Positions 1-64,000 are shown, numbered from the stretch's first letter. The stretch is DNA of 64,000 nucleotides from Arthrobacter sp. SLBN-83 (GCF_006715285.1 NZ_VFMX01000001.1:3968001-4032000), one strand, 5' to 3'. Translations and numbers: made by a program. The notes: generated by a model not told the origin, from the sequence alone.

Positions 1-30
1 GTCACCGTCAGCGCCTGATCCCCGGATCCT

Positions 31-61
31 GAGGATGGCGGGAGCAACTCCCGCCATCCTC
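31..61 (+). terminator. Hairpin, probable terminator of an upstream gene
   Basis: A perfect 14-bp inverted repeat (31-44 with 48-61) with a 3-nt loop. A reading frame open from the window edge ends at a TGA at 16-18, so this may be the terminator of a gene whose last codons enter the window. There is no T-run, so the type of termination is uncertain. Confidence 0.5.
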
Positions 62-136
62 CCCTAGGCTTTAGCCTGTCTCCACTCTTGGTCAATGAGG
101 ACCCCAGCATCTTTCGCTGGAGAAGGAGGACTCGCA

Positions 137-1534
137 ATGCGCGAGCCAAACAACACCACCACCATGGCGGGCGGCCCCAACGCCGCCAGGATCAATGCAG
201 AGCTCGTAGCCCGCCTCGAACGGCTCCCGCTCACCCGACGCCTGACCCTGATTCGTGTGGTCATCGGGTCAGCCACGTTCTTCGACGCGTACACCGTCCT
301 GGCCATCGCCTTCGCAATGCCCCAGCTGTCCTCGGAATGGCACCTGACCGCCGGGGAAATCGGAATGATCCTCTCCGCCGGCTACGTCGGCCAGATCTTC
401 GGATCACTCTTCTTCGGCCAACTCGCCGAACGGATCGGCCGCCTCCCGGTCCTGCTGATCACGATTCTTCTCTTTGTCTCCATGGACGTAGCCTGCCTCT
501 TCGCCTGGGGCGCCGCGTCAATGATCATCTTCCGCTTCCTCCAAGGCATCGGCACCGGCGGCGAAGTACCGGTCGCCAGCGCCTACATCAACGAATTCGT
601 CGGAGCCAAGAAGCGCGGCAGGTTCTTCCTGCTCTACGAGGTGATCTTCCCCGTCGGTCTCATGTTCGCGGGCATCGCCGGATACTTCCTCGTCCCGGTC
701 GTTGGCTGGAAGGCCATGTTCATCGTCGGCATCGTCCCGGCATTGCTCACCATCCCGATGCGGTGGCTGATGCCTGAATCACCGCGCTGGCTCGCTTCCC
801 GCGGACACGTCCACAAAGCCGAAACCGTCGTCGCCATGCTCGAAAAGGAAGCACTCAAGGCAGGACACACCCTCTCCGAGCCCGTCGTTCGCCCCGTGGA
901 TCCGAAAGCAACTGCCCGCACCAGCTGGCGCGAACTCTTCTCAGGCATCTACAAGAAGCGCACCTTCATGATCTGGATGCTCTGGATCTGCGTCTACATG
1001 GTCAACAACGGCCTGGTCACCTGGCTGCCGACCCTCTACAAGCAGACATTCAACCTGCCCCTGCAGACCAGCCTCGCCTACGGCTGGGTCACCTCCGCCG
1101 TGGGCGTCGTAGCATCAATCCTCTGCGCACTGCTGATCGACCGCGTCGGCCGCAAACGCTGGTACACATATGCCTTCCTTGCAGCCACCATCCCGCTGAT
1201 CATCCTCACCGCCCTCGGCGCCGTCTCAGCAACCCAGGTGGTCGTGTTCGCCAGCATCGCCTACGCCATCCTGCAGACCATCTCGTTCTCGCTCTACCTC
1301 TACTCCGCGGAGCTCTACCCAACCCGGCTGCGCGCCATCGGCACCGGCTTCGGCAGCGCCTGGCTCCGAGCCGGCTCAGCGATCGGGCCCATCCTCGTCG
1401 GCTACATCGTGGACAACTACGGCATCAGCGTCGTCTTCACAGTCTTCGCCGCCGTCGCCCTCATCGGTGGCCTGGTCACCATCTTCTTCGCCATCGAAAC
1501 CAAGGGCCGGGTGCTGGAAGAACTGTCCCCCTAG
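137..1534 (+). CDS. MFS transporter, sugar/organic-acid porter type
   Basis: Integral membrane transporter of the major facilitator superfamily, 465 residues, probably a proton symporter for a small organic substrate. The loop 2-3 signature appears as GQLAERIGRLPVL, and the SPRWLASRG and DRVGRKRW motifs typical of the sugar-porter-like branch mark the central loop and second half. About 12 hydrophobic segments are present. The start at 137 is chosen over an in-frame ATG at 95 because GGAGGA lies 6 nt before it. It is followed by a terminator-like hairpin and appears monocistronic. Substrate unknown. Confidence 0.85.
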   Translation: MREPNNTTTMAGGPNAARINAELVARLERLPLTRRLTLIRVVIGSATFFDAYTVLAIAFAMPQLSSEWHLTAGEIGMILSAGYVGQIFGSLFFGQLAERIGRLPVLLITILLFVSMDVACLFAWGAASMIIFRFLQGIGTGGEVPVASAYINEFVGAKKRGRFFLLYEVIFPVGLMFAGIAGYFLVPVVGWKAMFIVGIVPALLTIPMRWLMPESPRWLASRGHVHKAETVVAMLEKEALKAGHTLSEPVVRPVDPKATARTSWRELFSGIYKKRTFMIWMLWICVYMVNNGLVTWLPTLYKQTFNLPLQTSLAYGWVTSAVGVVASILCALLIDRVGRKRWYTYAFLAATIPLIILTALGAVSATQVVVFASIAYAILQTISFSLYLYSAELYPTRLRAIGTGFGSAWLRAGSAIGPILVGYIVDNYGISVVFTVFAAVALIGGLVTIFFAIETKGRVLEELSP

Positions 1535-1564
1535 CCAAAACCCGAACACAGTCAGCAGCGCGAA

Positions 1565-1592
1565 GCGGCATGGACCTAAAGGCCCGTGCCGC
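1565..1592 (+). terminator. Probable intrinsic terminator of the MFS gene
   Basis: GCGGCA and TGCCGC arms (extended by G-U and GC pairs) enclose a short loop and are followed by a weakly T-rich stretch, 30 nt after the MFS stop codon. Confidence 0.55.
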
Positions 1593-1758
1593 TATCGCAT
1601 TTTCGCCGCCCACGCCCACAACGGACAGTAGGCCCAGAGCGGAATGCCAGCGGAGCGGTCAGTGCCGAGGCTAGGACTATCCATAACCGACCGTTGGCGA
1701 AACTACTCTGCACAGGTCACCGTCCGCCCTGCCCCCCGGACAAGTAGCTCGTCCAGCC

Positions 1759-2651
1759 TCAACAGAATCTCGTCTGCCTGTGAGGCGAGGACCGTGGGAT
1801 CACCTGTGTCGTTATGCGGACGCCCCACGAGGTGTGCTGGAAATCGGCGCCGAGGTCCTCCAGCGTGGTACCGCTGGCGTGGCCGTAGACCATGACTCCT
1901 TCGCCCGCCGCGCCGCCCAGGAGTTCGTAGACGAGCATGCGGGCGGCCTCTAAGACGAGTTCCACGTCAGCGGGCAAGGGATTGTCCGAAACGTTGATTA
2001 CCTCGTCAGCGCCCATTGCCTTTGCCATCTGAAGGGACGTGTCACTGATGTCTGTGGCTGTCACAGTCCGTGCTCCGGCAAATTGGGCGGCCGCGGTGAC
2101 CAGCGACCCGATTGGGCCGGCGCTGACCAGCATGTCCCGGCCGGTGCAGGCTGCCCGCACGGCTCACCCCGTGCATGGCGACGGCCAGCGGTTCCGCCAG
2201 CGCCCCGCAGAGGGTGTCCACGCCGTCTGGAAGGAGACGCACCTCGGATGCCTTCGCAAGTTTCTGTTCGCTGAAGCCGCCGTCGGTGTGGGGTCGAACG
2301 CAGCCGAGCCGAAGTACCGGATCTGTGGGTAGAGGTTGGTCCGGCCCTGCAGGCGCTCCGGCATGGTGCCGTCCCCCACGAGTTCGGCCGGGAGCACCGT
2401 GACCGGCTGGCCCACCTCGAGGTGTTCGACGCCGGCACCAAGTCTGGCGATGCGGCCAGCCACTTCATCCCCAGGACGAGCGGCGACTTCAGCGCCGCCG
2501 TTCCCGACGCTCCGTGGCGCCAGTACGAAAGTTCGCTTCCGCAGATGCCGCCCCATTCGACGTCGAGCACTACTTCCCCCGGCCCGGCAACTGGCTCAGA
2601 CCGGTCATCAATGCGGAGATCGTTTGCGCCGTGGACTACAACGGCTTTCAT
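1759..2651 (-). pseudogene. Decayed zinc-dependent alcohol dehydrogenase, L-idonate 5-dehydrogenase-like
   Basis: Remnant of a medium-chain zinc dehydrogenase. Starting at ATG 2651 the N-terminus reads MKAVVVHGANDLRIDD and GGICGSELSYW, as in L-idonate/sorbitol-type dehydrogenases. A one-base loss near 2467 destroys the GHE zinc-ligand motif (the frame continues as EVAGRIARLGAG). Further single-base shifts occur near 2296 and 2160, after which the Rossmann segment SAGPIGSLVTAAAQFAG and MAKAMGADEVINVSD are still readable. The C-terminal part is rearranged: it resumes as EGVMVYGHASGTT, which looks like another dehydrogenase C-terminus, and no intact end was found. The start overlaps the stop of the upstream transporter pseudogene by ATGA, so the two formed an operon. 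No functional enzyme is expected. Confidence 0.8.
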
Positions 2652-3943
2652 ACGGCGTCCTCGAGGCGGACCAGGCCGCGGCCGCGGACCTCGGGGCCGA
2701 CCGCGGCTGAGACCAGGGTGATCAACGAGTAGCCAATGAGCATTGCTGCGAGCGGCCACCAGTGCCCTGTGACGGCAGTGAGGTTGGCTGCCAGCAGTGG
2801 GCCGATCGCGGTGGCTAGGATGCCCCCGATTTCCTTGGCGAGGGCAAGCTGGGTGAAGCGGGTGGGGGGCTCCGAAGAACTCGGCCATGGTGACGCTTTC
2901 CATGGCGAACAGGCTCAGGACACCGAGGTAAAGGCCGACCACCATGGCGATGGTGATGAGTGCGCTATTGCCACTGGTGATCATCAGCATCTTGGGGATG
3001 GCGTAAACAGCGGTATGGGCGCTGAGGGCCAGGTACAGCGGGCGCCGGCCGAACCGGTCACCGAGGAGGCGGACCACGGGTACGGTGACGAAGCCCAGGA
3101 GGAAACCGTACATGATGGCGTCGGTGCCCACGGTCTTGTCGGTAAGCAGGACGGTGGCGAGGTAGCCCACCAGGAACGTTTGGACAAGCCCGGTGTTGCC
3201 GGCCTGGCCGAGGCGCAGGCCAAGGGCAATGAGGAATGACTTGCCCTTTTTCTGGTGCAGGGCGGCTTCGATGGTGCTGGTTCCGGTGAGTTCCGGCGCC
3301 TTTGCGGCGGTCTTGATCTTGTCCTTGGTGAGGGCCACGCCGTCCACGACATCGGCGCGCTGTTCGAAGACGGGGCTTTCCTTGATGGAGCGCCGGATCC
3401 AGATGGCGAACAGCATGATAACGAAACTGGCCATGAAGGGGATGCGTCAACGCCAGCTCAGAAACTGGTCCTGGGAGAGCGAGGCCACCAGGATGGCCCA
3501 CAGCGTGGAGGCATCCAGGGTTCCGGAGTTGGTGCCCAGGCAGATCAGGGACGAGATGACGCCGCGGCGGCGTGCAGAGGCGAATTCCGCCAGAATCACG
3601 GTGGCGCCGGCGATTTCCGGACCGGCCCCGAACCCTTGGAAGAGGCGCAGAGCCACGAACAGGATGGGCGCCCAGATCCCCGTCATGGCGTACGTGGGGA
3701 GGACACCGATCAGAGTAGTGGAGGCTCCCACCAAGGCGATGGTGATGCAGAGGACCTTCTGCGGCCGATCCGGTCACCCATGCGGCCGAAATAGATGGCA
3801 CCGAACAGGCGGGGAACGTAGCCCACGCCGTAGGTGGCCATCGCAGCGATCAGATCGATGACGGGGCTGACGTCCGGAAAGCAGATTTTGTTGAAGACGA
3901 TGGCCGCGGCCTGCGAATACAGCTGTAAGTCCATGAATTCCAT
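2648..3943 (-). pseudogene. Decayed MFS transporter, metabolite:H+ symporter (MHS/ShiA-like) family
   Basis: Reading the minus strand, MEFMDLQLYSQAAAIVFNK, GRMGDRIGRR, LRLFQGFGAGPEIAGATV and a conserved C-terminus ending LVRLEDAV mark an MHS-type transporter of about 430 residues. At least three lesions are visible: a one-base shift near 3760, a nonsense codon at 3447-3449 (TGA where the family has Trp, with the frame continuing in register as RIPFMASFV), and a shift in a G-run near 2865. No good start codon lies upstream of 3943; the expected first 20 or so residues are out of frame or lost. The stop overlaps the dehydrogenase ATG by 4 nt. Probably once imported a sugar acid for that dehydrogenase. 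Confidence 0.85.
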
Positions 3944-4031
3944 GGCGATCGCTGCCGGCGACCCGGGCTTGTCCCCAGTGAGACTCCGGCACGAATCAGG
4001 ACCTGACTACCACGTTCCTTGTTGACCAGAC

Positions 4032-4073
4032 ATCGTGCACTCATAGCTGCTCAGACAGCTACGAGTGCACGAT
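4032..4073. repeat. Long inverted repeat, 18-nt arms
   Basis: ATCGTGCACTCATAGCTG (4032-4049) pairs with 4056-4073 with one mismatch around a 6-nt loop. It lies 50 nt past the stop of the metallo-hydrolase gene and just upstream of the transporter pseudogene, both on minus. No T-run follows. It could be a terminator or an operator for the dead operon. Confidence 0.65.
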
Positions 4074-4124
4074 GCATCAATTCCCGAGGCCGAGTCGCAA
4101 AAGACAATGAGCCGGATTTTGAGG

Positions 4125-5201
4125 TTAGTCGTCGGGTCCTTCCAGGTCTCCAGCGCGAGGGTTCGGTCCCTGGGGGTTAGGTCCTGGACCCGATGCTGGC
4201 AGGCCAAGCGATAGCTTCACTTCAGAGTTGTCGACGGAGTGGAGACCGTCGCGGTCATACGTCCATGCATCAAAATAGTTGACAGGCGGCACAAGCGGGA
4301 CATCGAAGTCGTCCAGCACCGACATGAGCTTGGGGACCTCTTCAGGCTTGAAGCTGTAGTGCAGCCCGCCAAACAGGTCGAAGCCGCCGCGTGCACCGAG
4401 GTGATGCGGCATCAAGTACCTCGGACGGTACGCAGGCACGATGACTCGGGCCTGAGTAACAATTCTGGACTCGGGACCGGGCTGCCAGATTTCGAATGTT
4501 TGAAGATCCGCCGCGCGCATGGCTTTACCGAGGTTGCTGAGGGGCGCCCCGCGATTTTCCCCCTCGACAAGGTGCTCCTTTGTGAGTTCGGAGCCTCCGG
4601 CGCCACTATCCGAAACGTAAAGGGTAAGGATCTTACCGGGGGTCTGCACCTTGAAGATGAAGCCGAAGGTCTCGATACCACCGTCGGCAGGGCTCTTCTC
4701 TCCGACGCGGACGCTGTGAACCCATTTCACGACGTGCATCTCAACGTGAGGGCTTAGCTGAAACTTCTCTCCTCCCTTGACGGGTTGGAGCTGTGAGGCT
4801 GGAATTCCATACGCGGCCGCCTCCGCACAGGCGTTGGCCGATGCTATTAGCGTCGCTCCGGTCTGTTTTACCCACTCCGGTGTATCAACCGAGTGATCTC
4901 CATGCAGGTGTCCTAGCAGGACGTACTGGATCGTCCCCCTTTTTTCCAACCCTTCGCGTACTTTTTGGACGACTGCGGGGTTCGGTTCGGCGGCCGGGAA
5001 GCCTACTGCGCCGTCCAGGAGGATCCCTAGCTCACCAATTTGATAGTGCCAGTTGCTAATGCCAAACCAAGTCATGCGGACTTCTTTTGGGACTCCCGGC
5101 CGGGCGGTGGCGGCATTTGCGGCGGTGGCTTGTGATACCGAGGCTGCAACAGCTGCTGCGGAAATTCCGGCGAGTGCGGTACGCCGATTTATGTCTTTCA
5201 T
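4125..5201 (-). CDS. Tat-exported metallo-beta-lactamase-fold hydrolase
   Basis: 358-residue protein of the MBL fold. The N-terminus (residues 1-33) carries a twin-arginine signal, with RR at 6-7 followed by a hydrophobic Ala-rich stretch and an ANA-type cleavage site, so export by the Tat route is expected. The zinc motif HLHGDHS is at about residues 98-104. A later His is in HHLGARGG, and DSGAGG may supply the bridging Asp. The C-terminal tail is rich in Pro, Gly and Asn. The start has AAGGGG upstream. Substrate unknown; UlaG/RomA-like hydrolases are possible relatives. It stands alone between the pseudogene operon and a gene-free stretch. Confidence 0.75.
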   Translation of the reverse strand: MKDINRRTALAGISAAAVAASVSQATAANAATARPGVPKEVRMTWFGISNWHYQIGELGILLDGAVGFPAAEPNPAVVQKVREGLEKRGTIQYVLLGHLHGDHSVDTPEWVKQTGATLIASANACAEAAAYGIPASQLQPVKGGEKFQLSPHVEMHVVKWVHSVRVGEKSPADGGIETFGFIFKVQTPGKILTLYVSDSGAGGSELTKEHLVEGENRGAPLSNLGKAMRAADLQTFEIWQPGPESRIVTQARVIVPAYRPRYLMPHHLGARGGFDLFGGLHYSFKPEEVPKLMSVLDDFDVPLVPPVNYFDAWTYDRDGLHSVDNSEVKLSLGLPASGPGPNPQGPNPRAGDLEGPDD

Positions 5202-5810
5202 GAGACCCCTTTGTCATATGGGGCATCTGTCGCCCCGTTATGCAAAGCCTTCCAAGGGTGAGCGGCGGCAGCAATCATGCGTAAGTTAAATCCATTTAGT
5301 ACGTAAAGTTCACAGGGAGATATGAACCCATTTGTAGCCCAGTCGCTGCAGTTGGAAGTCCGGGCCGCCAAGCAGACAGCGCTACGGGTGAACCGTGAAA
5401 AACTCGAACCTGTGGCCTGCCAACACCGGCGGTTCGGCGTGGACGGCGTCGCTAGCACGGATAGTTCCCCACTTGGGTGAGCCGGCGGTCGTTAGTCGTA
5501 TCAGCTTTTCTTCGACTGCCTTATGGACAAGCCGATGCGGTCCGGAAGGGCCCGGGCGCCCAGGACTACCTCGACACCATCGGCCGCGCTGCGGCAAAGT
5601 CAGCCCAAAAGGTAGGGTCTTCTACGGTTGATCTTTGTCCAATTCGAAGCTGCGAAGTGTTCCGACAAGCTCCTGAAGGCCTGTATCTCGTCAGGCGTCA
5701 CCAGGGAGGTTGCGCCGGCTGACAGTCTGGCTGCCTCTCAAACACGTGCAGTTGGTCAGCGAACGCGCGGGACCCATCGGACGATGGGCCCCGCATGCTT
5801 TGGTCTCTTG
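5202..5810. other. 609-bp stretch with no recognisable gene
   Basis: Lies between two minus-strand genes. Open frames of 70-86 codons exist on both strands, but none has a good ribosome binding site, and none gives a recognisable domain. Gene debris is possible, since decayed genes lie nearby, but I cannot name a source. The promoter of the metallo-hydrolase gene should lie in its left part. Confidence 0.5.
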
Positions 5811-6671
5811 TTACGTGGTTGTAAGTTCCGCTGCCACATCCAGGTTTTCCCGGGCGGGTTCCGCAATGCGTTGCCGGCTCTGACGACGGGCCATTGCGGT
5901 CGCGAGCAGGCCGAGCGCAATGTTGACCAGCATGAACCCGATGGCGGCGACGACCTGGGCCTGCAGCAGTGAGCGGCTGTAGTAGGTGCCGATGACGGTG
6001 GCGCTTCGCAGGAGCTCGATGTACCCGCCGAGCACATAGGCAAGTGCGGTGCCTTTGAAGAGGATTACCATTTGGCTGACCAGAGCCGGGCTCATGGAAC
6101 GGAGGGCCTGGGGCAGGAGGACCAGCTGCATGGTCCTGAACCCGGAGAAGCCGAGGGCTTCGGCCGCTTCGGTCTGCCCATACGGGATGGCGCGGATCCC
6201 TGAGCGGAGGAGATCTCCCACGACTGCGCTGCTGAACAGGGTCAGGGCGATGACCAGGAACCAAAAATCGGAGAGCTTCAGTCCGTAGGTCGGCAGGACC
6301 AGTGACGTGAAGTAGAGGAGGAGGAGCAGCGGGACGCTGGCAAAGACGTCGGTGAAGATCCGGCACGTTATGCGGACCGGAGCCTTCCGTGACAGCAACC
6401 CGAAGGCGAGCAAGGTGCCGAAGATCAGTGACAGGGCCATGCCGACGGCGGCTGCCCTGAGGTTGTTCAGTAGCCCTTGGCCAAGGAGCGCCCACAGCCC
6501 TGGCTGGGTGAAGGGTTTCCAGGCTGCGGGGCTGAACTCCCCGTGTTCCTCAAGCAGGGCATAGGCCCCGTAGAGGCCCAGGGCAAGCAGGGCGATGCAG
6601 AGGACTTCGATCAGTGTGTGGCGCCGGCGGGCCCGGGGGCCGGGAGCGTCGAACAGTACTTTTGTACTCAT
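5811..6671 (-). CDS. Amino-acid ABC transporter permease (GluD-like)
   Basis: 286-residue inner-membrane permease of the His/Glu/Gln family of ABC importers. It has about six hydrophobic segments and the EAA loop around EAAEALGFSGFRTMQLVLLPQA, which docks on the ATPase. An extended basic N-terminus precedes the first membrane segment (residues 20-42). It overlaps the preceding permease gene by ATGA (6668-6671) and is the last gene of the four-gene cassette binding protein - permease - permease with the ATPase upstream. Substrate probably glutamate or a related polar amino acid, by family resemblance only. Confidence 0.88.
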   Translation of the reverse strand: MSTKVLFDAPGPRARRRHTLIEVLCIALLALGLYGAYALLEEHGEFSPAAWKPFTQPGLWALLGQGLLNNLRAAAVGMALSLIFGTLLAFGLLSRKAPVRITCRIFTDVFASVPLLLLLYFTSLVLPTYGLKLSDFWFLVIALTLFSSAVVGDLLRSGIRAIPYGQTEAAEALGFSGFRTMQLVLLPQALRSMSPALVSQMVILFKGTALAYVLGGYIELLRSATVIGTYYSRSLLQAQVVAAIGFMLVNIALGLLATAMARRQSRQRIAEPARENLDVAAELTTT

Positions 6672-7312
6672 CGGCTGAACGCCGCCTTTCGATCCAAAGT
6701 GCTGACCAGGCGGCCGACGAGGAGGCCTATCAGCAGGTAGCTGACAGCTGCGCCGCCGAAGATGAGAAAGGGTTGGGCCTCGTCCACGGCTGCCTTGTTA
6801 GTGGCGAATGTTAGGTCCGCGACGCCCACCAGTGCGGCGACCGAGGTGTTCTTGATCATGGTGATCAGGACGTTGCCCAACGGCTGGACCACGGTCCCGA
6901 AGGCCTGGGGCAGGATCACGTGTTGCATGGCAGGGCGTGGACCGAACCCGAGGGCACGCAGGGCTTCCAGTTCGCCCGTGGATACCGTGTTCAGCCCGGA
7001 CCGGAGTGTTTCACTGACAAACGGTGCCGTATAGATCACGAGCACAATGCCGGCGGAGGCGAAGAGGGAGTACTGGATGCCAAGAAGCGGCAGCCCGAAG
7101 ACAAACAGGACCATCTGGACCGGCAACGGGATGTTCCGGAAAACCGTCACGTAGGCCGCTGCTGCAGCGTTGAGGGTGCGGATGGGGCTGACGCGCATGG
7201 CCGTCAGGACCGTTCCCAGGACCAGGGCTCCCGCCCAGCCCAGGACGGTGAGCTCAAGGGTGATCAGGACTCCACTGCTGAAGTCTGCGATGTAACCGGA
7301 GAAAAACGACAT
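6668..7312 (-). CDS. Amino-acid ABC transporter permease (GluC-like)
   Basis: 214-residue permease partner of the preceding protein, of the same HisMQ/GluCD family. The EAA motif is seen as GELEALRALGFGPRPAMQHV, with five hydrophobic segments. Gene order and the tight spacing (8 nt after the binding-protein stop, 4-nt overlap with the next permease) indicate one transcript and a heterodimeric channel. Confidence 0.9.
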   Translation of the reverse strand: MSFFSGYIADFSSGVLITLELTVLGWAGALVLGTVLTAMRVSPIRTLNAAAAAYVTVFRNIPLPVQMVLFVFGLPLLGIQYSLFASAGIVLVIYTAPFVSETLRSGLNTVSTGELEALRALGFGPRPAMQHVILPQAFGTVVQPLGNVLITMIKNTSVAALVGVADLTFATNKAAVDEAQPFLIFGGAAVSYLLIGLLVGRLVSTLDRKAAFSR

Positions 7313-7320
7313 GTCAGACC

Positions 7321-8187
7321 TCAGAGGGTGATGTGCGGCGGTGTGACATCAGAAGGTTTGGCAACGCCAATGGTGTTGTCATAGGCCTTCTTCCACTCAC
7401 CGTTGTCTTCGATTTTCTTGAGGAAGCCGTCCAGGTAGTCGTGCCAGGCCGTGTCGTCCTTGGCGGACCCGATGGCGTATTCCTCGCTTGCCATGTAGTC
7501 GCCGACGAGTTTGAAGTCGCCCTTGTTCTGGTCCATCAGGCCCAGGAGCAGCGATTCGTTGGTGACGACTGCGTCAACACGCTTCTGCTTAAGGGCCTGG
7601 GCGCACTCGCTGTAAGTGCCGAACAGGGTCAGTTTTGCCTGCGGCGCCAAAGTGGGCAGAAGCTGGGCTGCCCGGGCTCCCGTCGTGGTGCAGACCGGTT
7701 TGCCGTTGAGGTCGTCCTTGTTCGAAATTGACGAGTCATCGTTGCGAACCATGGTTGAAACGCCGCTTTCCAGGTACGGGCCTTCAAAAGCCACGGCCTT
7801 TTTCCGCTCATCGGTCACGGCGTAGGACGCGAGGATCGCGTCGACCTTGCCCTGCTGGAGGAATGCCTCGCGGTTGGCTGTCACCGCCTCGACGTATTCG
7901 ACGTTGTCCTCGCTGCCGGTGAGGTCTTTGGCGAGGAGCTTGGCCAGTTCGATGTCCAGGCCTTCCATGTCACCGGTCACCGGGTTCTTCACCCCGAACA
8001 TGGGCTGATCGAACTTGACGCCGACGACGATCTTTCCGCGCTGCTGGATCTTGGCCATGGTGGTTCCGGCCGGAAAACTCTGAACTGGGGTGCTGGCCGC
8101 CGGAGCGGTGGGGCTGCCGCAACCGGTGGCGCCCAAGGCCAGGGCAGCCGTGATGGCGAGAGGGGCGATGATTCGGATCTTTTTCAT
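7321..8187 (-). CDS. Amino-acid ABC transporter substrate-binding lipoprotein (GluB-like)
   Basis: 288-residue solute-binding protein of family 3. A lipoprotein signal is clear: MKKIR, a hydrophobic core, and a lipobox ending GATGC with the lipidated Cys at residue 23. The mature part carries GKIVVGVKFDQPMFG, EGLDIELAKLLAKDLTG and a DAILASYAVTDERKK segment typical of glutamate/glutamine binders. It should be anchored to the outer face of the membrane and feed the two permeases encoded directly downstream. Confidence 0.9.
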   Translation of the reverse strand: MKKIRIIAPLAITAALALGATGCGSPTAPAASTPVQSFPAGTTMAKIQQRGKIVVGVKFDQPMFGVKNPVTGDMEGLDIELAKLLAKDLTGSEDNVEYVEAVTANREAFLQQGKVDAILASYAVTDERKKAVAFEGPYLESGVSTMVRNDDSSISNKDDLNGKPVCTTTGARAAQLLPTLAPQAKLTLFGTYSECAQALKQKRVDAVVTNESLLLGLMDQNKGDFKLVGDYMASEEYAIGSAKDDTAWHDYLDGFLKKIEDNGEWKKAYDNTIGVAKPSDVTPPHITL

Positions 8188-8243
8188 GATTGTCCTTTGA
8201 TTGTTTGCGTGGGGCGTCGATGCCTTGGCTTTGCTGGTGGTTG

Positions 8244-9008
8244 TTAGTGAACCGAGGAGAGAAAGCTGCGTGCCCGTTCGCTGGCGGGCGCGGAAAAGAA
8301 GGACTCAGGGTCAGCGGACTCGATGATTGCGCCGTCTGCCATGAAGATGATCCTGTCCGCGCATGACCTGGCGAAGGACATCTCGTGGGTGACGACAAGC
8401 ATGGTAGTGCCGCCTTCGGCCAGTTGGCGCATGGTGGCCAGCACGTCCTGTGTGGATTCGGGGTCCAGGGCTGATGTCGGCTCATCGAAGAGGATGACTT
8501 TCGGGTCCATGGCCAGTGCCCTTGCGATGGCGGCACGCTGGGACTGGCCGCCGGAGAGCTGTGCCGGGTAGGAGTCGGCTTTGGAGCCGATGCCCACCAT
8601 GTTCAGCAGCTCGCGGGCCCGGCGTTCAGCATCGGCTTTGCTCTGACCGAGAATCTTCCGTGGGGCGAGGGTGATGTTGTCCATGATGGTGCGGTTGGAA
8701 AACAGGTTGAACGACTGGAAAACCATGCCGACCTCGGTCCGGAACTTGAACAGTTCCTTCCCTTCGGCGGGCTGCGGGGCGCCGTCGACGAGAATCTGGC
8801 CGCTGTCGATGGTTTCGAGTCGATTGATCGTGCGGCACATGGTGGATTTGCCTGATCCGGAGGGGCCAAGGACGACGACGACCTCCCCGCGTTTGACCCG
8901 CAGGTTGATATTCCGCAGGGCATGCAGGGCGCCGAAGTGCTTTTCGACGGCACGGAGTTCAACAACAATGTCGCTCTCCGCTGGCTGGGGCACGGTGTTT
9001 TCGGGCAT
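8244..9008 (-). CDS. Amino-acid ABC transporter ATPase (GluA/GlnQ-like)
   Basis: 254-residue ATPase that powers the amino-acid importer. Walker A GPSGSGKST is at about residues 48-56, the Q-loop at VFQSFNLF, the signature LSGGQ at 150-154, Walker B/D-loop LFDEPTSALD at 172-181, and the switch His in VVTHEMSFA. The start at 9008 (MPENTV) is preferred over an in-frame ATG at 9155, since the family begins about 15 residues before the VELRAVEKHFG strand; the upstream extension is not family-like. First gene of the cassette, 56 nt before the binding-protein gene. Confidence 0.92.
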   Translation of the reverse strand: MPENTVPQPAESDIVVELRAVEKHFGALHALRNINLRVKRGEVVVVLGPSGSGKSTMCRTINRLETIDSGQILVDGAPQPAEGKELFKFRTEVGMVFQSFNLFSNRTIMDNITLAPRKILGQSKADAERRARELLNMVGIGSKADSYPAQLSGGQSQRAAIARALAMDPKVILFDEPTSALDPESTQDVLATMRQLAEGGTTMLVVTHEMSFARSCADRIIFMADGAIIESADPESFFSAPASERARSFLSSVH

Positions 9009-9087
9009 GGGGTATTTCCTGTCGTTTGTTGCGATGGTGTTAGCTTCCTGAGCGGAAGTTTGTCGAATAAGAGCGGTACTGGAGCGG

Positions 9088-10065
9088 TCAGTGAAGACCG
9101 AGCTCGGTGAGGGTGCCGGCCACCCTGCTTTCCTGCTGCCGAAGGAAGGTTTCAAACTCCGCCCCGGTGCTGAAGGAGTCTTTCCAGCCGTTGTCCAGGA
9201 GGGCCTGTTTCCACTCGGGCGAATTGTGAAGCCGGGTCAGCGCTTCGATGAGCCTGTTGCGGTCCCCGTCCGACAGCCCGGGTGGAGCCATGAGCCCGCG
9301 CCAGTTGGTGAATGCCAGGTCGATTCCGGCTTCGCGCAGGGTTGGCGCCTGGACGCCGTTTTGCCGTTCCTGCCCTGATACAGCCAGAACCCGCAGCTGG
9401 CCTGAGGTGATTTGTTCCTCGTACTCGGCTATGCCGGAGGTCCCGAAGGTGATTTTGTTGCCGAGCAAGGCTGGCAGCAGTTCCCCGCCGCCGGAGTAGG
9501 AGCGGTAGCTAACGGCGGCTGTCTTGATGCCGGCGGCGCGCGCCAGTTCCATGGGAAACAGGTGGTCCGGTCCCCCGACGGCTGAGCCTCCCCCGACCGT
9601 GATGGAGGCAGGGTCGGCTTTCCACGCCGCCACCAAATCCCCCACCGTCTGGTACGGGGAGTTCGCCGGGACGAGAATACCTTCGGGTTCTTCGAGCAGC
9701 TTCGCCACGGGGGTGGCGTCGGAGACCTTGAGCCTGGAGCCGTTGGCGTAATTGGATCCAACCACCCCAAGGCCCATCATCATCACAAGGCCGCGGTTTC
9801 CGGTCTCGTTCATCAGCCGCGCCATGGCAACGCTGCCGCCCTCGCCCGGGACGTTGAAGATCTCCATATGCCCGGCAATGCCTGCATCCTCCATGACGCG
9901 GGCTGCGATTCGTGCAGTGATGTCATAACCGCCGCCGGGGCTGTTGGGGACCATCATCCGGGTGGGGTTCACCAGGGTCGCCTCTGGGGTGGAAGTCCCG
10001 CACGCGGCCAGGGCAAGGAGGCTGGCAAGGGCGATGACGCGCACAGCCTTCCGCAGTGCCATCAT
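9088..10065 (-). CDS. TctC/Bug-type tripartite tricarboxylate transporter binding lipoprotein (orphan)
   Basis: 325-residue binding protein of the TctC (Bug) family. It begins after an almost ideal AAGGAGGTGAG. The signal peptide ends in a lipobox LAAC with Cys at residue 22. The mature protein shows MMVPNSPGGGYDITAR, MGLGVVGSNYANGS, VGGPDHLFPMELARAAGI and YEEQITSGQLRVLAVSG, the usual ligand-loop and hinge motifs for carboxylate ligands. No TctA or TctB membrane partner is present. It is divergent, across 100 bp, from a CitA/DcuS-type kinase operon and lies 79 nt upstream of the amino-acid ABC ATPase gene on the same strand. Inference: a carboxylate binder that may serve signalling rather than transport, or may work with a TctAB encoded elsewhere. 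Confidence 0.88.
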   Translation of the reverse strand: MMALRKAVRVIALASLLALAACGTSTPEATLVNPTRMMVPNSPGGGYDITARIAARVMEDAGIAGHMEIFNVPGEGGSVAMARLMNETGNRGLVMMMGLGVVGSNYANGSRLKVSDATPVAKLLEEPEGILVPANSPYQTVGDLVAAWKADPASITVGGGSAVGGPDHLFPMELARAAGIKTAAVSYRSYSGGGELLPALLGNKITFGTSGIAEYEEQITSGQLRVLAVSGQERQNGVQAPTLREAGIDLAFTNWRGLMAPPGLSDGDRNRLIEALTRLHNSPEWKQALLDNGWKDSFSTGAEFETFLRQQESRVAGTLTELGLH

Positions 10066-10165
10066 GGTTCTCACCTCCTTGCCTTGTGCGCCCAGGCCCC
10101 CTTGTGCCGTGGCTACTATCAAAGCGTGACCCATGTCATGAGGTGCTGTCACTGTTAGCGAAGCA

Positions 10166-11779
10166 ATGAAGGTTGTGGTCTTTGTGGTCGCATTAGCACC
10201 GGGACGCCGGCTGAGCCTATCCCGGCAGTTCCTGCTCCTCCAGCTCGGGGTGATCACCATAGTTTTGCTGGCTGTAACGATGGTGTCCGTCACCCAGTCA
10301 CGGGCTGACTTCGTGGAGGTCCACGGACAGAGGATGCTGGCAATAGCCGAGAATCTCGCTTCCACGCCCGTCGTCAGGGACGATATTGCCGCCGCACAGG
10401 CCTCTGTCATCCTGGCCCCTGACGTGGACAAGGCCCGCGCCCTCTCCGGGGCTTCGGTCGTCGCCATTACCAACCCCGGAGGGGCCGTTCTGGCCTCCTC
10501 CGAGCCGGAAGCTGTCGGAGACGAGGTGGACCTGGCGGCGGAGAAGAGCCCGCTGGGGCGCTCCTGGACCGGCAACCTCGCCTTATGGGGACGGCAAACC
10601 ATCGCAGCGCGCGTCCCGGTCCTGAAGTCGGATGGGACAGTCCTGGGTCTTGCTGTGGTCGCCGAAGATTACCCAGCGTTTGGCAGCGCCTTGGCCGCAG
10701 CGGTGCCCGACTTGATGTTCTTCCTGGGTATGGGCGCCGCACTGGGCCTGGCAGGCTCCTGGCTGCTGTCACGCCTGATCCGTCGGCGAACCAGGGGGTT
10801 GGAACCCGAGGAAATCGCCGAATTGGCCGACAACCGTGAAGCGCTGCTCTACAGCATCCGTGAAGGCGTCATTGGTATCGGGCCTGACGGAAGAATCACC
10901 CTGCTCAACCAACCAGCCATCGAACTGCTCGGACTCGCAGGAGATTCCGTCGGCAAACGCACCCAGGAACTGCCACTCGAGAAAAACGTACGGGACCTGC
11001 TGCTGGGCACCACAGATGCAGAAGAGACCATGGCGGTCAGCGGCTCCCGGCTGCTGGTCCTGAACCGGAGGACCGTCGGCAGCCGCGGCAAACCAATCGG
11101 AACCGTAACAACGCTCCGGGACCGGACAGAGCTGGCCGAACTTCAAAGCCAGCTCGCGGCGAACCAAAGCATCACCGAAACCCTCCGGGCCCAAACCCAT
11201 GAGTTCTACAACCAGCTGCACACCGTCTCAGGCATGCTGCAACTGGGCGACTTCGCCGAGGTCAAGTCCTTCATCCGGGCATTGACCCGGCGACGCGCCG
11301 AGATCAACGGGGAGATCGCCAGTCGCATCGGTGATTCATCGGTAGCTGCGCTGCTTGTGGCTAAAATAAGCCTCGCTGAAGAATCTGGTATCGACCTCCG
11401 GCTCGACAAGGAATCGCAGCTTGGCCCGCTGGAGCCATCCCTGGCAGCCGACGCCATCACCGTGCTCGGAAACTTCATTGACAATGCTGTCGACGCAATC
11501 GCCGGCCTGGAGGAGGCCACCGTACTCGTACACATCAGCGACAAGAATTCAATGCTCACCATTAAAGTCAGCGATCCGGGCCCAGGAGTACCCGAGGACC
11601 TTGAACAGCGGATCTTCACCCGCGGCTTCAGCACTAAGCCCGCACCTGCAGCCGGACGCGGGGTCGGTCTCGCGCTGGTTCGCCTCGTCTGCTCAAAAAG
11701 AAAAGGATCAGTAACAGTGCGCAACGACCATGGTGCCGTCTTCGAGGCAACCCTCCCCTACGCTACAGCCCGCCGATGA
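10166..11779 (+). CDS. Sensor histidine kinase, CitA/DcuS family
   Basis: 537-residue membrane sensor. Transmembrane segments at about 21-43 and 181-203 enclose an extracellular sensor domain of about 135 residues. A cytoplasmic PAS-like domain spans about 220-325, and the histidine box THEFYNQLHTVSGMLQL puts the phospho-acceptor at His345. The ATP-binding N box is LGNFIDNAVDA, with G boxes DPGPGVPE and GRGVGLALV. CitA/DcuS kinases respond to di- and tricarboxylates. The stop overlaps the regulator start by ATGA. No good ribosome site precedes ATG 10166; a slightly later start is possible. Divergent from the orphan TctC-like gene. Confidence 0.9.
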   Translation: MKVVVFVVALAPGRRLSLSRQFLLLQLGVITIVLLAVTMVSVTQSRADFVEVHGQRMLAIAENLASTPVVRDDIAAAQASVILAPDVDKARALSGASVVAITNPGGAVLASSEPEAVGDEVDLAAEKSPLGRSWTGNLALWGRQTIAARVPVLKSDGTVLGLAVVAEDYPAFGSALAAAVPDLMFFLGMGAALGLAGSWLLSRLIRRRTRGLEPEEIAELADNREALLYSIREGVIGIGPDGRITLLNQPAIELLGLAGDSVGKRTQELPLEKNVRDLLLGTTDAEETMAVSGSRLLVLNRRTVGSRGKPIGTVTTLRDRTELAELQSQLAANQSITETLRAQTHEFYNQLHTVSGMLQLGDFAEVKSFIRALTRRRAEINGEIASRIGDSSVAALLVAKISLAEESGIDLRLDKESQLGPLEPSLAADAITVLGNFIDNAVDAIAGLEEATVLVHISDKNSMLTIKVSDPGPGVPEDLEQRIFTRGFSTKPAPAAGRGVGLALVRLVCSKRKGSVTVRNDHGAVFEATLPYATARR

Positions 11780-12450
11780 TCAGCGTCCTCATCGTCGAAG
11801 ATGATTTCCGGGTAGCGGGAATCCACTCCCGATTCGTGAACCAGACCGATGGCTTCCACGCGATAGGCACTGTCCACAACGGGAAATCCGCGCGCGAAGC
11901 AGTCCAAAAACTGCGCCCTGACCTCATCCTCCTGGATGTTCACCTTCCCGACGCGAACGGCTTGGACCTCCTCCGGGAATGGCGCACACAGCGCGTCCCG
12001 GTCGGTGTCATCATCATCACCGCAGCAACCGAAGCACACAGCGTCCGCGATGCCCTCGAAGGGGGCGCGGTCCACTACATCATCAAGCCGTTCGAATACG
12101 AAGACCTGGTGGCCCAGCTCCAACGCTTCCGGGACCAAGTCAAAGCACTAAGCCACGCCGCGGCGGCCGGGCAGGAAGACATCAATAAGATCTTCGGATA
12201 CTCGGCCGCTCCACTCACGGAGACGCTGCCCGTGCTTCCCAAAGGCCTCAGCGCAGAGACCGCGGCGCTCGTGGCAGAATTGCTCGGGTCCGGCAAAGAA
12301 ACGTCCGCCTCTGACTGCGCTGACGCTCTCGGAATATCCCGGGTCAGCGTGAGGCGGTACCTCGAGTACTTCGCCGACACCGGACGTGCAACCGTACGTC
12401 TTGAATACGGCCGGGCAGGACGCCCCGAACGCAAATACCGGCGAAGATAA
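11776..12450 (+). CDS. Response regulator, CitB/DcuR family
   Basis: 224-residue DNA-binding partner of the kinase just upstream. The receiver domain (1-120) has the acidic pair ED at 8-9, the phospho-acceptor in LLDVHLPDA (Asp54), and the Lys in IKPFEYEDL. The C-terminal helix-turn-helix reads ADALGISRVSVRRYLEYF, as in CitB/DcuR regulators. Likely targets are nearby carboxylate genes such as the divergent tctC-like gene; the decayed MHS transporter could also once have been a target. This is inferred from position only. Confidence 0.9.
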   Translation: MISVLIVEDDFRVAGIHSRFVNQTDGFHAIGTVHNGKSAREAVQKLRPDLILLDVHLPDANGLDLLREWRTQRVPVGVIIITAATEAHSVRDALEGGAVHYIIKPFEYEDLVAQLQRFRDQVKALSHAAAAGQEDINKIFGYSAAPLTETLPVLPKGLSAETAALVAELLGSGKETSASDCADALGISRVSVRRYLEYFADTGRATVRLEYGRAGRPERKYRRR

Positions 12451-12522
12451 AGACACGTTGCGCGCACGACTGGCGCCAAACCTTCCTGTTCTGGAACTCC
12501 CTTGGCAGGCTACGCCTTGGGA

Positions 12523-13533
12523 CTAAGAGGGCAGTTGGCTGGATTCGCGTGCGATGGCTTCCACGAGCGCGCCGTCGGGCGCGCGCAGGTTCGTGTCGTA
12601 TCCGAGAATGCTCGCGATACGCGCGGCTATGCCCTCCGCCTCGGTAGTGAGGTCGAAGCGGACGCTGCTCAGTGACGGGTTGGTCAGTGCTGCCACCAGA
12701 GTGTCGTCTCCGCCGATCACGCCTAGGTCGTGCGGGACCCGAATGCTCAACTTAGCTGCTGCGCTGAGGATACCAAGCCCGGCGAGGTCATTCCAGGCGG
12801 CCACCCCCAGCGGCTCAGGTGACGTGGCAACCCAGCCGCTCAAAGCTGAGATGATGCTTTCAAGGTTCTGATCCGCCACGGTGATGAGCGCATCAGGGAT
12901 ACCGCGCGCGCGGCAGATCTCATCGAACGCGGCGACGCGGGCATCAACGAACTTCCGGCCACGAGGTTCATCCATCGCCATGTATGCCAGACGCCTGTAC
13001 CCCTGGTTCAGGAGATGGTCTACCTGTGCGGCGACAATCGCGGCCTGACCAATGGTCGTCGTGTGCGGGCTTCCAGGGTAGTCGAGGATCCCCGTGTGCA
13101 CTTCCGGCACCCCCGCGGACTGCAATGCCCTCGCATCATCCTCAGACAATGGATCGAAGGTGACGACGCACGCCGCAGAGATGCGGGCAAGAACCGTATT
13201 GAGCGAGCCCTGCCATTGGGCTCCTTCGTAGCGCAGACATACCAGGCCGTGCTGGCCGACGAGTTGTCCGACGTGCCCCAGGAGAAGCTCAAGTTGACCG
13301 GTCACTTCCCAATCGGGCAATAACAGCAGCACGACGTCACCGCGTCCGTTGCGCAGCGCCCTGGCGGCAGGTGAACCGACGTACCCGATCCGGCGGGCAA
13401 CATCGAGCACACGGCGACGGGTCGTATCACTGACCCTCACATCCCGACGGCCGTTGAGGACGTAACTGACAGTCGCCCGTGAAACACCGGCTTCCCTGGC
13501 AACGTCTTCAGTCCTTACCGGTCCGTCTGTCAC
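12523..13533 (-). CDS. LacI-family transcriptional regulator
   Basis: 336-residue repressor. The N-terminal helix-turn-helix reads TEDVAREAGVSRATVSYVL with the hinge region after RRIGYVGSPAARALR; the rest is a periplasmic-binding-like ligand domain. The GTG start at 13533 is preferred over the ATG at 13569 because GGGAGGAA lies 7 nt upstream and the HTH then begins near residue 7, as usual. It is divergent from an MFS transporter and two hydrolases, which it probably represses. A GTG-N5-CAC dyad lies just beyond the predicted promoter of that operon. Confidence 0.9.
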   Translation of the reverse strand: MTDGPVRTEDVAREAGVSRATVSYVLNGRRDVRVSDTTRRRVLDVARRIGYVGSPAARALRNGRGDVVLLLLPDWEVTGQLELLLGHVGQLVGQHGLVCLRYEGAQWQGSLNTVLARISAACVVTFDPLSEDDARALQSAGVPEVHTGILDYPGSPHTTTIGQAAIVAAQVDHLLNQGYRRLAYMAMDEPRGRKFVDARVAAFDEICRARGIPDALITVADQNLESIISALSGWVATSPEPLGVAAWNDLAGLGILSAAAKLSIRVPHDLGVIGGDDTLVAALTNPSLSSVRFDLTTEAEGIAARIASILGYDTNLRAPDGALVEAIARESSQLPS

Positions 13534-13552
13534 AGATCTTCCTCCCCAATGC

Positions 13553-13603
13553 TTGACGCGAGTAACCATACACCCTTATGGTCTTCATCACGTGCTTTAC
13601 ACG
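13553..13603 (+). promoter_or_regulatory. Promoter of the MFS-hydrolase operon with a candidate LacI operator
   Basis: TTGACG (13553-13558) and TATGGT (13577-13582) are spaced 18 nt. CGTGCTTTACACG (13591-13603), a dyad with 4-nt arms, covers the expected start of transcription and is placed to act as a repressor site. Confidence 0.5.
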
Positions 13604-13621
13604 ATTAATCAAGGAGGATTC

Positions 13622-14950
13622 ATGTCGTTAGCCCCTGTGTCACCCTCTGGCCAGTCAGCGGGTGCTGAACCCACGGGCGCATATCGCCACCCGTGGCGGG
13701 TCGCGATCATCGCCGGCCTCGCGTCGTTTGTGGACGGCGGGGCACTGACCGTCAACGGCATAGCGTTGGTGATCTACCAGCAGACCATCGGCCTGACACC
13801 GACCGACGTTGGCATGCTGACAGCGGTCGTGACAGTTGCCCTGGCAGTTGGTGCGCTGGTCGGTGGTCGGCTCGGTGATATCTATGGCCGGCGCAAGGTC
13901 TTCATCATCACCATGGCAATGATCGTGATCGGAAGCCTCGCCCCGACCTTCGCGACTGACTTCTGGATTCTTTTCGCGGGACTGGCTCTGCTCGGCTTCG
14001 GTGTCGGCGCGGACCTGCCGGTGTCACTGGCAACGGTAGCGGAAGCGGCGACCGACAAGAACCGCGGCGCTATGCTCGTCTTCTCTCAGGTCATGTGGGT
14101 CGCCGCGGCGTTCATTGTCGTTATCGTCACCACCGCGACAGGAGGGATGGGGCGGCTGAGCGGCCAGATCCTCTACGGTCTGATCGTCGTCGTCGCCCTT
14201 ATCGGCTTGCTCCTGCGACTGACGGTCCCTGAATCTCCCATGTGGTTGCAGTCCCGGGAGGAACGCCGCCTTGGCGTCCACACCATCCGTGCTGACAAGG
14301 CGCGCATGCGGGATCTGCTCCAGCCTCCGTTCCGTCGGCCTTTCGTTGTGCTGATGGTCTTCTACGCTCTCGTCACGTGCGCAAGCACCATCACGAACGC
14401 ATTCTCTACCTATGTCGCCGCGAACGTGGCAGGCATCCCAGTGGAGGAATTCGTCCCCTACTCCCTGGCGCTGTTCCCGATCGGCCTCATCGCCCTGGGC
14501 GTGTACATGAAGTTCGCCGGCGGTCGGTTGAGGATGCCGTTGTTCCTCATCGGTGGAGCAGTGTTCGTGGCAGGGTTAATGATCCCGGTCGTCTTCGGGT
14601 TCAGCCTGGTCACTCTTTTGGGTGCTTGGTTCATTGCCTCCATCGGCCAGACCTCCGCAGGGGAGCCCATCGCACGCATGTGGGCGAATGAATCATTCCC
14701 CACGATGTTGCGTTCGACGGGCCAAGGTTTCGTTTTCACCTTCGGGCGTGTGATGGCCGCGATCACTTCCGCGATCATCCCTGCCCTGATCGTGCTCTCC
14801 CCATCAATGGTCTACATAGCATCAGCAGGCGCTGCCCTGCTCGGCGTCCTCGTTGGATGGATAGGTTTCCGCGGCGGACGCATCACCAATGAGTTCGACC
14901 ACGAGCAGGAACCCACGGCCGTAACCAATGGTGAACCCATCACCACCTAA
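13622..14950 (+). CDS. MFS transporter, sugar-porter-like
   Basis: 442-residue transporter with about 12 membrane segments. GGRLGDIYGRRKVFI is the loop 2-3 motif and LRLTVPESPMWLQSREE the central PESP motif of the sugar-porter branch. The start at 13622 has AAGGAGGA 5 nt upstream; an in-frame ATG at 13553 lies inside the promoter and is rejected. It is first in an operon with two alpha/beta hydrolases and is followed by a strong hairpin at 14983-15013, so the hydrolases may depend on readthrough or their own promoter. Substrate unknown; an ester or lactone would fit. Confidence 0.88.
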   Translation: MSLAPVSPSGQSAGAEPTGAYRHPWRVAIIAGLASFVDGGALTVNGIALVIYQQTIGLTPTDVGMLTAVVTVALAVGALVGGRLGDIYGRRKVFIITMAMIVIGSLAPTFATDFWILFAGLALLGFGVGADLPVSLATVAEAATDKNRGAMLVFSQVMWVAAAFIVVIVTTATGGMGRLSGQILYGLIVVVALIGLLLRLTVPESPMWLQSREERRLGVHTIRADKARMRDLLQPPFRRPFVVLMVFYALVTCASTITNAFSTYVAANVAGIPVEEFVPYSLALFPIGLIALGVYMKFAGGRLRMPLFLIGGAVFVAGLMIPVVFGFSLVTLLGAWFIASIGQTSAGEPIARMWANESFPTMLRSTGQGFVFTFGRVMAAITSAIIPALIVLSPSMVYIASAGAALLGVLVGWIGFRGGRITNEFDHEQEPTAVTNGEPITT

Positions 14951-14982
14951 GCGACGCCTACACCATGCATTACCCAACCCGC

Positions 14983-15013
14983 GCATCCGACGGCGGATGC
15001 CGCCGTCGGATGC
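14983..15013 (+). terminator. Hairpin between the MFS gene and the hydrolases
   Basis: Perfect 14-bp arms GCATCCGACGGCGG / CCGCCGTCGGATGC with a 3-nt loop, 33 nt after the MFS stop. No T-run follows, so it may also be an mRNA stability or attenuation element inside the operon. Confidence 0.55.
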
Positions 15014-15058
15014 CACAAATCATCATCTGCCACTTCCTTGACACACCGGAGTATCAGC

Positions 15059-15994
15059 ATGCCTCTTGATCCCGTCCTCGCCAACCTGCTAACACAGGTG
15101 CCCCCTCCCGTCGTGATCGATGATCCGGCCGCTCATCGCGAGACCGAGCAGACTATCGTCAACGCCCTCGCAGCCCAGCTTGCCGAACCCTACCCGGAAG
15201 TTGCCGACCGGAAGCTGGTCCAGATACCCGTCGAGGGCGGGAGCATAGAGCTGCTGATCTACACCCCCGCCTCCCCTGGCCCGCACACCGGCTACGTCAA
15301 TCTCTTCGGCGGCGGCTTCCGGGGCGGCTCCATCCATTACGACTACATCGACGGAACATGCCGGGAACGGTGCGTCGGGGCTGACGCCGTTGTCATCTCA
15401 GTCGGCTACCGCCTGGCACCCGAACACAAGTTCCCCACCGCCGTCCACGACGCCTACGCAGCACTGCTCTGGGTTACAGAACACGCAGAGGAACTGGGCA
15501 TAGACTCCAACCGAATCGTCATCGGAGGGCAATCCGCGGGCGGAAACATCGCCGCCGCCACCACGCTCATGGCACGCGACAAATCCGGGCCCCCCATCGC
15601 CCTGCAGCTACTGGAAATCCCGGCCCTTGACCTTACCTGGAAAACAATGCTCCACGAATACGACAAGGGATACCTCCTCGAAGCAGCCGAGGCCGACGTA
15701 GTAACCCGCGACCTCTTCGCTGATCCAAAGGACGCAGAGAACCCCTATGCATCCCCCCTCCTGGCCGAGGACCTGTCGGGACTACCCCGAGCGTTGATAC
15801 TTACCTCAGAGTTCGATCTAACACGCGGCAGCGCAGAACTATACGCAGGACGACTCGAAGAAGCAGGCGTTCCCGTCAGCTACATAATGGCTGCAGGACA
15901 GATCCATTCCAGCGCCATGATGACCCAGGTCCTCGATGCCGCCCGGACCTGGCGAGCCAACGCTATCGCCGGGATCAGCAGCGTCTCTGAATAA
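15059..15994 (+). CDS. Alpha/beta hydrolase, hormone-sensitive-lipase-like esterase
   Basis: 311-residue cytoplasmic esterase of the HSL (alpha/beta hydrolase 3) group. The oxyanion motif is NLFGGGFRGG in place of the usual HGGGF, the nucleophile elbow is GGQSAGGN (Ser near residue 161), the acid is likely in TSEFDLTRG, and the His in GQIHSS. The ATG at 15059 is chosen over an in-frame TTG at 15038. The missing first His of HGGG is unusual. It follows the MFS gene and precedes a second hydrolase on the same strand. Confidence 0.85.
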   Translation: MPLDPVLANLLTQVPPPVVIDDPAAHRETEQTIVNALAAQLAEPYPEVADRKLVQIPVEGGSIELLIYTPASPGPHTGYVNLFGGGFRGGSIHYDYIDGTCRERCVGADAVVISVGYRLAPEHKFPTAVHDAYAALLWVTEHAEELGIDSNRIVIGGQSAGGNIAAATTLMARDKSGPPIALQLLEIPALDLTWKTMLHEYDKGYLLEAAEADVVTRDLFADPKDAENPYASPLLAEDLSGLPRALILTSEFDLTRGSAELYAGRLEEAGVPVSYIMAAGQIHSSAMMTQVLDAARTWRANAIAGISSVSE

Positions 15995-16035
15995 ACCGCT
16001 CCCAACTCAACGACCCAAGATTAACGAGAACAAGT

Positions 16036-16875
16036 ATGAGCACCATCACCGTCGCCAACGGAACGACCCTGAACTACGACACCTTCGGTCCCTCCGCCGG
16101 GTCTCCACTGGTCCTCATCGAGGGACTCACCGCCCAGATGATCAAGTGGCGGCCCGAACTCTGCCAGCTCTTCGTCGACGCCGGTTTCCACGTCATCCGG
16201 TTCGACAACCGTGATGTTGGACTGTCGCAGAAATTCGACGGGCAGGAATACTCGATCACCGACATGGCAGAGGACACCGCAGGGCTCATCCGAGCGCTCG
16301 GCATCGCACCGGCAAACATCGTCGGCCAATCAATGGGCGGCATGATCGCCCAAGAACTGGCCATCGCCCACCCAGAACTCGTGGCGTCCCTAGCGCTCAT
16401 CTACACCACAGCATCTGCGAAGTGGCTCCTCCCGCAAGCGGCTGACCGCGAAATCCTGAAGGATCAATCAAGCTTTACGCGTGAAGAAGCAATCCTCGAA
16501 TTCCTGGCCGGCGAACAGGCTTGCCGCTCACGTGACTATGCTCAGGACGTGAACTGGCTACGCCGACTCGCTGCAGAAGCCTATGATCGCGACCCTGTGA
16601 AAAGCGGCAACGCCCGGCAAGCGAAAGCGGTCTTCACCGCCCCCGACCGTGTCGAAAAAGTCCAGGCTATCTCTGCGCCCGCCGTCATTCTTACCGGGGA
16701 CGCAGATTTGCTAATCGACCACAAAGCATCGGACGAACTCCACAACCTGATCGACAACTCGTATCAGCGGGTCTTTCCCGGCATGGGCCACGAAATTCCC
16801 AAACCTCTCTGGCCGGACTTCGTCAGCGAGATCACCAACAACGCGAGCCGAGCAACAGCAGCATCGGCCGCGTAG
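16036..16875 (+). CDS. Alpha/beta hydrolase
   Basis: 279-residue hydrolase of the classical alpha/beta fold. RFDNRDVGLSQ is a conserved loop, VGQSMGGMIAQELA holds the nucleophile Ser, TGDADLLI the acid and FPGMGHEIP the catalytic His. It resembles lactone/ester hydrolases such as the 3-oxoadipate enol-lactonase and epoxide-hydrolase relatives, but the substrate cannot be assigned. It starts 41 nt after the first hydrolase, so the two are probably cotranscribed under the LacI-type repressor. Confidence 0.85.
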   Translation: MSTITVANGTTLNYDTFGPSAGSPLVLIEGLTAQMIKWRPELCQLFVDAGFHVIRFDNRDVGLSQKFDGQEYSITDMAEDTAGLIRALGIAPANIVGQSMGGMIAQELAIAHPELVASLALIYTTASAKWLLPQAADREILKDQSSFTREEAILEFLAGEQACRSRDYAQDVNWLRRLAAEAYDRDPVKSGNARQAKAVFTAPDRVEKVQAISAPAVILTGDADLLIDHKASDELHNLIDNSYQRVFPGMGHEIPKPLWPDFVSEITNNASRATAASAA

Positions 16876-17206
16876 ACTCCCAAACCACTCCATCCACAGT
16901 CAATGGCACGACCACGCCGTGCCGCTCTTCACCCAGCACCTTGTGTAAACAGACTCAACAGGCCTGAAGAATCCAACTCACGAGCCATCGTCTGGTTAAG
17001 ACACAAACTGACGTCCAGGCACCCGGCCGGGCAAGTTTCGCCTGTCAGCAGAGCCCTGATCTTGTTCGCAGAAACCTGCAGAGCCGAAAGAAAGTGACTA
17101 GACGGCCCTCGCCACGCACGACGTCTATCAAGTCCCCGTTGGGACTGCCCCTGGTTTTGTTGACTCCTTGGCCTAGCGAGCTTGTGCTCGTAGAAGGATG
17201 TTGACC
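16876..17206. other. 331-bp stretch without a gene
   Basis: No open frame with domain support. The right part (from about 17130) is probably the left end of the IS3-type remnant that follows; I could not define a terminal repeat. Confidence 0.4.
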
Positions 17207-17764
17207 ATGCCCACGCCTTATCGGGCGGAGTTCCGCCAGTAATTGATGTGGCCCGCAAGGGCGAGGCACCACTGACGCAGATCGGGAAGGACATCGGACT
17301 TTCTGTCACCACACTCAAGCGCTGGATTGCCATCGCTGAACGTAAAGATTCCAGGGCCGACCCGCCTGCGGCAGAGGCGGCAGAGATGCGGGAGCTGAAG
17401 AAGCGGAACCGCCTTTTAGAGCAGGTGAACGAGACCCAAAATGATCTACCCGCTGGTCACGGATCTTGCCGCCGACGGTGTTCCCGTGGCAGTGACCTGC
17501 AGGGTGTTGGGATTCAGCAAGCAAGGCTATTACCGATGGAAGACCAGCCCGGTAACGGAACGAGACTGGCTCGATGCACACCTGGTCAACGCCGCCCTGG
17601 ACATCCCCGCAGAGGATCCGGCATTCGGGTACCGGTTCATCGCCGACGAACTCCCGGAGAAAGGCATCCTGGCGGGCGAGAACAGGGTCCAGCGCTTATG
17701 CAGGGACCACGGTAGCGAACGAAAGCACCATTTGCAGGGGATTATCGACCGACCATTGCTCTAG
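17207..17764 (+). mobile_element. IS3-family remnant, broken orfA and truncated orfB
   Basis: ATG 17207 starts MPTPYRAEFRQ, then a one-base shift breaks the frame near 17240 and orfA continues as VIDVARKGEAPLTQIGKDI with the transposase helix-turn-helix and a short RELKKRNRLLEQ coil. The orfB part from 17441 (MIYPLVTDLAADGVPVAVT) keeps only about 95 residues of the N-terminal helical domain and GYRFIADELPEKG, and ends before the DDE catalytic core. Not functional. It separates the LacI operon from the nitrilase locus. Confidence 0.8.
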
Positions 17765-17850
17765 AGTCCTCTGCACAACTCCTATAACCATGGGAGCTTC
17801 TGTGCAGTCAGCTTCTGAAAATGACAGGATTGAAACCTCTTGCCTGCTAG

Positions 17851-18813
17851 CTACTTAGCAGACGACACGTGAGCTCCGTCCAATGCGCTGGCCGTAGGAG
17901 GCCATTGAGTGGGGGTGCACTGGTACACGCGAGTAAAGGCTCGAACAAAGGTCGACGTGTCGCGGAATCCGCACGCAATCGCGATGGATCCCACGCCCTG
18001 CCGGGTTTCGTGCCGTGCAGCAAGGAGGGCCGTGGCGCGTTCCATGCGGCGCCGGCGCACGTAAACTCCCGGCGTTTCCCCAATCGCTGCGAACAGTTCG
18101 TGGAGTTTACGGACGGAGACATTCTGCGCTGTGGCCAGCCGCTCCACCGTGAGGTCCGGGTCGGCGAGATGTTGCCTGATGTATTCCCTTGCCGATTCGA
18201 GCAATGTCTCGTCATCGCTCTGCGAGCCCTGATGGAGTCCGGCGAAGGAGCGCAGGGCGAGCGAGAGCAAGTCTGCGCTGATGTGCCCCAGCTCCACGCG
18301 GGCGCGCTGGTCCATATGTCCGCGGCCTGCTACCAGACCGGCGGCGTACCCAGTGAAAGCGGCCATGCCCGGGACGGATTGATCGATTATCCGCCCGCAC
18401 AGGTCAGTTATGAGCCGGTCCTTTAATCCCAGAAGCCGACGCGGAACGCGAAGCACGATGAGGTCTTGGCCCGACTGCGGCTGGTCCAGCAGATAGGGAT
18501 GGTTTGTCTCGTAAAGAGCTGCGGTGCCGGGGACAAGGACAGCAGTGCGCCCATGCTGCTGGACAGCCCCGGTCGATTGCATTTGCAGCGACATGAGAAT
18601 GTCATCACCATCATTGCGTCGGGCAAGACGTGCCGGGCGCTCCACCAGAAGAGGCCCCGACTGGACCCTCGCTAGAGATACCCCTCCGGACAGCGAAACG
18701 GACTCAAGATGCGCCACGAAACCTGGTCCGGGGGCTGTGCACAGCAGCGGTACGAACGCGCGGCTCGCGGCATGCTGCCACGCAAAAACGTCAGTTACCG
18801 TGACGTCCGTCAT
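17851..18813 (-). CDS. AraC-family transcriptional regulator, NitR-like by context
   Basis: 320-residue regulator. The N-terminal part (about 1-190) is an AraC-binding-like sensor; the C-terminus holds two helix-turn-helix units, LTVERLATAQNVSVRKLHELF and the conserved GSIAIACGFRDTSTFVRAF. The start has GGAGGG 4 nt upstream. It is divergent from a nitrilase across 147 bp, so it is likely its activator, as the AraC/XylS-type NitR is for the Rhodococcus rhodochrous nitrilase. The inducer would then be a nitrile or amide. Confidence 0.88.
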   Translation of the reverse strand: MTDVTVTDVFAWQHAASRAFVPLLCTAPGPGFVAHLESVSLSGGVSLARVQSGPLLVERPARLARRNDGDDILMSLQMQSTGAVQQHGRTAVLVPGTAALYETNHPYLLDQPQSGQDLIVLRVPRRLLGLKDRLITDLCGRIIDQSVPGMAAFTGYAAGLVAGRGHMDQRARVELGHISADLLSLALRSFAGLHQGSQSDDETLLESAREYIRQHLADPDLTVERLATAQNVSVRKLHELFAAIGETPGVYVRRRRMERATALLAARHETRQGVGSIAIACGFRDTSTFVRAFTRVYQCTPTQWPPTASALDGAHVSSAK

Positions 18814-18908
18814 TCGTCCCTCCGACTTCCTTGACGAGCACCTGTCAGGAGAGGTCTGAACCTGCAGGAATGGTAGATAGGCATGCAGAAATTGCCAATG
18901 GTTTTAAG

Positions 18909-18920
18909 TGATCCGGATCA
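18909..18920. promoter_or_regulatory. Perfect 12-bp palindrome in the araC-nitrilase intergenic region
   Basis: TGATCCGGATCA lies about 40 nt upstream of the nitrilase start, directly before TAAATT (a possible -10). It is a candidate regulator site, though AraC proteins usually bind direct repeats. Confidence 0.4.
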
Positions 18921-18960
18921 TAAATTTGGAAGCACCATTCAAGCATAACGAGGAGTATTG

Positions 18961-20004
18961 ATGAGCGATAAGGTGCGGGTAGCAGCCGTTCAGGCCGAAC
19001 CTGTTTGGCTGGACATTGACGGGACGACGGAAAAGACCGTCCACTTGATTGCCGAAGCCGCAGCTGGCGGAGCCGATCTGGTCGCGTTCCCGGAGACATG
19101 GATTCCCGGCTACCCGGTTTTCCTCTGGTCCTACCCTGTGTACGAACAGATGCAGTTCGTCGCCCGCTACCACGCCAACTCACCCAGAATCGACGGCCCG
19201 CAGATCGCCAAGATCCGCGAAGCCGCCAAGCAATACTCCATCACCGTTGTCGTGGGCTTCAGCGAGAAAGACGGCGGCTCACTGTACATGTCCCAGGCAG
19301 TGATCGGACCCGATGGGGAAATCATCCAGCACCGCCGGAAGCTCAAGCCCACCCACGCAGAGCGGACACTGTTCGGCGAAGGCGACGGCAGCAGCATCAA
19401 AGTCCTCGACACATCGTTGGGCCGGGTTGGGGCGTTACAGTGCTTCGAACACCTCCAGCCGCTGACAAAATATGCCATGTACGCGCAGAACGAACAGATC
19501 CACGTCGCCGGATGGCCCTGCCTCGGAATCCTGGGCAATGTGCCGGCGCTCAGCCCCGAATCCATCATGGCCTGCTCCCAGACATACGCCCTCGAAGGCA
19601 GCGCCTTCGTGATCACCGCCACGCAAATCATGTCCGATGACGGAGCCCTAAAGTTCCCAACAGCAGACGGAGGACCCACGCCCGTCTACACAGGCGGCGG
19701 TGGTTACGCCCGAGTGTACGGTCCGCACTCCGGCCTCATCACAGAGCCTCTGGACCCCACCGAGGAAGGCATCGTCTACGCTGACCTCGACCTGGCGGAC
19801 ATCGACCTTGCCAAGAACACCGTCGACCCCGCAGGCCACTACGCCCGCGCCGACGTCACGCGGCTAATCTTCGACGACACGCCCCGCACCCCGGTCATCC
19901 GTCGCAGCACCATGCCGAAGGCGCCTACACAGACCCAGTCGTCGTTTGAGGCTGACCTTCAGTGGGACGAAGCTTCAGAAGCAGAGGCTTCCGCGCATGT
20001 GTGA
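18961..20004 (+). CDS. Nitrilase, aliphatic type
   Basis: 347-residue carbon-nitrogen hydrolase that converts a nitrile to the acid and ammonia. The catalytic triad is visible: Glu45 in AFPETWIPGYP, Lys in RRKLKPTHAER (about 127-129), and Cys160 in GALQCFEHLQP. Length and the C-terminal tail fit true nitrilases, which form spirals, rather than cyanide hydratases or amidases. The usual CWEH is CFEH here. AGGAG lies 5 nt before ATG 18961 (a TTG just before it is rejected). Paired with the divergent AraC gene; monocistronic. Confidence 0.9.
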   Translation: MSDKVRVAAVQAEPVWLDIDGTTEKTVHLIAEAAAGGADLVAFPETWIPGYPVFLWSYPVYEQMQFVARYHANSPRIDGPQIAKIREAAKQYSITVVVGFSEKDGGSLYMSQAVIGPDGEIIQHRRKLKPTHAERTLFGEGDGSSIKVLDTSLGRVGALQCFEHLQPLTKYAMYAQNEQIHVAGWPCLGILGNVPALSPESIMACSQTYALEGSAFVITATQIMSDDGALKFPTADGGPTPVYTGGGGYARVYGPHSGLITEPLDPTEEGIVYADLDLADIDLAKNTVDPAGHYARADVTRLIFDDTPRTPVIRRSTMPKAPTQTQSSFEADLQWDEASEAEASAHV

Positions 20005-20653
20005 TCCACGGCCCCTGTAAGGCACCGCTGAGCCGTCGCCTCCGCTGACGGAACAAGCAGAACTCCGAAACAGATAAGACAGGAAAACCAGCGCCCGGCC
20101 GTACTCCCAGACTTAAGGTTGCGGACATGGCCGGGCGCGGCTGTCTCGAAACCTCAGTGTCTTAAATCCCTAGCGTTTCGATGCAAAGAGGCGGCAGGCG
20201 AGACCTGGACTGACTGCCTCTTGCACCCGCGGAGGGCATCCGAAGACGACGTGTTGGGGGCCCAACTGACATCGGGCTCAAGTTGACTCGGCCTTCGATA
20301 AAGAAGACGTAAGTGTGGACACTGTCCACACCCTCTTTGGCAGGACAAACCTCGGGGCGAGACTCTTGTCGGCGCGTCGTAAGACCGACTCCGGGGGCGC
20401 TCTTTGGCGCGAATTCCGAAGTCATGTCGTCCCCGCTTCCCCAACACATGAATAGGTGCAGGTCACCCCCAGGTAACTCGAAAGAACCGGAACGAGGGAA
20501 TCATATAGCGCACTTCAGCAGGCGGAATTCCCACCAGCCAGGGACTTGAACCCGCCACCAACATACCTGAACAGGCCACCGCGGCGGCCAGGCCACAGCC
20601 CGCGCACCAAGCGTCAGAGGGACGCCACCACAAGTCATGTCAACACGTTAAAG
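20005..20653. other. 649-bp stretch without a gene
   Basis: No supported coding frame. It contains 10-nt inverted arms GCGCCCGGCC (20091-20100) and GGCCGGGCGC (20129-20138), possibly the nitrilase terminator. Near 20531-20550 the minus strand reads GGGTTCAAGTCCC, which resembles a tRNA T-arm but lacks the rest of a tRNA. Confidence 0.45.
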
Positions 20654-20677
20654 CAAAAAGCCCCTCTGACGAGGGGT
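20654..20677 (-). terminator. Intrinsic terminator of tRNA-Leu
   Basis: CCCCTC (20661-20666) and GAGGGG (20671-20676) with a 4-nt loop; on the minus strand the stem is followed by GCTTTTTG. Confidence 0.8.
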
Positions 20678-20683
20678 TATGCG

Positions 20684-20765
20684 TGCCCGAGGTGGGACTC
20701 GAACCCACACACCTTTCGATACCGCATTTTGAGTGCGGCGCGTCTGCCAATTCCGCCACTCGGGC
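20684..20765 (-). tRNA. tRNA-Leu (CAA anticodon)
   Basis: 82 nt with a 7-bp acceptor GCCCGAG/CTCGGGC, a D-arm with GGCAGAC, anticodon stem CCGCA/TGCGG around loop CTCAAAA (anticodon CAA, reads UUG), a short variable arm typical of class II, and T-arm GGGTTCGAGTCCC. CCA is not encoded. It separates the accessory region from the conserved core. Confidence 0.95.
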
Positions 20766-20967
20766 GCGGAATACGAGGAGCGATAGTACGCCCACAGCTG
20801 ACTGCGAGCAACGCGATCGCTTCACGTACGCGGAATTACTCTACATGCAGATAGGCTGAATTCCAGAATCGCGCCGCCGTCGCCGCAAACGAACCCCTGC
20901 AAGCCAAGTACAGCCGCGGTGGCACCTAAGATAGTGATGTCCCGCCGTACCTTTTCAAGGAGATCCC

Positions 20968-21573
20968 GTGACTGAACAGACGGAGTCCAAGCCCACGTCC
21001 CAGCCGGCGCGCCGCGTCATTGTGGCAGAGGATGAAACCCTCATCCGCCTCGACATCATCGAGATCCTGCGCGGCGAAGGCTACGACGTCGTGGGCGAGG
21101 CGGACAACGGCGAGAAGGCCGTCCAGCTCGCCGAGGAACTCAAGCCGGACCTGGTCCTCATGGACGTCAAGATGCCCGTCATGGACGGCATCTCCGCTGC
21201 GGAGAAAATCGTCAAGGCCCGCATCGCCCCCGTGGTGCTGCTGACCGCCTTCAGCCAGAAGGAACTGGTGGAGCGCGCCCGCGACGCCGGCGCCATGGCG
21301 TACGTGGTCAAGCCGTTCACGCCCGCTGACCTCATCCCGGCACTGGAGATCGCCCTCTCCCGCCACGAGGAAATCAAGGCCCTCGAAAGCGAAGTTTCAG
21401 ACCTGCAGGAGCAGTTCGCCACCCGCAAGCTCGTGGAACGCGCCAAGAGCCTCCTGACCACGAAGATGGGCCTGACGGAACCGGAAGCCTTCCGCTGGAT
21501 CCAGAAGACCTCCATGGACCGCCGCCTCAGCATGCGCGAGGTCGCCGAGACCATCATCAACCAGGTCAATTAG
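20968..21573 (+). CDS. pdtaR: ANTAR-domain response regulator, PdtaR type
   Basis: 201-residue two-component regulator that acts on RNA. The receiver domain (about 15-130) has EDE at 21-23, phospho-acceptor Asp66 in LMDVKMPVMDG and Lys in YVVKPFTPADL. A coiled linker leads to the ANTAR domain (about 140-195) with RAKSLLTTKMGLTEPEAFRW, which binds paired hairpins in mRNAs and promotes antitermination in this family. GTG start with AAGGAG upstream; TAAGAT at 20927-20932 is a likely -10. Its kinase PdtaS is not in the window. The gene normally lies next to pyk, as here, but an IS now lies between them. Confidence 0.93.
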   Translation: MTEQTESKPTSQPARRVIVAEDETLIRLDIIEILRGEGYDVVGEADNGEKAVQLAEELKPDLVLMDVKMPVMDGISAAEKIVKARIAPVVLLTAFSQKELVERARDAGAMAYVVKPFTPADLIPALEIALSRHEEIKALESEVSDLQEQFATRKLVERAKSLLTTKMGLTEPEAFRWIQKTSMDRRLSMREVAETIINQVN

Positions 21574-21643
21574 CAAGGCTGGCCGGGCCCGGAGAAATTA
21601 CGACGACGGCCCGGCACCAAAGTAGCGCCGTCACCAAAGACAA

Positions 21644-21666
21644 CAGAAAAGGACCCCCGCCGAAAG
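21644..21666. terminator. Left half of the split pdtaR/pyk terminator
   Basis: CAGAAAAGGACCCCCGCC (21644-21661) plus GAAA. Removing the IS and one AAG copy joins it to the right half at 23108-23125 to give an 18-bp stem (one mismatch) with a GAAA loop, flanked by A- and T-runs: a bidirectional terminator for the convergent genes. Confidence 0.8.
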
Positions 21667-21690
21667 TGAACTGCTCCCCGGAAGTTGGAC
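21667..21690 (+). repeat. Left terminal inverted repeat of the IS
   Basis: 24 nt beginning TGAACTGCTCCCCGG. Differs from the right repeat at one position (C for G at the eighth base). Confidence 0.9.
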
Positions 21691-21725
21691 TGAGAAATTC
21701 AGTTCCGACTTCCGGGGAGCAGTTT
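21669..21725 (+). terminator. Subterminal hairpin with T-run just before orfA
   Basis: The left repeat is followed at once by an inverted copy (about 21699-21720), giving a stem of about 24 bp with a tiny loop. The 3' arm runs into AGTTTT and ends at the orfA ATG (21727). It has the form of an intrinsic terminator that would stop transcription entering from outside the element. Confidence 0.65.
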
Positions 21726-21726
21726 T

Positions 21727-22215
21727 ATGCATGCACGTAGTTCGTTGTCTGAGATTCAGCGTGAGGCCGCTGTAGCGTGGTTTGAGAAGGGCATCGCGGA
21801 TAGTGCAGCGGCGACGTTGCTGGGGGTGTCCCGCCCGCCGGTAAGGGTTCTCTATCGGCGGTGGAAGATCCATGGTCGAGGAGCGCTGGTGGCCAAGCCG
21901 ACGAAACAGGTGTACTCGTTCGAATTCAAGCTCGCGCTGGTTGAACGGTTTATCGCCGGTGAGTCTGCCCCGGATCTCGCGGCGGAGGTTGGTTTGTCCT
22001 CGCCCACGCTACTGAAGACGTGGGCCCGGGCGTATCGCCGCGAGGGCCCAGACGCGTTACGTCCCAAGCCCAAGGGCAGGCCTAAGGCACCCGGTGCCCC
22101 GCAGCCGGCCGAGGTATCGGAACTGGAGCGGTTGCGGCGGGAGAACGAACGGTTGCGGGCGGAAGTGGCTTACCTGGGAAAATTGCGGGCCTTGAGGGCG
22201 CAGGAACGACGGTGA
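21727..22215 (+). CDS. IS150-type OrfA (transposase DNA-binding subunit)
   Basis: 162 residues. Two helix-turn-helix segments are seen: ADSAAATLLGVSRPPVRVLY and APDLAAEVGLSSPTLLKTW. A basic Pro-rich linker leads to a leucine zipper SELERLRRENERLRAEVAYL. It binds the terminal repeats. It overlaps orfB by 4 nt in the -1 frame, and a slippery G GGA AAA heptamer lies at 22176-22182, so a fused OrfAB transposase is expected by frameshifting. No ribosome binding site precedes the ATG. Confidence 0.9.
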   Translation: MHARSSLSEIQREAAVAWFEKGIADSAAATLLGVSRPPVRVLYRRWKIHGRGALVAKPTKQVYSFEFKLALVERFIAGESAPDLAAEVGLSSPTLLKTWARAYRREGPDALRPKPKGRPKAPGAPQPAEVSELERLRRENERLRAEVAYLGKLRALRAQERR

Positions 22216-23066
22216 AGGTCCAAGCCCTCATCGCTCTCAAGGCTGACTTCCCGCTTCCGGTCCTGCTGCAGGCAGCAGCTCTTGCCAGGTCCACGTTCTT
22301 CTATCATCAGGCACGCATCCAAGGCCCTGATCCGCAGGAGGCCATCAAGGCCGCTGTCAGGGAAATTTTCGAGAAGAACCATGGCCGGTACGGGCACCGG
22401 CGGGTCCACACCGAGATGCTCAAGCAGGGGTGGACGGCCGCGAAAAAGACCGTGCTGAAGCTCATGCGGTCCCTGAACCTGGTGTGCAAGGTCCGGCGGA
22501 AGAAGCGTTACAACTCCTACCAGGGCGGGCAGGGCAGGGTTGCCCCGAACGTGTTGAACCGGGAGTTCGAGGCGGATGCCCCGAACCGAAAGTGGGTAAC
22601 GGACGTGACGGAGTTCAGCGTCGGCGACCGTAAGCTCTATCTCTCGCCGGTCATGGATCTTTTCGACCGGCAGATCATCTCCTACTCGATCAGCCCGTCC
22701 CCGAATCTGGAGCTCACCAATAATTCGCTACGCCAGGCCCTTGCCGGCCTTGAGGATAACCAGCAGCCACTCGTGCATTCCGACCAGGGCTTCCAGTACC
22801 AGCACGTCTCATGGCGAAAACTCTTACAGGAAGCCGGCGCGAGCCAGTCCATGTCACGCAAGGGCAACTGCTACGACAACGCCGTGATGGAAAACTTCTT
22901 CGGCCACCTCAAGGAAGAGCTCTTCCATCACGTGCGATACCTCAGCACCGACGCCTTGACAGCGGCACTGCACGAATACATCCGCTGGTACAACACCCAA
23001 AGAATCTCGACAAAGCTCAAGGGCCTGAGCCCGGTGCAATACCGGACCCAGGCCCTTGCGGCTTAG
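22212..23066 (+). CDS. IS150-type OrfB (DDE transposase catalytic part)
   Basis: 284-residue retroviral-integrase-type catalytic domain. The N-terminal HTH_21 segment has NHGRYGHRRVHTEML; the DDE residues are in WVTDVTEFS, LVHSDQGFQYQH and NAVMENFFGHLKEE, with the YIRWYNTQRISTKLKGLSP tail. Normally made as an OrfAB fusion; independent start at GTG 22212 is possible. The catalytic triad is intact. Confidence 0.93.
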   Translation: MKVQALIALKADFPLPVLLQAAALARSTFFYHQARIQGPDPQEAIKAAVREIFEKNHGRYGHRRVHTEMLKQGWTAAKKTVLKLMRSLNLVCKVRRKKRYNSYQGGQGRVAPNVLNREFEADAPNRKWVTDVTEFSVGDRKLYLSPVMDLFDRQIISYSISPSPNLELTNNSLRQALAGLEDNQQPLVHSDQGFQYQHVSWRKLLQEAGASQSMSRKGNCYDNAVMENFFGHLKEELFHHVRYLSTDALTAALHEYIRWYNTQRISTKLKGLSPVQYRTQALAA

Positions 23067-23081
23067 GCTCTTATTTGGCCA

Positions 23082-23105
23082 GTCCAACTTCCGGGGACCA
23101 GTTCA
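23082..23105 (-). repeat. Right terminal inverted repeat of the IS
   Basis: 24 nt, complement of the left repeat with one mismatch, 15 nt after the orfB stop. Confidence 0.9.
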
Positions 23106-23107
23106 AA

Positions 23108-23125
23108 GGCAGGGGTCCTTTTCTG
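23108..23125. terminator. Right half of the split pdtaR/pyk terminator
   Basis: GGCAGGGGTCCTTTTCTG complements 21644-21661. It is 8 nt past the pyk stop. Separated from its partner by the IS, it can no longer form the short-range stem. Confidence 0.8.
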
Positions 23126-23133
23126 TCTGAAGA

Positions 23134-24639
23134 CTAGGCTTCTGCGGCCTGGTTCTTCTTCTTCTTTTCCGGCCAGGGGCCGAGCTTTTCGCGGTTGCTG
23201 CCGATCTCCCCACCGCGGGTGGAATCGGCGAGGTCGCCCACCTTGTGCACCTTCAGCGAGTTGGTGGAGCCGGCCTTTCCGGGAGGCGACCCGGCGGCGA
23301 TGACCACCAGGTCACCGTCCTGCACCAGGCCCATCTCTTCGAGGCTGCGGTCAACCTGTGCTGTCATGGCGTCCGTGTGGTCCACCATCTGCACCAGCAC
23401 CGGCTGGATGCCCCAGGTGAGGGCCATCTGGTTCCAGACCTGCTCCACCGGGGTGAAGGCGAAGACGGGCTTGATGGGCCGCAGGCGGGACAGGCGGCGG
23501 GCTGAGTCACCGGACTGCGTGAACGCACAGATGTACTTGGCGTCCAGCTGGTCGGCGATTTCGACGGCGGCACGGGTGATGGCGCCGCCACGGGTCCGGG
23601 GCTTGGTTCCCAGCGGGGGGACGCGCTCCAGGCCGTGGACCTCGGTGGACTCGATGATCCGGGCCATGGTCTTGACCGTCTCAATGGGGTACTTGCCCAC
23701 GCTGGTTTCTCCGGAGAGCATGACGGCGTCGGCACCGTCGAGCACGGCGTTGGCGCAGTCGGAAGCCTCTGCACGGGTCGGGCGCGGGTTGTCGATCATG
23801 GATTCGAGCACCTGGGTAGCCACGATGACCGGCTTGGCCCAGCGGCGTGCCAGTTCCACGGCGCGCTTCTGGACGATCGGCACTTCCTCCAGCGGCAGTT
23901 CCACGCCGAGGTCGCCACGGGCCACCATGATGGCGTCGAACGCGTCGATGATCTCGGGCAGCTGGTCCACGGCCTGCGGCTTTTCGATCTTGGCGATGAC
24001 CGGCACGCGGCGGCCTTCCTCATCCATGATCTCGTGCACGCGGGTGATGTCGGAGGCGTCCCGGACAAAGGAGAGCGCCACCAGGTCAACGCCGCGGCGG
24101 ATGGCCCAGCGGAGGTCGTCCTCATCCTTTTCGCTCAGCGCCGGAACGTTCACGGCCACGCCCGGGAGGTTGATGCCCTTGTTGTTGGACACCATGCCGC
24201 CCACGGTCACCTCGGCAACCACCTTGACGTCGTCAACCTCAACGGCGCGCAACGCCACCTTGCCGTCGTCGATCAGCAGGGCATCGCCCACCTTGACGTC
24301 CTCGGTGAGGCTCTTCAGGGTGGTGGAGCAGATCTCCTGGGTACCGGGAACGTCCTCGGTGGTGATGGTGAAAATGTCACCGACGGCCAGCGCGTGCGGA
24401 CCGTCCACGAAGCGGCCCAGGCGGATCTTGGGGCCCTGCAGGTCGGCCATGATGGCCACGGCCTTGCCGAGGTCGGACGCTGCCTTGCGGACGTTTTCGT
24501 AGGTGTTGTCATGCACGGTGTAGTCACCGTGGCTCATGTTCATGCGGGCGACGTCAACGCCGGCTTCCAGCACCGCGAGGGTGTTTTCGTAGCTGGCAAT
24601 TGCCGGGCCGAACGTAGCCACAATTTTTGCGCGTCTCAT
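23134..24639 (-). CDS. pyk: Pyruvate kinase
   Basis: 501-residue glycolytic enzyme: phosphoenolpyruvate plus ADP to pyruvate plus ATP. The N-terminal start MRRAKIVATFGPA, the B domain after LQGPKIRLG, the active-site segment VIAKIEKPQAVDQ, the Mg/PEP loop IMVARGDLGVELP, and ATQVLESMIDNPRPTRAE with MLSGETSVGKYP are all present. The C-terminal regulatory domain ends in a Lys-rich tail (EKKKKNQ). It is the last gene of the long minus-strand series, 64 nt after gltD, and has lost its terminator to the IS. Confidence 0.97.
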   Translation of the reverse strand: MRRAKIVATFGPAIASYENTLAVLEAGVDVARMNMSHGDYTVHDNTYENVRKAASDLGKAVAIMADLQGPKIRLGRFVDGPHALAVGDIFTITTEDVPGTQEICSTTLKSLTEDVKVGDALLIDDGKVALRAVEVDDVKVVAEVTVGGMVSNNKGINLPGVAVNVPALSEKDEDDLRWAIRRGVDLVALSFVRDASDITRVHEIMDEEGRRVPVIAKIEKPQAVDQLPEIIDAFDAIMVARGDLGVELPLEEVPIVQKRAVELARRWAKPVIVATQVLESMIDNPRPTRAEASDCANAVLDGADAVMLSGETSVGKYPIETVKTMARIIESTEVHGLERVPPLGTKPRTRGGAITRAAVEIADQLDAKYICAFTQSGDSARRLSRLRPIKPVFAFTPVEQVWNQMALTWGIQPVLVQMVDHTDAMTAQVDRSLEEMGLVQDGDLVVIAAGSPPGKAGSTNSLKVHKVGDLADSTRGGEIGSNREKLGPWPEKKKKNQAAEA

Positions 24640-24703
24640 ATACCTACCCTATTGATCTTTTGCATTGGTTAAGTTGTCGGCGGGGTGAACCCTTGGTGCA
24701 CCT

Positions 24704-26153
<1,450 letters not shown>

Positions 26154-26161
<8 letters not shown>

Positions 26162-29100
26162 CGGTAACCTCCAGGATTCGAGACCATACTTCTTCGCCGT
26201 CGGGGTCAAGGCCCTCTTCGATGGCGTCGAGGCGGGTTTGCAGCACGGCCGCGTAGTCGCGCGGCAGCACCTTGGTGATGCGGGCAGCGGTGTCATCGAA
26301 GTTCTCGAGGAGGCGCGCCGCCAGCTGGGAGTCAGTTTCTTCCACGTGCTTGACCAGCAGGCCGTGGACAATGTCGCGGTCCTCTGCGTCCAGCTCGCGC
26401 AGCTGCAGCTCACCGGATTCCAGTGCCTGCTTGTTGACGCGGGTGGTCCGCAGGTCCAGGACGTACGCGGTTCCGCCGGACATGCCGGCGCCGAAGTTGC
26501 GCCCGGTGCGTCCAATGATCAGCGTCTGTCCGCCGGTCATGTACTCGCAGCCGTGGTCGCCAATGCCCTCAACGACGGCGGTGGCACCGGAGTTGCGGAC
26601 CAGGAAGCGTTCGCCCACCTGGCCGCGCAGGAACAGCTCGCCGCTGGTGGCGCCGTAGCCGATCACGTTGCCGGCGATCACGTTGGTCTCCGCCTTGAAC
26701 ACGTTGGTGCGGTCCGGGCGCACGATGATCCGGCCGCCGGACAGGCCCTTGCCCACGTAGTCGTTCGAGTCGCCGAACAGCCGCAGGGTTATGCCCGCGG
26801 GCAGGAAGGCGCCCAGGGACTGGCCGGCGGTGCCGTTCAGCGTGACGTCGATGGTGTCCGTGGCCAGGACATCGGTACCAAAGGTCTTGGTGACGACGTG
26901 TCCCAGCATGGTGCCCACAGAACGGTCGGTGTTGATGACGTCCACGGTGATCTTCACCGGGCTGCGGTCCGTCAGCGCCTCGGTGGCCATGGTGATCAGG
27001 CGCTGGTCGAAGTGCTTGTCCAGCTCGTGGTTCTGGCCGGTCATGTTGCGCAGGGGCGCGTCGTCGTCGAACTCCAGGCCGTGCAGGATCGGGTCCAGGT
27101 CCAGCCCGTCGGCCTTCCAGTGGTTGATCGCTTCGCGGGTGTCCAGCACCTCGGCGTGGCCAATGGCCTCTTCGAGGCTTCGGAAACCGAGCTCGGCAAG
27201 GATCTCCCGGACTTCCTCAGCAAGGAATTCGAAGAAGTTCACCACGAACTCAGGCTTGCCGCTGAAGCGGGCACGCAGCTCCGGGTTCTGGGTGGCAACA
27301 CCCACGGGGCAGGTGTCCAGGTGGCAGACGCGCATCATGATGCAGCCTTCCACCACCAGCGGGGCGGTGGCGAAGCCGAACTCCTCACCGCCCAGCAGGG
27401 CAGCGATGACAACGTCGCGGCCGGTCTTGAGCTGGCCGTCCACCTGCACCACCACGCGGTCGCGCAGGCCGTTGAGCATCAGCGTCTGCTGCGTCTCGGC
27501 GAGGCCCAGCTCCCACGGAACACCGGCGTGCTTGAGCGAGTTCAGCGGCGAGGCGCCGGTGCCGCCGTCATGTCCGGAGACAAGTACGACGTCGGCCTTC
27601 GCCTTGGTCACGCCGGACGCCACGGTGCCGATCCCGACTTCCGAGACCAGCTTTACGTGGACACGGGCCGAGGGGTTGGCGCGCTTGGCATCGTAGATGA
27701 GCTGCGCGAGGTCCTCGATGGAGTAGATGTCATGGTGCGGGGGCGGGGAGATGAGTCCGACGCCGGGGGTCGAGTGCCGGGTCCGGGCCACCCACGGGTA
27801 GACCTTCTGGGCCATCAGCTGGCCGCCTTCGCCGGGCTTGGCACCCTGCGCCATCTTGATCTGGATGTCGTCGGCGTTGGTCAGGTACAGGCTGGTCACG
27901 CCGAAACGGCCGGACGCGATCTGCTTGACCGCGGAGCGGCGCTTGGGATCCAGCAGGCGCTCAACGTCCTCGCCGCCTTCACCGGTGTTGGACTTGCCGC
28001 CCAGCTGGTTCATGGCGATGGCCAGCGTCTCGTGGGCCTCCTGTGAGATGGAGCCGTAGCTCATCGCGCCGGTGGAGAACCGCTTGACGATGCTGGAGAC
28101 CGGCTCAACTTCCTCAAGGGGAACGGAGGGACGCTCGTTCTTGAACTTGAGGAGGCCGCGCAGGGTCATCAGGTTGGTGGACTGGTCGTCCACGCCCTTG
28201 GTGTACGCCTTGAAGATGTCGTAGCGGCGCTCACGCGTGGCGTGCTGCAGCCGGAAGACGGTCTCCGGGTTGAACAGGTGGGGTTCACCGTCCCGGCGCC
28301 ACTGGTACTCGCCGCCGCCCAGCAGGGGCCGGTGCGGCTGCTCGATGCCGCCGTCCGGGTAGGCCATCTGGTGGCGTGCGGAAACCTCGGCCGCGATGAC
28401 GTCCAGGCCCACGCCGCCCAGCTGGGAATGCGTACCGGCGAAGAACTCGTCCACCAGTTCCTGGCCCAGGCCCAGCGCCTCGAATGTCTGGGCGCCGGTG
28501 TAGGAGGCCACGGTGGAAATGCCCATCTTGGACATGATCTTCAGGACGCCCTTGCCCAGGCCCTTGATCAGGTTGTAGACGCCGTCCTGCGGGGTCACCC
28601 CGGTGACGTCGCCGGCGGCGATGAGCTGCTCCACGGATTCCATGGCCAGGTACGGGTTGACGGCGGAGGCGCCGTAGCCGATGAGCACGGCAACGTGGTG
28701 CGTTTCGCGGACGTCGCCGGCCTCGACCACGAGGGCAGTCTTGGTGCGGTTGGCGCTGCGCAGCAGGTGGTGGTGCACGGCGCTGACCAGCAGCAGCGAC
28801 GGGATGGGCGCCCACTGGGCGTTGGAGTCACGGTCGGACAGCACCACGTACTGCACGCCCCGGTTGATGGCACCGGAAACCTGCTCGCAGATCTCAGTCA
28901 GCCGTGCACGCAGCGCGTTTTCGCCGCCTTCGGGGCGGTACAGGCCGCGGACCTTCATGGCCACGCGGTTGCCGTCGGCGTCCTCGATGTTGGCGATCTT
29001 GGCAAGCTGGTCGTTGTTGATCACCGGGAACGGCAGCTGGACCTGGGGCTGGCGGACCTGCTTGGTGTCCAGCAGGTTGCCGTTGGGTCCGATGGCACAG

Positions 29101-30767
29101 GTCAGCGAGGTGACCAGTTCTTCGCGGATGGCGTCCAGAGGCGGGTTGGTCACCTGCGCGAAGGACTGCACGAAGTAGTCGAACAGCAGGCGCGGGCGCT
29201 TGGACAGCACGGCCACGGGAGTATCGGAGCCCATTGCGCCCAGCGGCTCGGCGCCTGTGCGGGCCATGGGGCCCAGCAGGATCTTCAATTCCTCGGTGGT
29301 GTACCCGAAGGTGCGCTGGCGGATGTTGACGGAGGCAGCCGTGTGCACCACGTGCTCACGCTCGGGCAGGTCGTTGAGGTCGATCAGGTTGTCCTTGACC
29401 CACTCAGCCCACGGGTTGGCCGCGGCCACTTCGGCCTTGACCTCTTCGTCGTCGATGATGCGGCCGGCTTCGGTGTCCACCAGGAACATCTTGCCCGGGG
29501 ACACGCGGCCCTTCTTGACCACCCTGGAGGGTTCGACGTCGATCACGCCCACCTCGGAGGCGAAGACGATCAGGCCGTCCTCGGTGATCCAGAAGCGGCC
29601 GGGGCGCAGGCCGTTGCGGTCCAGGGTTGCGCCGACCAGGTTGCCGTCGGTGAAGGAAACGGCGGCGGGGCCGTCCCACGGTTCCATGAGCAGCGAGTGG
29701 TACTCGTAGAAGGCGCGGCGGGCCGGATCCATGGTGGCGTGGTTCTCCCAGGCCTCCGGGATCATCATCATGATCGAGTGCGTAATGGGGCGGCCTGAGA
29801 GCCACAGCAGTTCCGCTACCTCGTCGAAGGACGCGGAGTCGGAGGCACCGGGGGTGCAGATGGGGTACAGCTCTTCCGGGGAATCACCCAGCAGCGGGTT
29901 GGCCAGCTGGGACTGGCGGGCGCGCATCCAGTTCCGGTTGCCCTTGACGGTATTGATTTCACCGTTGTGGGCGATGGTCCGGAACGGCTGTGCGAGCGGC
30001 CAGGACGGAAAGGTATTGGTGGAGAAGCGCGAGTGGACGATCGCGAGCTTGGTCTTGAACCGCTTGTCCGAAAGGTCCGGGTAGAACGGCTCCAGTTGGG
30101 CCGTGGTGAGCATGCCCTTGTAGACGATGGTCCGCGAGGACAGCGACGGGAAGTAGACGCCGAACTTGTTCTGGGCACGCTTGCGGATGCGCCAGGCGCG
30201 GGAGTCCAGCTCGTTGCGGTCCAGTTCCTCGCCGTTGGCCGATGCCAGGAAGGGCTGGGAGAAGTAGGGCATGCAGGCGCGGGCCATGGCTCCCACCAGG
30301 TCGGCGACAACAGGCACTTCACGCCAGCCAAGGACCTTCAGGCCCTCGTCGGCGGCCAGGCCCTCGATGCCGGCCTTGGCGGCGTTGGCTTCCCGCTGCT
30401 CGGCAGGCAGGAATGCAGTGCCGGCGACGTACTGGCCGGGGGCGGGCAGCTCGAACTCGGTGACGGCCCGGAAGAACTCGTCCGGAATCTGCATGAGCAG
30501 GCCTGCGCCGTCGCCGGTGCCTTCGTCTGCGCCCACGGCCCCGCGGTGTTCAAGGTTGCGCAGTGCGGTCAGTGCGGCGTCGACGATGTCGTATCCGGGC
30601 TCGCCGCGCAGGGTGGCAATAATGGCCAGTCCGCAGGCGTCCTTCTCCTGCTCCGGGTTGTACAGCCCGGCAGCCTCCGGCAAGGCTGCGAAGCGCTTGA
30701 ACGGCGACAGTGCAGTCTCAGGCTGGTCCGGTTCGGACCAGCTGGGAGTGTTAAGAGTTTGGGTCAT
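26154..30767 (-). CDS. gltB: Glutamate synthase (NADPH), large subunit
   Basis: 1537-residue alpha subunit: 2-oxoglutarate and glutamine to two glutamates. The class II amidotransferase domain begins at Cys in [10 protein letters not shown] (the nucleophile once the short leader is cut), followed by the central domain, the FMN-binding synthase domain with the 3Fe-4S motif [19 protein letters not shown], and a C-terminal GXGXG beta-helix ([20 protein letters not shown]). The ATG at 30767 is chosen since an extra 67-residue in-frame extension is not family-like. A TACAAT at 30869-30874 (minus) is a possible -10. Confidence 0.96.
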
Positions 30768-31028
30768 GGGAGACGTCCTTCCTCCTGATCGTGCGTATGG
30801 AAGGGACACCGTTGGCCCCACTCGTCGGCGCCGCTGCGGTGGGCACAACAAAGTGTTGATTACTGGAAATTGTAGGTCAGCGCCGCCTGCGGAACTAAAG
30901 GTTACGCAGGCCCCTGCCCAGGGCAGCGCCGGGTGCCATTTCTGATTTTCCGGACTGCCCCATGCCACGACATTGTGGTTTTTCGGGCCCTTCGAGCGGT
31001 GGCTCTGCTGCCCTTCCCGGCCGGCGCC

Positions 31029-32195
31029 CTACTTGACGGTGCCTGCCTCCGATGCGGGTCCGGTGGCTGTGCTGCCGGAATGACCGGCAGTCGTGGCATC
31101 CGTTCCGGGCTTCGAGCCTTCCGATGCCGCCGCGGCCTCTTCCGTGGGGTCGGAAGCGTGCCTGGAACCGCTGTGGTTATCAGGGAGATTACCACGCGAA
31201 TCACTATCTGAGACAACGTCGTCCGTATCACGGACTTTATGACCGGCGCCGGAATCCGTGGCGGCTTCCGCGGCCTCTTCCGGCTCGTGGCCCCGCAGGT
31301 AAACGGTGTCCGGCTCCGGGCGGCCCTTGAGGCCCAGGAGGATGAAGGCAATCAGTGCGGCGAGGAAGACGAAGATGCTGGTCCACACGTTGAGCCGCGT
31401 GGTGATTCCGAAGATACTGATCTGCTCTGCGTCATCGATGCGCATCGCCTCGATCCATACCCGGCCCAGGGTGTAGTACATGGCGTACAGCCAGAAGAGC
31501 CTGCTCCGGCGGAAGTGGAAGCGCCGGTCCAGGGCGAGCAGGATCAGCACGCCGGCCAGGTTCCACAGCGACTCGTAGAGGAAGGTGGGGTGGAACAGTG
31601 TGTCTGCAGGCATGCCTGCAGGAAAGTTGGCGTTGTTGGGGTCGATCTGCAGGCCCCACGGCAGGGTGGTGGGTCCGCCGAAGAGTTCCTGGTTGAAGTA
31701 GTTGCCCCACCTGCCGATGGCCTGCGCCAGGAGCAGTCCGGGTGCTGCTGCGTCAACGAAGGCACTCAGCTTGACCCCACTGCGCCGACAGCCGATCCAG
31801 GCGCCGACGGCGCCGAGGACGACGGCGCCCCAGATTCCCAGCCCACCCCGCTGGATTTGCGGGATCAGGGAGAGATCACCCGTGCCGTCAAAGCCAGGAC
31901 CGAAGTATGCGTCCGGCGATGAGACCACGTGGTACAGCCGGCCGCCGATGATCCCAAAGGGAATGGCCCAGATGACGATGTCCCAGACACTGCCTTCAGG
32001 GGCACCGCGCTTGGCCCACCGCACGGATGTCAGCCACAGGCCGACGATAATTCCGGCCAGGATGCACAGCGCGTAGGCGTGGATCCGCAGGCTGCCCCAC
32101 GGCAGGGGGATGTCGAAGCCGGACCAGTCCGGGCTGGGGATGCTCGCCGGAACGAGGGCGGGGGCCGCGGCGGCTGCCTGGAGGAGTGCCTGCAT
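31029..32195 (-). CDS. lgt: Prolipoprotein diacylglyceryl transferase
   Basis: 388-residue membrane enzyme that transfers diacylglyceryl from phosphatidylglycerol to the lipobox Cys of prolipoproteins. Seven hydrophobic segments fill residues 1-290; IGGRLYHVV and the signature GRWGNYFNQELFGGP are conserved. The last 95 or so residues form a hydrophilic, Glu/Asp/Ser/Thr-rich tail absent from the core family. ATG 32195 is 3 nt after the trpA stop, so it is cotranscribed with trp genes. Substrates in this window include the lipoproteins at 7321 and 9088. Confidence 0.95.
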   Translation of the reverse strand: MQALLQAAAAAPALVPASIPSPDWSGFDIPLPWGSLRIHAYALCILAGIIVGLWLTSVRWAKRGAPEGSVWDIVIWAIPFGIIGGRLYHVVSSPDAYFGPGFDGTGDLSLIPQIQRGGLGIWGAVVLGAVGAWIGCRRSGVKLSAFVDAAAPGLLLAQAIGRWGNYFNQELFGGPTTLPWGLQIDPNNANFPAGMPADTLFHPTFLYESLWNLAGVLILLALDRRFHFRRSRLFWLYAMYYTLGRVWIEAMRIDDAEQISIFGITTRLNVWTSIFVFLAALIAFILLGLKGRPEPDTVYLRGHEPEEAAEAATDSGAGHKVRDTDDVVSDSDSRGNLPDNHSGSRHASDPTEEAAAASEGSKPGTDATTAGHSGSTATGPASEAGTVK

Positions 32196-32198
32196 GCC

Positions 32199-33065
32199 TT
32201 AGGCCCCGCTTTCCTGCGTCGCCCCGTTTACCTTCGCCAGGCCGGTGCTGAGGTCCTTGGTGAGGGTGGCCACTGCGTCCACACCGCCATCGCCCAGCGT
32301 CTTCACCAGGGCGGTGCCCACGATGACGCCTTCTGCGTAGGCGGCAATCTCACGTACCTGGTCCGCGTTGGACACGCCCAGGCCCACGCAGACGCGTTCC
32401 GCACCGGCGCCATGTGCTGCGGAGACAACATCCTTGGCGGCGCTGCTCACCGAGCTTCGGGCGCCGGTGACGCCCATGATGGAGACGGCGTAGACGAAGC
32501 CGCGGCTCGCATCCACAGTGCGCTGCATGCGCTCCGGGGTGGAGGACGGCGCCACCAGGAAGACCCGGTCCAGGCCGTACTTGTCCGAGGCTTCCATCCA
32601 TTCGGCGGCCTCGTCCGGAATGAGGTCGGGGGTGATGAGTCCCGCTCCCCCGGCTTCGGCCAGCCGGCGCGAGAACTCGTCCACGCCCATGCGGACGACG
32701 GGGTTCCAGTAGGTCATGACCAGGACGGCGGCCTCTGTCTGGCTGGCGATGCCGGCAACCACGTCGAAGACCTGGCTGACGTGGAAGCCCTTGGCAAGCG
32801 CCTCCGTGGTGGCGGCCTGGATTACCTGGCCGTCCATGACCGGATCCGAGTACGGAATGCCGATCTCGATCAGGTCGGCGCCATTCCGGGCCGCGGCGAT
32901 GCCGGCGGCGATGGATTCCTCGACGCTGGGGTAGCCGGCGGGCAGGTAGGCGATGAGGGCTGCGCGGCCCTGCTCGCGTGCCCTGTCGATGGCGGCAGCA
33001 GCCTTGCTGGTGCCTGCTGCCGGGTTGGCCGTTCCTGCCGTGCCGTTGATGTCTGCGCTGCTCAC
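32199..33065 (-). CDS. trpA: Tryptophan synthase alpha chain
   Basis: 288 residues. Cleaves indole-3-glycerol phosphate to indole, which passes through a tunnel to Trp[16 protein letters not shown] carries the catalytic Asp/Glu region, and [12 protein letters not shown] and the [10 protein letters not shown] segment bind phosphate. GTG 33065 overlaps the trpB stop (GTGA), a usual coupling for alpha/beta. A 26-residue Ala-rich leader precedes the barrel. Confidence 0.95.
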
Positions 33066-34381
33066 AGCTGCTCCCCCTCTTTGCCGATTTCGGACTCGGC
33101 GGAATTCTTGTCCAGCAGGTCGAACCATTCGGCGGCGGTAGCCACGTCCTTGTCGCCGCGCCCGGACAGGTTGACGATGACAATCTTGTCGCCGGCGGCG
33201 GCAGGGTCTTCGGCGGCGAGCCGCTGGCCCACCTTGATGGCCCCGGCCAGCGCGTGCGAAGACTCGATGGCGGGGATGATGCCCTCGGTGCGGCACAGGA
33301 GGCGGAAGGCTTCCATGGCTTCGCTGTCGGTGATGGGCTCGTAGCTGACCCGGCCAATGTCAGCCAGGTAGGAGTGCTCCGGACCGACGCCCGGGTAGTC
33401 CAGGCCGGCGGAAATGGAGTGTGACTCGATGGTCTGCCCGTCGTCGTCCTGCATCAGGTAGGAGCGTGCGCCGTGCAGCACGCCGGGCTTGCCCAGCGTG
33501 ATGGTGGCGGCGTGCCGGCCGGTCTCCACGCCCTCGCCGCCGGCTTCAAAGCCGTAGATCTTCACGGAAGGATCGTCCAGGAAGCCGTGGAAGATGCCAA
33601 TGGCGTTGGAACCGCCGCCGATGCAGGCGCAGACCGCGTCCGGAAGGCGTCCCTCCTGTTCCAGGATCTGGGCGCGGGCTTCCTCGCCGATCACCTCGTG
33701 GAAGTACCGGACCATGGCCGGGAACGGGTGCGCACCTGCGGCAGTGCCCAGCAGGTAGTGCGTGTTGCCGACGTTGGCCACCCAGTCGCGGAGGGCCTCG
33801 TTGATGGCGTCCTTCAGCGTCTGCGATCCGCTGGTGACCGGAATGACCTTAGCGCCGAGCAATTCCATCCGGGCGACGTTCAGCGCCTGGCGTCGGCAGT
33901 CCTCGGCGCCCATGTACACCACGCATTCCATGCCCATCAGGGCGGCCGCGGTGGCGCTGGCCACGCCGTGCTGGCCGGCGCCGGTTTCGGCGATGATGCG
34001 GGTCTTGCCCATGCGCTTGGCAAGCAGGGCCTGGCCCAGGACGTTGTTGATCTTGTGCGACCCGGTGTGGTTCAGGTCCTCGCGCTTGAGGAACACGCGC
34101 ACTCCCCCGGCGTGCTGGGAAAAGCGCTTGGCTTCCGTCAGCAGGGACGGGCGGCCGGAATAGTTCTTGTTCAGGTCCGCGATTTCGGCCCGGAACTCGG
34201 GATCGTCCTTGGCCTTGTTGAAGGTCTCTTCGAGTTCGTCCAATGCGGCGATGAGGGACTCGGGCATCCAGCGCCCGCCGTAGTTGCCGAAGTACGGCCC
34301 CGGGGCGTGGCGGAGTGAACCGCCCTCCAGGAATGCTTCCGCGGTGTTGTTGTCAGCGTTTCCTGAGGGTGCTTGAGCCAT
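33062..34381 (-). CDS. trpB: Tryptophan synthase beta chain
   Basis: 439-residue PLP enzyme joining indole and serine. The PLP lysine is in [16 protein letters not shown], the GGGSNA phosphate loop in [10 protein letters not shown], and [10 protein letters not shown] lies over the active site. Slightly longer N-terminus (about 25 extra residues) than the E. coli form. Lies 118 nt downstream of trpC. Confidence 0.97.
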
Positions 34382-34499
34382 CAGTCCTGTCCTCTTCGAA
34401 GTTGGCGGTCAAAAAGTTCTTGTGGTCCGGCACGGAGCCGGAGTGCGGTCCCGCGGGGCCGGCCGGCGGCCCCGAAGGATCAGCTACGCGGTGGGTGCC

Positions 34500-35321
34500 T
34501 CAGGCGCGGGCTGCGATGGCGGCGGCGCCCGCCGTGGTGAACTCAGCGATCCGTTCGCGCGGGGTGGCGTGGCTTACCAGCGCCTCGCCCACGAGTATCG
34601 CGTTGGCACCGCTGGCGGCGTAGTGCGTGACGTCGTCAGCGTCACGGACGCCGGACTCGGCGACCACGACGGCCCCGGCAGGGATCTTCCCCGCCAGTGA
34701 GGCAAAAACCGAACGGTCGACGTCGAGCGTCTTCAGGTTGCGCACGTTGACGCCGATGATGCGCGCCTTGGCTGCAACGGCACGCTCGATCTCTTCTTCC
34801 GTGTGCGTCTCCACCAGCACGTTCATGCCCAGTTCATGGCTGAGGGCGCTGAATTCGGTGAGCTGGGCGTCCGAAAGGGCCGCCACGATCAGGAGGATGA
34901 GGTCGGCACCGTGGGCACGGGCTTCCCAGATCTGGTACTCATCGAGCGTGAAATCCTTGCGCAGCAAGGGGGTGTCCACGGCGGCGCGCACGGCGTCGAG
35001 GTCGGCCAGCGACCCATTGAAGCGGCGCTGCTCGGTGAGCACGCTGATGACGGATGCACCGCCGTCGGCATACTGCCGGGCGAGCGACGCCGGATCCCCG
35101 ATGCTCGCGAGATCGCCCTTGGAGGGGCTGCGGCGCTTGATTTCGGCAATGACCTTCAGCTGTTCCCGGGTTGGGGAGGTTCCGCCGAGGGCAGCCCAGG
35201 CGTCGCGGGCGGGTGCCGCGGCCTGGGCCAGGTCCTTCAACTCGGCCAGCGAAACGAGCCGCTTCCTGGCCTCCATATCCTCCCTGACACCGGCATTGAT
35301 GTCATCGAGAACAGTCGCCAT
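34500..35321 (-). CDS. trpC: Indole-3-glycerol phosphate synthase
   Basis: 273-residue (beta/alpha)8 enzyme closing the indole ring. EIKRRSPSKGDL and LLRKDFTLDEYQIWEARAHGAD hold the catalytic Lys/Glu residues; VNVRNLKTLDVD and VVAESGVRDADD bind phosphate. It is monofunctional, not fused to trpF. Start overlaps the upstream stop by one base (TGATG). Confidence 0.96.
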   Translation of the reverse strand: MATVLDDINAGVREDMEARKRLVSLAELKDLAQAAAPARDAWAALGGTSPTREQLKVIAEIKRRSPSKGDLASIGDPASLARQYADGGASVISVLTEQRRFNGSLADLDAVRAAVDTPLLRKDFTLDEYQIWEARAHGADLILLIVAALSDAQLTEFSALSHELGMNVLVETHTEEEIERAVAAKARIIGVNVRNLKTLDVDRSVFASLAGKIPAGAVVVAESGVRDADDVTHYAASGANAILVGEALVSHATPRERIAEFTTAGAAAIAARA

Positions 35322-35608
35322 CAGTGGCCGGAGTTCTTCAGCTTGCTGCCTTCGACGCCGTAGCCTGCCTTGCGCATGACGTAACCGAGGATCAGGCCGA
35401 TCACCATGACAACGGCACCGCCGATGAAGATGGGCGTGCTGGCGATGACGAATGCGATGGCTGCGATGAGGGCGCCCACGAGCATGACGATGACGCAGGT
35501 CCAGGCGGCCGGGCTGTTGCCGTGGCCCAGTTCCTGGCTGTGGTCAATGGCGCCGGGGGCAACCGTACGGGTGCCTGACTTGGAAACGGACGCAGGTGCT
35601 TTGCTCAT
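35321..35608 (-). CDS. Small HGxxPAAW-motif membrane protein of the trp operon
   Basis: 95 residues with HGNSPAAWT directly before two membrane helices (about 36-56 and 60-80). This protein is conserved in actinobacterial trp operons; its function is unknown. Overlaps trpC by one base, so expression is coupled. Confidence 0.85.
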   Translation of the reverse strand: MSKAPASVSKSGTRTVAPGAIDHSQELGHGNSPAAWTCVIVMLVGALIAAIAFVIASTPIFIGGAVVMVIGLILGYVMRKAGYGVEGSKLKNSGH

Positions 35609-35713
35609 GGAAAATCTCCTCAGGATGGATACTGCTTACATTCTGCCATTTTTTGGCTGCCGTCCGCGTACCGCCGGGCTTCGACGCCCGGTCCGGCGCA
35701 GGCGGCCACGGCC

Positions 35714-36403
35714 TTAGGTGGGGTCCTCGCCCCGGGAAAGCCGGTCCCAGCTGTCGATCTCGTCCACCGGGCCGGCCGGTGCGGTGCCCCCGGCGGTGCC
35801 CGGGGCGTCGTATTTGGTGCGCGTCTTCCAGTAGCGCGACGCGGGCAGGATCAACAGGGCCGCCAGGGCCAGCAGGCAGCCGGCGACGACGGCGAGCACG
35901 GGAAAGGCGGTGACCTCAACGTGCGCCTGGCTGCCGGAAACACCCGTGGCCCCCGCAATGGTTCCCTGCGCCGCCGCGAGCGGATCAGCCAGGACCATGG
36001 CCGCGGCGGCCACCACCCCGGCTGAAGCAAGAAGGATGATCGCGGTGATGACCCAACGGGCGATCCTGCCGGCAATGGCCGCTGCGAGACCACCGGCCAG
36101 GGCGACCAGGGCCAGGGCCGTGACCGTGGTGGCGGCCTTGCTGCCCTGCACCTGGATCGCGTTTTGGGTTGCTGCCGCCTGGCCCACCTGGTTGGGGTCG
36201 AGAGTAGCGGTCATCCAGGTCTGTGTGGTGGTTCCAAACGCAGCCAGGGCCAGGAGGGTGATCAGCAGCACCACGTTGGACTTGCGCGCCCACACGGGCA
36301 CGGCCCGGGACTTCGTGGACTTGGCCGCTTTCCCTGCCTGGCCTGGCTTGCCCGGCTTATCTGCGTTACCTGGGCGCCCGGGGGCCACTCCGGATCCGGA
36401 CAT
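35714..36403 (-). CDS. Trp-operon membrane protein (TIGR02234-like)
   Basis: 229 residues. A basic, Lys/Pro-rich N-terminus (1-42) precedes four hydrophobic segments (about 44-62, 95-115, 118-140, 170-192) and an acidic tail. It matches the trp-region conserved membrane protein of actinobacteria, of unknown role; a transport or sensing function is possible. Start overlaps the trpE stop by one base. Confidence 0.85.
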   Translation of the reverse strand: MSGSGVAPGRPGNADKPGKPGQAGKAAKSTKSRAVPVWARKSNVVLLITLLALAAFGTTTQTWMTATLDPNQVGQAAATQNAIQVQGSKAATTVTALALVALAGGLAAAIAGRIARWVITAIILLASAGVVAAAAMVLADPLAAAQGTIAGATGVSGSQAHVEVTAFPVLAVVAGCLLALAALLILPASRYWKTRTKYDAPGTAGGTAPAGPVDEIDSWDRLSRGEDPT

Positions 36404-37965
36404 CAGGACTCCGCCCCGCCGGGGAGCGATTCCGCGGAAATGTTGTGCAGGGAGCCGGCCGTGTGAACGGCGCGCAACGGCGCGGCGGCCTTGTTGACGG
36501 TTTCCAGGGCCTCGGTGGGGTTCACCGAGTCCGCCACGATGCCGCCGCCGGCCTGGACATACGCGCGCCCTTCCCGGATCAGGGCGGACCGGATGGCGAT
36601 CGCCATGTCCATGTCACCGGCGAAGTCCAGGTAGCCCACCACGCCGCCGTAGATGCCGCGGCGGTGCGGTTCCAGCTCGTCCAGGAGCCGCAGGGCACGC
36701 GGCTTGGGCGCCCCGGAAAGGGTACCCGCGGGGAACGTCGCCTTCAGGACGTCGTAGGCCTTGGCCTGCGGGGAGAGCCGGCCCACCACGGTGGACACCA
36801 GGTGCATGATGTGGCTGAAGCGTTCCACCTCCATGAACTGCGTGACGTCCACGGTGCCGGCAACGCACACCTTGGACAGGTCGTTGCGGGAGAGGTCCAC
36901 CAGCATCAGGTGCTCGGCGCGTTCCTTCTGGTCTGCCAGGAGTTCCTCCGTCAGCGCCTTGTCCGCTTCCACCGTCTTCCCGCGGGGGCGGGATCCGGCG
37001 ATGGGGTGGGTGATGACTTCCTCGCCGGTCACCGTCACCAATGCTTCCGGCGAGGACCCGACAATGGAGTACTCCCTGCCGTCGGCGTCGGCAAGGCTGA
37101 AGATGTACATATACGGGCTGGGATTGGTGTTGCGCAGCACGCGGTAGACGTCCAGTGCGGACGCGTTGCACTCCATCTCGAACCGGCGCGAGATCACCAC
37201 CTGGAAGACTTCGCCGTCCACGATGGCTTCCTTGCCGCGGTCCAGCGCAGCCAGGTATTCGGCTTCATCCCAGCGTTCCTGGACGCTGGAGGCGAAGTCC
37301 AGGGCGGCGGGTGCCAGCACGGATACCGGCTGCACCACAGGGGCGCTGATCCTGGCCAGGAGTTCCTTGACCCGGGCCACGGCGTCGTGCCAGGCCTCGT
37401 CGACCCGCTCCGAGCTGTTGTCGAAGTTAATGGCGTTGGCGATCAGCAGGACAGTGCCGTCCACGTTGTCATGCACGGCCATGTCGGTGACCAGGTTCAA
37501 AGCCATCTCCGGCAGCTGCAGGTCGTCCTCGGGCGGGCTGACCAGCCGTTCCCAGTGCCGGACGGTTTCCCAGCCAAGGAAGCCCACCAGGCCGGAGGTG
37601 AAGGGCGGCAGTCCTTCGAAGCGGTCGGTGCGCAGGGCGTCGATGGTGTCGCGGATGGCGTCCACCGGGCTGCCGCTGACCGGCACGCCGGCCGGCGGTT
37701 CGCCCAGCCAGTGCGCCTGGCCGTCCTTGGTGGTCAGGGTGGCGCGGGATCTGGCGCCGATGAAGGAGTAGCGGGACCAGGCTCCGCCCACCGCCGCCGA
37801 TTCCATCAGGAAGGTGCCGGGCTGGCCCTGCGCCAGCTTCCGGTACAGGCCGATGGGGGTTTCGGCGTCGGCCAGGACCTTGAGCCTGACGGGGATGACG
37901 CGGCTGTGGCCGGCGAGTTCCCGGAATTCCTCAAGGCTTGGGCTGATGGTTCCAAGGTCCTGCAT
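36403..37965 (-). CDS. trpE: Anthranilate synthase component I
   Basis: 520 residues. Makes anthranilate from chorismate with ammonia supplied by TrpG (not in the window). The LMESA motif near residue 47 belongs to the tryptophan feedback site; chorismate-binding motifs include PIAGSRPRGKT, ERAEHLMLVDLSRNDL, FPAGTLSGAPKPRA and RRGIYGGVVGYLDF. ATG 37965 fits the family start; no clear ribosome site and no Trp-rich leader peptide were found in the 109-nt gap after hisI. Confidence 0.95.
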   Translation of the reverse strand: MQDLGTISPSLEEFRELAGHSRVIPVRLKVLADAETPIGLYRKLAQGQPGTFLMESAAVGGAWSRYSFIGARSRATLTTKDGQAHWLGEPPAGVPVSGSPVDAIRDTIDALRTDRFEGLPPFTSGLVGFLGWETVRHWERLVSPPEDDLQLPEMALNLVTDMAVHDNVDGTVLLIANAINFDNSSERVDEAWHDAVARVKELLARISAPVVQPVSVLAPAALDFASSVQERWDEAEYLAALDRGKEAIVDGEVFQVVISRRFEMECNASALDVYRVLRNTNPSPYMYIFSLADADGREYSIVGSSPEALVTVTGEEVITHPIAGSRPRGKTVEADKALTEELLADQKERAEHLMLVDLSRNDLSKVCVAGTVDVTQFMEVERFSHIMHLVSTVVGRLSPQAKAYDVLKATFPAGTLSGAPKPRALRLLDELEPHRRGIYGGVVGYLDFAGDMDMAIAIRSALIREGRAYVQAGGGIVADSVNPTEALETVNKAAAPLRAVHTAGSLHNISAESLPGGAES

Positions 37966-38074
37966 GGCTATGCTTGTCCGCCTGTTCTTCGAATGGCCCG
38001 GCGTGGCCGGCACCTTGAGTGTGCTTGCTGGGGTGCCGCAGCCGGATCCAGCCGGCCGGGGCTGCGTTATCCGC

Positions 38075-38515
38075 TTAGCCCGCCTGGCCTTCCACCACGG
38101 CCAGGTCCCTGCCGTCAAAGCAGGTGCGGGTGCCCGTGTGGCAGGCGGCGCCTACCTGGTCGACGCGCACCAGCAGTGCGTCGCCGTCGCAGTCCATAGC
38201 CACGGATTTGACCCACTGGACGTGCCCCGACGTATCGCCCTTGCGCCAGTATTCCTGGCGCGAGCGGGAGTAGAACGTCACCCGGCCGGTGGTCATGGTC
38301 CGGTGCAGGGCTTCATCGTCCATCCAGCCGAGCATCAAGACTTCGTTGGTGTCGTACTGCTGCACCACTGCTGCCACCAGGCCTGCGGCGTCGCGCTTGA
38401 GTGCCGCGGCGATCTCTTCCGGAAGGGGGCTGGCCGGCGGGATTTCCACGGACGACGACGACACTTCAGGCACGTCGGATCCTGCGGTTTGGACGGGGGT
38501 TGGCTGCTCAGACAT
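38075..38515 (-). CDS. hisI: Phosphoribosyl-AMP cyclohydrolase
   Basis: 146 residues. Third step of histidine synthesis. [32 protein letters not shown], and metal-binding DCDGDALL and [11 protein letters not shown] are all present. Not fused to hisE, which is separate at 41071. The N-terminal 35 residues are extra. TAGACT lies 7 nt before the ATG and no ribosome site is seen, so a leaderless mRNA is likely. It leads the trp genes. Confidence 0.95.
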
Positions 38516-38627
38516 CGGGTCAAGTCTAGTGCCTTCGCGCACCCGCCCTCCTGTTGTGAACAACGGCACGCCACCGGCCGCTGCGGTGCTGCCCAACTCC
38601 ACAGCTCTCGTGCTAGTTTCACAAGTG
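38516..38627. promoter_or_regulatory. Divergent promoter region with two leaderless-type -10 boxes
   Basis: On minus, TAGACT sits 7 nt before the hisI start; on plus, TAGTTT (38614-38619) sits 8 nt before the start at 38628. Neither gene has a ribosome binding site. Confidence 0.6.
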
Positions 38628-39272
38628 ATGCATTTCGTCGAACCGTCCCGAGAAGTCCTGGCCGAAACCCTGCTTGCGGCCGGCCCTGATGCGCCCACGC
38701 TGTGCAAGGGCTGGCGTACCAGGGACCTTGCCGCGCACCTGTACCTGCGCGAGCGGAAGGCCGCCGTCGGGCTGGGCCTGGTCATCAAACGGCTGGCCAA
38801 GGCGTCAGACCAGGCAACCGCCAAGCTGGCTGCCAAGCTCACCGGTAACGAGGACTACGCCCGGCTGGTGAACACCTTCCGCGCGGGTCCGCCTGCGCTC
38901 TCCCCGATGAGCATCAAGGCGCTGGACGAAAGCGCCAACCTGATCGAGTACTTCGTTCACACCGAGGACGTCCGGCGCGCCGTGGACCGGTGGGCCCCCA
39001 GGGCACTGGATGAGGCCTACTCCGACGCGCTGTGGGACGAACTGGTGAAGCGCGCTGCCATTCTGTACCGCGGCGTTGACCTTGGCATTGTGCTGGTCCG
39101 CCCGTCGGGGCCCAGGCATGTCGCCAAGCGCGCACCTGTTTCGGTGGCAATTGTCGGCGAGCCGGGCGAACTGCTGATGCACGCCCACGGCCGCACGCGC
39201 CATGCCCTGGTCACCTTCGAAGGCCAGCCCGACGCCGTCGCCCTCCTCCAGTCAGCCGAAGTAGGACTGTAA
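38628..39272 (+). CDS. TIGR03085-type metal-binding protein (DinB/mycothiol-dependent isomerase fold)
   Basis: 214 residues. [16 protein letters not shown] near residue 25-40 supplies the first His/Glu of a DinB-type metal site, with [12 protein letters not shown] as a second. Related to maleylpyruvate isomerase-like proteins. Function unknown. It is the only plus-strand gene between 23100 and 50900 and is convergent with hisF across 27 bp. Confidence 0.8.
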
Positions 39273-39299
39273 AAACAAGGCCGCTGACCAAGGCGGGCA

Positions 39300-40076
39300 C
39301 TACCTGACTTCGAAGCCCGCTTCGCGAATGGCGTCCTTGACCTGGTGCATCATGTTGTCCGGGCCCCAGTGGAAGATCGAGGCGGCCAGGACTGCGTCTG
39401 CTCCGGCCGCCACAGCGGGCGGGAAGTGTGCAGGCTCCCCCGCCCCGCCGGAGGCGATGATCGGAACCTTGACAGCGGCCCGGACCAGCTTGATCAGCTC
39501 GAGGTCGAAGCCGTCCTTGGTGCCGTCGGCGTCGATCGAGTTCAGCAGGATCTCCCCCACCCCGCGGTCCGCAGCCTCCCTGGCCCATTCGATCGCGTCG
39601 ATCCCGGTCCCCGTGCGCCCACCGTGGGTGGTCACTTCGAATCCCGACGGCGTGGGCTGGGACCCCGGGCGGGTGCGCCGGGCGTCGACGGACAGGACGA
39701 GCACCTGGGAACCGAAGTGCCGGGTGATTTCGTCGATGACGTCAGGCCGGGCCACCGCCGCGGTATTGATGGAGGCCTTGTCGGCGCCGTAGCGCAGGAG
39801 CTTGTCCACCTCGGCGACGCCGCGGACGCCGCCGCCCACAGTCAGGGGGATGAAGACTTCCTCGGCGGTGCGGCGGACCACGTCGAAGGTGGTCTCGCGG
39901 TTGCCGGAGGACGCCGTAACGTCAAGGAACGTCAGTTCGTCGGCACCGGCATTGTCGTAGCGGTGTGCGAGCTCAACGGGATCGCCGGCGTCGCGGAGGC
40001 CCTCAAAGTTGACGCCCTTGACCACGCGCCCGGCGTCGACGTCGAGGCAGGGAATGACCCGTACTGCTACTGCCAT
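39300..40076 (-). CDS. hisF: Imidazole glycerol phosphate synthase, cyclase subunit
   Basis: 258-residue barrel enzyme that closes the imidazole ring with ammonia from HisH. The catalytic Asp is in [14 protein letters not shown] (residue about 11) and the second in [17 protein letters not shown] and ASGGAGEP bind phosphate. hisH and hisA are not in the window. Lies 42 nt after hisG. Confidence 0.96.
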
Positions 40077-40118
40077 GGGAACTCCTGGATATTCTGCGGG
40101 GCTGTTGTGTGCCGGTTC

Positions 40119-40979
40119 TCAGATGCGGCAGGCGTGGATGCTGCTGACCAGGATGGCGCGGGCCCCGAGGTCGTACAGTTCGTCCATGATCCGGTTGGTT
40201 TCCTTCTTGGGAACCATGGACCGGACGGCAACCCAGTCGGAGTCGCGCAGCGGGGAAACGGTGGGCGATTCGAGGCCGGGGGTCAGGCTGGCGGCCTTCT
40301 CGACGAGTTCCTTGCGGATGTCGTAATCCATCAGCACGTACTGGCGCGCCACCAGGACACCCTGGAGGCGGCGGATCAGGACTTCGATCTCCTTGGCCGT
40401 GCCGTTGGCGGCGCCGCCGTTGCCGGTGCGCCGGATGAGGACGGCCTCGGACTTGAGAATGGGGTCGCCGAAGATTTCCATTCCGGCGGCCTTGAGGGTG
40501 TTGCCGGTTTCCACGACGTCGGCGATGGCGTCGGCGACGCCGAGGCGGACGGATGACTCGACGGCGCCATCGAGGCGTACCACCTTGGCGTTGATGCCGC
40601 GCTCGGCAAGGTAGTTGCGCAGCAGGCCGTCGTAGCTGGTGGCAAGGCGCTTGCCCTCAAGCTCGGCGGCGGAGCTGAAGTCGCCTACCGGCCCGGCGAA
40701 GCGGAAGGTGGAGGCGGCGAATCCCAGCGGAAGCAGCTCTTCGGCCTCCACCTCGGCGTCCAGCAGCAGGTCGCGGCCGGTGATGCCGACGTCGAGCGTT
40801 CCCTGCCCCACGTACACGGCGATGTCGCGGGGACGGAGGAAGAAGAACTCGATGTCGTTGTCGGGGTCCACCATGACCAGCTCGCGGCTATCGCGCCGCT
40901 GGCGATATCCGGCTTCGGAAAGCATGGCGGAGGCGGCTTCGGACAGGGAGCCTTTGTTGGGGACGGCTACTCGCAGCAT
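40119..40979 (-). CDS. hisG: ATP phosphoribosyltransferase, long form
   Basis: 286 residues. First, feedback-regulated step of histidine synthesis. The length and C-terminal ACT-like domain mark the long form that works without HisZ. MLRVAVPNKGSLSE, DVGITGRDLLLD and ADAIADVVETGNTLKAAG (PRPP-binding region) are clear. Follows hisE by 91 nt. Confidence 0.95.
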   Translation of the reverse strand: MLRVAVPNKGSLSEAASAMLSEAGYRQRRDSRELVMVDPDNDIEFFFLRPRDIAVYVGQGTLDVGITGRDLLLDAEVEAEELLPLGFAASTFRFAGPVGDFSSAAELEGKRLATSYDGLLRNYLAERGINAKVVRLDGAVESSVRLGVADAIADVVETGNTLKAAGMEIFGDPILKSEAVLIRRTGNGGAANGTAKEIEVLIRRLQGVLVARQYVLMDYDIRKELVEKAASLTPGLESPTVSPLRDSDWVAVRSMVPKKETNRIMDELYDLGARAILVSSIHACRI

Positions 40980-41070
40980 GGGAAATTCTTTCTGGATTTG
41001 AAATGTCTAGGTGTTCAAGCAGTGCAGGCCACGGCAGGAACCGGCGGCAAAAGGCGCGCCGGACCGGTGG

Positions 41071-41334
41071 CTACAGATGCTTGTAGACGTCTTCCAGGGT
41101 CAGGCCTTTGGCGAGCATCAGAACCTGCAGGTGGTACAGCAGCTGGGAGATTTCCTCGGCCGCGGCTTCATCGGATTCATATTCGGCAGCCATCCATACT
41201 TCGGCTGCTTCCTCAACGACTTTTTTGCCGATGCCGTGAACACCGGACTCCAATTCAGCGACGGTGCGGGAGCCTTCCGGGCGGGTGGCTGCCTTCTCGC
41301 TGAGCTCAGCGAACAGCGTCTCGAAATTCTTCAC
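41071..41334 (-). CDS. hisE: Phosphoribosyl-ATP pyrophosphatase
   Basis: 87 residues. Second step of histidine synthesis. The all-alpha MazG-like fold carries [18 protein letters not shown] and [18 protein letters not shown] at 41334 is chosen (GGAGG just upstream, family begins [10 protein letters not shown]); the ATG at 41412 gives a non-conserved extension. Separate hisE and hisI are usual in actinobacteria. Confidence 0.93.
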
Positions 41335-41435
41335 GCCCTCCAGCCTACTTGCTGCGGCCGCAAGGGCGCTTCCCGGGCCCTTGCATGACGGGCGCGATGT
41401 GAGGGAATACACACCGCACCCGTCCGCTGGAGCGT

Positions 41436-41924
41436 TTAGTTGCGGTACTGCTTGAGGACGACGGCGGTGGCCAGCGCGGCGGTCACGGCTTCGTGGCCCT
41501 TGTCTTCCTTGGAGCCCGGCAGGCCGGCGCGGTCCAGGCCCTGCTGCTCGTTGTCGCAGGTGAGCACGCCGAAGCCCACCGGCACTCCGGTGGAGACGCT
41601 GACGTCGGTAAGGCCGGACGTCGCGGCCTGGCAGACGTAGTCGAAGTGCGGGGTTCCGCCACGGATCACGACGCCGAGGGCAACCACGGCGTCAAAGTGC
41701 GGTGCCAGCCGCGCGGCAGCCACCGGAAGCTCAAAGCTGCCGGGAACCCGCAGGACGGCGGGCTCGGCGATGCCGGCGTCCTTGGCTGCCCGGAGCGCGC
41801 CGTCCAGGAGCCCGTCCATGATCTGGGTGTGCCAGCTGGCTGCGATGATCGCCAGTTTCAGCTGCGAGGTTTCGGCCGGGTTGAGGGTGCTGAGGTCGAT
41901 GTCGGGGGCGCCGTGTCCGCTCAT
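41436..41924 (-). CDS. ribH: 6,7-dimethyl-8-ribityllumazine synthase
   Basis: 162 residues. Condenses the dihydroxybutanone phosphate made by RibB with the pyrimidine from Rib[46 protein letters not shown] (catalytic His) and [16 protein letters not shown] are the family motifs. Last gene of the rib operon, 32 nt after ribA. Confidence 0.96.
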
Positions 41925-41956
41925 GGGTTCTTCTGTTCCGTTCGTTCTTGAAGACG

Positions 41957-42691
41957 TCAGTCTTGTTCGTGGTCGTAGGGGGCTTCGGGGGCCGGCACGG
42001 AAACGGGAGCCACCTGGGTGTCCAGCAGCAGACGGTGTTCCATGCGGTCCTTCTTGGTACGCAGGTACCGGATGTTCTGTTCACGGGACGGCACCTCGGT
42101 GGGCACCATTTCCACGACCTTCACCCCGGCCTTGGCCAGTCTGTTCTGCTTGTCCGGGTTGTTGCTCAACAGCCGCACCTCGTGCAGCCCCATCTCGGCG
42201 AGGATCTGGGCTGCGGCTTTGTAGCACCGGGCATCAACGGGCAGGCCCAGCTGCTCATTGGCTTCTACGGTGTCGAAACCCGCTTCCTGCAGCGCGTAGG
42301 CCTTGATTTTGTTGGCCAGGCCGATGCCGCGGCCTTCCTGGCCGCGCAGGTAGAGCAGGGTGCCTCCGTTGTCCCGGATCAGTTCCAGTGCGAAGGCAAG
42401 CTGCTCTCCGCAGTCGCAGCGGTAGGAACCGAAGACATCGCCGGTCAGGCACTCGGAGTGCAGGCGCACCAAGGGAGCTTTTCCATCGGTGGGAGGGTTG
42501 GGGGAGCTGACGGCCAGGTGCTCAACGCCGGTCACGAGGTCCGTCCATGCCTGGGCCACGAAGTCGCCAAAGGCAGTGGGAAGTTGGACGATGGGCCCTC
42601 CGCTGACGGGATGGGGCGCTTCACCGGACACCGCGCGGGGCGTCCGGTGGCCGTCCTGGTGGCTGTCGTCGCTGGCTGCCGCTGCCGTCAT
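41957..42691 (-). CDS. ribA: GTP cyclohydrolase II
   Basis: 244 residues. Opens GTP to the pyrimidine precursor of riboflavin. The zinc motif is [18 protein letters not shown], with [15 protein letters not shown] and [12 protein letters not shown] following. It has a non-conserved 40-residue N-terminus. It is a separate gene here, overlapping ribB by 4 nt (ATGA), where many bacteria have a RibBA fusion. Confidence 0.95.
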
Positions 42692-43431
42692 GGCTTCTCC
42701 TTCTCTTCGCCCGGGACCGCCCGGGCATCCTCCTGCGGGACTCCCCCGGCCCCGGCTTCAAGATACGCCACCAGGTCCTCGATGGAGATCAGGGGGCACC
42801 CATGTTCAGCTGCGAACGAACGGAGCCCGTCCAGGCGCATCATTTCACCGTCGTCGTACACCACTTCCGCAATCACCCCGACAGGCTCCAAGCCTGCCAG
42901 CCGGCACAGGTCCACCGCGGCCTCGGTGTGGCCCTGGCGTTCCCGCACACCTCCATCAACTGCCCGGAGCGGGAAAATATGCCCCGGACGGGTCACGGAG
43001 GCAGGAACCGCGTCCGGGTCCGCGAGGATACGGGCGGTCAGGGCGCGGTCGGTGGCGGAGATCCCGGTGCTGACACCTGTGGCGGCGTCGCAGGACACGG
43101 TGTAGGCGGTGCCCTTCGCGTCCTCGTTGACGGCCGTCATGGGAGGCAGGGCCAGGGCGTCGGCGCGGTCTCCGGTCAACGGCACGCAGATGACGCCGGA
43201 GCTGTACCGGATGGTCCAGCCCATCAGTGCCGGGGTGGCGTGCTGGGCGGCGAAGATGATGTCACCTTCGTTTTCCCGGTCCTCGTTGTCGACAACCAGC
43301 ACGGGCCGGCCGGCAGCCATGGCGCGCACGGCGTCTTCAATGGAGTCAAGTCCCCTGGCCGGTGCGGCCGGTGCCGCGGCGGCCGCGGGTGCGGCGGCGA
43401 TGTTGGATTCCAGGTGTACCGCGGCGTTCAC
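42688..43431 (-). CDS. ribB: 3,4-dihydroxy-2-butanone 4-phosphate synthase
   Basis: 247 residues. Makes the four-carbon unit of riboflavin from ribulose 5-phosphate. [22 protein letters not shown]-like [31 protein letters not shown] and [10 protein letters not shown] are the metal and substrate motifs. A 25-residue Ala-rich N-terminus precedes the domain. GTG start overlaps the ribE stop by 4 nt. Confidence 0.95.
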
Positions 43432-44084
43432 AGTGCACCTCCCGCGATGGCTGCTTCGGCCCCAGATGCTGCAGTGCCACTGAAGGCAAGCAGTCGTTCG
43501 GTGTATTTGGCCAACACATCCACTTCCAGGTTTACCCGGCTGCCGGTGGTCTTCGTGCCCAGGCCGGTTTCGGCAAGGGTGGTGGGAATCAGGCCCACTT
43601 CGAACCAGGGCTCCTGCTCGGCTGCCGGGCTGACTGCCGTCACGGTCAGGGAGACGCCGTCAATGGCGATGGAACCCTTTTCGGCAATGTAGCGGGCAAG
43701 GTTGGCGGGCACGCCAAAGCGCAGCCGTTCCCAGTTGCCCTGGGGTTCGCGTTCCAGCAGGACGCCCACGCCGTCCACGTGTCCCTGCACCACATGCCCG
43801 TCCAGGCGGCCGCCGGCGGGAACGCAGCGCTCCAGGTTGACGGTGTCCCCGGCGGTTAGCTCGCCGATGGTGCTGCGGACCAGGGTTTCGCCCATGACGT
43901 CCACGCTGAAGTCCTTGCCATCGATTTCGGTTGCAGTGAGGCAGACTCCGTTGACGGCGATGGAGCCGCCCAGTGCCAGGCCCTCGGTGGAGCCGGGCGC
44001 ATGCAGCCGGAGGGTGGCGCTGGTGTCGCCGTCACGCTCAACGGACAGCACCTGCCCCTGCTCGGCAATAATTCCGGTGAACAT
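43428..44084 (-). CDS. ribE: Riboflavin synthase alpha chain
   Basis: 218 residues. Dismutates two lumazines to riboflavin. Two tandem barrels each begin with the family pattern: [10 protein letters not shown] at the N-terminus, CLTATEIDG and later [12 protein letters not shown] 44084 overlaps the ribD stop by one base. The in-frame extension to 44225 is ribD sequence. Confidence 0.95.
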
Positions 44085-45223
44085 CAGTAGCCTCCCTGGG
44101 CTTGCTCCGCGGTGGCGCGGGTTGGTTGGTGGTCGAGTGCAACTTTGCGCTGCGGTCTGAGGTGCAGTCGAAGGTCCCGGCCCAGCATGCGGACCGCACC
44201 GCCGTCCGACGCGTCCCATTCCCACTGCTGGGCGTCGGGGAGGCTGGTGATGCCCAGCCCGTTCAACGAGGGGGTGCCGGATCCCAGCAGGGTTGGCGCC
44301 AGGTACACGATGAGTTCATCCACCAGGCCTGCTGCCAGGAAGGAGCTGAGGATGCTGGAGCCGCCCTCCACCATGACGTGCCGGGTGCCGGCGTCGTACA
44401 ACATGGACAGCGCCTGCCGCGGGTCCCGGGTGGGAAGGTGCACGGCCAGGCCGTCGTCGCCGTGGATGGCGGCGCCCTCTGGAATCCCGCGGAGCCCCAT
44501 GACGGCCCGGACGGGCTGCCTGGCCGCGGGGTTGCCTTTGGTGTCCCGGGCTGTCAGCCGGGGGTTGTCCACCAGCACCGTCTGTGTGCCCACCAGGATG
44601 GCGTCGATGCGGCTGCGGATCCCGTGGTTGTCCGCCAGGGACTCGGCGCTGGAGATCCACTGGCTGGTGCCGTCTTCCGCAGCGATCCGCGCGTCCAGGG
44701 TCTGGGCGATGTGGAGGGTGACAAAGGGCCGCTTGGCGGCCACTGCCTCAAACCACTGACGGTTCAGGTCCAGCGCCTCGTCTGCGCCAAGGCCGCTCCG
44801 CACCCGGATGCCGGCCGCGCGCAGGGTTGCGGCACCGCCGGCGGCGGGGTCGTGGGGGTCGTCGACCGCGTACACCACGTCAGTGATCCCCGCGGCGATG
44901 ATCGCCTCCGTGCACGGGCCGGTGCGGCCCACGTGGTTGCAGGGCTCCAGCGTGACCACCATGGTGCAGCCGGACAGATCCAGGCCGACGGCGGCAGCCC
45001 GGGCAATGGCGTCGGCTTCGGCATGCGCGGTGCCGGCTCCGCGGTGGTAACCCGTGACGAGTTCCCGTCCGTCAGGACCGACGACGACGGCACCCACCAG
45101 GGGATTTGCCCCGCGCGGTCCCTCCAAGGCTGATTGGAGGGCATGTTCCATGGCCCGGGTTTCTTCCGCAGTGAAGGCCGTGACCACCCCGGCGGCAGGC
45201 TGCAGTTCCACGGCGCCCGTCAT
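44084..45223 (-). CDS. ribD: Bifunctional riboflavin deaminase/reductase
   Basis: 379 residues. The N-terminal deaminase has HAEADA and PCNHVGRTGPC zinc motifs (about 67-105). The C-terminal reductase starts near 165 with RPFVTLHIAQTLDARIA, then VMVEGGSSILSSFL. First gene of the rib operon, behind an FMN riboswitch and a 190-nt leader. Confidence 0.95.
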   Translation of the reverse strand: MTGAVELQPAAGVVTAFTAEETRAMEHALQSALEGPRGANPLVGAVVVGPDGRELVTGYHRGAGTAHAEADAIARAAAVGLDLSGCTMVVTLEPCNHVGRTGPCTEAIIAAGITDVVYAVDDPHDPAAGGAATLRAAGIRVRSGLGADEALDLNRQWFEAVAAKRPFVTLHIAQTLDARIAAEDGTSQWISSAESLADNHGIRSRIDAILVGTQTVLVDNPRLTARDTKGNPAARQPVRAVMGLRGIPEGAAIHGDDGLAVHLPTRDPRQALSMLYDAGTRHVMVEGGSSILSSFLAAGLVDELIVYLAPTLLGSGTPSLNGLGITSLPDAQQWEWDASDGGAVRMLGRDLRLHLRPQRKVALDHQPTRATAEQAQGGY

Positions 45224-45297
45224 GCGGTGGCCGTTGCTGGCTGGACGGACCCGGAATGTGGGCCTGCCATCGAAGCGGCAGGAGTTTCGGCGTTAAA

Positions 45298-45396
45298 GAG
45301 CCATCGCTGGGGGTTCATTCGTGTGTCGTTCCTTCCCTGTCGAACCGCGATGGCTCCGGGGATACGACAGCAGAACGCTGCGCGGCGCGATGGCTG
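45298..45396 (-). promoter_or_regulatory. Candidate expression platform of the ribD leader
   Basis: In transcript order, two copies of AGCCATCGC (45387-45395 and 45347-45355, minus) precede one complement GCGATGGCT (45299-45307) that is followed by CTTTAACG. The second copy and the complement form a terminator-like stem; the first copy could compete. The arrangement suits riboswitch control but is untested. Confidence 0.5.
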
Positions 45397-45417
45397 CACA
45401 GATACAGCTGTACGTGC

Positions 45418-45555
45418 TTCTCTCATCCAGACTTTAACTGTCGGTACCGGAATTTCACCGGTTCAACCGTCCGCCGGAATTCTCATCAAGAGAACACCGG
45501 CTCGCGGGTCGCGGACTGTCACCGCCGGTTCGGACTTACACCGACCCCGGAGCAC
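45418..45555 (-). ncRNA. FMN riboswitch (RFN element)
   Basis: Minus-strand RNA contains the conserved blocks: GGTGTAAGTCCGAACC, GGCGGTGACAGTC, GACCCGCGAGC, ACCGGTGAAATTCCGGTACC and GACAGTTAAAGTCTGGATG, closed by a CTCCGGGGTCGG / ...GAGAGA stem. It binds FMN and should lower ribDEBAH expression when FMN is plentiful. It lies 43 nt after the rpe stop; a promoter is expected in that gap. Confidence 0.95.
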
Positions 45556-45598
45556 GTATGTGTGTTGTTATTGTGCCACAACCGGCAGGGGCTCCCGG

Positions 45599-46276
45599 TT
45601 ATTCCGTCGCCGCACGTAATGTGCGGGCGCCCTTGGTGCGCAGCAGGTCGATGGCCGCGGCCGGATCCTCGGCGCCGTAAACGGCGGAGCCTGCCACGAA
45701 GACATTGGCGCCCGCCTCAGCGGCGCGCTCAATGGTTTCCTCCGTGATGCCGCCGTCCACCTGGATGGCCACGGCCGCCCCTGATCCGTCCACGGCTGCG
45801 CGGGCCCTGCGGATCTTGGGCAGGGTGACGTCCAGGAAGGCCTGCCCGCCAAAGCCCGGTTCCACCGTCATGATGAGCAGCATGTCCAACTCCGGCAGCA
45901 TGTCCAGGTAGGGCTCCACGGGGGTTGCGGGGCGCAGGGCCATCCCCGCCTTGGCTCCCCTGCTGCGTAGTTCCCTGGCCAGCTTGATGGGTGCAATGGA
46001 GGCCTCGGCGTGGAACGTGACCGAGGCCAGGCCGGCGTCGGCGAACCCGGGTGCCCAGCGGTCGGCATCGGCAATCATGAGGTGGGCGTCGAGCGGAACC
46101 GGGCTGACGGCCTGGATGCGCTGCACGACGGGCAGCCCGATGGTCAGGTTGGGAACGAAGTGGTTGTCCATGACGTCCACGTGCACGGCGTCCGCATTGC
46201 TGATCCGCTGAAGTTCGGCTTCAAGGTTGACGAAGTCGGCGGAGAGGATGCTCGGGTTGATGCAGCACTGCGTCAA
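45599..46276 (-). CDS. rpe: Ribulose-phosphate 3-epimerase
   Basis: 225 residues. Interconverts ribulose and xylulose 5-phosphates; ribulose 5-phosphate also feeds RibB and histidine/[54 protein letters not shown] and [12 protein letters not shown] are the metal and phosphate motifs. A TTG start at 46276 with AAAGG upstream gives the family N-terminus. Confidence 0.95.
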
Positions 46277-46356
46277 GGGTGTGCCTTTCGCTCGGAGGTG
46301 CGGTGGTCCCGCGGAGATGCTGGGGTGGTTGAAAGCTGCACGGGTGTTTCTCCCGT

Positions 46357-48003
46357 TCAGGCCTTCTTCTTGATCAGGGCAAGGAACATGGCGTCAGTGT
46401 GGTGGATATGGGGCCAGAGCTGGGCTGTCATGTCGTGCCCGGCGCCAAGGCTTCCGGTCAGGCTGACAGCGTCAAGGGCGGCACCCGCGTCGAGGAGCTC
46501 CAGGTCATCACGCTTGCGCAGGACGTCCGCCACCACCGCAGTGGTCTCCGCCGGATGCGGGGAACAGGTCACGTACGCCACCACTCCCCCGGGCCGGACT
46601 GCCGCAAGGGCGGAGGACAGCAGCTCGCGCTGCAGCGGACCCAGGTCCGTGATGTCCTTGGGCGAGCGCCGCCACCGGGACTCCGGCCGGCGCCGCAGGG
46701 CTCCCAGGCCGGTGCAGGGAACGTCCACCAAAACACGGGTGTACCGTTCCGGCTGCTCGGTCCCCACTTCCCGGCCGTCACCGGTGCGGACCTGCCAGCT
46801 GTCGTGCGGAACGGCGGACAGGGCCTGGCTGACGAGCTTTGCCCTGTGCGGCGCCGGTTCATTCGCAAGCAGCCTGGCGCCCCGCTGGCGTGCCAGGGCA
46901 CCAAGGAGCGCAGCTTTTCCACCGGGGCCGGCGCAGAGATCGAGCCACGCTTCTCCTGCAGTGGACGGAACCGTTTCGTCGGTGGGCGCCGCGCCATCCG
47001 CGCCTGCATCCCCTGCTGCCGCGCCGAGGTCCACGGCAGCAAGAGCCCTGGCCACCAACTGGGAACCAACGTCCTGCACCCGCGTGGTGCCCGCCCGCAC
47101 GGATGCAAGGCGGCCCAGGTCACCGCCACTGGAAAGCGCGGAACCTTCCACCAGCTCGCCGGGGGCAGCACCGCTTTCCAGGGCTTCGTCCAGGCTGCCC
47201 AGCCCGGGAAGGGCCACCAGGTTGACCACCGGGGCCGCGTTGTCCGCCTCCAGCAGGCTGTCGATTTCGGCGGCGGGACGGCCGTGTGCCACAAGCGACT
47301 GGCGCATGGCCCGGACGATCCATTCGGGGTGGGCGAACCGGAGCGCGGCAATCTTCGTCTGGTCGGTTTCGCCCTCCACCAGCAGGTCCAGCCACTCTTC
47401 AAGGGTCCGTGCGGACACTTTTCGCAGGACCGCGTTGATCAAGGCGGAGGGGCCGGCGCCGATGACGGCACGGGCCAGCCCGACGGTCTGGTCCAGCGCT
47501 GCGTGCGCCGGCACCCGCATGGCCAGCAGCTGGTGCGCGCCGATGCGGAGGGCGTCCAGGACGGCGGGATCCAGTTGGGACAGGGGCCGGTCCACGCACC
47601 GGGCCAGGATGGCGTCGTAGGTGCCTTGGCCACGCAGGGCCCCGTAGCTCAGCTCGGTGGCAAACCCGGCATCCCGCTTGTCCAGGTGGTGGTGCCGGAT
47701 GCGGGCGGGCAGCACAAGGTTGGCGTAGGCATCCTCCTCAGCCACGGCGCGGAGTACTTCGAAGGCCACCAGGCGGGCGGGGTCGGCACGCCTGGTCCGC
47801 TGCGACGGCGCCTGCTCCGTGAAGTTCCGTTTTGGCCCGCGGTTGCGTTCCCGCCCCTTGGCATTGCGCCTGCTGGTGTCCGGGGGCCCGCCCTTGCCGC
47901 GGCCGCCGGCGGGTCCACCGCTGCTGCCCTGGCCGTTCCGCCCGGCCCCGCCCCGTCCTCCGGTGCTGCCTTGTCCGCCTGTGTTGCCACCGGAGCTGCT
48001 CAT
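46357..48003 (-). CDS. rsmB: 16S rRNA (cytosine-C5) methyltransferase RsmB
   Basis: 548 residues. NusB-like RNA-binding domain at about 75-220 followed by the SAM-dependent domain with [16 protein letters not shown], the catalytic Cys in [17 protein letters not shown] and a second in [11 protein letters not shown]. The first 65 or so residues are Gly/Ser-rich and then basic. ATGA overlap with fmt. The enzyme modifies C967 (E. coli numbering). Confidence 0.93.
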
Positions 48004-48920
48004 TCGAACACCACACTTTCCAGAGAAGCCATGCCGCGTGCCCAGTCGGCTGCGGCCATCATCCTTTTCCCGGCGGGCTGGATCCGGGTGAGTTCCACGG
48101 CATGCGAGCCTGTTCCCACCACCACGGCCTTTCCGTGGAGCGACACCGTGCCCGGGGGCAGGTCAGTGACATCCGGCCGGAGCCGAACAGGTTCGAGTTT
48201 GACCCGTTGCCCGTCCAGAAGGGTCCAGGCGCCCGGCTCCGGGGTGACGCCGCGTGCCTGCCTGCTGATGGCCAGCGCGGGATGGGTCCAATTGAGGTGG
48301 CCGTCCTCCAGGGTCAGCTTCGGCGCAAGCGATACTTCCCCGGACTGCGGCTGGGGGGAGGCTTTTCCAGCCTCAATGGCCGACAGTGTCTGTGCCAGCA
48401 GCACCGCACCGCTGTGGGACAGCCGCTCCAGCAGGTCCCCTGCCGTGTCCTGCGGTTTGACGGCTTCCGTCAGGGTGCCAAAGACAGGGCCTGTGTCCAG
48501 GCCTTCCTCAAGTTGAAAGGTAACAGCGCCGGTGACGTCATCGCCGGCGATGACCGACCGCTGGACGGGGGCCGCCCCGCGCCAGGCGGGAAGCAGGGAG
48601 AAATGCAGGTTCACCCAGCCGTGCCGCGGGATGCCCAAGGCTGCGGGCGGAACCAGGCCGCCGTAGGCGACGATGGCGGCAACATCCGGCTGCACGGCGG
48701 AGATTTTGGCGATGGCCTCCGCGTCCAGGCGGGCGGCATGGATGACATCGATGCCCAGGTCAGCGGCCCGCTGGGCAACCGGTGACGGCGTCAGCACGCG
48801 TTTGCGGCCGACTGGTGCATCGGGACGGGTCAGGACGGCGACTACCTCGAACCCGGCGTTCACCAGTGTGTCCAGGGATGGGACTGCGACGGCGGGAGTC
48901 CCCGCAAAGAGGACCCTCAC
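48000..48920 (-). CDS. fmt: Methionyl-tRNA formyltransferase
   Basis: 306 residues. Formylates initiator Met-tRNA. MRVLFAGTPAVAVPSLD, the catalytic HFSLLPAWRGAAPVQ with the Asp in IAGDDVTG, and GPVFGTL are present. The GTG start overlaps the def stop (GTGA). Confidence 0.96.
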   Translation of the reverse strand: MRVLFAGTPAVAVPSLDTLVNAGFEVVAVLTRPDAPVGRKRVLTPSPVAQRAADLGIDVIHAARLDAEAIAKISAVQPDVAAIVAYGGLVPPAALGIPRHGWVNLHFSLLPAWRGAAPVQRSVIAGDDVTGAVTFQLEEGLDTGPVFGTLTEAVKPQDTAGDLLERLSHSGAVLLAQTLSAIEAGKASPQPQSGEVSLAPKLTLEDGHLNWTHPALAISRQARGVTPEPGAWTLLDGQRVKLEPVRLRPDVTDLPPGTVSLHGKAVVVGTGSHAVELTRIQPAGKRMMAAADWARGMASLESVVFE

Positions 48921-49519
48921 CCGGCTGCGCCGAAGCTGGAGCCGGGGGTGCTGTTTCCGCCGAAGCTGGACCCGCCGAAACTCGAGCCCACGCTTTTGGC
49001 GCGCTTGGCCGTGGTGCGTTCGGTCACGGCGTCGTAATTGGCATTGCGGATGGACCGCAACGCGGCCTTCCGGTCCTCACCCTCAAGCCGGTCCGTGTAC
49101 AGGATGCCGTCCAAGTGGTCGTTCTCATGCTGGAAGCAGCGTGCCAGCATGCCCTCCCCTTCGATGGAGACCGGATTTCCATGCATGTCCACGCCGGTGA
49201 CCCGCGTGGACCGGAAGCGGCGGACCGGGAACCCGAGGCCCGGGATGGAGAGGCAGCCTTCCACGTGGTCCGGCTGGTAGTCCTCGCTGTTCTCCAGCAC
49301 GGGGTTGATGATGTGGCCTTCGACGCCGTCGATGCGGTAGGTGAAGACGCGCTTGCTGACGCCAACCTGGGGCGCTGCAAGGCCGGCGCCGTCCACGTCC
49401 TCCATGGTCTCGGTCATGTCGGCGACCAGTTTGGCAAGCTCGGGTCCGAATTCCGTCACGGGATCGGCAACTGTGCGCAGCACAGGATCGCCGATAATGC
49501 GGATATTCAGAATAGCCAT
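48917..49519 (-). CDS. def: Peptide deformylase
   Basis: 200 residues. Removes the N-formyl group from new proteins. Motif 1 GAGLAAPQVG, motif 2 EGCLSIPG (metal Cys) and motif 3 QHENDHLDG are intact. The C-terminal 30 residues add an unusual Ser/Gly/Phe tail with repeated GSSFGG. Leads the def-fmt-rsmB-rpe series. Confidence 0.96.
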   Translation of the reverse strand: MAILNIRIIGDPVLRTVADPVTEFGPELAKLVADMTETMEDVDGAGLAAPQVGVSKRVFTYRIDGVEGHIINPVLENSEDYQPDHVEGCLSIPGLGFPVRRFRSTRVTGVDMHGNPVSIEGEGMLARCFQHENDHLDGILYTDRLEGEDRKAALRSIRNANYDAVTERTTAKRAKSVGSSFGGSSFGGNSTPGSSFGAAG

Positions 49520-49593
49520 GCGCTGTTTGTCCTCACGGTTGGCGGCAATTGGAACTTATCCAGTTTAGGTGCAGCTGTGGCGGCTGCACGGAG

Positions 49594-50454
49594 CTACGCG
49601 GTGCGGGCCTGGGCCAGCGGCGGCGGTGCGATGGGCAGCAGGGCCGTGCCGGCACTGATGGTGTCAGCGTTCAGTTCCCAGACCCGGCGCAGCGCGCAGA
49701 ACTTCCACCAATGGTGCTTGAGCACGTCGGGGTTGGCCCGGACGGGCCGGACCTCTGTCTCGCCGATGGCCACGGCCAGCAGGACCGGGTTTTCCCCATA
49801 CTTCCAGGACTCCCAGGTTCCCGCCTCCGCATCCACCAGGCTCTCTTCCGCCTTCATCCCGGCCACCAACTGCATGACCACTTTGTCATCCAGGGGCTTG
49901 ACCAGCCCGTCCCGGGTGGTGCCCTTGGTCTTGTAGTCGATCAGGCAGATGCGTCCGTTGATACGCGCTACCAGGTCAAGGGTTCCGGCGTAGCCCACGG
50001 AATCGTTCCACACCGTGATCTCGGGAGCGATTGGCTCCACCCGGAAGAGTTCCCACCATTCGTCGAAGCGGACCGCGAAGGCTTCCTCGCCGTTGGCGGC
50101 CAGGGCGTCGCGTGCTTCCTTCATGGCGTGCGGGCGCCCAAGCGCACGGAGTGCCACCTGCTCGCAGTAGTAATGGACGCGGTCCCCCCGCCTGGCGGCA
50201 TCATCACGGTACGTTTCTGCAGCCTTGGCAGCCCGGTTGATGGCCTGTTTGATCTTGGCCGGGCTCCCCAGACAGTCCGAGAGCAGCGGATCCTTGGCCA
50301 GGCTGCTGGCACCCATATATCCAAACCACCCGTCGAGGCCGTGCGGCTGCTGGCTGATCACGGTGGTGATGGAAGGCACGGCGAACTGTTCAGACGTTGA
50401 CCGTGCATACATCCGGCCGTATTCGGTGGCATGGGCGAGAAGCGGATCAGTCAT
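49594..50454 (-). CDS. PD-(D/E)XK nuclease-like protein
   Basis: 286 residues. The core GYAGTLDLVARINGRICLIDYKTK fits the PD-(D/E)XK nuclease superfamily (Asp, then D-YK). A conserved Trp pair (ESWKYG and KHHWWKF) and a helical N-terminus follow no family I can name. ATG 50454 is chosen; longer in-frame forms run into the tRNA. It sits 74 nt upstream of def and downstream of tRNA-Val. Cellular role unknown; Cas4/RecB-like fold is likely but no CRISPR is present. Confidence 0.65.
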   Translation of the reverse strand: MTDPLLAHATEYGRMYARSTSEQFAVPSITTVISQQPHGLDGWFGYMGASSLAKDPLLSDCLGSPAKIKQAINRAAKAAETYRDDAARRGDRVHYYCEQVALRALGRPHAMKEARDALAANGEEAFAVRFDEWWELFRVEPIAPEITVWNDSVGYAGTLDLVARINGRICLIDYKTKGTTRDGLVKPLDDKVVMQLVAGMKAEESLVDAEAGTWESWKYGENPVLLAVAIGETEVRPVRANPDVLKHHWWKFCALRRVWELNADTISAGTALLPIAPPPLAQARTA

Positions 50455-50510
50455 ACAAAAGACTCTTTCACAGGGGGCCGACAAAAGCTCCGGGGGCCGG
50501 AGCTGCACAC

Positions 50511-50552
50511 GAAAAAGGTCCGTTTCCGCTGCTGATGAGCGGAAACGGACCT
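50511..50552 (-). terminator. Intrinsic terminator of tRNA-Val(CAC)
   Basis: Perfect 15-bp arms (50516-50530 and 50538-50552) with a 7-nt loop; on minus the stem is followed by TTTTTC. Confidence 0.88.
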
Positions 50553-50558
50553 CTGCGG

Positions 50559-50630
50559 TGGGCGATACTGGGTTCGAACCAGTGACCTCTTCGGTGTGAA
50601 CGAAGCGCGCTACCACTGCGCCAATCGCCC
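50559..50630 (-). tRNA. tRNA-Val (CAC anticodon)
   Basis: 72 nt. Acceptor GGGCGAT/ATCGCCC, anticodon stem CTTCG/CGAAG around TTCACAC (CAC), T-arm CTGGTTCGAACCCAG. No encoded CCA. Confidence 0.95.
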
Positions 50631-50642
50631 CGATGCATTTGA

Positions 50643-50670
50643 ATGCTAGCCCACCTCTGCCCCATTTCAA
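50643..50670 (-). promoter_or_regulatory. Promoter of tRNA-Val(CAC)
   Basis: On minus, TTGAAA (50670-50665) and TAGCAT (50648-50643) are 16 nt apart, 12 nt before the mature tRNA. Confidence 0.65.
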
Positions 50671-50847
50671 AAATCGGCCGCAGCGCCCGGACGCACCTCC
50701 ACGCAGAAGTGCCTCCAGAAGCACTCCGGACCCCCAGCCCGGCCCCGGAAGCTGCCACCCGCCGTCGTAAATTACACGCCTGTAAGTCACTGAACCCTTG
50801 GAATCACGCGGAAGTGGGGCCCATGCGACGCCAGGCGGCCGGAGCGA

Positions 50848-50875
50848 TTTGGAGTTTCCCGGAACCTCCTATATT
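50848..50875 (+). promoter_or_regulatory. Promoter of the plus-strand tRNA cluster
   Basis: TTTGGA (50848-50853) and TATATT (50870-50875), 16-nt spacer, about 60 nt before the first tRNA-Gly. The rest of 50671-50936 holds no gene. Confidence 0.6.
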
Positions 50876-50936
50876 GTTTTTACTCGTTGGAACGCGAGGA
50901 AATGCCGGAAACGGCAAGGAATCAACCCTCCAAAAT

Positions 50937-51009
<73 letters not shown>

Positions 51010-51056
51010 CGCAGGACACTGTCACAGCAAACGTTCTTCGGAACCGGCGCTAACAC

Positions 51057-51127
51057 GGTGGGTTGGCCGAGAGGCGAGGCAGCGGCCTGCAAAGCCGTAT
51101 ACACGGGTTCGAATCCCGTACCCACCT
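51057..51127 (+). tRNA. tRNA-Cys (GCA anticodon)
   Basis: 71 nt. Acceptor GGTGGGT/ACCCACC, anticodon loop CTGCAAA, T-arm CGGGTTCGAATCCCG. Confidence 0.95.
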
Positions 51128-51165
51128 CGGTGAAAACCATCGATTCCGGACTGTTTGGATTCAAT

Positions 51166-51237
51166 GGGCGATTGGCGCAGCGGTAGCGCGCTTCCCTGAC
51201 ACGGAAGAGGTCACTGGTTCGATCCCAGTATCGCCCA
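51166..51237 (+). tRNA. tRNA-Val (GAC anticodon), copy 1
   Basis: 72 nt. Acceptor GGGCGAT/ATCGCCC, anticodon stem CTTCC/GGAAG around CTGACAC, T-arm CTGGTTCGATCCCAG. Confidence 0.96.
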
Positions 51238-51291
51238 CTGGCAAGGAAACTTGCCCGCAGTAGCACCGGTTTACCGGGACATCCTGCACAC

Positions 51292-51364
<73 letters not shown>

Positions 51365-51398
51365 CTCTTTTTATCCCACTTGCCGGTCTTCCGGTTCC

Positions 51399-51470
51399 GG
51401 GCGATTGGCGCAGCGGTAGCGCGCTTCCCTGACACGGAAGAGGTCACTGGTTCGATCCCAGTATCGCCCA
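51399..51470 (+). tRNA. tRNA-Val (GAC anticodon), copy 2
   Basis: 72 nt, same sequence as the copy at 51166; last tRNA before the cluster terminator. Confidence 0.96.
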
Positions 51471-51475
51471 CCACG

Positions 51476-51504
51476 AAAAGCAGCTCTCCGGAGCTGCTTT
51501 TGTT
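51476..51504 (+). terminator. Intrinsic terminator of the tRNA cluster
   Basis: AAAAGCAGCTC / GAGCTGCTTTT with a 4-nt loop, followed by TGTTGTTT. Confidence 0.88.
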
Positions 51505-51540
51505 GTTTGCCCTGATCCGCTCCGGGCGAACGCAATTCCC

Positions 51541-51569
51541 TTGGCACCCCTTCTCCGCCCCGATAGGAT
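51541..51569 (+). promoter_or_regulatory. Promoter of the antitoxin-family gene
   Basis: TTGGCA (51541-51546) and TAGGAT (51564-51569) with an ideal 17-nt spacer. Confidence 0.7.
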
Positions 51570-51616
51570 CGAATGCGCGAGGAGCGACCTGGCTCCGCGA
51601 TAGAAGGGAGGTGCTC

Positions 51617-51880
51617 GTGGGTTTGATTGACGATCTAAAGGGCAAGGCTCAGGGTCTCATCCGCGGCAACGAGCAGGCCATCAAGGACGGCATCACCAAG
51701 GCCGGCGATTTCGTCGACACCAGGACCGGCGGCAAGTACGCCGGCCACGTCGACAAGATCCAGGATGGCGCTTCCAAGCTCATTGACAAGAACGGAACCC
51801 CGGGCCAGGCACCTGCCGCCGGGCAGGTTCCTCCGGCAGCTCCTGGAAATCCGGTTCCGCCGGTAGACAGGGCTCCGTAA
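51617..51880 (+). CDS. Antitoxin-family protein (MT0933/Rv0909-like)
   Basis: 87 residues. GLIDDLKGKAQGLIRGNEQA and KAGDFVDTRTGGKYAGHVDK match the small Rv0909-type antitoxin family; the C-terminal 30 residues are Pro/Ala/Gly-rich. GTG 51617 has AAGGGAGG upstream. In Mycobacterium the relative pairs with an SRPBCC toxin; no such gene is adjacent here, so an antitoxin role is doubtful. Confidence 0.75.
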   Translation: MGLIDDLKGKAQGLIRGNEQAIKDGITKAGDFVDTRTGGKYAGHVDKIQDGASKLIDKNGTPGQAPAAGQVPPAAPGNPVPPVDRAP

Positions 51881-52051
51881 AGGATTTGGCCAGGGCCTTG
51901 CCCTGCACGTCAACGGGGCGCGGGTCCCGCCGGGAGGCGGCGCCCGCGCCTTTGGCGTTTAAGGACTGTCTGCCCGCGGCCCGGTTGAGGCCGATGACAG
52001 CAATGCCGCTGCAATTCCCGCTTCCCCGTGCCCTCCCGATAGCCTGCGGGT

Positions 52052-53293
52052 ATGCCCAAGTCCCCCGCTCCTTCCACCACCCCATCTGCTGGCCGGACCA
52101 GGTTTGATTCCCGACCCGTCGTGGCGGGGATTGTCACAGCGCTGGTGGGCTTCACCTCGTCGTTCGCCGTCGTCCTGGCCGGGCTCAGGGCAGTGGGCGC
52201 CGATCCTGCCCAGGCTGCGTCCGGCCTGCTGGCACTGACGCTCGCCGTCGGTCTTGGTGTCCTTGTCCTCGCCTGGCGGTCCAGGGTCCCGGTAACGCTG
52301 GCCTGGTCCACGCCGGGGGCGGCGCTGCTTGCGGCGTCCGGAATGCCCGACGGCGGGTGGCCGGCCGCCGTCGGAGCCTTCATTGCCGCCGGGCTGCTGC
52401 TCGCCCTGACGGGATTGGTGCCGGCGCTCGGTCGGGTGATGGCGGGGATCCCCTCTTCCCTGGCCCAGGCAATGCTGGCCGGGGTCCTGCTGCAGCTCTG
52501 CCTGGCGCCCTTCAAGGCCCTGGGCACGGTGCCCGTGTTTGTGGCACCGGTGATTCTCTGCTGGCTGGCGATGATGAAGTTTGCCCCGCGCTGGGCTGTG
52601 CCCGCTGCCTTGCTGGTGGCCCTGGCCGTGATCGGTATTTCCCTGGCCTCCGCCGGCACGTCCGTGGATCCCGGCGCCCTGATGCCCGCACTCTCGTGGA
52701 CTGCGCCAGCCTTCAGCCTGCAGGCCATGGCGGGGATTGCCCTCCCGTTATTCGTGGTGACCATGGCCTCGCAGAATGTGCCCGGCGTGGCGGTGCTGCG
52801 TTCCTTTGGATATCAAACACCGTGGCGGCCGGCCATGCTGGTCACGGGAGCGGGGACAGTTGCCGCGGCGCCATTTGGCGGTCATGCCATCAACCTTGCA
52901 GCACTAAGCGCGGCCCTGGCTGCCGGTGAGGAAGCGGGCGCGGACCGAAGCAGGCGCTGGGTGGCCGGCTTTTCGTCCGGGTTGGCCTACCTGATGCTGG
53001 CCGCCCTTTCCACCGCGCTGGTCTCCGTGGTGAACCGGGCACCGGCAGGGATGCTCGAAGCCGTGGCAGGTTTGGCCCTGCTGGGAACGCTTGCTTCAGC
53101 CGTGTCTGCCGCACTCGCGGACCCTGAAGACCGAATTGCCCCCGCCGTCACCTTCCTGATGGCTGCTTCAGGCCTGTCCTTTGCAGGCATTGGCTCAGCC
53201 TTCTGGGCACTCCTGGCCGGCCTGCTGGTCCGGGCGGCACTGGTCAGGCAGCAGAAGCCCGAAACCAGCATGATCGAACCGGATACCCGCTAG
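52052..53293 (+). CDS. benE: BenE-family benzoate/H+ symporter
   Basis: 413 residues, about 12 hydrophobic segments. TLAWSTPGAALLA, GIPSSLAQAMLAGVLL, MASQNVPGVAVLRSFGY and PFGGHAINLAALSAAL are the conserved BenE motifs. Imports an aromatic acid or other substrate; no benzoate catabolic genes are near. TAGCCT lies 6 nt before the ATG and no ribosome site is seen: probably leaderless. Its stop shares CTAG with the stop of the convergent zapE. Confidence 0.88.
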   Translation: MPKSPAPSTTPSAGRTRFDSRPVVAGIVTALVGFTSSFAVVLAGLRAVGADPAQAASGLLALTLAVGLGVLVLAWRSRVPVTLAWSTPGAALLAASGMPDGGWPAAVGAFIAAGLLLALTGLVPALGRVMAGIPSSLAQAMLAGVLLQLCLAPFKALGTVPVFVAPVILCWLAMMKFAPRWAVPAALLVALAVIGISLASAGTSVDPGALMPALSWTAPAFSLQAMAGIALPLFVVTMASQNVPGVAVLRSFGYQTPWRPAMLVTGAGTVAAAPFGGHAINLAALSAALAAGEEAGADRSRRWVAGFSSGLAYLMLAALSTALVSVVNRAPAGMLEAVAGLALLGTLASAVSAALADPEDRIAPAVTFLMAASGLSFAGIGSAFWALLAGLLVRAALVRQQKPETSMIEPDTR

Positions 53294-54327
53294 GACGGCT
53301 CGTGGTTCTGGCCTTCCCGGGCCAGGGCGGTGAGGCGGGAGACGGCGCGGAAGTACTTTTTCATGTACCCGCCGGTCATCATTTCCTCGGTGAACAGCTT
53401 GTCGAACGGAACGCCGCTGGCCAGGATGGGCACGTCCTTGTCGTAGAGCCGGTCCGCCAGCACCACGAAGCGCAGCGCCACGGCCTGCTCCGTGATGGTT
53501 TCCACATTCCGCCACACCACGCCGTCGATGCCGTCGATCAACTGGCGGTAGCGGCTGGGGTGAACGCCGGCGAGGTGGTGGATGAGCGTGGAGAATTCGT
53601 CCTGGGCCACGGTTTTGCCATCGAACTCCGCCTTCATGTGGGCATTGAGCTCGCTGTTCCTCAGCGGGGCCGGTGCCGCAGGGAGGCCGCGGTGCCGGAA
53701 GTCTTCGCCGTCGATCCGGATGACGTCGAACTGGTCGGCCAGGACCTGGATCTCGCGCTGGAAGTCCACAGCGGCGAACCGGCCGTCGCCCAGGGATCCC
53801 GGCAGGGTGTTGGAGGTAGCGGCAAGCTTGACCCCCGCGTCCGCCAGTTCGCGCATGAGCCGGGACATCAGGACGGTGTCGCCCGGATCGTCCAGTTCGA
53901 ATTCGTCAATGCAGACCAGTTGGTAGCTGCTCAAGGCGTCCACGGTCTTGCGGAAGGACAGTGCGCCCACCAGGTTGGTGTACTCCACAAAGGTACCGAA
54001 AGCCTTGGGGCCCGGGGCTGCATGCCACAGGGACGCCAGCAGGTGCGTTTTGCCCACGCCGAAGCCGCCGTCCAGGTAGATGCCTGCCCTGGAATCGTCC
54101 TTCTTGCCGAACAGCTTCTTGAAAAGCCCGCCCCCGTTGCCCGACCCCACGCCGTCGGCAAATCCCTGGAGGGCGCGCACGGCGGCGGCCTGGCTGGGCT
54201 GCTTGGGGTCCGGGCGGTAGCTCGAAAAGGAGACCTCCCCAAACCGCGGCGATGGGTAGAAGCCCTTTAGGAGTTCGTCCACCGAAACTGCCGGGGTGCG
54301 GGCGGCAAGCTGTTCGATCTGTACCAA
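53290..54327 (-). CDS. zapE: ZapE/AFG1-family ATPase
   Basis: 345 residues. P-loop ATPase related to mitochondrial AFG1 and E. coli ZapE, a cell-division-associated protein. Walker A GGFGVGKTHLL, Walker B LVCIDEFELDDPGD and sensor LAATSNTLP are clear. The TTG at 54327 gives the family-like N-terminus (VQIEQLAAR); the ATG at 54651 gives a non-family extension that overlaps the divergent gene. Start is the least certain part. Confidence 0.85.
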   Translation of the reverse strand: MVQIEQLAARTPAVSVDELLKGFYPSPRFGEVSFSSYRPDPKQPSQAAAVRALQGFADGVGSGNGGGLFKKLFGKKDDSRAGIYLDGGFGVGKTHLLASLWHAAPGPKAFGTFVEYTNLVGALSFRKTVDALSSYQLVCIDEFELDDPGDTVLMSRLMRELADAGVKLAATSNTLPGSLGDGRFAAVDFQREIQVLADQFDVIRIDGEDFRHRGLPAAPAPLRNSELNAHMKAEFDGKTVAQDEFSTLIHHLAGVHPSRYRQLIDGIDGVVWRNVETITEQAVALRFVVLADRLYDKDVPILASGVPFDKLFTEEMMTGGYMKKYFRAVSRLTALAREGQNHEPS

Positions 54328-54542
54328 GGTGGTCCGTTCTGCTGGTGGTTGGTCCCCAGAAAGGATACCGGCAATGCGGGGCGTACCCCGGCGGGAGGCC
54401 GTCCAGCCGCCCCGCCACGTGATGAAGGCAACATTTCCCCCTATTAACGGAATACGGACAACCTCCCGGGCGCTGGCTAGGGTGGGAAGAGGTTCCAACG
54501 CATGTTCCGCGGTTTCCCGTGCTCTTACTGAAAGGCCAAGCC

Positions 54543-55466
54543 ATGCCCTACCCGGTTGAACAGAATGAGAAGTTCGCAGCCTATGCCCACCCGGAGCGGC
54601 TCGTTTCCACCGAGTGGCTCGCGGCTGCCATCGAAGGCGGCGCAGTGGCAAACGGCGAACTCGTCGTGGTGGAGTCCGACGAGGACGTGCTGCTGTACGA
54701 GACCGGCCACATTCCCGGCGCCGTCAAGATCGACTGGCACACCGACCTGAATGACGAAGTGTCCCGCGATTACGTTGACGGCGAGGCCTTTGCCGAACTG
54801 GCCGCAGCCAAGGGAATTTCCCGGGACAGCACCGTGGTCATCTACGGCGACAAGTCCAACTGGTGGGCCGCCTACGCCCTCTGGGTGTTCACGCTCTTCG
54901 GCCACCAGGACGTCCGGCTGCTCGACGGCGGCCGGGACAAGTGGGTTGCCGAAGGCCGCGAACTGACCAAGGACAAGCCAACGCCTGCCCGCGGCGACTA
55001 CCCGGTGGTCGAGCGCGACGACGCCCCCATCCGGGCCTTCAAGGATGACGTCCTGGCCCACCTGGGCAAGCCGCTTATCGACGTCCGCTCCCCCGAGGAA
55101 TACACCGGCCAGCGCACCCACATGCCGGCCTACCCCGAAGAAGGCGCGCTGCGCGGCGGACACATCCCCACCGCAGCGTCCATCCCGTGGGCCCGCGCCG
55201 CTGCCGCCGACGGCACCTTCCGCAGCCGGGAGGAACTGGAGGCCATCTACTTGGGCGAGGCCGGCCTTTCCGAGGGTGACGACGTGGTGGCCTACTGCCG
55301 CATCGGCGAACGTTCCAGCCACACCTGGTTCGCCCTTAAGTACCTCCTGGGCTTCGATTCCGTCCGCAACTACGACGGTTCCTGGACCGAGTGGGGCAAC
55401 GCCGTGCGCGTTCCCATCGTCAAGGGCGCCGAGCGCGGGTCCGTGCCCGTCGCCGTCGGAGCCTGA
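54543..55466 (+). CDS. Thiosulfate/3-mercaptopyruvate sulfurtransferase (tandem rhodanese)
   Basis: 307 residues, two rhodanese domains. The first (about 20-140) is structural; the second carries the active-site Cys in [13 protein letters not shown] (about 260). Domain linker [13 protein letters not shown]. Transfers sulfane sulfur to an acceptor. Resembles SseA/CysA proteins. AAAGG lies upstream of ATG 54543. It is 30 nt before a SufE-like gene, suggesting a sulfur relay. Confidence 0.92.
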
Positions 55467-55496
55467 CCCTCTGCTCCCCCGCGTAGACTTGGACCG

Positions 55497-55958
55497 ATGA
55501 CTACTCAAGCTTTGCCTTCCGCCCTGGCGGCCATCGTGGATGATTTCCAGGCTCTGTCCGAGCCCGAGCGGCTGCAGCTGCTGCTGGAGTTCTCGGAGGG
55601 ACTGCCGGAGCTCCCCGACCGGCTCAAGGACCACCCTGAGCTCCTTGAGCAGGTGGTGGAGTGCCAGTCGCCGCTGTTCCTCACCATCGAGACAGAGACC
55701 AACGACGCCGGTCCCGCCGGCGAAGTGCGCCTCTACTTCAAAGCGCCCGCCGAGGCCCCCACCACCCGGGGTTTCGCCGGTGTCCTGCACGAGGGGCTGG
55801 ACGGCCTCTCCGCAGCAGAGATCCTGTCCGTGCCGGATGACATGCCGGAACTGCTGGGGCTCACCCGCGCCATCACCCCGCTGCGCATGCGCGGCATGAC
55901 CGCCATGCTGGGCAGGATCAAGCGCAAGGTGGCCGCGGCGTCCGGGACGCAGTCCTGA
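55497..55958 (+). CDS. SufE-family sulfur acceptor protein
   Basis: 153 residues. VVECQSPLFLTIE holds the acceptor Cys near residue 59, and AEILSVPDDMPELLGL and SPLRxxGM-like TPLRMRGMTAMLGRIKR are typical. SufE takes persulfide sulfur from SufS; here the partner may be the upstream sulfurtransferase. TAGACT lies 7 nt before the ATG, so it may also have its own leaderless promoter. Confidence 0.9.
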   Translation: MTTQALPSALAAIVDDFQALSEPERLQLLLEFSEGLPELPDRLKDHPELLEQVVECQSPLFLTIETETNDAGPAGEVRLYFKAPAEAPTTRGFAGVLHEGLDGLSAAEILSVPDDMPELLGLTRAITPLRMRGMTAMLGRIKRKVAAASGTQS

Positions 55959-55967
55959 CGCGCATCC

Positions 55968-56480
55968 ATGGCGCGTAAGAAGTCAGCCCAGGGAACTCCG
56001 GCAACAGCGGCATTGACTGCGGCCGGGGTTCCCTTTGTGCAGCACCCCTACGTCCACGATCCGTCCGCCGCGAGCTACGGCGCCGAGGCTGCGGAGGCCT
56101 TGGGCATCGATCCGTCCCGCGTCTTCAAGACGTTGATGGTGGACGTCGAGGGCAGGATCGCGGTGGGCATCGTCCCGGTGAGCGGGAGCCTGGACTTGAA
56201 GGCCATAGCCGCCGCCCTGGGCGCCAAAAAGGCTGCCATGGCCGATCCTGCCGCAGCCCAGCGGCGCACCGGATACGTCCTGGGCGGCATTTCACCGCTG
56301 GGCCAGCGCCAGCCCTCCCCCACCGTGCTGGATTCCAGCGCCCTGGCCCTGGACACCGTGCTGGTATCGGGAGGCAGGCGGGGCCTGGACATAGAGCTCG
56401 CTCCGGCTGACCTGGTCCGCCTGACAAACGCCATCGCGGCGCCCATCAGCTCGCTGGCGGCGGCAAAGTCCGGGCCATAG
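55968..56480 (+). CDS. ybaK: YbaK/EbsC-type Cys-tRNA(Pro) deacylase
   Basis: 170 residues. Editing-domain protein that hydrolyses mischarged Cys-tRNA(Pro). RVFKTLMVDVEGRIAVGIVP contains the key Lys, and RTGYVLGGISPLGQR is the YbaK signature. Begins 9 nt after the sufE-like gene and ends 14 nt from the convergent SDR gene. Confidence 0.93.
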   Translation: MARKKSAQGTPATAALTAAGVPFVQHPYVHDPSAASYGAEAAEALGIDPSRVFKTLMVDVEGRIAVGIVPVSGSLDLKAIAAALGAKKAAMADPAAAQRRTGYVLGGISPLGQRQPSPTVLDSSALALDTVLVSGGRRGLDIELAPADLVRLTNAIAAPISSLAAAKSGP

Positions 56481-56494
56481 GCCGACTGGCGCGA

Positions 56495-57304
56495 CTACTT
56501 GGAGCGGCCGGTGAAGTGGTCCATGGTCTGGTTGACTCCCAGCACGTCCATGAGCCGGTCAAAGAGGCCGACCGGAAGGATCCGGAGGACCGGAAGCAGG
56601 TTTACCAGGGGCGGCAGGACCAACTTCCTGCGGCCGGACTCGATGGCATCCAGGACTTTGGCAGCCACGTCCTCTTCCTGGAGGATCGGGAGGAGCATGG
56701 GCCAGCGGGTCTGGACCCCGTCGAACATCCCGGTGTCGATGTAATACGGGCACACCACCAGCGTGTTGATTCCGAGTTTGGCGGCACGCACCTCGGCGCG
56801 GAGTGACTCGTTGAAGCCGAATGCGGCGAACTTGCTGGCGGAGTAGTCGGTCTGCCGGGCGACCCCCACCAAGGCGGCAGCGCTGGCAACGGTGACCAAG
56901 GTTCCGTGTCGGCGGCTTGCCATCCCGCCAAGGAAGGCGCGGGTTACCCAATACAGGGCCATGACGTTGACGTTCATGGTCCGTTCGATGGCCTCATCCG
57001 TGGCATCGAGGAGCGGTTTGCCGCTGACCACCCCGGCGTTGTTGACCACGACGTCAATCGGCCCTGCCGCAGCTGCAGCGGCGACCACCGCTTTCCGGTC
57101 GGTGACGTCCACGGCCTGGGCCTCGGCTGACCCTCCTGCCGCCCTGATCTCGTCCCGCACCGCTGCACCGGCTTTTGCGTCCACGTCCCAGATGACCACC
57201 CGGCTTCCGCGCCGCGCCGCGCCGAGCGCCATGCGGCGGCCCAGCCCGCTTCCCCCTCCCGTGATCAACACTGTTGCACCGGAAAGTCGGGTTCCTTTGG
57301 CCAT
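56495..57304 (-). CDS. Short-chain dehydrogenase/reductase
   Basis: 269 residues. Rossmann motif TGGGSGLGRRMA, NNAG at about 89-92, catalytic Ser in ASAAALVG and YSASK. The C-terminal segment LPPLVNLLPVLRILPVGLFDRLM is hydrophobic and suggests membrane association. Third gene of a hydrolase - aldehyde dehydrogenase - SDR operon. Substrate unknown; long-chain aldehyde or alcohol is possible. Confidence 0.88.
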   Translation of the reverse strand: MAKGTRLSGATVLITGGGSGLGRRMALGAARRGSRVVIWDVDAKAGAAVRDEIRAAGGSAEAQAVDVTDRKAVVAAAAAAGPIDVVVNNAGVVSGKPLLDATDEAIERTMNVNVMALYWVTRAFLGGMASRRHGTLVTVASAAALVGVARQTDYSASKFAAFGFNESLRAEVRAAKLGINTLVVCPYYIDTGMFDGVQTRWPMLLPILQEEDVAAKVLDAIESGRRKLVLPPLVNLLPVLRILPVGLFDRLMDVLGVNQTMDHFTGRSK

Positions 57305-57357
57305 GTCAGTCCTCCTGGTGTTGGGTGGTGCGGGTTGTGGGTGGCACGGACAACGTC

Positions 57358-58929
57358 CTACCGGCTTCGGGGGAAGCGGCTCATCAGGGTGACGGCACCC
57401 TTCATGATCCGCGCATACGTCCGGTTGGACATGCCGGGTGCGGGCGCCACCCGGAGCAGCCGCTGCACGGCAATCGTCTGCGGCTCGGTGTACTTCAGAA
57501 TTCCTTCCCGGCCGTGGCGGCGTCCGGCGCCGGAGTCCTTCATCCCGCCGATCGGCGCATCATGGGAAGCCCACGTGGCTGCGTAGCCTTCATTGACGTT
57601 GACGGTGCCCGTCAAAAGCCGGCGGGCCACCTCTTCCCCGTGGTGGGCCGACCAGACGCTGCCGTTCAACCCAAAGTCGGAATCATTGGCCATTGCCACG
57701 GCGTCGTCGTCGTCCGCCGCCCGGTAGACGGCAACAACGGGCCCAAACGTCTCCTCGCGGGCCAGCAGCATGTCCGGGGTGACTCCTGCCAGGACGGTGG
57801 GTTCATAGAACAATGGCCCCAGGTCCGGCCTCCGCCGTCCGCCGGTGAGAATTTGCGCCCCTTTGGCAACGGCGTCCTGGACATGGCGGTCCACCCGCTC
57901 CACCTGAGCAGCGCTGATGAGTGAGCCCATGCCGATGTCCCAATTGGGTCCGGGGCCCATTCGGATCGCCTTCACCTGGGCCGTGAAGGCTGCCAGGAAG
58001 CTGTCATAAACGTCAGCGTGGACGTAGATCCGTTCAATGCTCACGCACAGCTGGCCGGAGTTCGAGAAACACGCGTGCACCGCGCCACTGGCGGCTTTGG
58101 CCACATCCGCATCGGCCAGCACCAGCATCGGATTCTTGCCGCCAAGTTCGGCGGAAAAGCCGATCAGTCGCTCGGCGCATTGCCTGGCCACGGTCTTGCC
58201 GGTCTGGGAGGATCCGGTGAACATCAGGAAGTCCACGCGCGCGATCAAGGCAGGGCCGATTTCTGTGCCGGGCCCGGTGACGATCTGGAACAGGTCCGCG
58301 GGCAGGCCGGCCTCCCGGAGCAGTTTGAGCATCAGCAGGGCCGTGAAGGGTGTCTGGGAATCCGGCTTCAGCACGATCCCGTTTCCGGCCAAAAGGGCTG
58401 GCAGGGCGTCGGAGACCGCGAGGGTCAGTGGATAGTTCCAGGGGCTGATGACCCCCACCACTCCCTTGGGAACGCGGTATTCGGTGGTGCGGGTCAGGAC
58501 GGGGGCGGCGCCCTTCCGGCGGCGCGGCCCCAGGTACCGTTCGGCGGTGCGCTCGTAATAGTTTGCCGTCAGCACAACGTCCGCGAACTCCTCGAAGGCA
58601 CTCAGCCGGGCCTTGCCACTTTCTGCCTGCACCAGGTCCAGGATGTCCTGTTCCCGGTCCAGCAGCAGTTCGCGGAAGCGGCGGATCACGGCCCGGCGTT
58701 CGGCAACCGGGAGCGCCGCCCAACGCTGCTGGGCCACGCGTGCGAGGTCAACCGCGGCATCGACGTCGTCCGTGGTGCATACCGGCACTTCGCCCACCAT
58801 CGTGCCGTCGAAGGGGGCGCAGGAAGCCTGCGGTGGCCTGCCTGCCGGTGCCGCCACCAGCTGGGAAAGATCCGCGGCCAGGAGCCGTCCCCGGTCAACC
58901 AGCACCCCGGTCCCCTGTTGTTTCGCCAT
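57358..58929 (-). CDS. Succinate-semialdehyde dehydrogenase-type aldehyde dehydrogenase (GabD2-like)
   Basis: 523 residues. NAD(P)-dependent aldehyde oxidation. SPWNYPLTLAV, FTGSSQTGKTVA (cofactor), the general base in AELGGKNPML, and the catalytic Cys in FSNSGQLCVSIERIYV are present; ETFGPVVAVY follows. Closest in feel to GabD2 of mycobacteria. The in-frame extension to 59001 is the end of the upstream hydrolase. ATG 58929 is one base after that stop, so the two are coupled. Confidence 0.88.
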   Translation of the reverse strand: MAKQQGTGVLVDRGRLLAADLSQLVAAPAGRPPQASCAPFDGTMVGEVPVCTTDDVDAAVDLARVAQQRWAALPVAERRAVIRRFRELLLDREQDILDLVQAESGKARLSAFEEFADVVLTANYYERTAERYLGPRRRKGAAPVLTRTTEYRVPKGVVGVISPWNYPLTLAVSDALPALLAGNGIVLKPDSQTPFTALLMLKLLREAGLPADLFQIVTGPGTEIGPALIARVDFLMFTGSSQTGKTVARQCAERLIGFSAELGGKNPMLVLADADVAKAASGAVHACFSNSGQLCVSIERIYVHADVYDSFLAAFTAQVKAIRMGPGPNWDIGMGSLISAAQVERVDRHVQDAVAKGAQILTGGRRRPDLGPLFYEPTVLAGVTPDMLLAREETFGPVVAVYRAADDDDAVAMANDSDFGLNGSVWSAHHGEEVARRLLTGTVNVNEGYAATWASHDAPIGGMKDSGAGRRHGREGILKYTEPQTIAVQRLLRVAPAPGMSNRTYARIMKGAVTLMSRFPRSR

Positions 58930-58930
58930 G

Positions 58931-60229
58931 TCATGCCCCCGTTGCAGTTGGTTGGGCCGCTCCCGGACCGGGCCTGGAGCCGGGATTGAGGCGTGGTGCA
59001 AGCTGTTGCCGGAGCCAGGCCTTCACCAGCCGCTCCCAGCGCTCCGGGTCCACGTTCCATTCCTTGGTGTGCCGCGCGTGGTTGAACGTTTCGAACGTCA
59101 CCATCTCCGGGTTCCGTTCAGCCAGCAGGGCGGAGGGTCCGTACGGTACGTACTCGTCGTCAACGCTGTGGATGATGAGGGTGGGCGTCCGCAGCTCGAC
59201 GGCCCGGGACACCCAGTCCATGACTTTGAGGTCCACTGGGGCGGACAGGCCGGTGAGCCTGCGTCCCAGCGGATGGCCCAGCATCAGCTGCCCGTACCTA
59301 CCCACCAGGGAAGGGATCCGGTTCAGCTGTGCATGGTGGGCCAGGACCGTGACCCAGTCGATGACCGGGGCGTCGAGCACCATGGCCCTAATCAAGTGCC
59401 GATAGCGGGAGAGGTCTGCGGTCTGCAGGCAGATGGCTCCTCCCATGGACCAGCCGAACAGGACTACTTCCTCGGCGCCATGGGCCAGCGCGTACTCGAT
59501 GGCAGCTTCGATGTCCTGCCACTCCGTGGAGCCCAGCCCGTACCGTCCATCGTCGGCCGAGGGGGCCAGTCCGTCGTTCCGGTAGGACACCAGCAGGCTG
59601 GTCAGTCCAAGTTCCAGGGCCGGGCCCACCGCCCGGAGGGCCTCCTGCCGGGTGGCGCCGCGGCCGTGCACCATGATGGCCCAGGTGCGGGCCGTTCCCT
59701 TGGCGCGCACCAGCCAGGCGGGCGCTTCTCCCCGCTCCACCGGAATCAGCACATCCTCGGCAGGAATCCCGACGGCGGCCGGCTCCGGGTAGGTGGCACC
59801 GCTCCACCACCCCCAGCGGGCAGTCGACAGGTCCCCGCTGTAGACGGCTTCGACCTCGCGCAGGACCGTCCGTTCCGCCGGTGAGTAGGAAATGATGCGG
59901 CCGATGCGGGCGTGGCCCTTGCCGCCATCGAAAAAGAACCCGTAGACCCCATCCACGGTGGTGTCATCGTCCGCAGCCAGGATCACCTGCTGCTTCTGCC
60001 CGTCCCGGAGCACGGCCAGCACTTCCTTGTCTGCCGTACGTTGCCGGGCCGGCGTGATCACGCGGCGGGCAAAGTAGACGGCGAGCGCAGAGGACCCTGC
60101 GCCCAGCAGGCTTGCCACCGAGCCGCCGGCAATCGCCCCGCCGATGGCCCACTTTGCCCCGGGCGATATCCCGCCGGAGTCCGGGGTGGGTGCAGTCATT
60201 GCAGGGCGCGCTCGCCGGAAAGGTGCCAT
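58931..60229 (-). CDS. Membrane-anchored alpha/beta hydrolase
   Basis: 432 residues. A single N-terminal membrane helix (about 30-52) is followed by an extra domain of about 120 residues and then an alpha/beta hydrolase with IMVHGRGATRQE, nucleophile FGWSMGGAICLQ, acid in IHSVDDEYVPYG and His in FNHARHTKEW. A TAAGAA 7 nt before ATG 60229 suits a leaderless start; ATG 60199 is an alternative. First gene of the operon with the dehydrogenases. Confidence 0.82.
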   Translation of the reverse strand: MAPFRRARPAMTAPTPDSGGISPGAKWAIGGAIAGGSVASLLGAGSSALAVYFARRVITPARQRTADKEVLAVLRDGQKQQVILAADDDTTVDGVYGFFFDGGKGHARIGRIISYSPAERTVLREVEAVYSGDLSTARWGWWSGATYPEPAAVGIPAEDVLIPVERGEAPAWLVRAKGTARTWAIMVHGRGATRQEALRAVGPALELGLTSLLVSYRNDGLAPSADDGRYGLGSTEWQDIEAAIEYALAHGAEEVVLFGWSMGGAICLQTADLSRYRHLIRAMVLDAPVIDWVTVLAHHAQLNRIPSLVGRYGQLMLGHPLGRRLTGLSAPVDLKVMDWVSRAVELRTPTLIIHSVDDEYVPYGPSALLAERNPEMVTFETFNHARHTKEWNVDPERWERLVKAWLRQQLAPRLNPGSRPGPGAAQPTATGA

Positions 60230-60356
60230 GGGACTATTCTTACCGGCGCTTCCGTCGATACCCGCATTCCGGGACGGGACCGGCACGTCGCCCTACGGTG
60301 TGCCGGCCGCACGGTAGTGCGGTGCAGGCGTCCCCGGGCGGCGCTAGGCTAAGGCC

Positions 60357-60848
60357 ATGAGTGATCCCATCGTCATCCTGACCGAAGAACCACTGGGTGC
60401 GGAAGACCGCCTGAACATTGAACGGCTGGTGGATGGCGGGGACAGCCGCCTGCTGGTCCTGGTGCCGGCAAATACCGAACGGCACCTGCTGGTGGACTTC
60501 CTCGAAAACCTGTCCCTGCTGGAGGTTGCCAAGGCATTCCGCGAGCTTGCGGCACGGAACCCGGATGCCGCCGTCGAACGGGCCCATGCGGATGAGACCC
60601 TTGCGGCCTCGCTCGCGGCCCTGGAGGGGCTGGGTTCCGGAGTGGCCGGCCAGGTGGTGGACGGCAAGGCCGTGGACAGCCTGGTGGCAAAGGTCCGCGA
60701 AACCGGGGCGTCCCAGGCCGTGGTGATCACCAGGCCGCATGCCGTGGCCGATACCTTCCACACGGACTGGGCCAACAAGGCGCAGGACCAGCTGGGCGTG
60801 CCTGTGCTCCATTTGTACGCCGGCTCGGGATTTATCGGCGACTCCTGA
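60357..60848 (+). CDS. Conserved protein of unknown function, USP-like fold possible
   Basis: 163 residues. IVILTEEPLGAEDRLNIE, LLVLVPANTERH and QAVVITRPHAVADTFHTDW alternate strands and helices in a nucleotide-binding-like order, with GVPVLHLYAGSGFIGD at the end. I do not recognise the family. TAGGCT lies 6 nt before the ATG and there is no ribosome site, so a leaderless mRNA is likely. It precedes msrB by 14 nt and is probably cotranscribed. Confidence 0.75.
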   Translation: MSDPIVILTEEPLGAEDRLNIERLVDGGDSRLLVLVPANTERHLLVDFLENLSLLEVAKAFRELAARNPDAAVERAHADETLAASLAALEGLGSGVAGQVVDGKAVDSLVAKVRETGASQAVVITRPHAVADTFHTDWANKAQDQLGVPVLHLYAGSGFIGDS

Positions 60849-60862
60849 GCGTTGGGAATGCT

Positions 60863-61366
60863 ATGAGCATCTTTGGAAACAGCATCTTCGGTAACAAGGC
60901 AACTGACATGGTTGGTGGCGGCCAGGAAAACACCGCTCCGTCAAACACGGTGCAGAAAACCGACGCCCAGTGGCGCGAGGAGCTGACCCCGGAGGAATAC
61001 CACGTCCTCCGTCAGGCCGGAACCGAACGGCCTTACACCGGCGAGTACTGGGACAGCCACACCGAAGGCGTCTACCAGTGCCGGGCCTGTGGCGCCCAAC
61101 TGTTCACCAGCAATGAGAAGTTCGACTCCCACTGCGGCTGGCCCTCGTTCTGGGCGCCGCTGGCCGAGGGGAACGTCCGCTACATCCACGACCGGACCCT
61201 GGGCATGGACCGGATCGAAGTGCGGTGTGCTTCCTGCGACTCCCACCTGGGACATGTCTTCGAGGGCGAGGGCTACGGCACTCCCACCGACCAGCGCTAC
61301 TGCATCAACTCCGTCTCCCTCCGGCTGGTGGGCAAGGATGACGCCGAAGTCGGGCCCCAGGGCTAG
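60863..61366 (+). CDS. msrB: Peptide-methionine (R)-S-oxide reductase
   Basis: 167 residues. Repairs oxidised methionine. Zinc ligands CRACG and CASCD, active-site Cys in RYCINSVSLRL, and SHCGWPSFW. The first 30 residues are extra and Gly/Asn-rich. A hairpin at 61410-61444 ends the transcript. Confidence 0.95.
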   Translation: MSIFGNSIFGNKATDMVGGGQENTAPSNTVQKTDAQWREELTPEEYHVLRQAGTERPYTGEYWDSHTEGVYQCRACGAQLFTSNEKFDSHCGWPSFWAPLAEGNVRYIHDRTLGMDRIEVRCASCDSHLGHVFEGEGYGTPTDQRYCINSVSLRLVGKDDAEVGPQG

Positions 61367-61409
61367 GCACTCCGTGTAGGGCCAAGCGCCTGACGCCGGC
61401 GGGCACGTC

Positions 61410-61444
61410 CCAGCCCCCGCGCTGTTCCCACAGCCGGGGGCTGG
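61410..61444 (+). terminator. Hairpin after msrB
   Basis: CCAGCCCCCG (61410-61419) pairs with CGGGGGCTGG (61435-61444), 15-nt loop; no T-run. Confidence 0.6.
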
Positions 61445-61570
61445 TCTCGTTCCAGTCCAGCAGCCGTCGAGGCTAAATCTTTCTTATTCAAGTCGCCTTT
61501 AGGCATAAGTCCTTCTGGTTGCTTGTTACGCTCGCCAAAGAGACGCAAGCATCCAGAAAGGCAGCCGACG

Positions 61571-62938
61571 ATGACAGAGACCCTGACCACCGCATTAAGC
61601 GGCATTTCCGCACAGAACCAGGACTGGCTCCGGCTGAAGACGGCCGCCACCGCGCTGCAGGCGCTCCAGGTCAAGGATGGGTCCGTGCCGGAGCCTGCCG
61701 ACCATTTGGAAGCAGCCGGGCACGTGGAAGCCATCGTGGCGGCGATCAGGGCCCTGGCCCCCGCCTTCCCGCACGACGCCGCTTACCTCGACGCTGCCTG
61801 CGCAGACTTCGAAGCATGGGCCGCCGGTGGGTTCGCGGTTCCGGACTTCCTGTCCTCCCTGCTGGCGTTCCAGCCCCAGGAGCTGCGCCATGACGGCCTG
61901 CAGCACCTGGTGGTCTTCCCCATGTACACCCAGAACGGCAGCAGCAACCGGCTGGTGGAGGCCGTGCTGGTCGAGGTGATCTGGCCCGAGTTCATTGCCG
62001 GGCTTGAGGCGGGCGAATACTCCAACAAGCTGTTCGTCCCCATCCGCTTCGTCGACTTCACCCCGGGCTACGACACCAACTCCGCCGTCCTCTTCCCCGA
62101 GACGGTGGCGGTCGGCCGGACCCCCACCTTCACCTGGGGTGCCATCTTCGCCGACCGCGAGGCCGCGCGGTTCCGCCGCGTCCTTAAGGCGGCCGCGGAA
62201 ATTACCTCCCTGGAGCTGCCGGAGGGCGCCGCGGAGCTGCTCGCCGACCAGGAACTCACCGAGGCCACGTTCGTGATGTGGGACCTGATCCACGACCGGA
62301 CCCACATGCGCGGCGACCTGCCGTTCGATCCCTTCATGATCAAGCAGCGGATGCCCTACTTCCTGTACTCGCTGGAGGAACTGCGCTGTGACCTCACGGC
62401 CTTCCGCGAGTCGGTCCGGATTGAAAAGGACGACGACGCCGATCCCGAAGCGCGGCGGCACGCCAAGCTGGTGCAGTACGCCATCATCTTCGACCGCATC
62501 TTCCGCTTCGCCATCACCGGCAGCCGGGTCCGCAACTACGACGGCCTGGGCGGCCAGCTCCTGTTCGCCTGGCTGCACCAGCAGCACGTGCTGCACTGGA
62601 CGGACACACGGCTTACCATCGACTGGGATGAGGTGGCGGACGCCGTCATCGCATTGGGAGCCAGCATTGACGAGCTGTACTGGCGCTCCATCGACCGGCC
62701 CAAGACCGCCCACTGGCTGGCGGCCTACCAGCTGGTGTCCGCCACCGTCACCCCCAACCCGGCCTCCGTATGGGCCAAGGGCCCTGACGCGCTGCCGCTG
62801 GCGGGGACACCCCGAGGCCTCACGGACCAGGTCCTGGACGACGAATTCCCGCTGTCCATGTTCTACGAGGCACTGGAGAAGAAAATGCGCCCGGTTATTG
62901 AATCCACCGCCGGCATCACCGGCCGCTCCGCGCTGTGA
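61571..62938 (+). CDS. Conserved protein, probably DUF6421 family
   Basis: 455 residues, no signal or membrane segment. LVVFPMYTQNGSSNRLVEAV, IRFVDFTPGYDTNSAVLFPE and the His/Asp-rich MWDLIHDRTHMRGDLPFDPF (a possible metal site: H-D-x-x-H) stand out, with NYDGLGGQLLFAWLHQ later. I believe this is the DUF6421 family of actinobacteria; no biochemical role is known to me. ATG 61571 has AAAGG upstream. The stop overlaps the SDR start (GTGA), so the two are coupled. Confidence 0.78.
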   Translation: MTETLTTALSGISAQNQDWLRLKTAATALQALQVKDGSVPEPADHLEAAGHVEAIVAAIRALAPAFPHDAAYLDAACADFEAWAAGGFAVPDFLSSLLAFQPQELRHDGLQHLVVFPMYTQNGSSNRLVEAVLVEVIWPEFIAGLEAGEYSNKLFVPIRFVDFTPGYDTNSAVLFPETVAVGRTPTFTWGAIFADREAARFRRVLKAAAEITSLELPEGAAELLADQELTEATFVMWDLIHDRTHMRGDLPFDPFMIKQRMPYFLYSLEELRCDLTAFRESVRIEKDDDADPEARRHAKLVQYAIIFDRIFRFAITGSRVRNYDGLGGQLLFAWLHQQHVLHWTDTRLTIDWDEVADAVIALGASIDELYWRSIDRPKTAHWLAAYQLVSATVTPNPASVWAKGPDALPLAGTPRGLTDQVLDDEFPLSMFYEALEKKMRPVIESTAGITGRSAL

Positions 62939-63678
62939 CCAGTACAGCCACAGGCTCGGTGACTGGTTCCGCGCCGGTCCGCGTCCTGGTTACCGGAGGC
63001 AGCGGCGCCTCGGGGATCGCCGTCGCCGGCGCCCTCGCCTCCGCGGGGCACCGCGTGGCCACCGTGGGATCAGACCAGGCCAGGATCGCGGACGCGGCGG
63101 AGAAAGCGGGCGACGGCGTCACCCCCTTCACGTGCGACCTGGCGGTTTTGGCCGAAGTCCGGAAGCTGCGCGACGAGATTGCCGCGGCCTTCGGGTCCGT
63201 GGACGCCGTGATCCACCTGGTGGGCGGCTGGCGTGGCGCCAAGGGGATCGCCGACCAGTCGGACGACGACTGGGACTTCCTGGAACGCGGCGCCATCACC
63301 ACGCTGCGGAACGTATCGCGTGTCTTCTTCGACGACATTGCCGCGTCCGCCTCCGGACGGTTTGCGATGGTCTCCTCCACCGCGCTGGACAAGCCCACCG
63401 CGGCAGTCGCCAGTTATGTGGCGGCAAAGGCTGCGGCTGAAGCGTGGACCATGGCCATGGCGGACGGCTTTCGCCGGGCATCGGAGGCCGGCGGCGGCAA
63501 GGCTGCCGCCACGGTTTTGGTGGTCAAGGCGCTGGTGGACGACGAGCTCCGCCGCGCCCACCCGGAGCGGAAGTTTCCCGGGGCGACGGACGTCGCCGAC
63601 CTTGCTGCCGCCGTCGTACGGCTTTTCGGCACTCCGTCCACCGAACTCAACGGTGCCCGGCTCAGGCTGGCCGACTGA
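62935..63678 (+). CDS. Short-chain dehydrogenase/reductase
   Basis: 247 residues. Rossmann motif VTGGSGASGIAVA, IHLVGGW in place of the NNAG motif, Ser in MVSSTALD and YVAAKAAAE as a YxxxK match. Starts at GTG overlapping the previous stop. Substrate unknown; linked by position to the DUF6421-type protein and the aldolase. Confidence 0.85.
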   Translation: MTSTATGSVTGSAPVRVLVTGGSGASGIAVAGALASAGHRVATVGSDQARIADAAEKAGDGVTPFTCDLAVLAEVRKLRDEIAAAFGSVDAVIHLVGGWRGAKGIADQSDDDWDFLERGAITTLRNVSRVFFDDIAASASGRFAMVSSTALDKPTAAVASYVAAKAAAEAWTMAMADGFRRASEAGGGKAAATVLVVKALVDDELRRAHPERKFPGATDVADLAAAVVRLFGTPSTELNGARLRLAD

Positions 63679-63706
63679 CGGCCGTGACTGTCCCTAAACT
63701 GAAAGC

Positions 63707-64000
63707 GTGAGCAACCCTATGACGACAACAGCAGAAACCGGCGCGGCACTGCGGCTGCACGATCCGAACGTGCGCGGCTTCGCCTCGGACAACTATTCCG
63801 GCGTCCACCCCGAGGTCCTGGCAGCGCTGGCCGCGGCCAACGAAGGGCATCAGGTCTCCTACGGCGAAGACGACTACACCGCCCGGCTGCAGGAGCTGAT
63901 GGTTGAGCACTTCGGCCCCGGCATCGAATGCTTCCCAGTGTTCAACGGCACCGGCGCCAACGTCCTGTCCCTGCAGTCCCTCCTCCCCCGCTGGGGTGCG
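63707..64000 (+). CDS. Low-specificity L-threonine aldolase family protein (N-terminal part)
   Basis: The first 98 codons are in the window; the gene runs off the right edge. FASDNYSGVHPEVLAAL, VSYGEDDYTARLQELM and FPVFNGTGANVLSL match the PLP-dependent threonine aldolase/beta-eliminating lyase family, which splits beta-hydroxy amino acids to glycine and an aldehyde. The PLP lysine lies beyond the window. TAAACT is 6 nt before GTG 63707, suggesting a leaderless mRNA; ATG 63719 is an alternative. Confidence 0.85.
   Translation, partial: MSNPMTTTAETGAALRLHDPNVRGFASDNYSGVHPEVLAALAAANEGHQVSYGEDDYTARLQELMVEHFGPGIECFPVFNGTGANVLSLQSLLPRWGA

Follow-up and report, generated by a model that had tools for sequence, protein, structure and literature searches.

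A TctC lipoprotein of the soil bacterium Arthrobacter sp. SLBN-83 appears, in a reading that we hold with moderate confidence, to be part of a three-component sensor coupled to an importer: TctC would be the receptor of a pocketless CitA kinase, and this kinase would turn on an ABC importer for tricarboxylates, by which TctBA would have been replaced. The locus was analyzed in a stretch of DNA of 64,000 nucleotides (the window), to which all coordinates refer unless another contig is named. The features are given below with the evidence for each. Identities refer to Arthrobacter sp. ISL-85, which has the same layout, and to related cassettes linked to TcuA.

5811-6671, minus strand: PAAT-type permease 2 (91% identity to ISL-85, 68-70% to TcuA-linked cassettes)
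6668-7312, minus strand: PAAT-type permease 1 (homologue of L263:9601-10245, which matches PAAT permease models)
7321-8187, minus strand: family-3 (SBP_bac_3) binding lipoprotein of the ABC cassette (domain match; amino-group Asp replaced by Asn)
8244-9008, minus strand: GlnQ-like ABC ATPase (94% identity to ISL-85, 73-74% to TcuA-linked cassettes)
9088-10065, minus strand: tctC, orphan TctC/Bug-family binding lipoprotein, 325 amino acids (PF03401, lipobox, ribosome-binding site)
10066-10165, no strand: divergent citA-tctC promoter region, 100 bp (stretch conserved in ISL-85, palindrome)
10166-11779, plus strand: citA, CitA/DcuS-type histidine kinase, 537 amino acids, without citrate-contact residues (domains, alignment)
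10280-10720, plus strand: extracytoplasmic Cache (sCache_3_2) domain of CitA with flanking helices (predicted model)
11776-12450, plus strand: citB, CitB/DcuR-type response regulator, 224 amino acids (Response_reg and HTH_64)

An earlier note on this DNA had described a TctC with the lipobox LAAC, divergent by 100 bp from a CitA-type kinase and its regulator, and an ABC cassette continuing on the tctC strand from 9008 to 5811. Coordinates and domains of tctC, citA and citB agree with this description, and the cassette lies where it had been placed. The citA and citB genes overlap by 4 bp. The intergenic gaps from tctC to the end of the cassette are 79, 56 and 8 bp, followed by one overlap between the two permease genes. 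A TTT transporter has tctB and tctA encoded with tctC; at the window locus neither gene adjoins tctC.

Several features were observed around these genes. Downstream of the cassette, on the same strand, a protein of the metallo-beta-lactamase fold is encoded at 4125-5201, which looks secreted and begins with a twin-arginine-like sequence; no counterpart follows the cassette in ISL-85. On the other side, a LacI-type regulator faces an MFS-like transporter and two alpha/beta-hydrolase-like genes (12523-16875); this looks like a separate uptake locus, which beyond the LacI match was read from translations. The position just past citB, held by the LacI-type gene in the window, is occupied in ISL-85 by a second, distant PAAT-type ABC cassette with binding protein, permease and ATPase (L013:3068-5498). 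An incomplete and out-of-frame remnant resembling an IS3-type transposase is located at 17248-17715.

TctC matches the Pfam profile PF03401 with 88.5 bits (cut-off 27). In the translation the lipobox LAAC follows a basic n-region, and AAGGAGG lies in the sequence immediately upstream of the start at 10065; a longer mechanical open reading frame to 10602 is not credible, as it overruns citA. The loop motifs PGGGYD and GGPDH are present in TctC, a putative carboxylate binder. Between the window and ISL-85 tctC is 90% identical, with a dN/dS of 0.085 at a dS of 0.61, while its neighbours have dN/dS values of 0.050-0.109 and dS ranges from 0.51 to 0.61 across the genes. The tctC gene is under purifying selection and not decaying. 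TctC differs at 16 of 129 near-invariant positions, which gives no sign of degeneration, because other members reach up to 37 differing positions in a baseline that was measured slightly differently.

CitA is the textbook example of a kinase whose own Cache domain binds citrate. The kinase encoded in the window has the domain order of this family (sCache_3_2, a weak PAS, SPOB_a and HATPase) and a CitB-type partner consisting of a receiver and a DpiA-type HTH_64 domain; its score against PRK11086 (DcuS/MalK) is 289.1 bits, below the cut-off of 520. In CitA of K. pneumoniae, citrate is held by R66, H69, R107 and K109, and replacement of a contact residue by Ala lowers the affinity 38- to >300-fold each (PMC3353115). 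A Geobacillus CitA with the exchange R93A, at the residue that corresponds to R66, retains function (PMC11754779). Alignment with E. coli DpiB and DcuS and with G. thermodenitrificans CitA as references places V, S, A and R at these four positions of the window kinase, which thus lacks the citrate contacts, although in window and ISL-85 CitA the K109 position is still basic, being Arg. The four residues are kept by none of the 109 members of its clade, which have V/I/T at R66, S/A at H69, no R at R107 and Q/H/R/E at K109. The comparison group comprised 89 other CitA/DcuS kinases, 30 linked to CitM, 30 linked to DctA, 15 others from Rhodococcus/Mycobacterium, eight others from the genus and six from a second tctCBA lineage. 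Here R-x-x-H is kept wherever it could be aligned (in the DctA-linked group one row is unaligned at R66 and three rows at H69). A later motif scan of six further kinases found R-x-x-H in five; the sixth is without either motif.

A predicted model of the window sensor domain (mean pLDDT 81.8) has the sensor domains of CitA and DcuS as best structural matches (8biy, 8bgb, 2j80, 3by8), which suggests that the sensor fold was retained while the citrate contacts were lost. E62, S94 and W134 are invariant residues specific to the pocketless clade. In a tree of 58 representatives the pocketless kinases form a single clade with a support of 100/100. The second tctCBA-linked kinase lineage has kept the full pocket; this ruled out the idea that TctC linkage always goes with pocket loss. 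Since this lineage retains the pocket, pocket loss is a property of one clade and arose once, and its association with TctC therefore counts as one event. In genome G036 a pocketless citAB does not adjoin tctC (L288:5645-7932), and the tctC of this genome is found near the start of another contig.

The surroundings of tctC were compared in the 80 best TctC relatives (from genome contigs) and in further loci of the genus. In 78 of the 80, tctC is followed by tctB and tctA; of the remaining two, L082 is cut off before tctA and L013, which belongs to ISL-85, is without both. ISL-85 (L013 and genome G056 are identical in sequence) has the layout of the window, citAB facing tctC and then the ABC cassette. 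Seventy-nine of the 80 relatives have citAB facing tctC, but most loci were retrieved by TctC similarity and the linkage of TctC and kinase is therefore partly built into the sample. The exception is L057 from Mycobacterium sp. ACS4331, a tctCBA of the same clade with no citAB within the 8 kb fetched. At the further genus loci citA faces tctCBA in 28/28 tested. Thus, conservation of a tctC/citAB neighbourhood without tctAB, which the earlier note had asked for, is seen in ISL-85 only among these 80 relatives and 28 loci; apart from the truncated L082, tctBA follows tctC in the others. A TctC closer than 59% was found in no other genome in a sample of 150 genomes of the genus.

The TctC and CitA trees both place window and ISL-85 as sister to Nocardiaceae/Mycobacteriaceae modules and away from the tctCBA module resident in the genome; the placement is well supported for CitA and carries a long-branch warning for TctC. 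In the Rhodococcus and Mycolicibacterium modules that group with the window, tctBA follows tctC. Transfer and an old paralogue both fit the trees. A recent duplication of the resident module is not favoured, as both trees disagree with it, and an origin from a plasmid was rejected, the plasmid collection holding no close copy (best TctC 57.8%). A clearly decayed copy with tctC, a truncated citA and a transposase, and without tctBA, is present on a Streptomyces anulatus plasmid (L287:4008-8282).

The absence of TctA and TctB that had been reported applies to the locus and not to the genome, in which a single TctA and a single TctB are encoded 3 Mb away from the window tctC (C1:900.0-901.8 kb). 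They are part of a complete module of citAB facing tctCBA, whose TctC is 57% identical to the orphan TctC. A tctAB pair elsewhere that is co-regulated with the orphan gene had been named as a finding that would speak against a sensing role; the genome search yielded this one tctCBA operon, but under its own citAB. Four CitA/DcuS kinases were found in searches of the genome: the one in the window, the one linked to tctCBA (43% identical), and two more that adjoin a DctA-type symporter and a CitM-type transporter, respectively, both neighbours being named from our reading of the translations.

ISL-85 has lost the canonical module. At the site of its citAB-tctCBA a clean deletion of ~5.1 kb has breakpoints in citB and tctA; both flanks are syntenic and the site is internal to a contig. 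TctB was not found in the assembly, which is 90% complete, and the sole TctA is a 3' stump. On this evidence the orphan tctC survives in ISL-85 without a TctBA partner; given the incomplete assembly, a further TctBA copy may have been missed.

The divergent promoter region was inspected for regulatory sites. About 60 bp of the citA-tctC gap are nearly identical in window and ISL-85. An exact GTGA-N6-TCAC palindrome occurs in 107 of 109 citA-tctC gaps (0.4 expected in shuffles). The window carries GTGACCCATGTCAT at 10126-10139, one mismatch away from this palindrome and the same in ISL-85, although sites with one mismatch are no rarer in the window than expected by chance. Because the palindrome resembles CRP/GlxR-type sites, it could belong to catabolite control and need not be bound by CitB. 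Promoter and terminator scans found nothing.

The cassette had been described as glutamate-type. It has the components of a PAAT importer, an ATPase, a family-3 binding protein and two permeases. Its closest relatives besides ISL-85 are found in three genomes of the genus (64-74% identical), where a GntR gene is followed by those for the ATPase, the binding protein and both permeases and then by TcuA (L263, L264, L265). TcuA is an FAD-dependent tricarballylate dehydrogenase (544.8 bits, cut-off 369). In L236, L238, L275-L278 and L280-L283, which are from other genomes, this GntR-TcuA pair instead lies opposite a tctC; tctBA is visible after this tctC in L236 and L238, whereas the remaining stretches end too early. 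Thus, this cassette family stands in place of TTT genes beside TcuA, and the TcuA neighbourhood shows a transporter swap across the genus, with TctC or tctCBA in some genomes and a PAAT-type cassette in others. A strict partnership of TcuA and cassette was rejected, as many genomes of the genus have close TcuA relatives without a cassette; the TcuA of the window genome is located at C1:1633757, unlinked to the tctC and cassette locus.

In family-3 binding proteins an Asp holds the amino group of amino acids. GluB-like relatives within the genus and four amino-acid binders of solved structure have this Asp, whereas window and ISL-85 carry Asn at its place and the TcuA-linked relatives Thr, so that the window protein lacks the mark of a PAAT amino-acid importer. 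Because the Asp is absent and the nearest relatives lie beside a tricarballylate dehydrogenase, the cassette is probably not for glutamate, and the earlier assignment gives way to what looks like a tricarboxylate importer. We infer that its substrate is a tricarballylate- or citrate-like acid.

The TctC lipoprotein is probably the ligand receptor of the adjoining CitA, because the kinase is without contacts of its own while tctC stays and tctBA is gone from the locus. The suggestion of the earlier note that TctC presents a carboxylate to CitA thus gains indirect support: the kinase clade lacks the contacts, tctC is kept under purifying selection and it persists in ISL-85. In the proposed mechanism an extracellular tri- or dicarboxylate ligand would be bound by the lipid-anchored TctC, and ligand-bound TctC would dock on the Cache domain of CitA, which itself would no longer hold the carboxylate. 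The kinase would pass the signal to CitB, and CitB would activate the divergent operon tctC-glnQ-SBP-permease-permease. The ABC importer, standing in place of TctBA, would take up a tricarballylate- or citrate-like acid via its own family-3 binding protein. The TctC-CitA contact, the control of the operon by CitB, the imported substrate and the sequence of evolutionary events are all inferred. A wider generalization, which we put forward tentatively and at slightly less than even chances, is that the actinobacterial CitA clade has given up direct sensing and depends on TctC, and that in window and ISL-85 TctC was freed from transport and a PAAT-type ABC importer was recruited for tricarboxylates to replace the TTT membrane proteins.

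Other explanations would leave TctC without a part in signalling. CitA could sense a different ligand directly via a remodelled Cache pocket, for which the retained fold and the residues E62, S94 and W134 would offer the material, and TctC would then be an independent relic or scavenger. We regard this as unlikely, since the kinase lies beside TctC in nearly all members found (in a sample partly built on TctC similarity) and tctC has outlasted tctBA. It is also quite unlikely that the orphan TctC is a transport receptor acting in trans for the TctBA 3 Mb away, with the adjacency to citAB merely inherited from an ancestral citAB-tctCBA module. The complete tctCBA in the window genome and the 57% identity of the two TctC proteins would allow this; however, TctBA there already comes with a TctC of its own, to which the orphan TctC is less close than to TctC of Nocardiaceae, and ISL-85 keeps the orphan gene although its canonical tctCBA is deleted and TctB was not found in the 90% complete assembly.

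TctC and the cassette are encoded on the same strand, probably in one operon, and occur together only in window and ISL-85, which would suit a TctC that takes no part in signalling and hands ligand to the ABC permeases as a second receptor. This is improbable, because a family-3 binding protein is already encoded in the cassette, its TcuA-linked relatives have no TctC nearby and the pocketless kinase would be left unexplained; to our knowledge, no TctC proteins serve ABC permeases. Loss of the transporter genes and the decayed copy on the Streptomyces anulatus plasmid could finally suggest that the orphan tctC is a functionless remnant in decay. With lipobox and reading frame intact, a dN/dS of 0.085 at a dS of 0.61 and a conserved promoter region, we consider this very improbable.

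If TctC is the receptor of CitA, the kinase clade, with its fold kept, its contacts lost and TctC as neighbour, would be a clear example of how sensing can pass from a kinase to a binding protein. In Bordetella the sensing and transport roles of the binding protein occur together; because tctBA is gone at the window and ISL-85 locus, the two roles are separable. The proposed reading further predicts a tricarboxylate ABC importer hidden among annotations as glutamate ABC transporter. A literature search, with most subscription papers outside its scope, found neither a tricarballylate ABC importer nor a TctC-dependent CitA.

The closest known parallel is BctC of Bordetella pertussis, which is required for the citrate response of the adjoining BctDE and contacts the kinase in a two-hybrid assay (PMC5812351). 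As in the window, the gene for a TctC-family binding protein adjoins two-component genes. However, BctC also serves BctBA transport from a complete bctCBA operon, whereas the window locus is without tctBA and has a CitA-type kinase with lost contacts. The actinobacterial modules of citAB facing tctCBA in Rhodococcus, Mycolicibacterium and Arthrobacter share the kinase and TctC clade and the divergent layout with the window; they keep tctBA after tctC, a position taken by the ABC cassette in window and ISL-85. CitAB of Corynebacterium glutamicum belongs to the same CitA/CitB family, but its citAB adjoins citH, and direct citrate sensing is expected there because its CitA keeps R66, H69, R107 and K109 (PMC3353115).

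In Ruminiclostridium cellulolyticum the sensor binding protein CuaD and CuaSR control the ABC importer CuaABC, which has its own binding protein (PMC10384115). A dedicated sensor binding protein beside a two-component system and an ABC importer is also what we propose for the window. The Cua system differs in its sugar ligand and in that CuaSR still responds without CuaD (PMC10384115); in the window, sensor and importer binding proteins are from different families (TctC and SBP_bac_3), unlike in the CuaD system. PAAT glutamate/glutamine transporters equal the cassette in gene content and protein families, but in the window the Asp is changed to Asn and the relatives lie beside tricarballylate dehydrogenase. 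Two features set the window locus apart from the Bct and Cua precedents: its CitA-type kinase lacks the citrate contacts, and no genes for TTT membrane proteins adjoin tctC.
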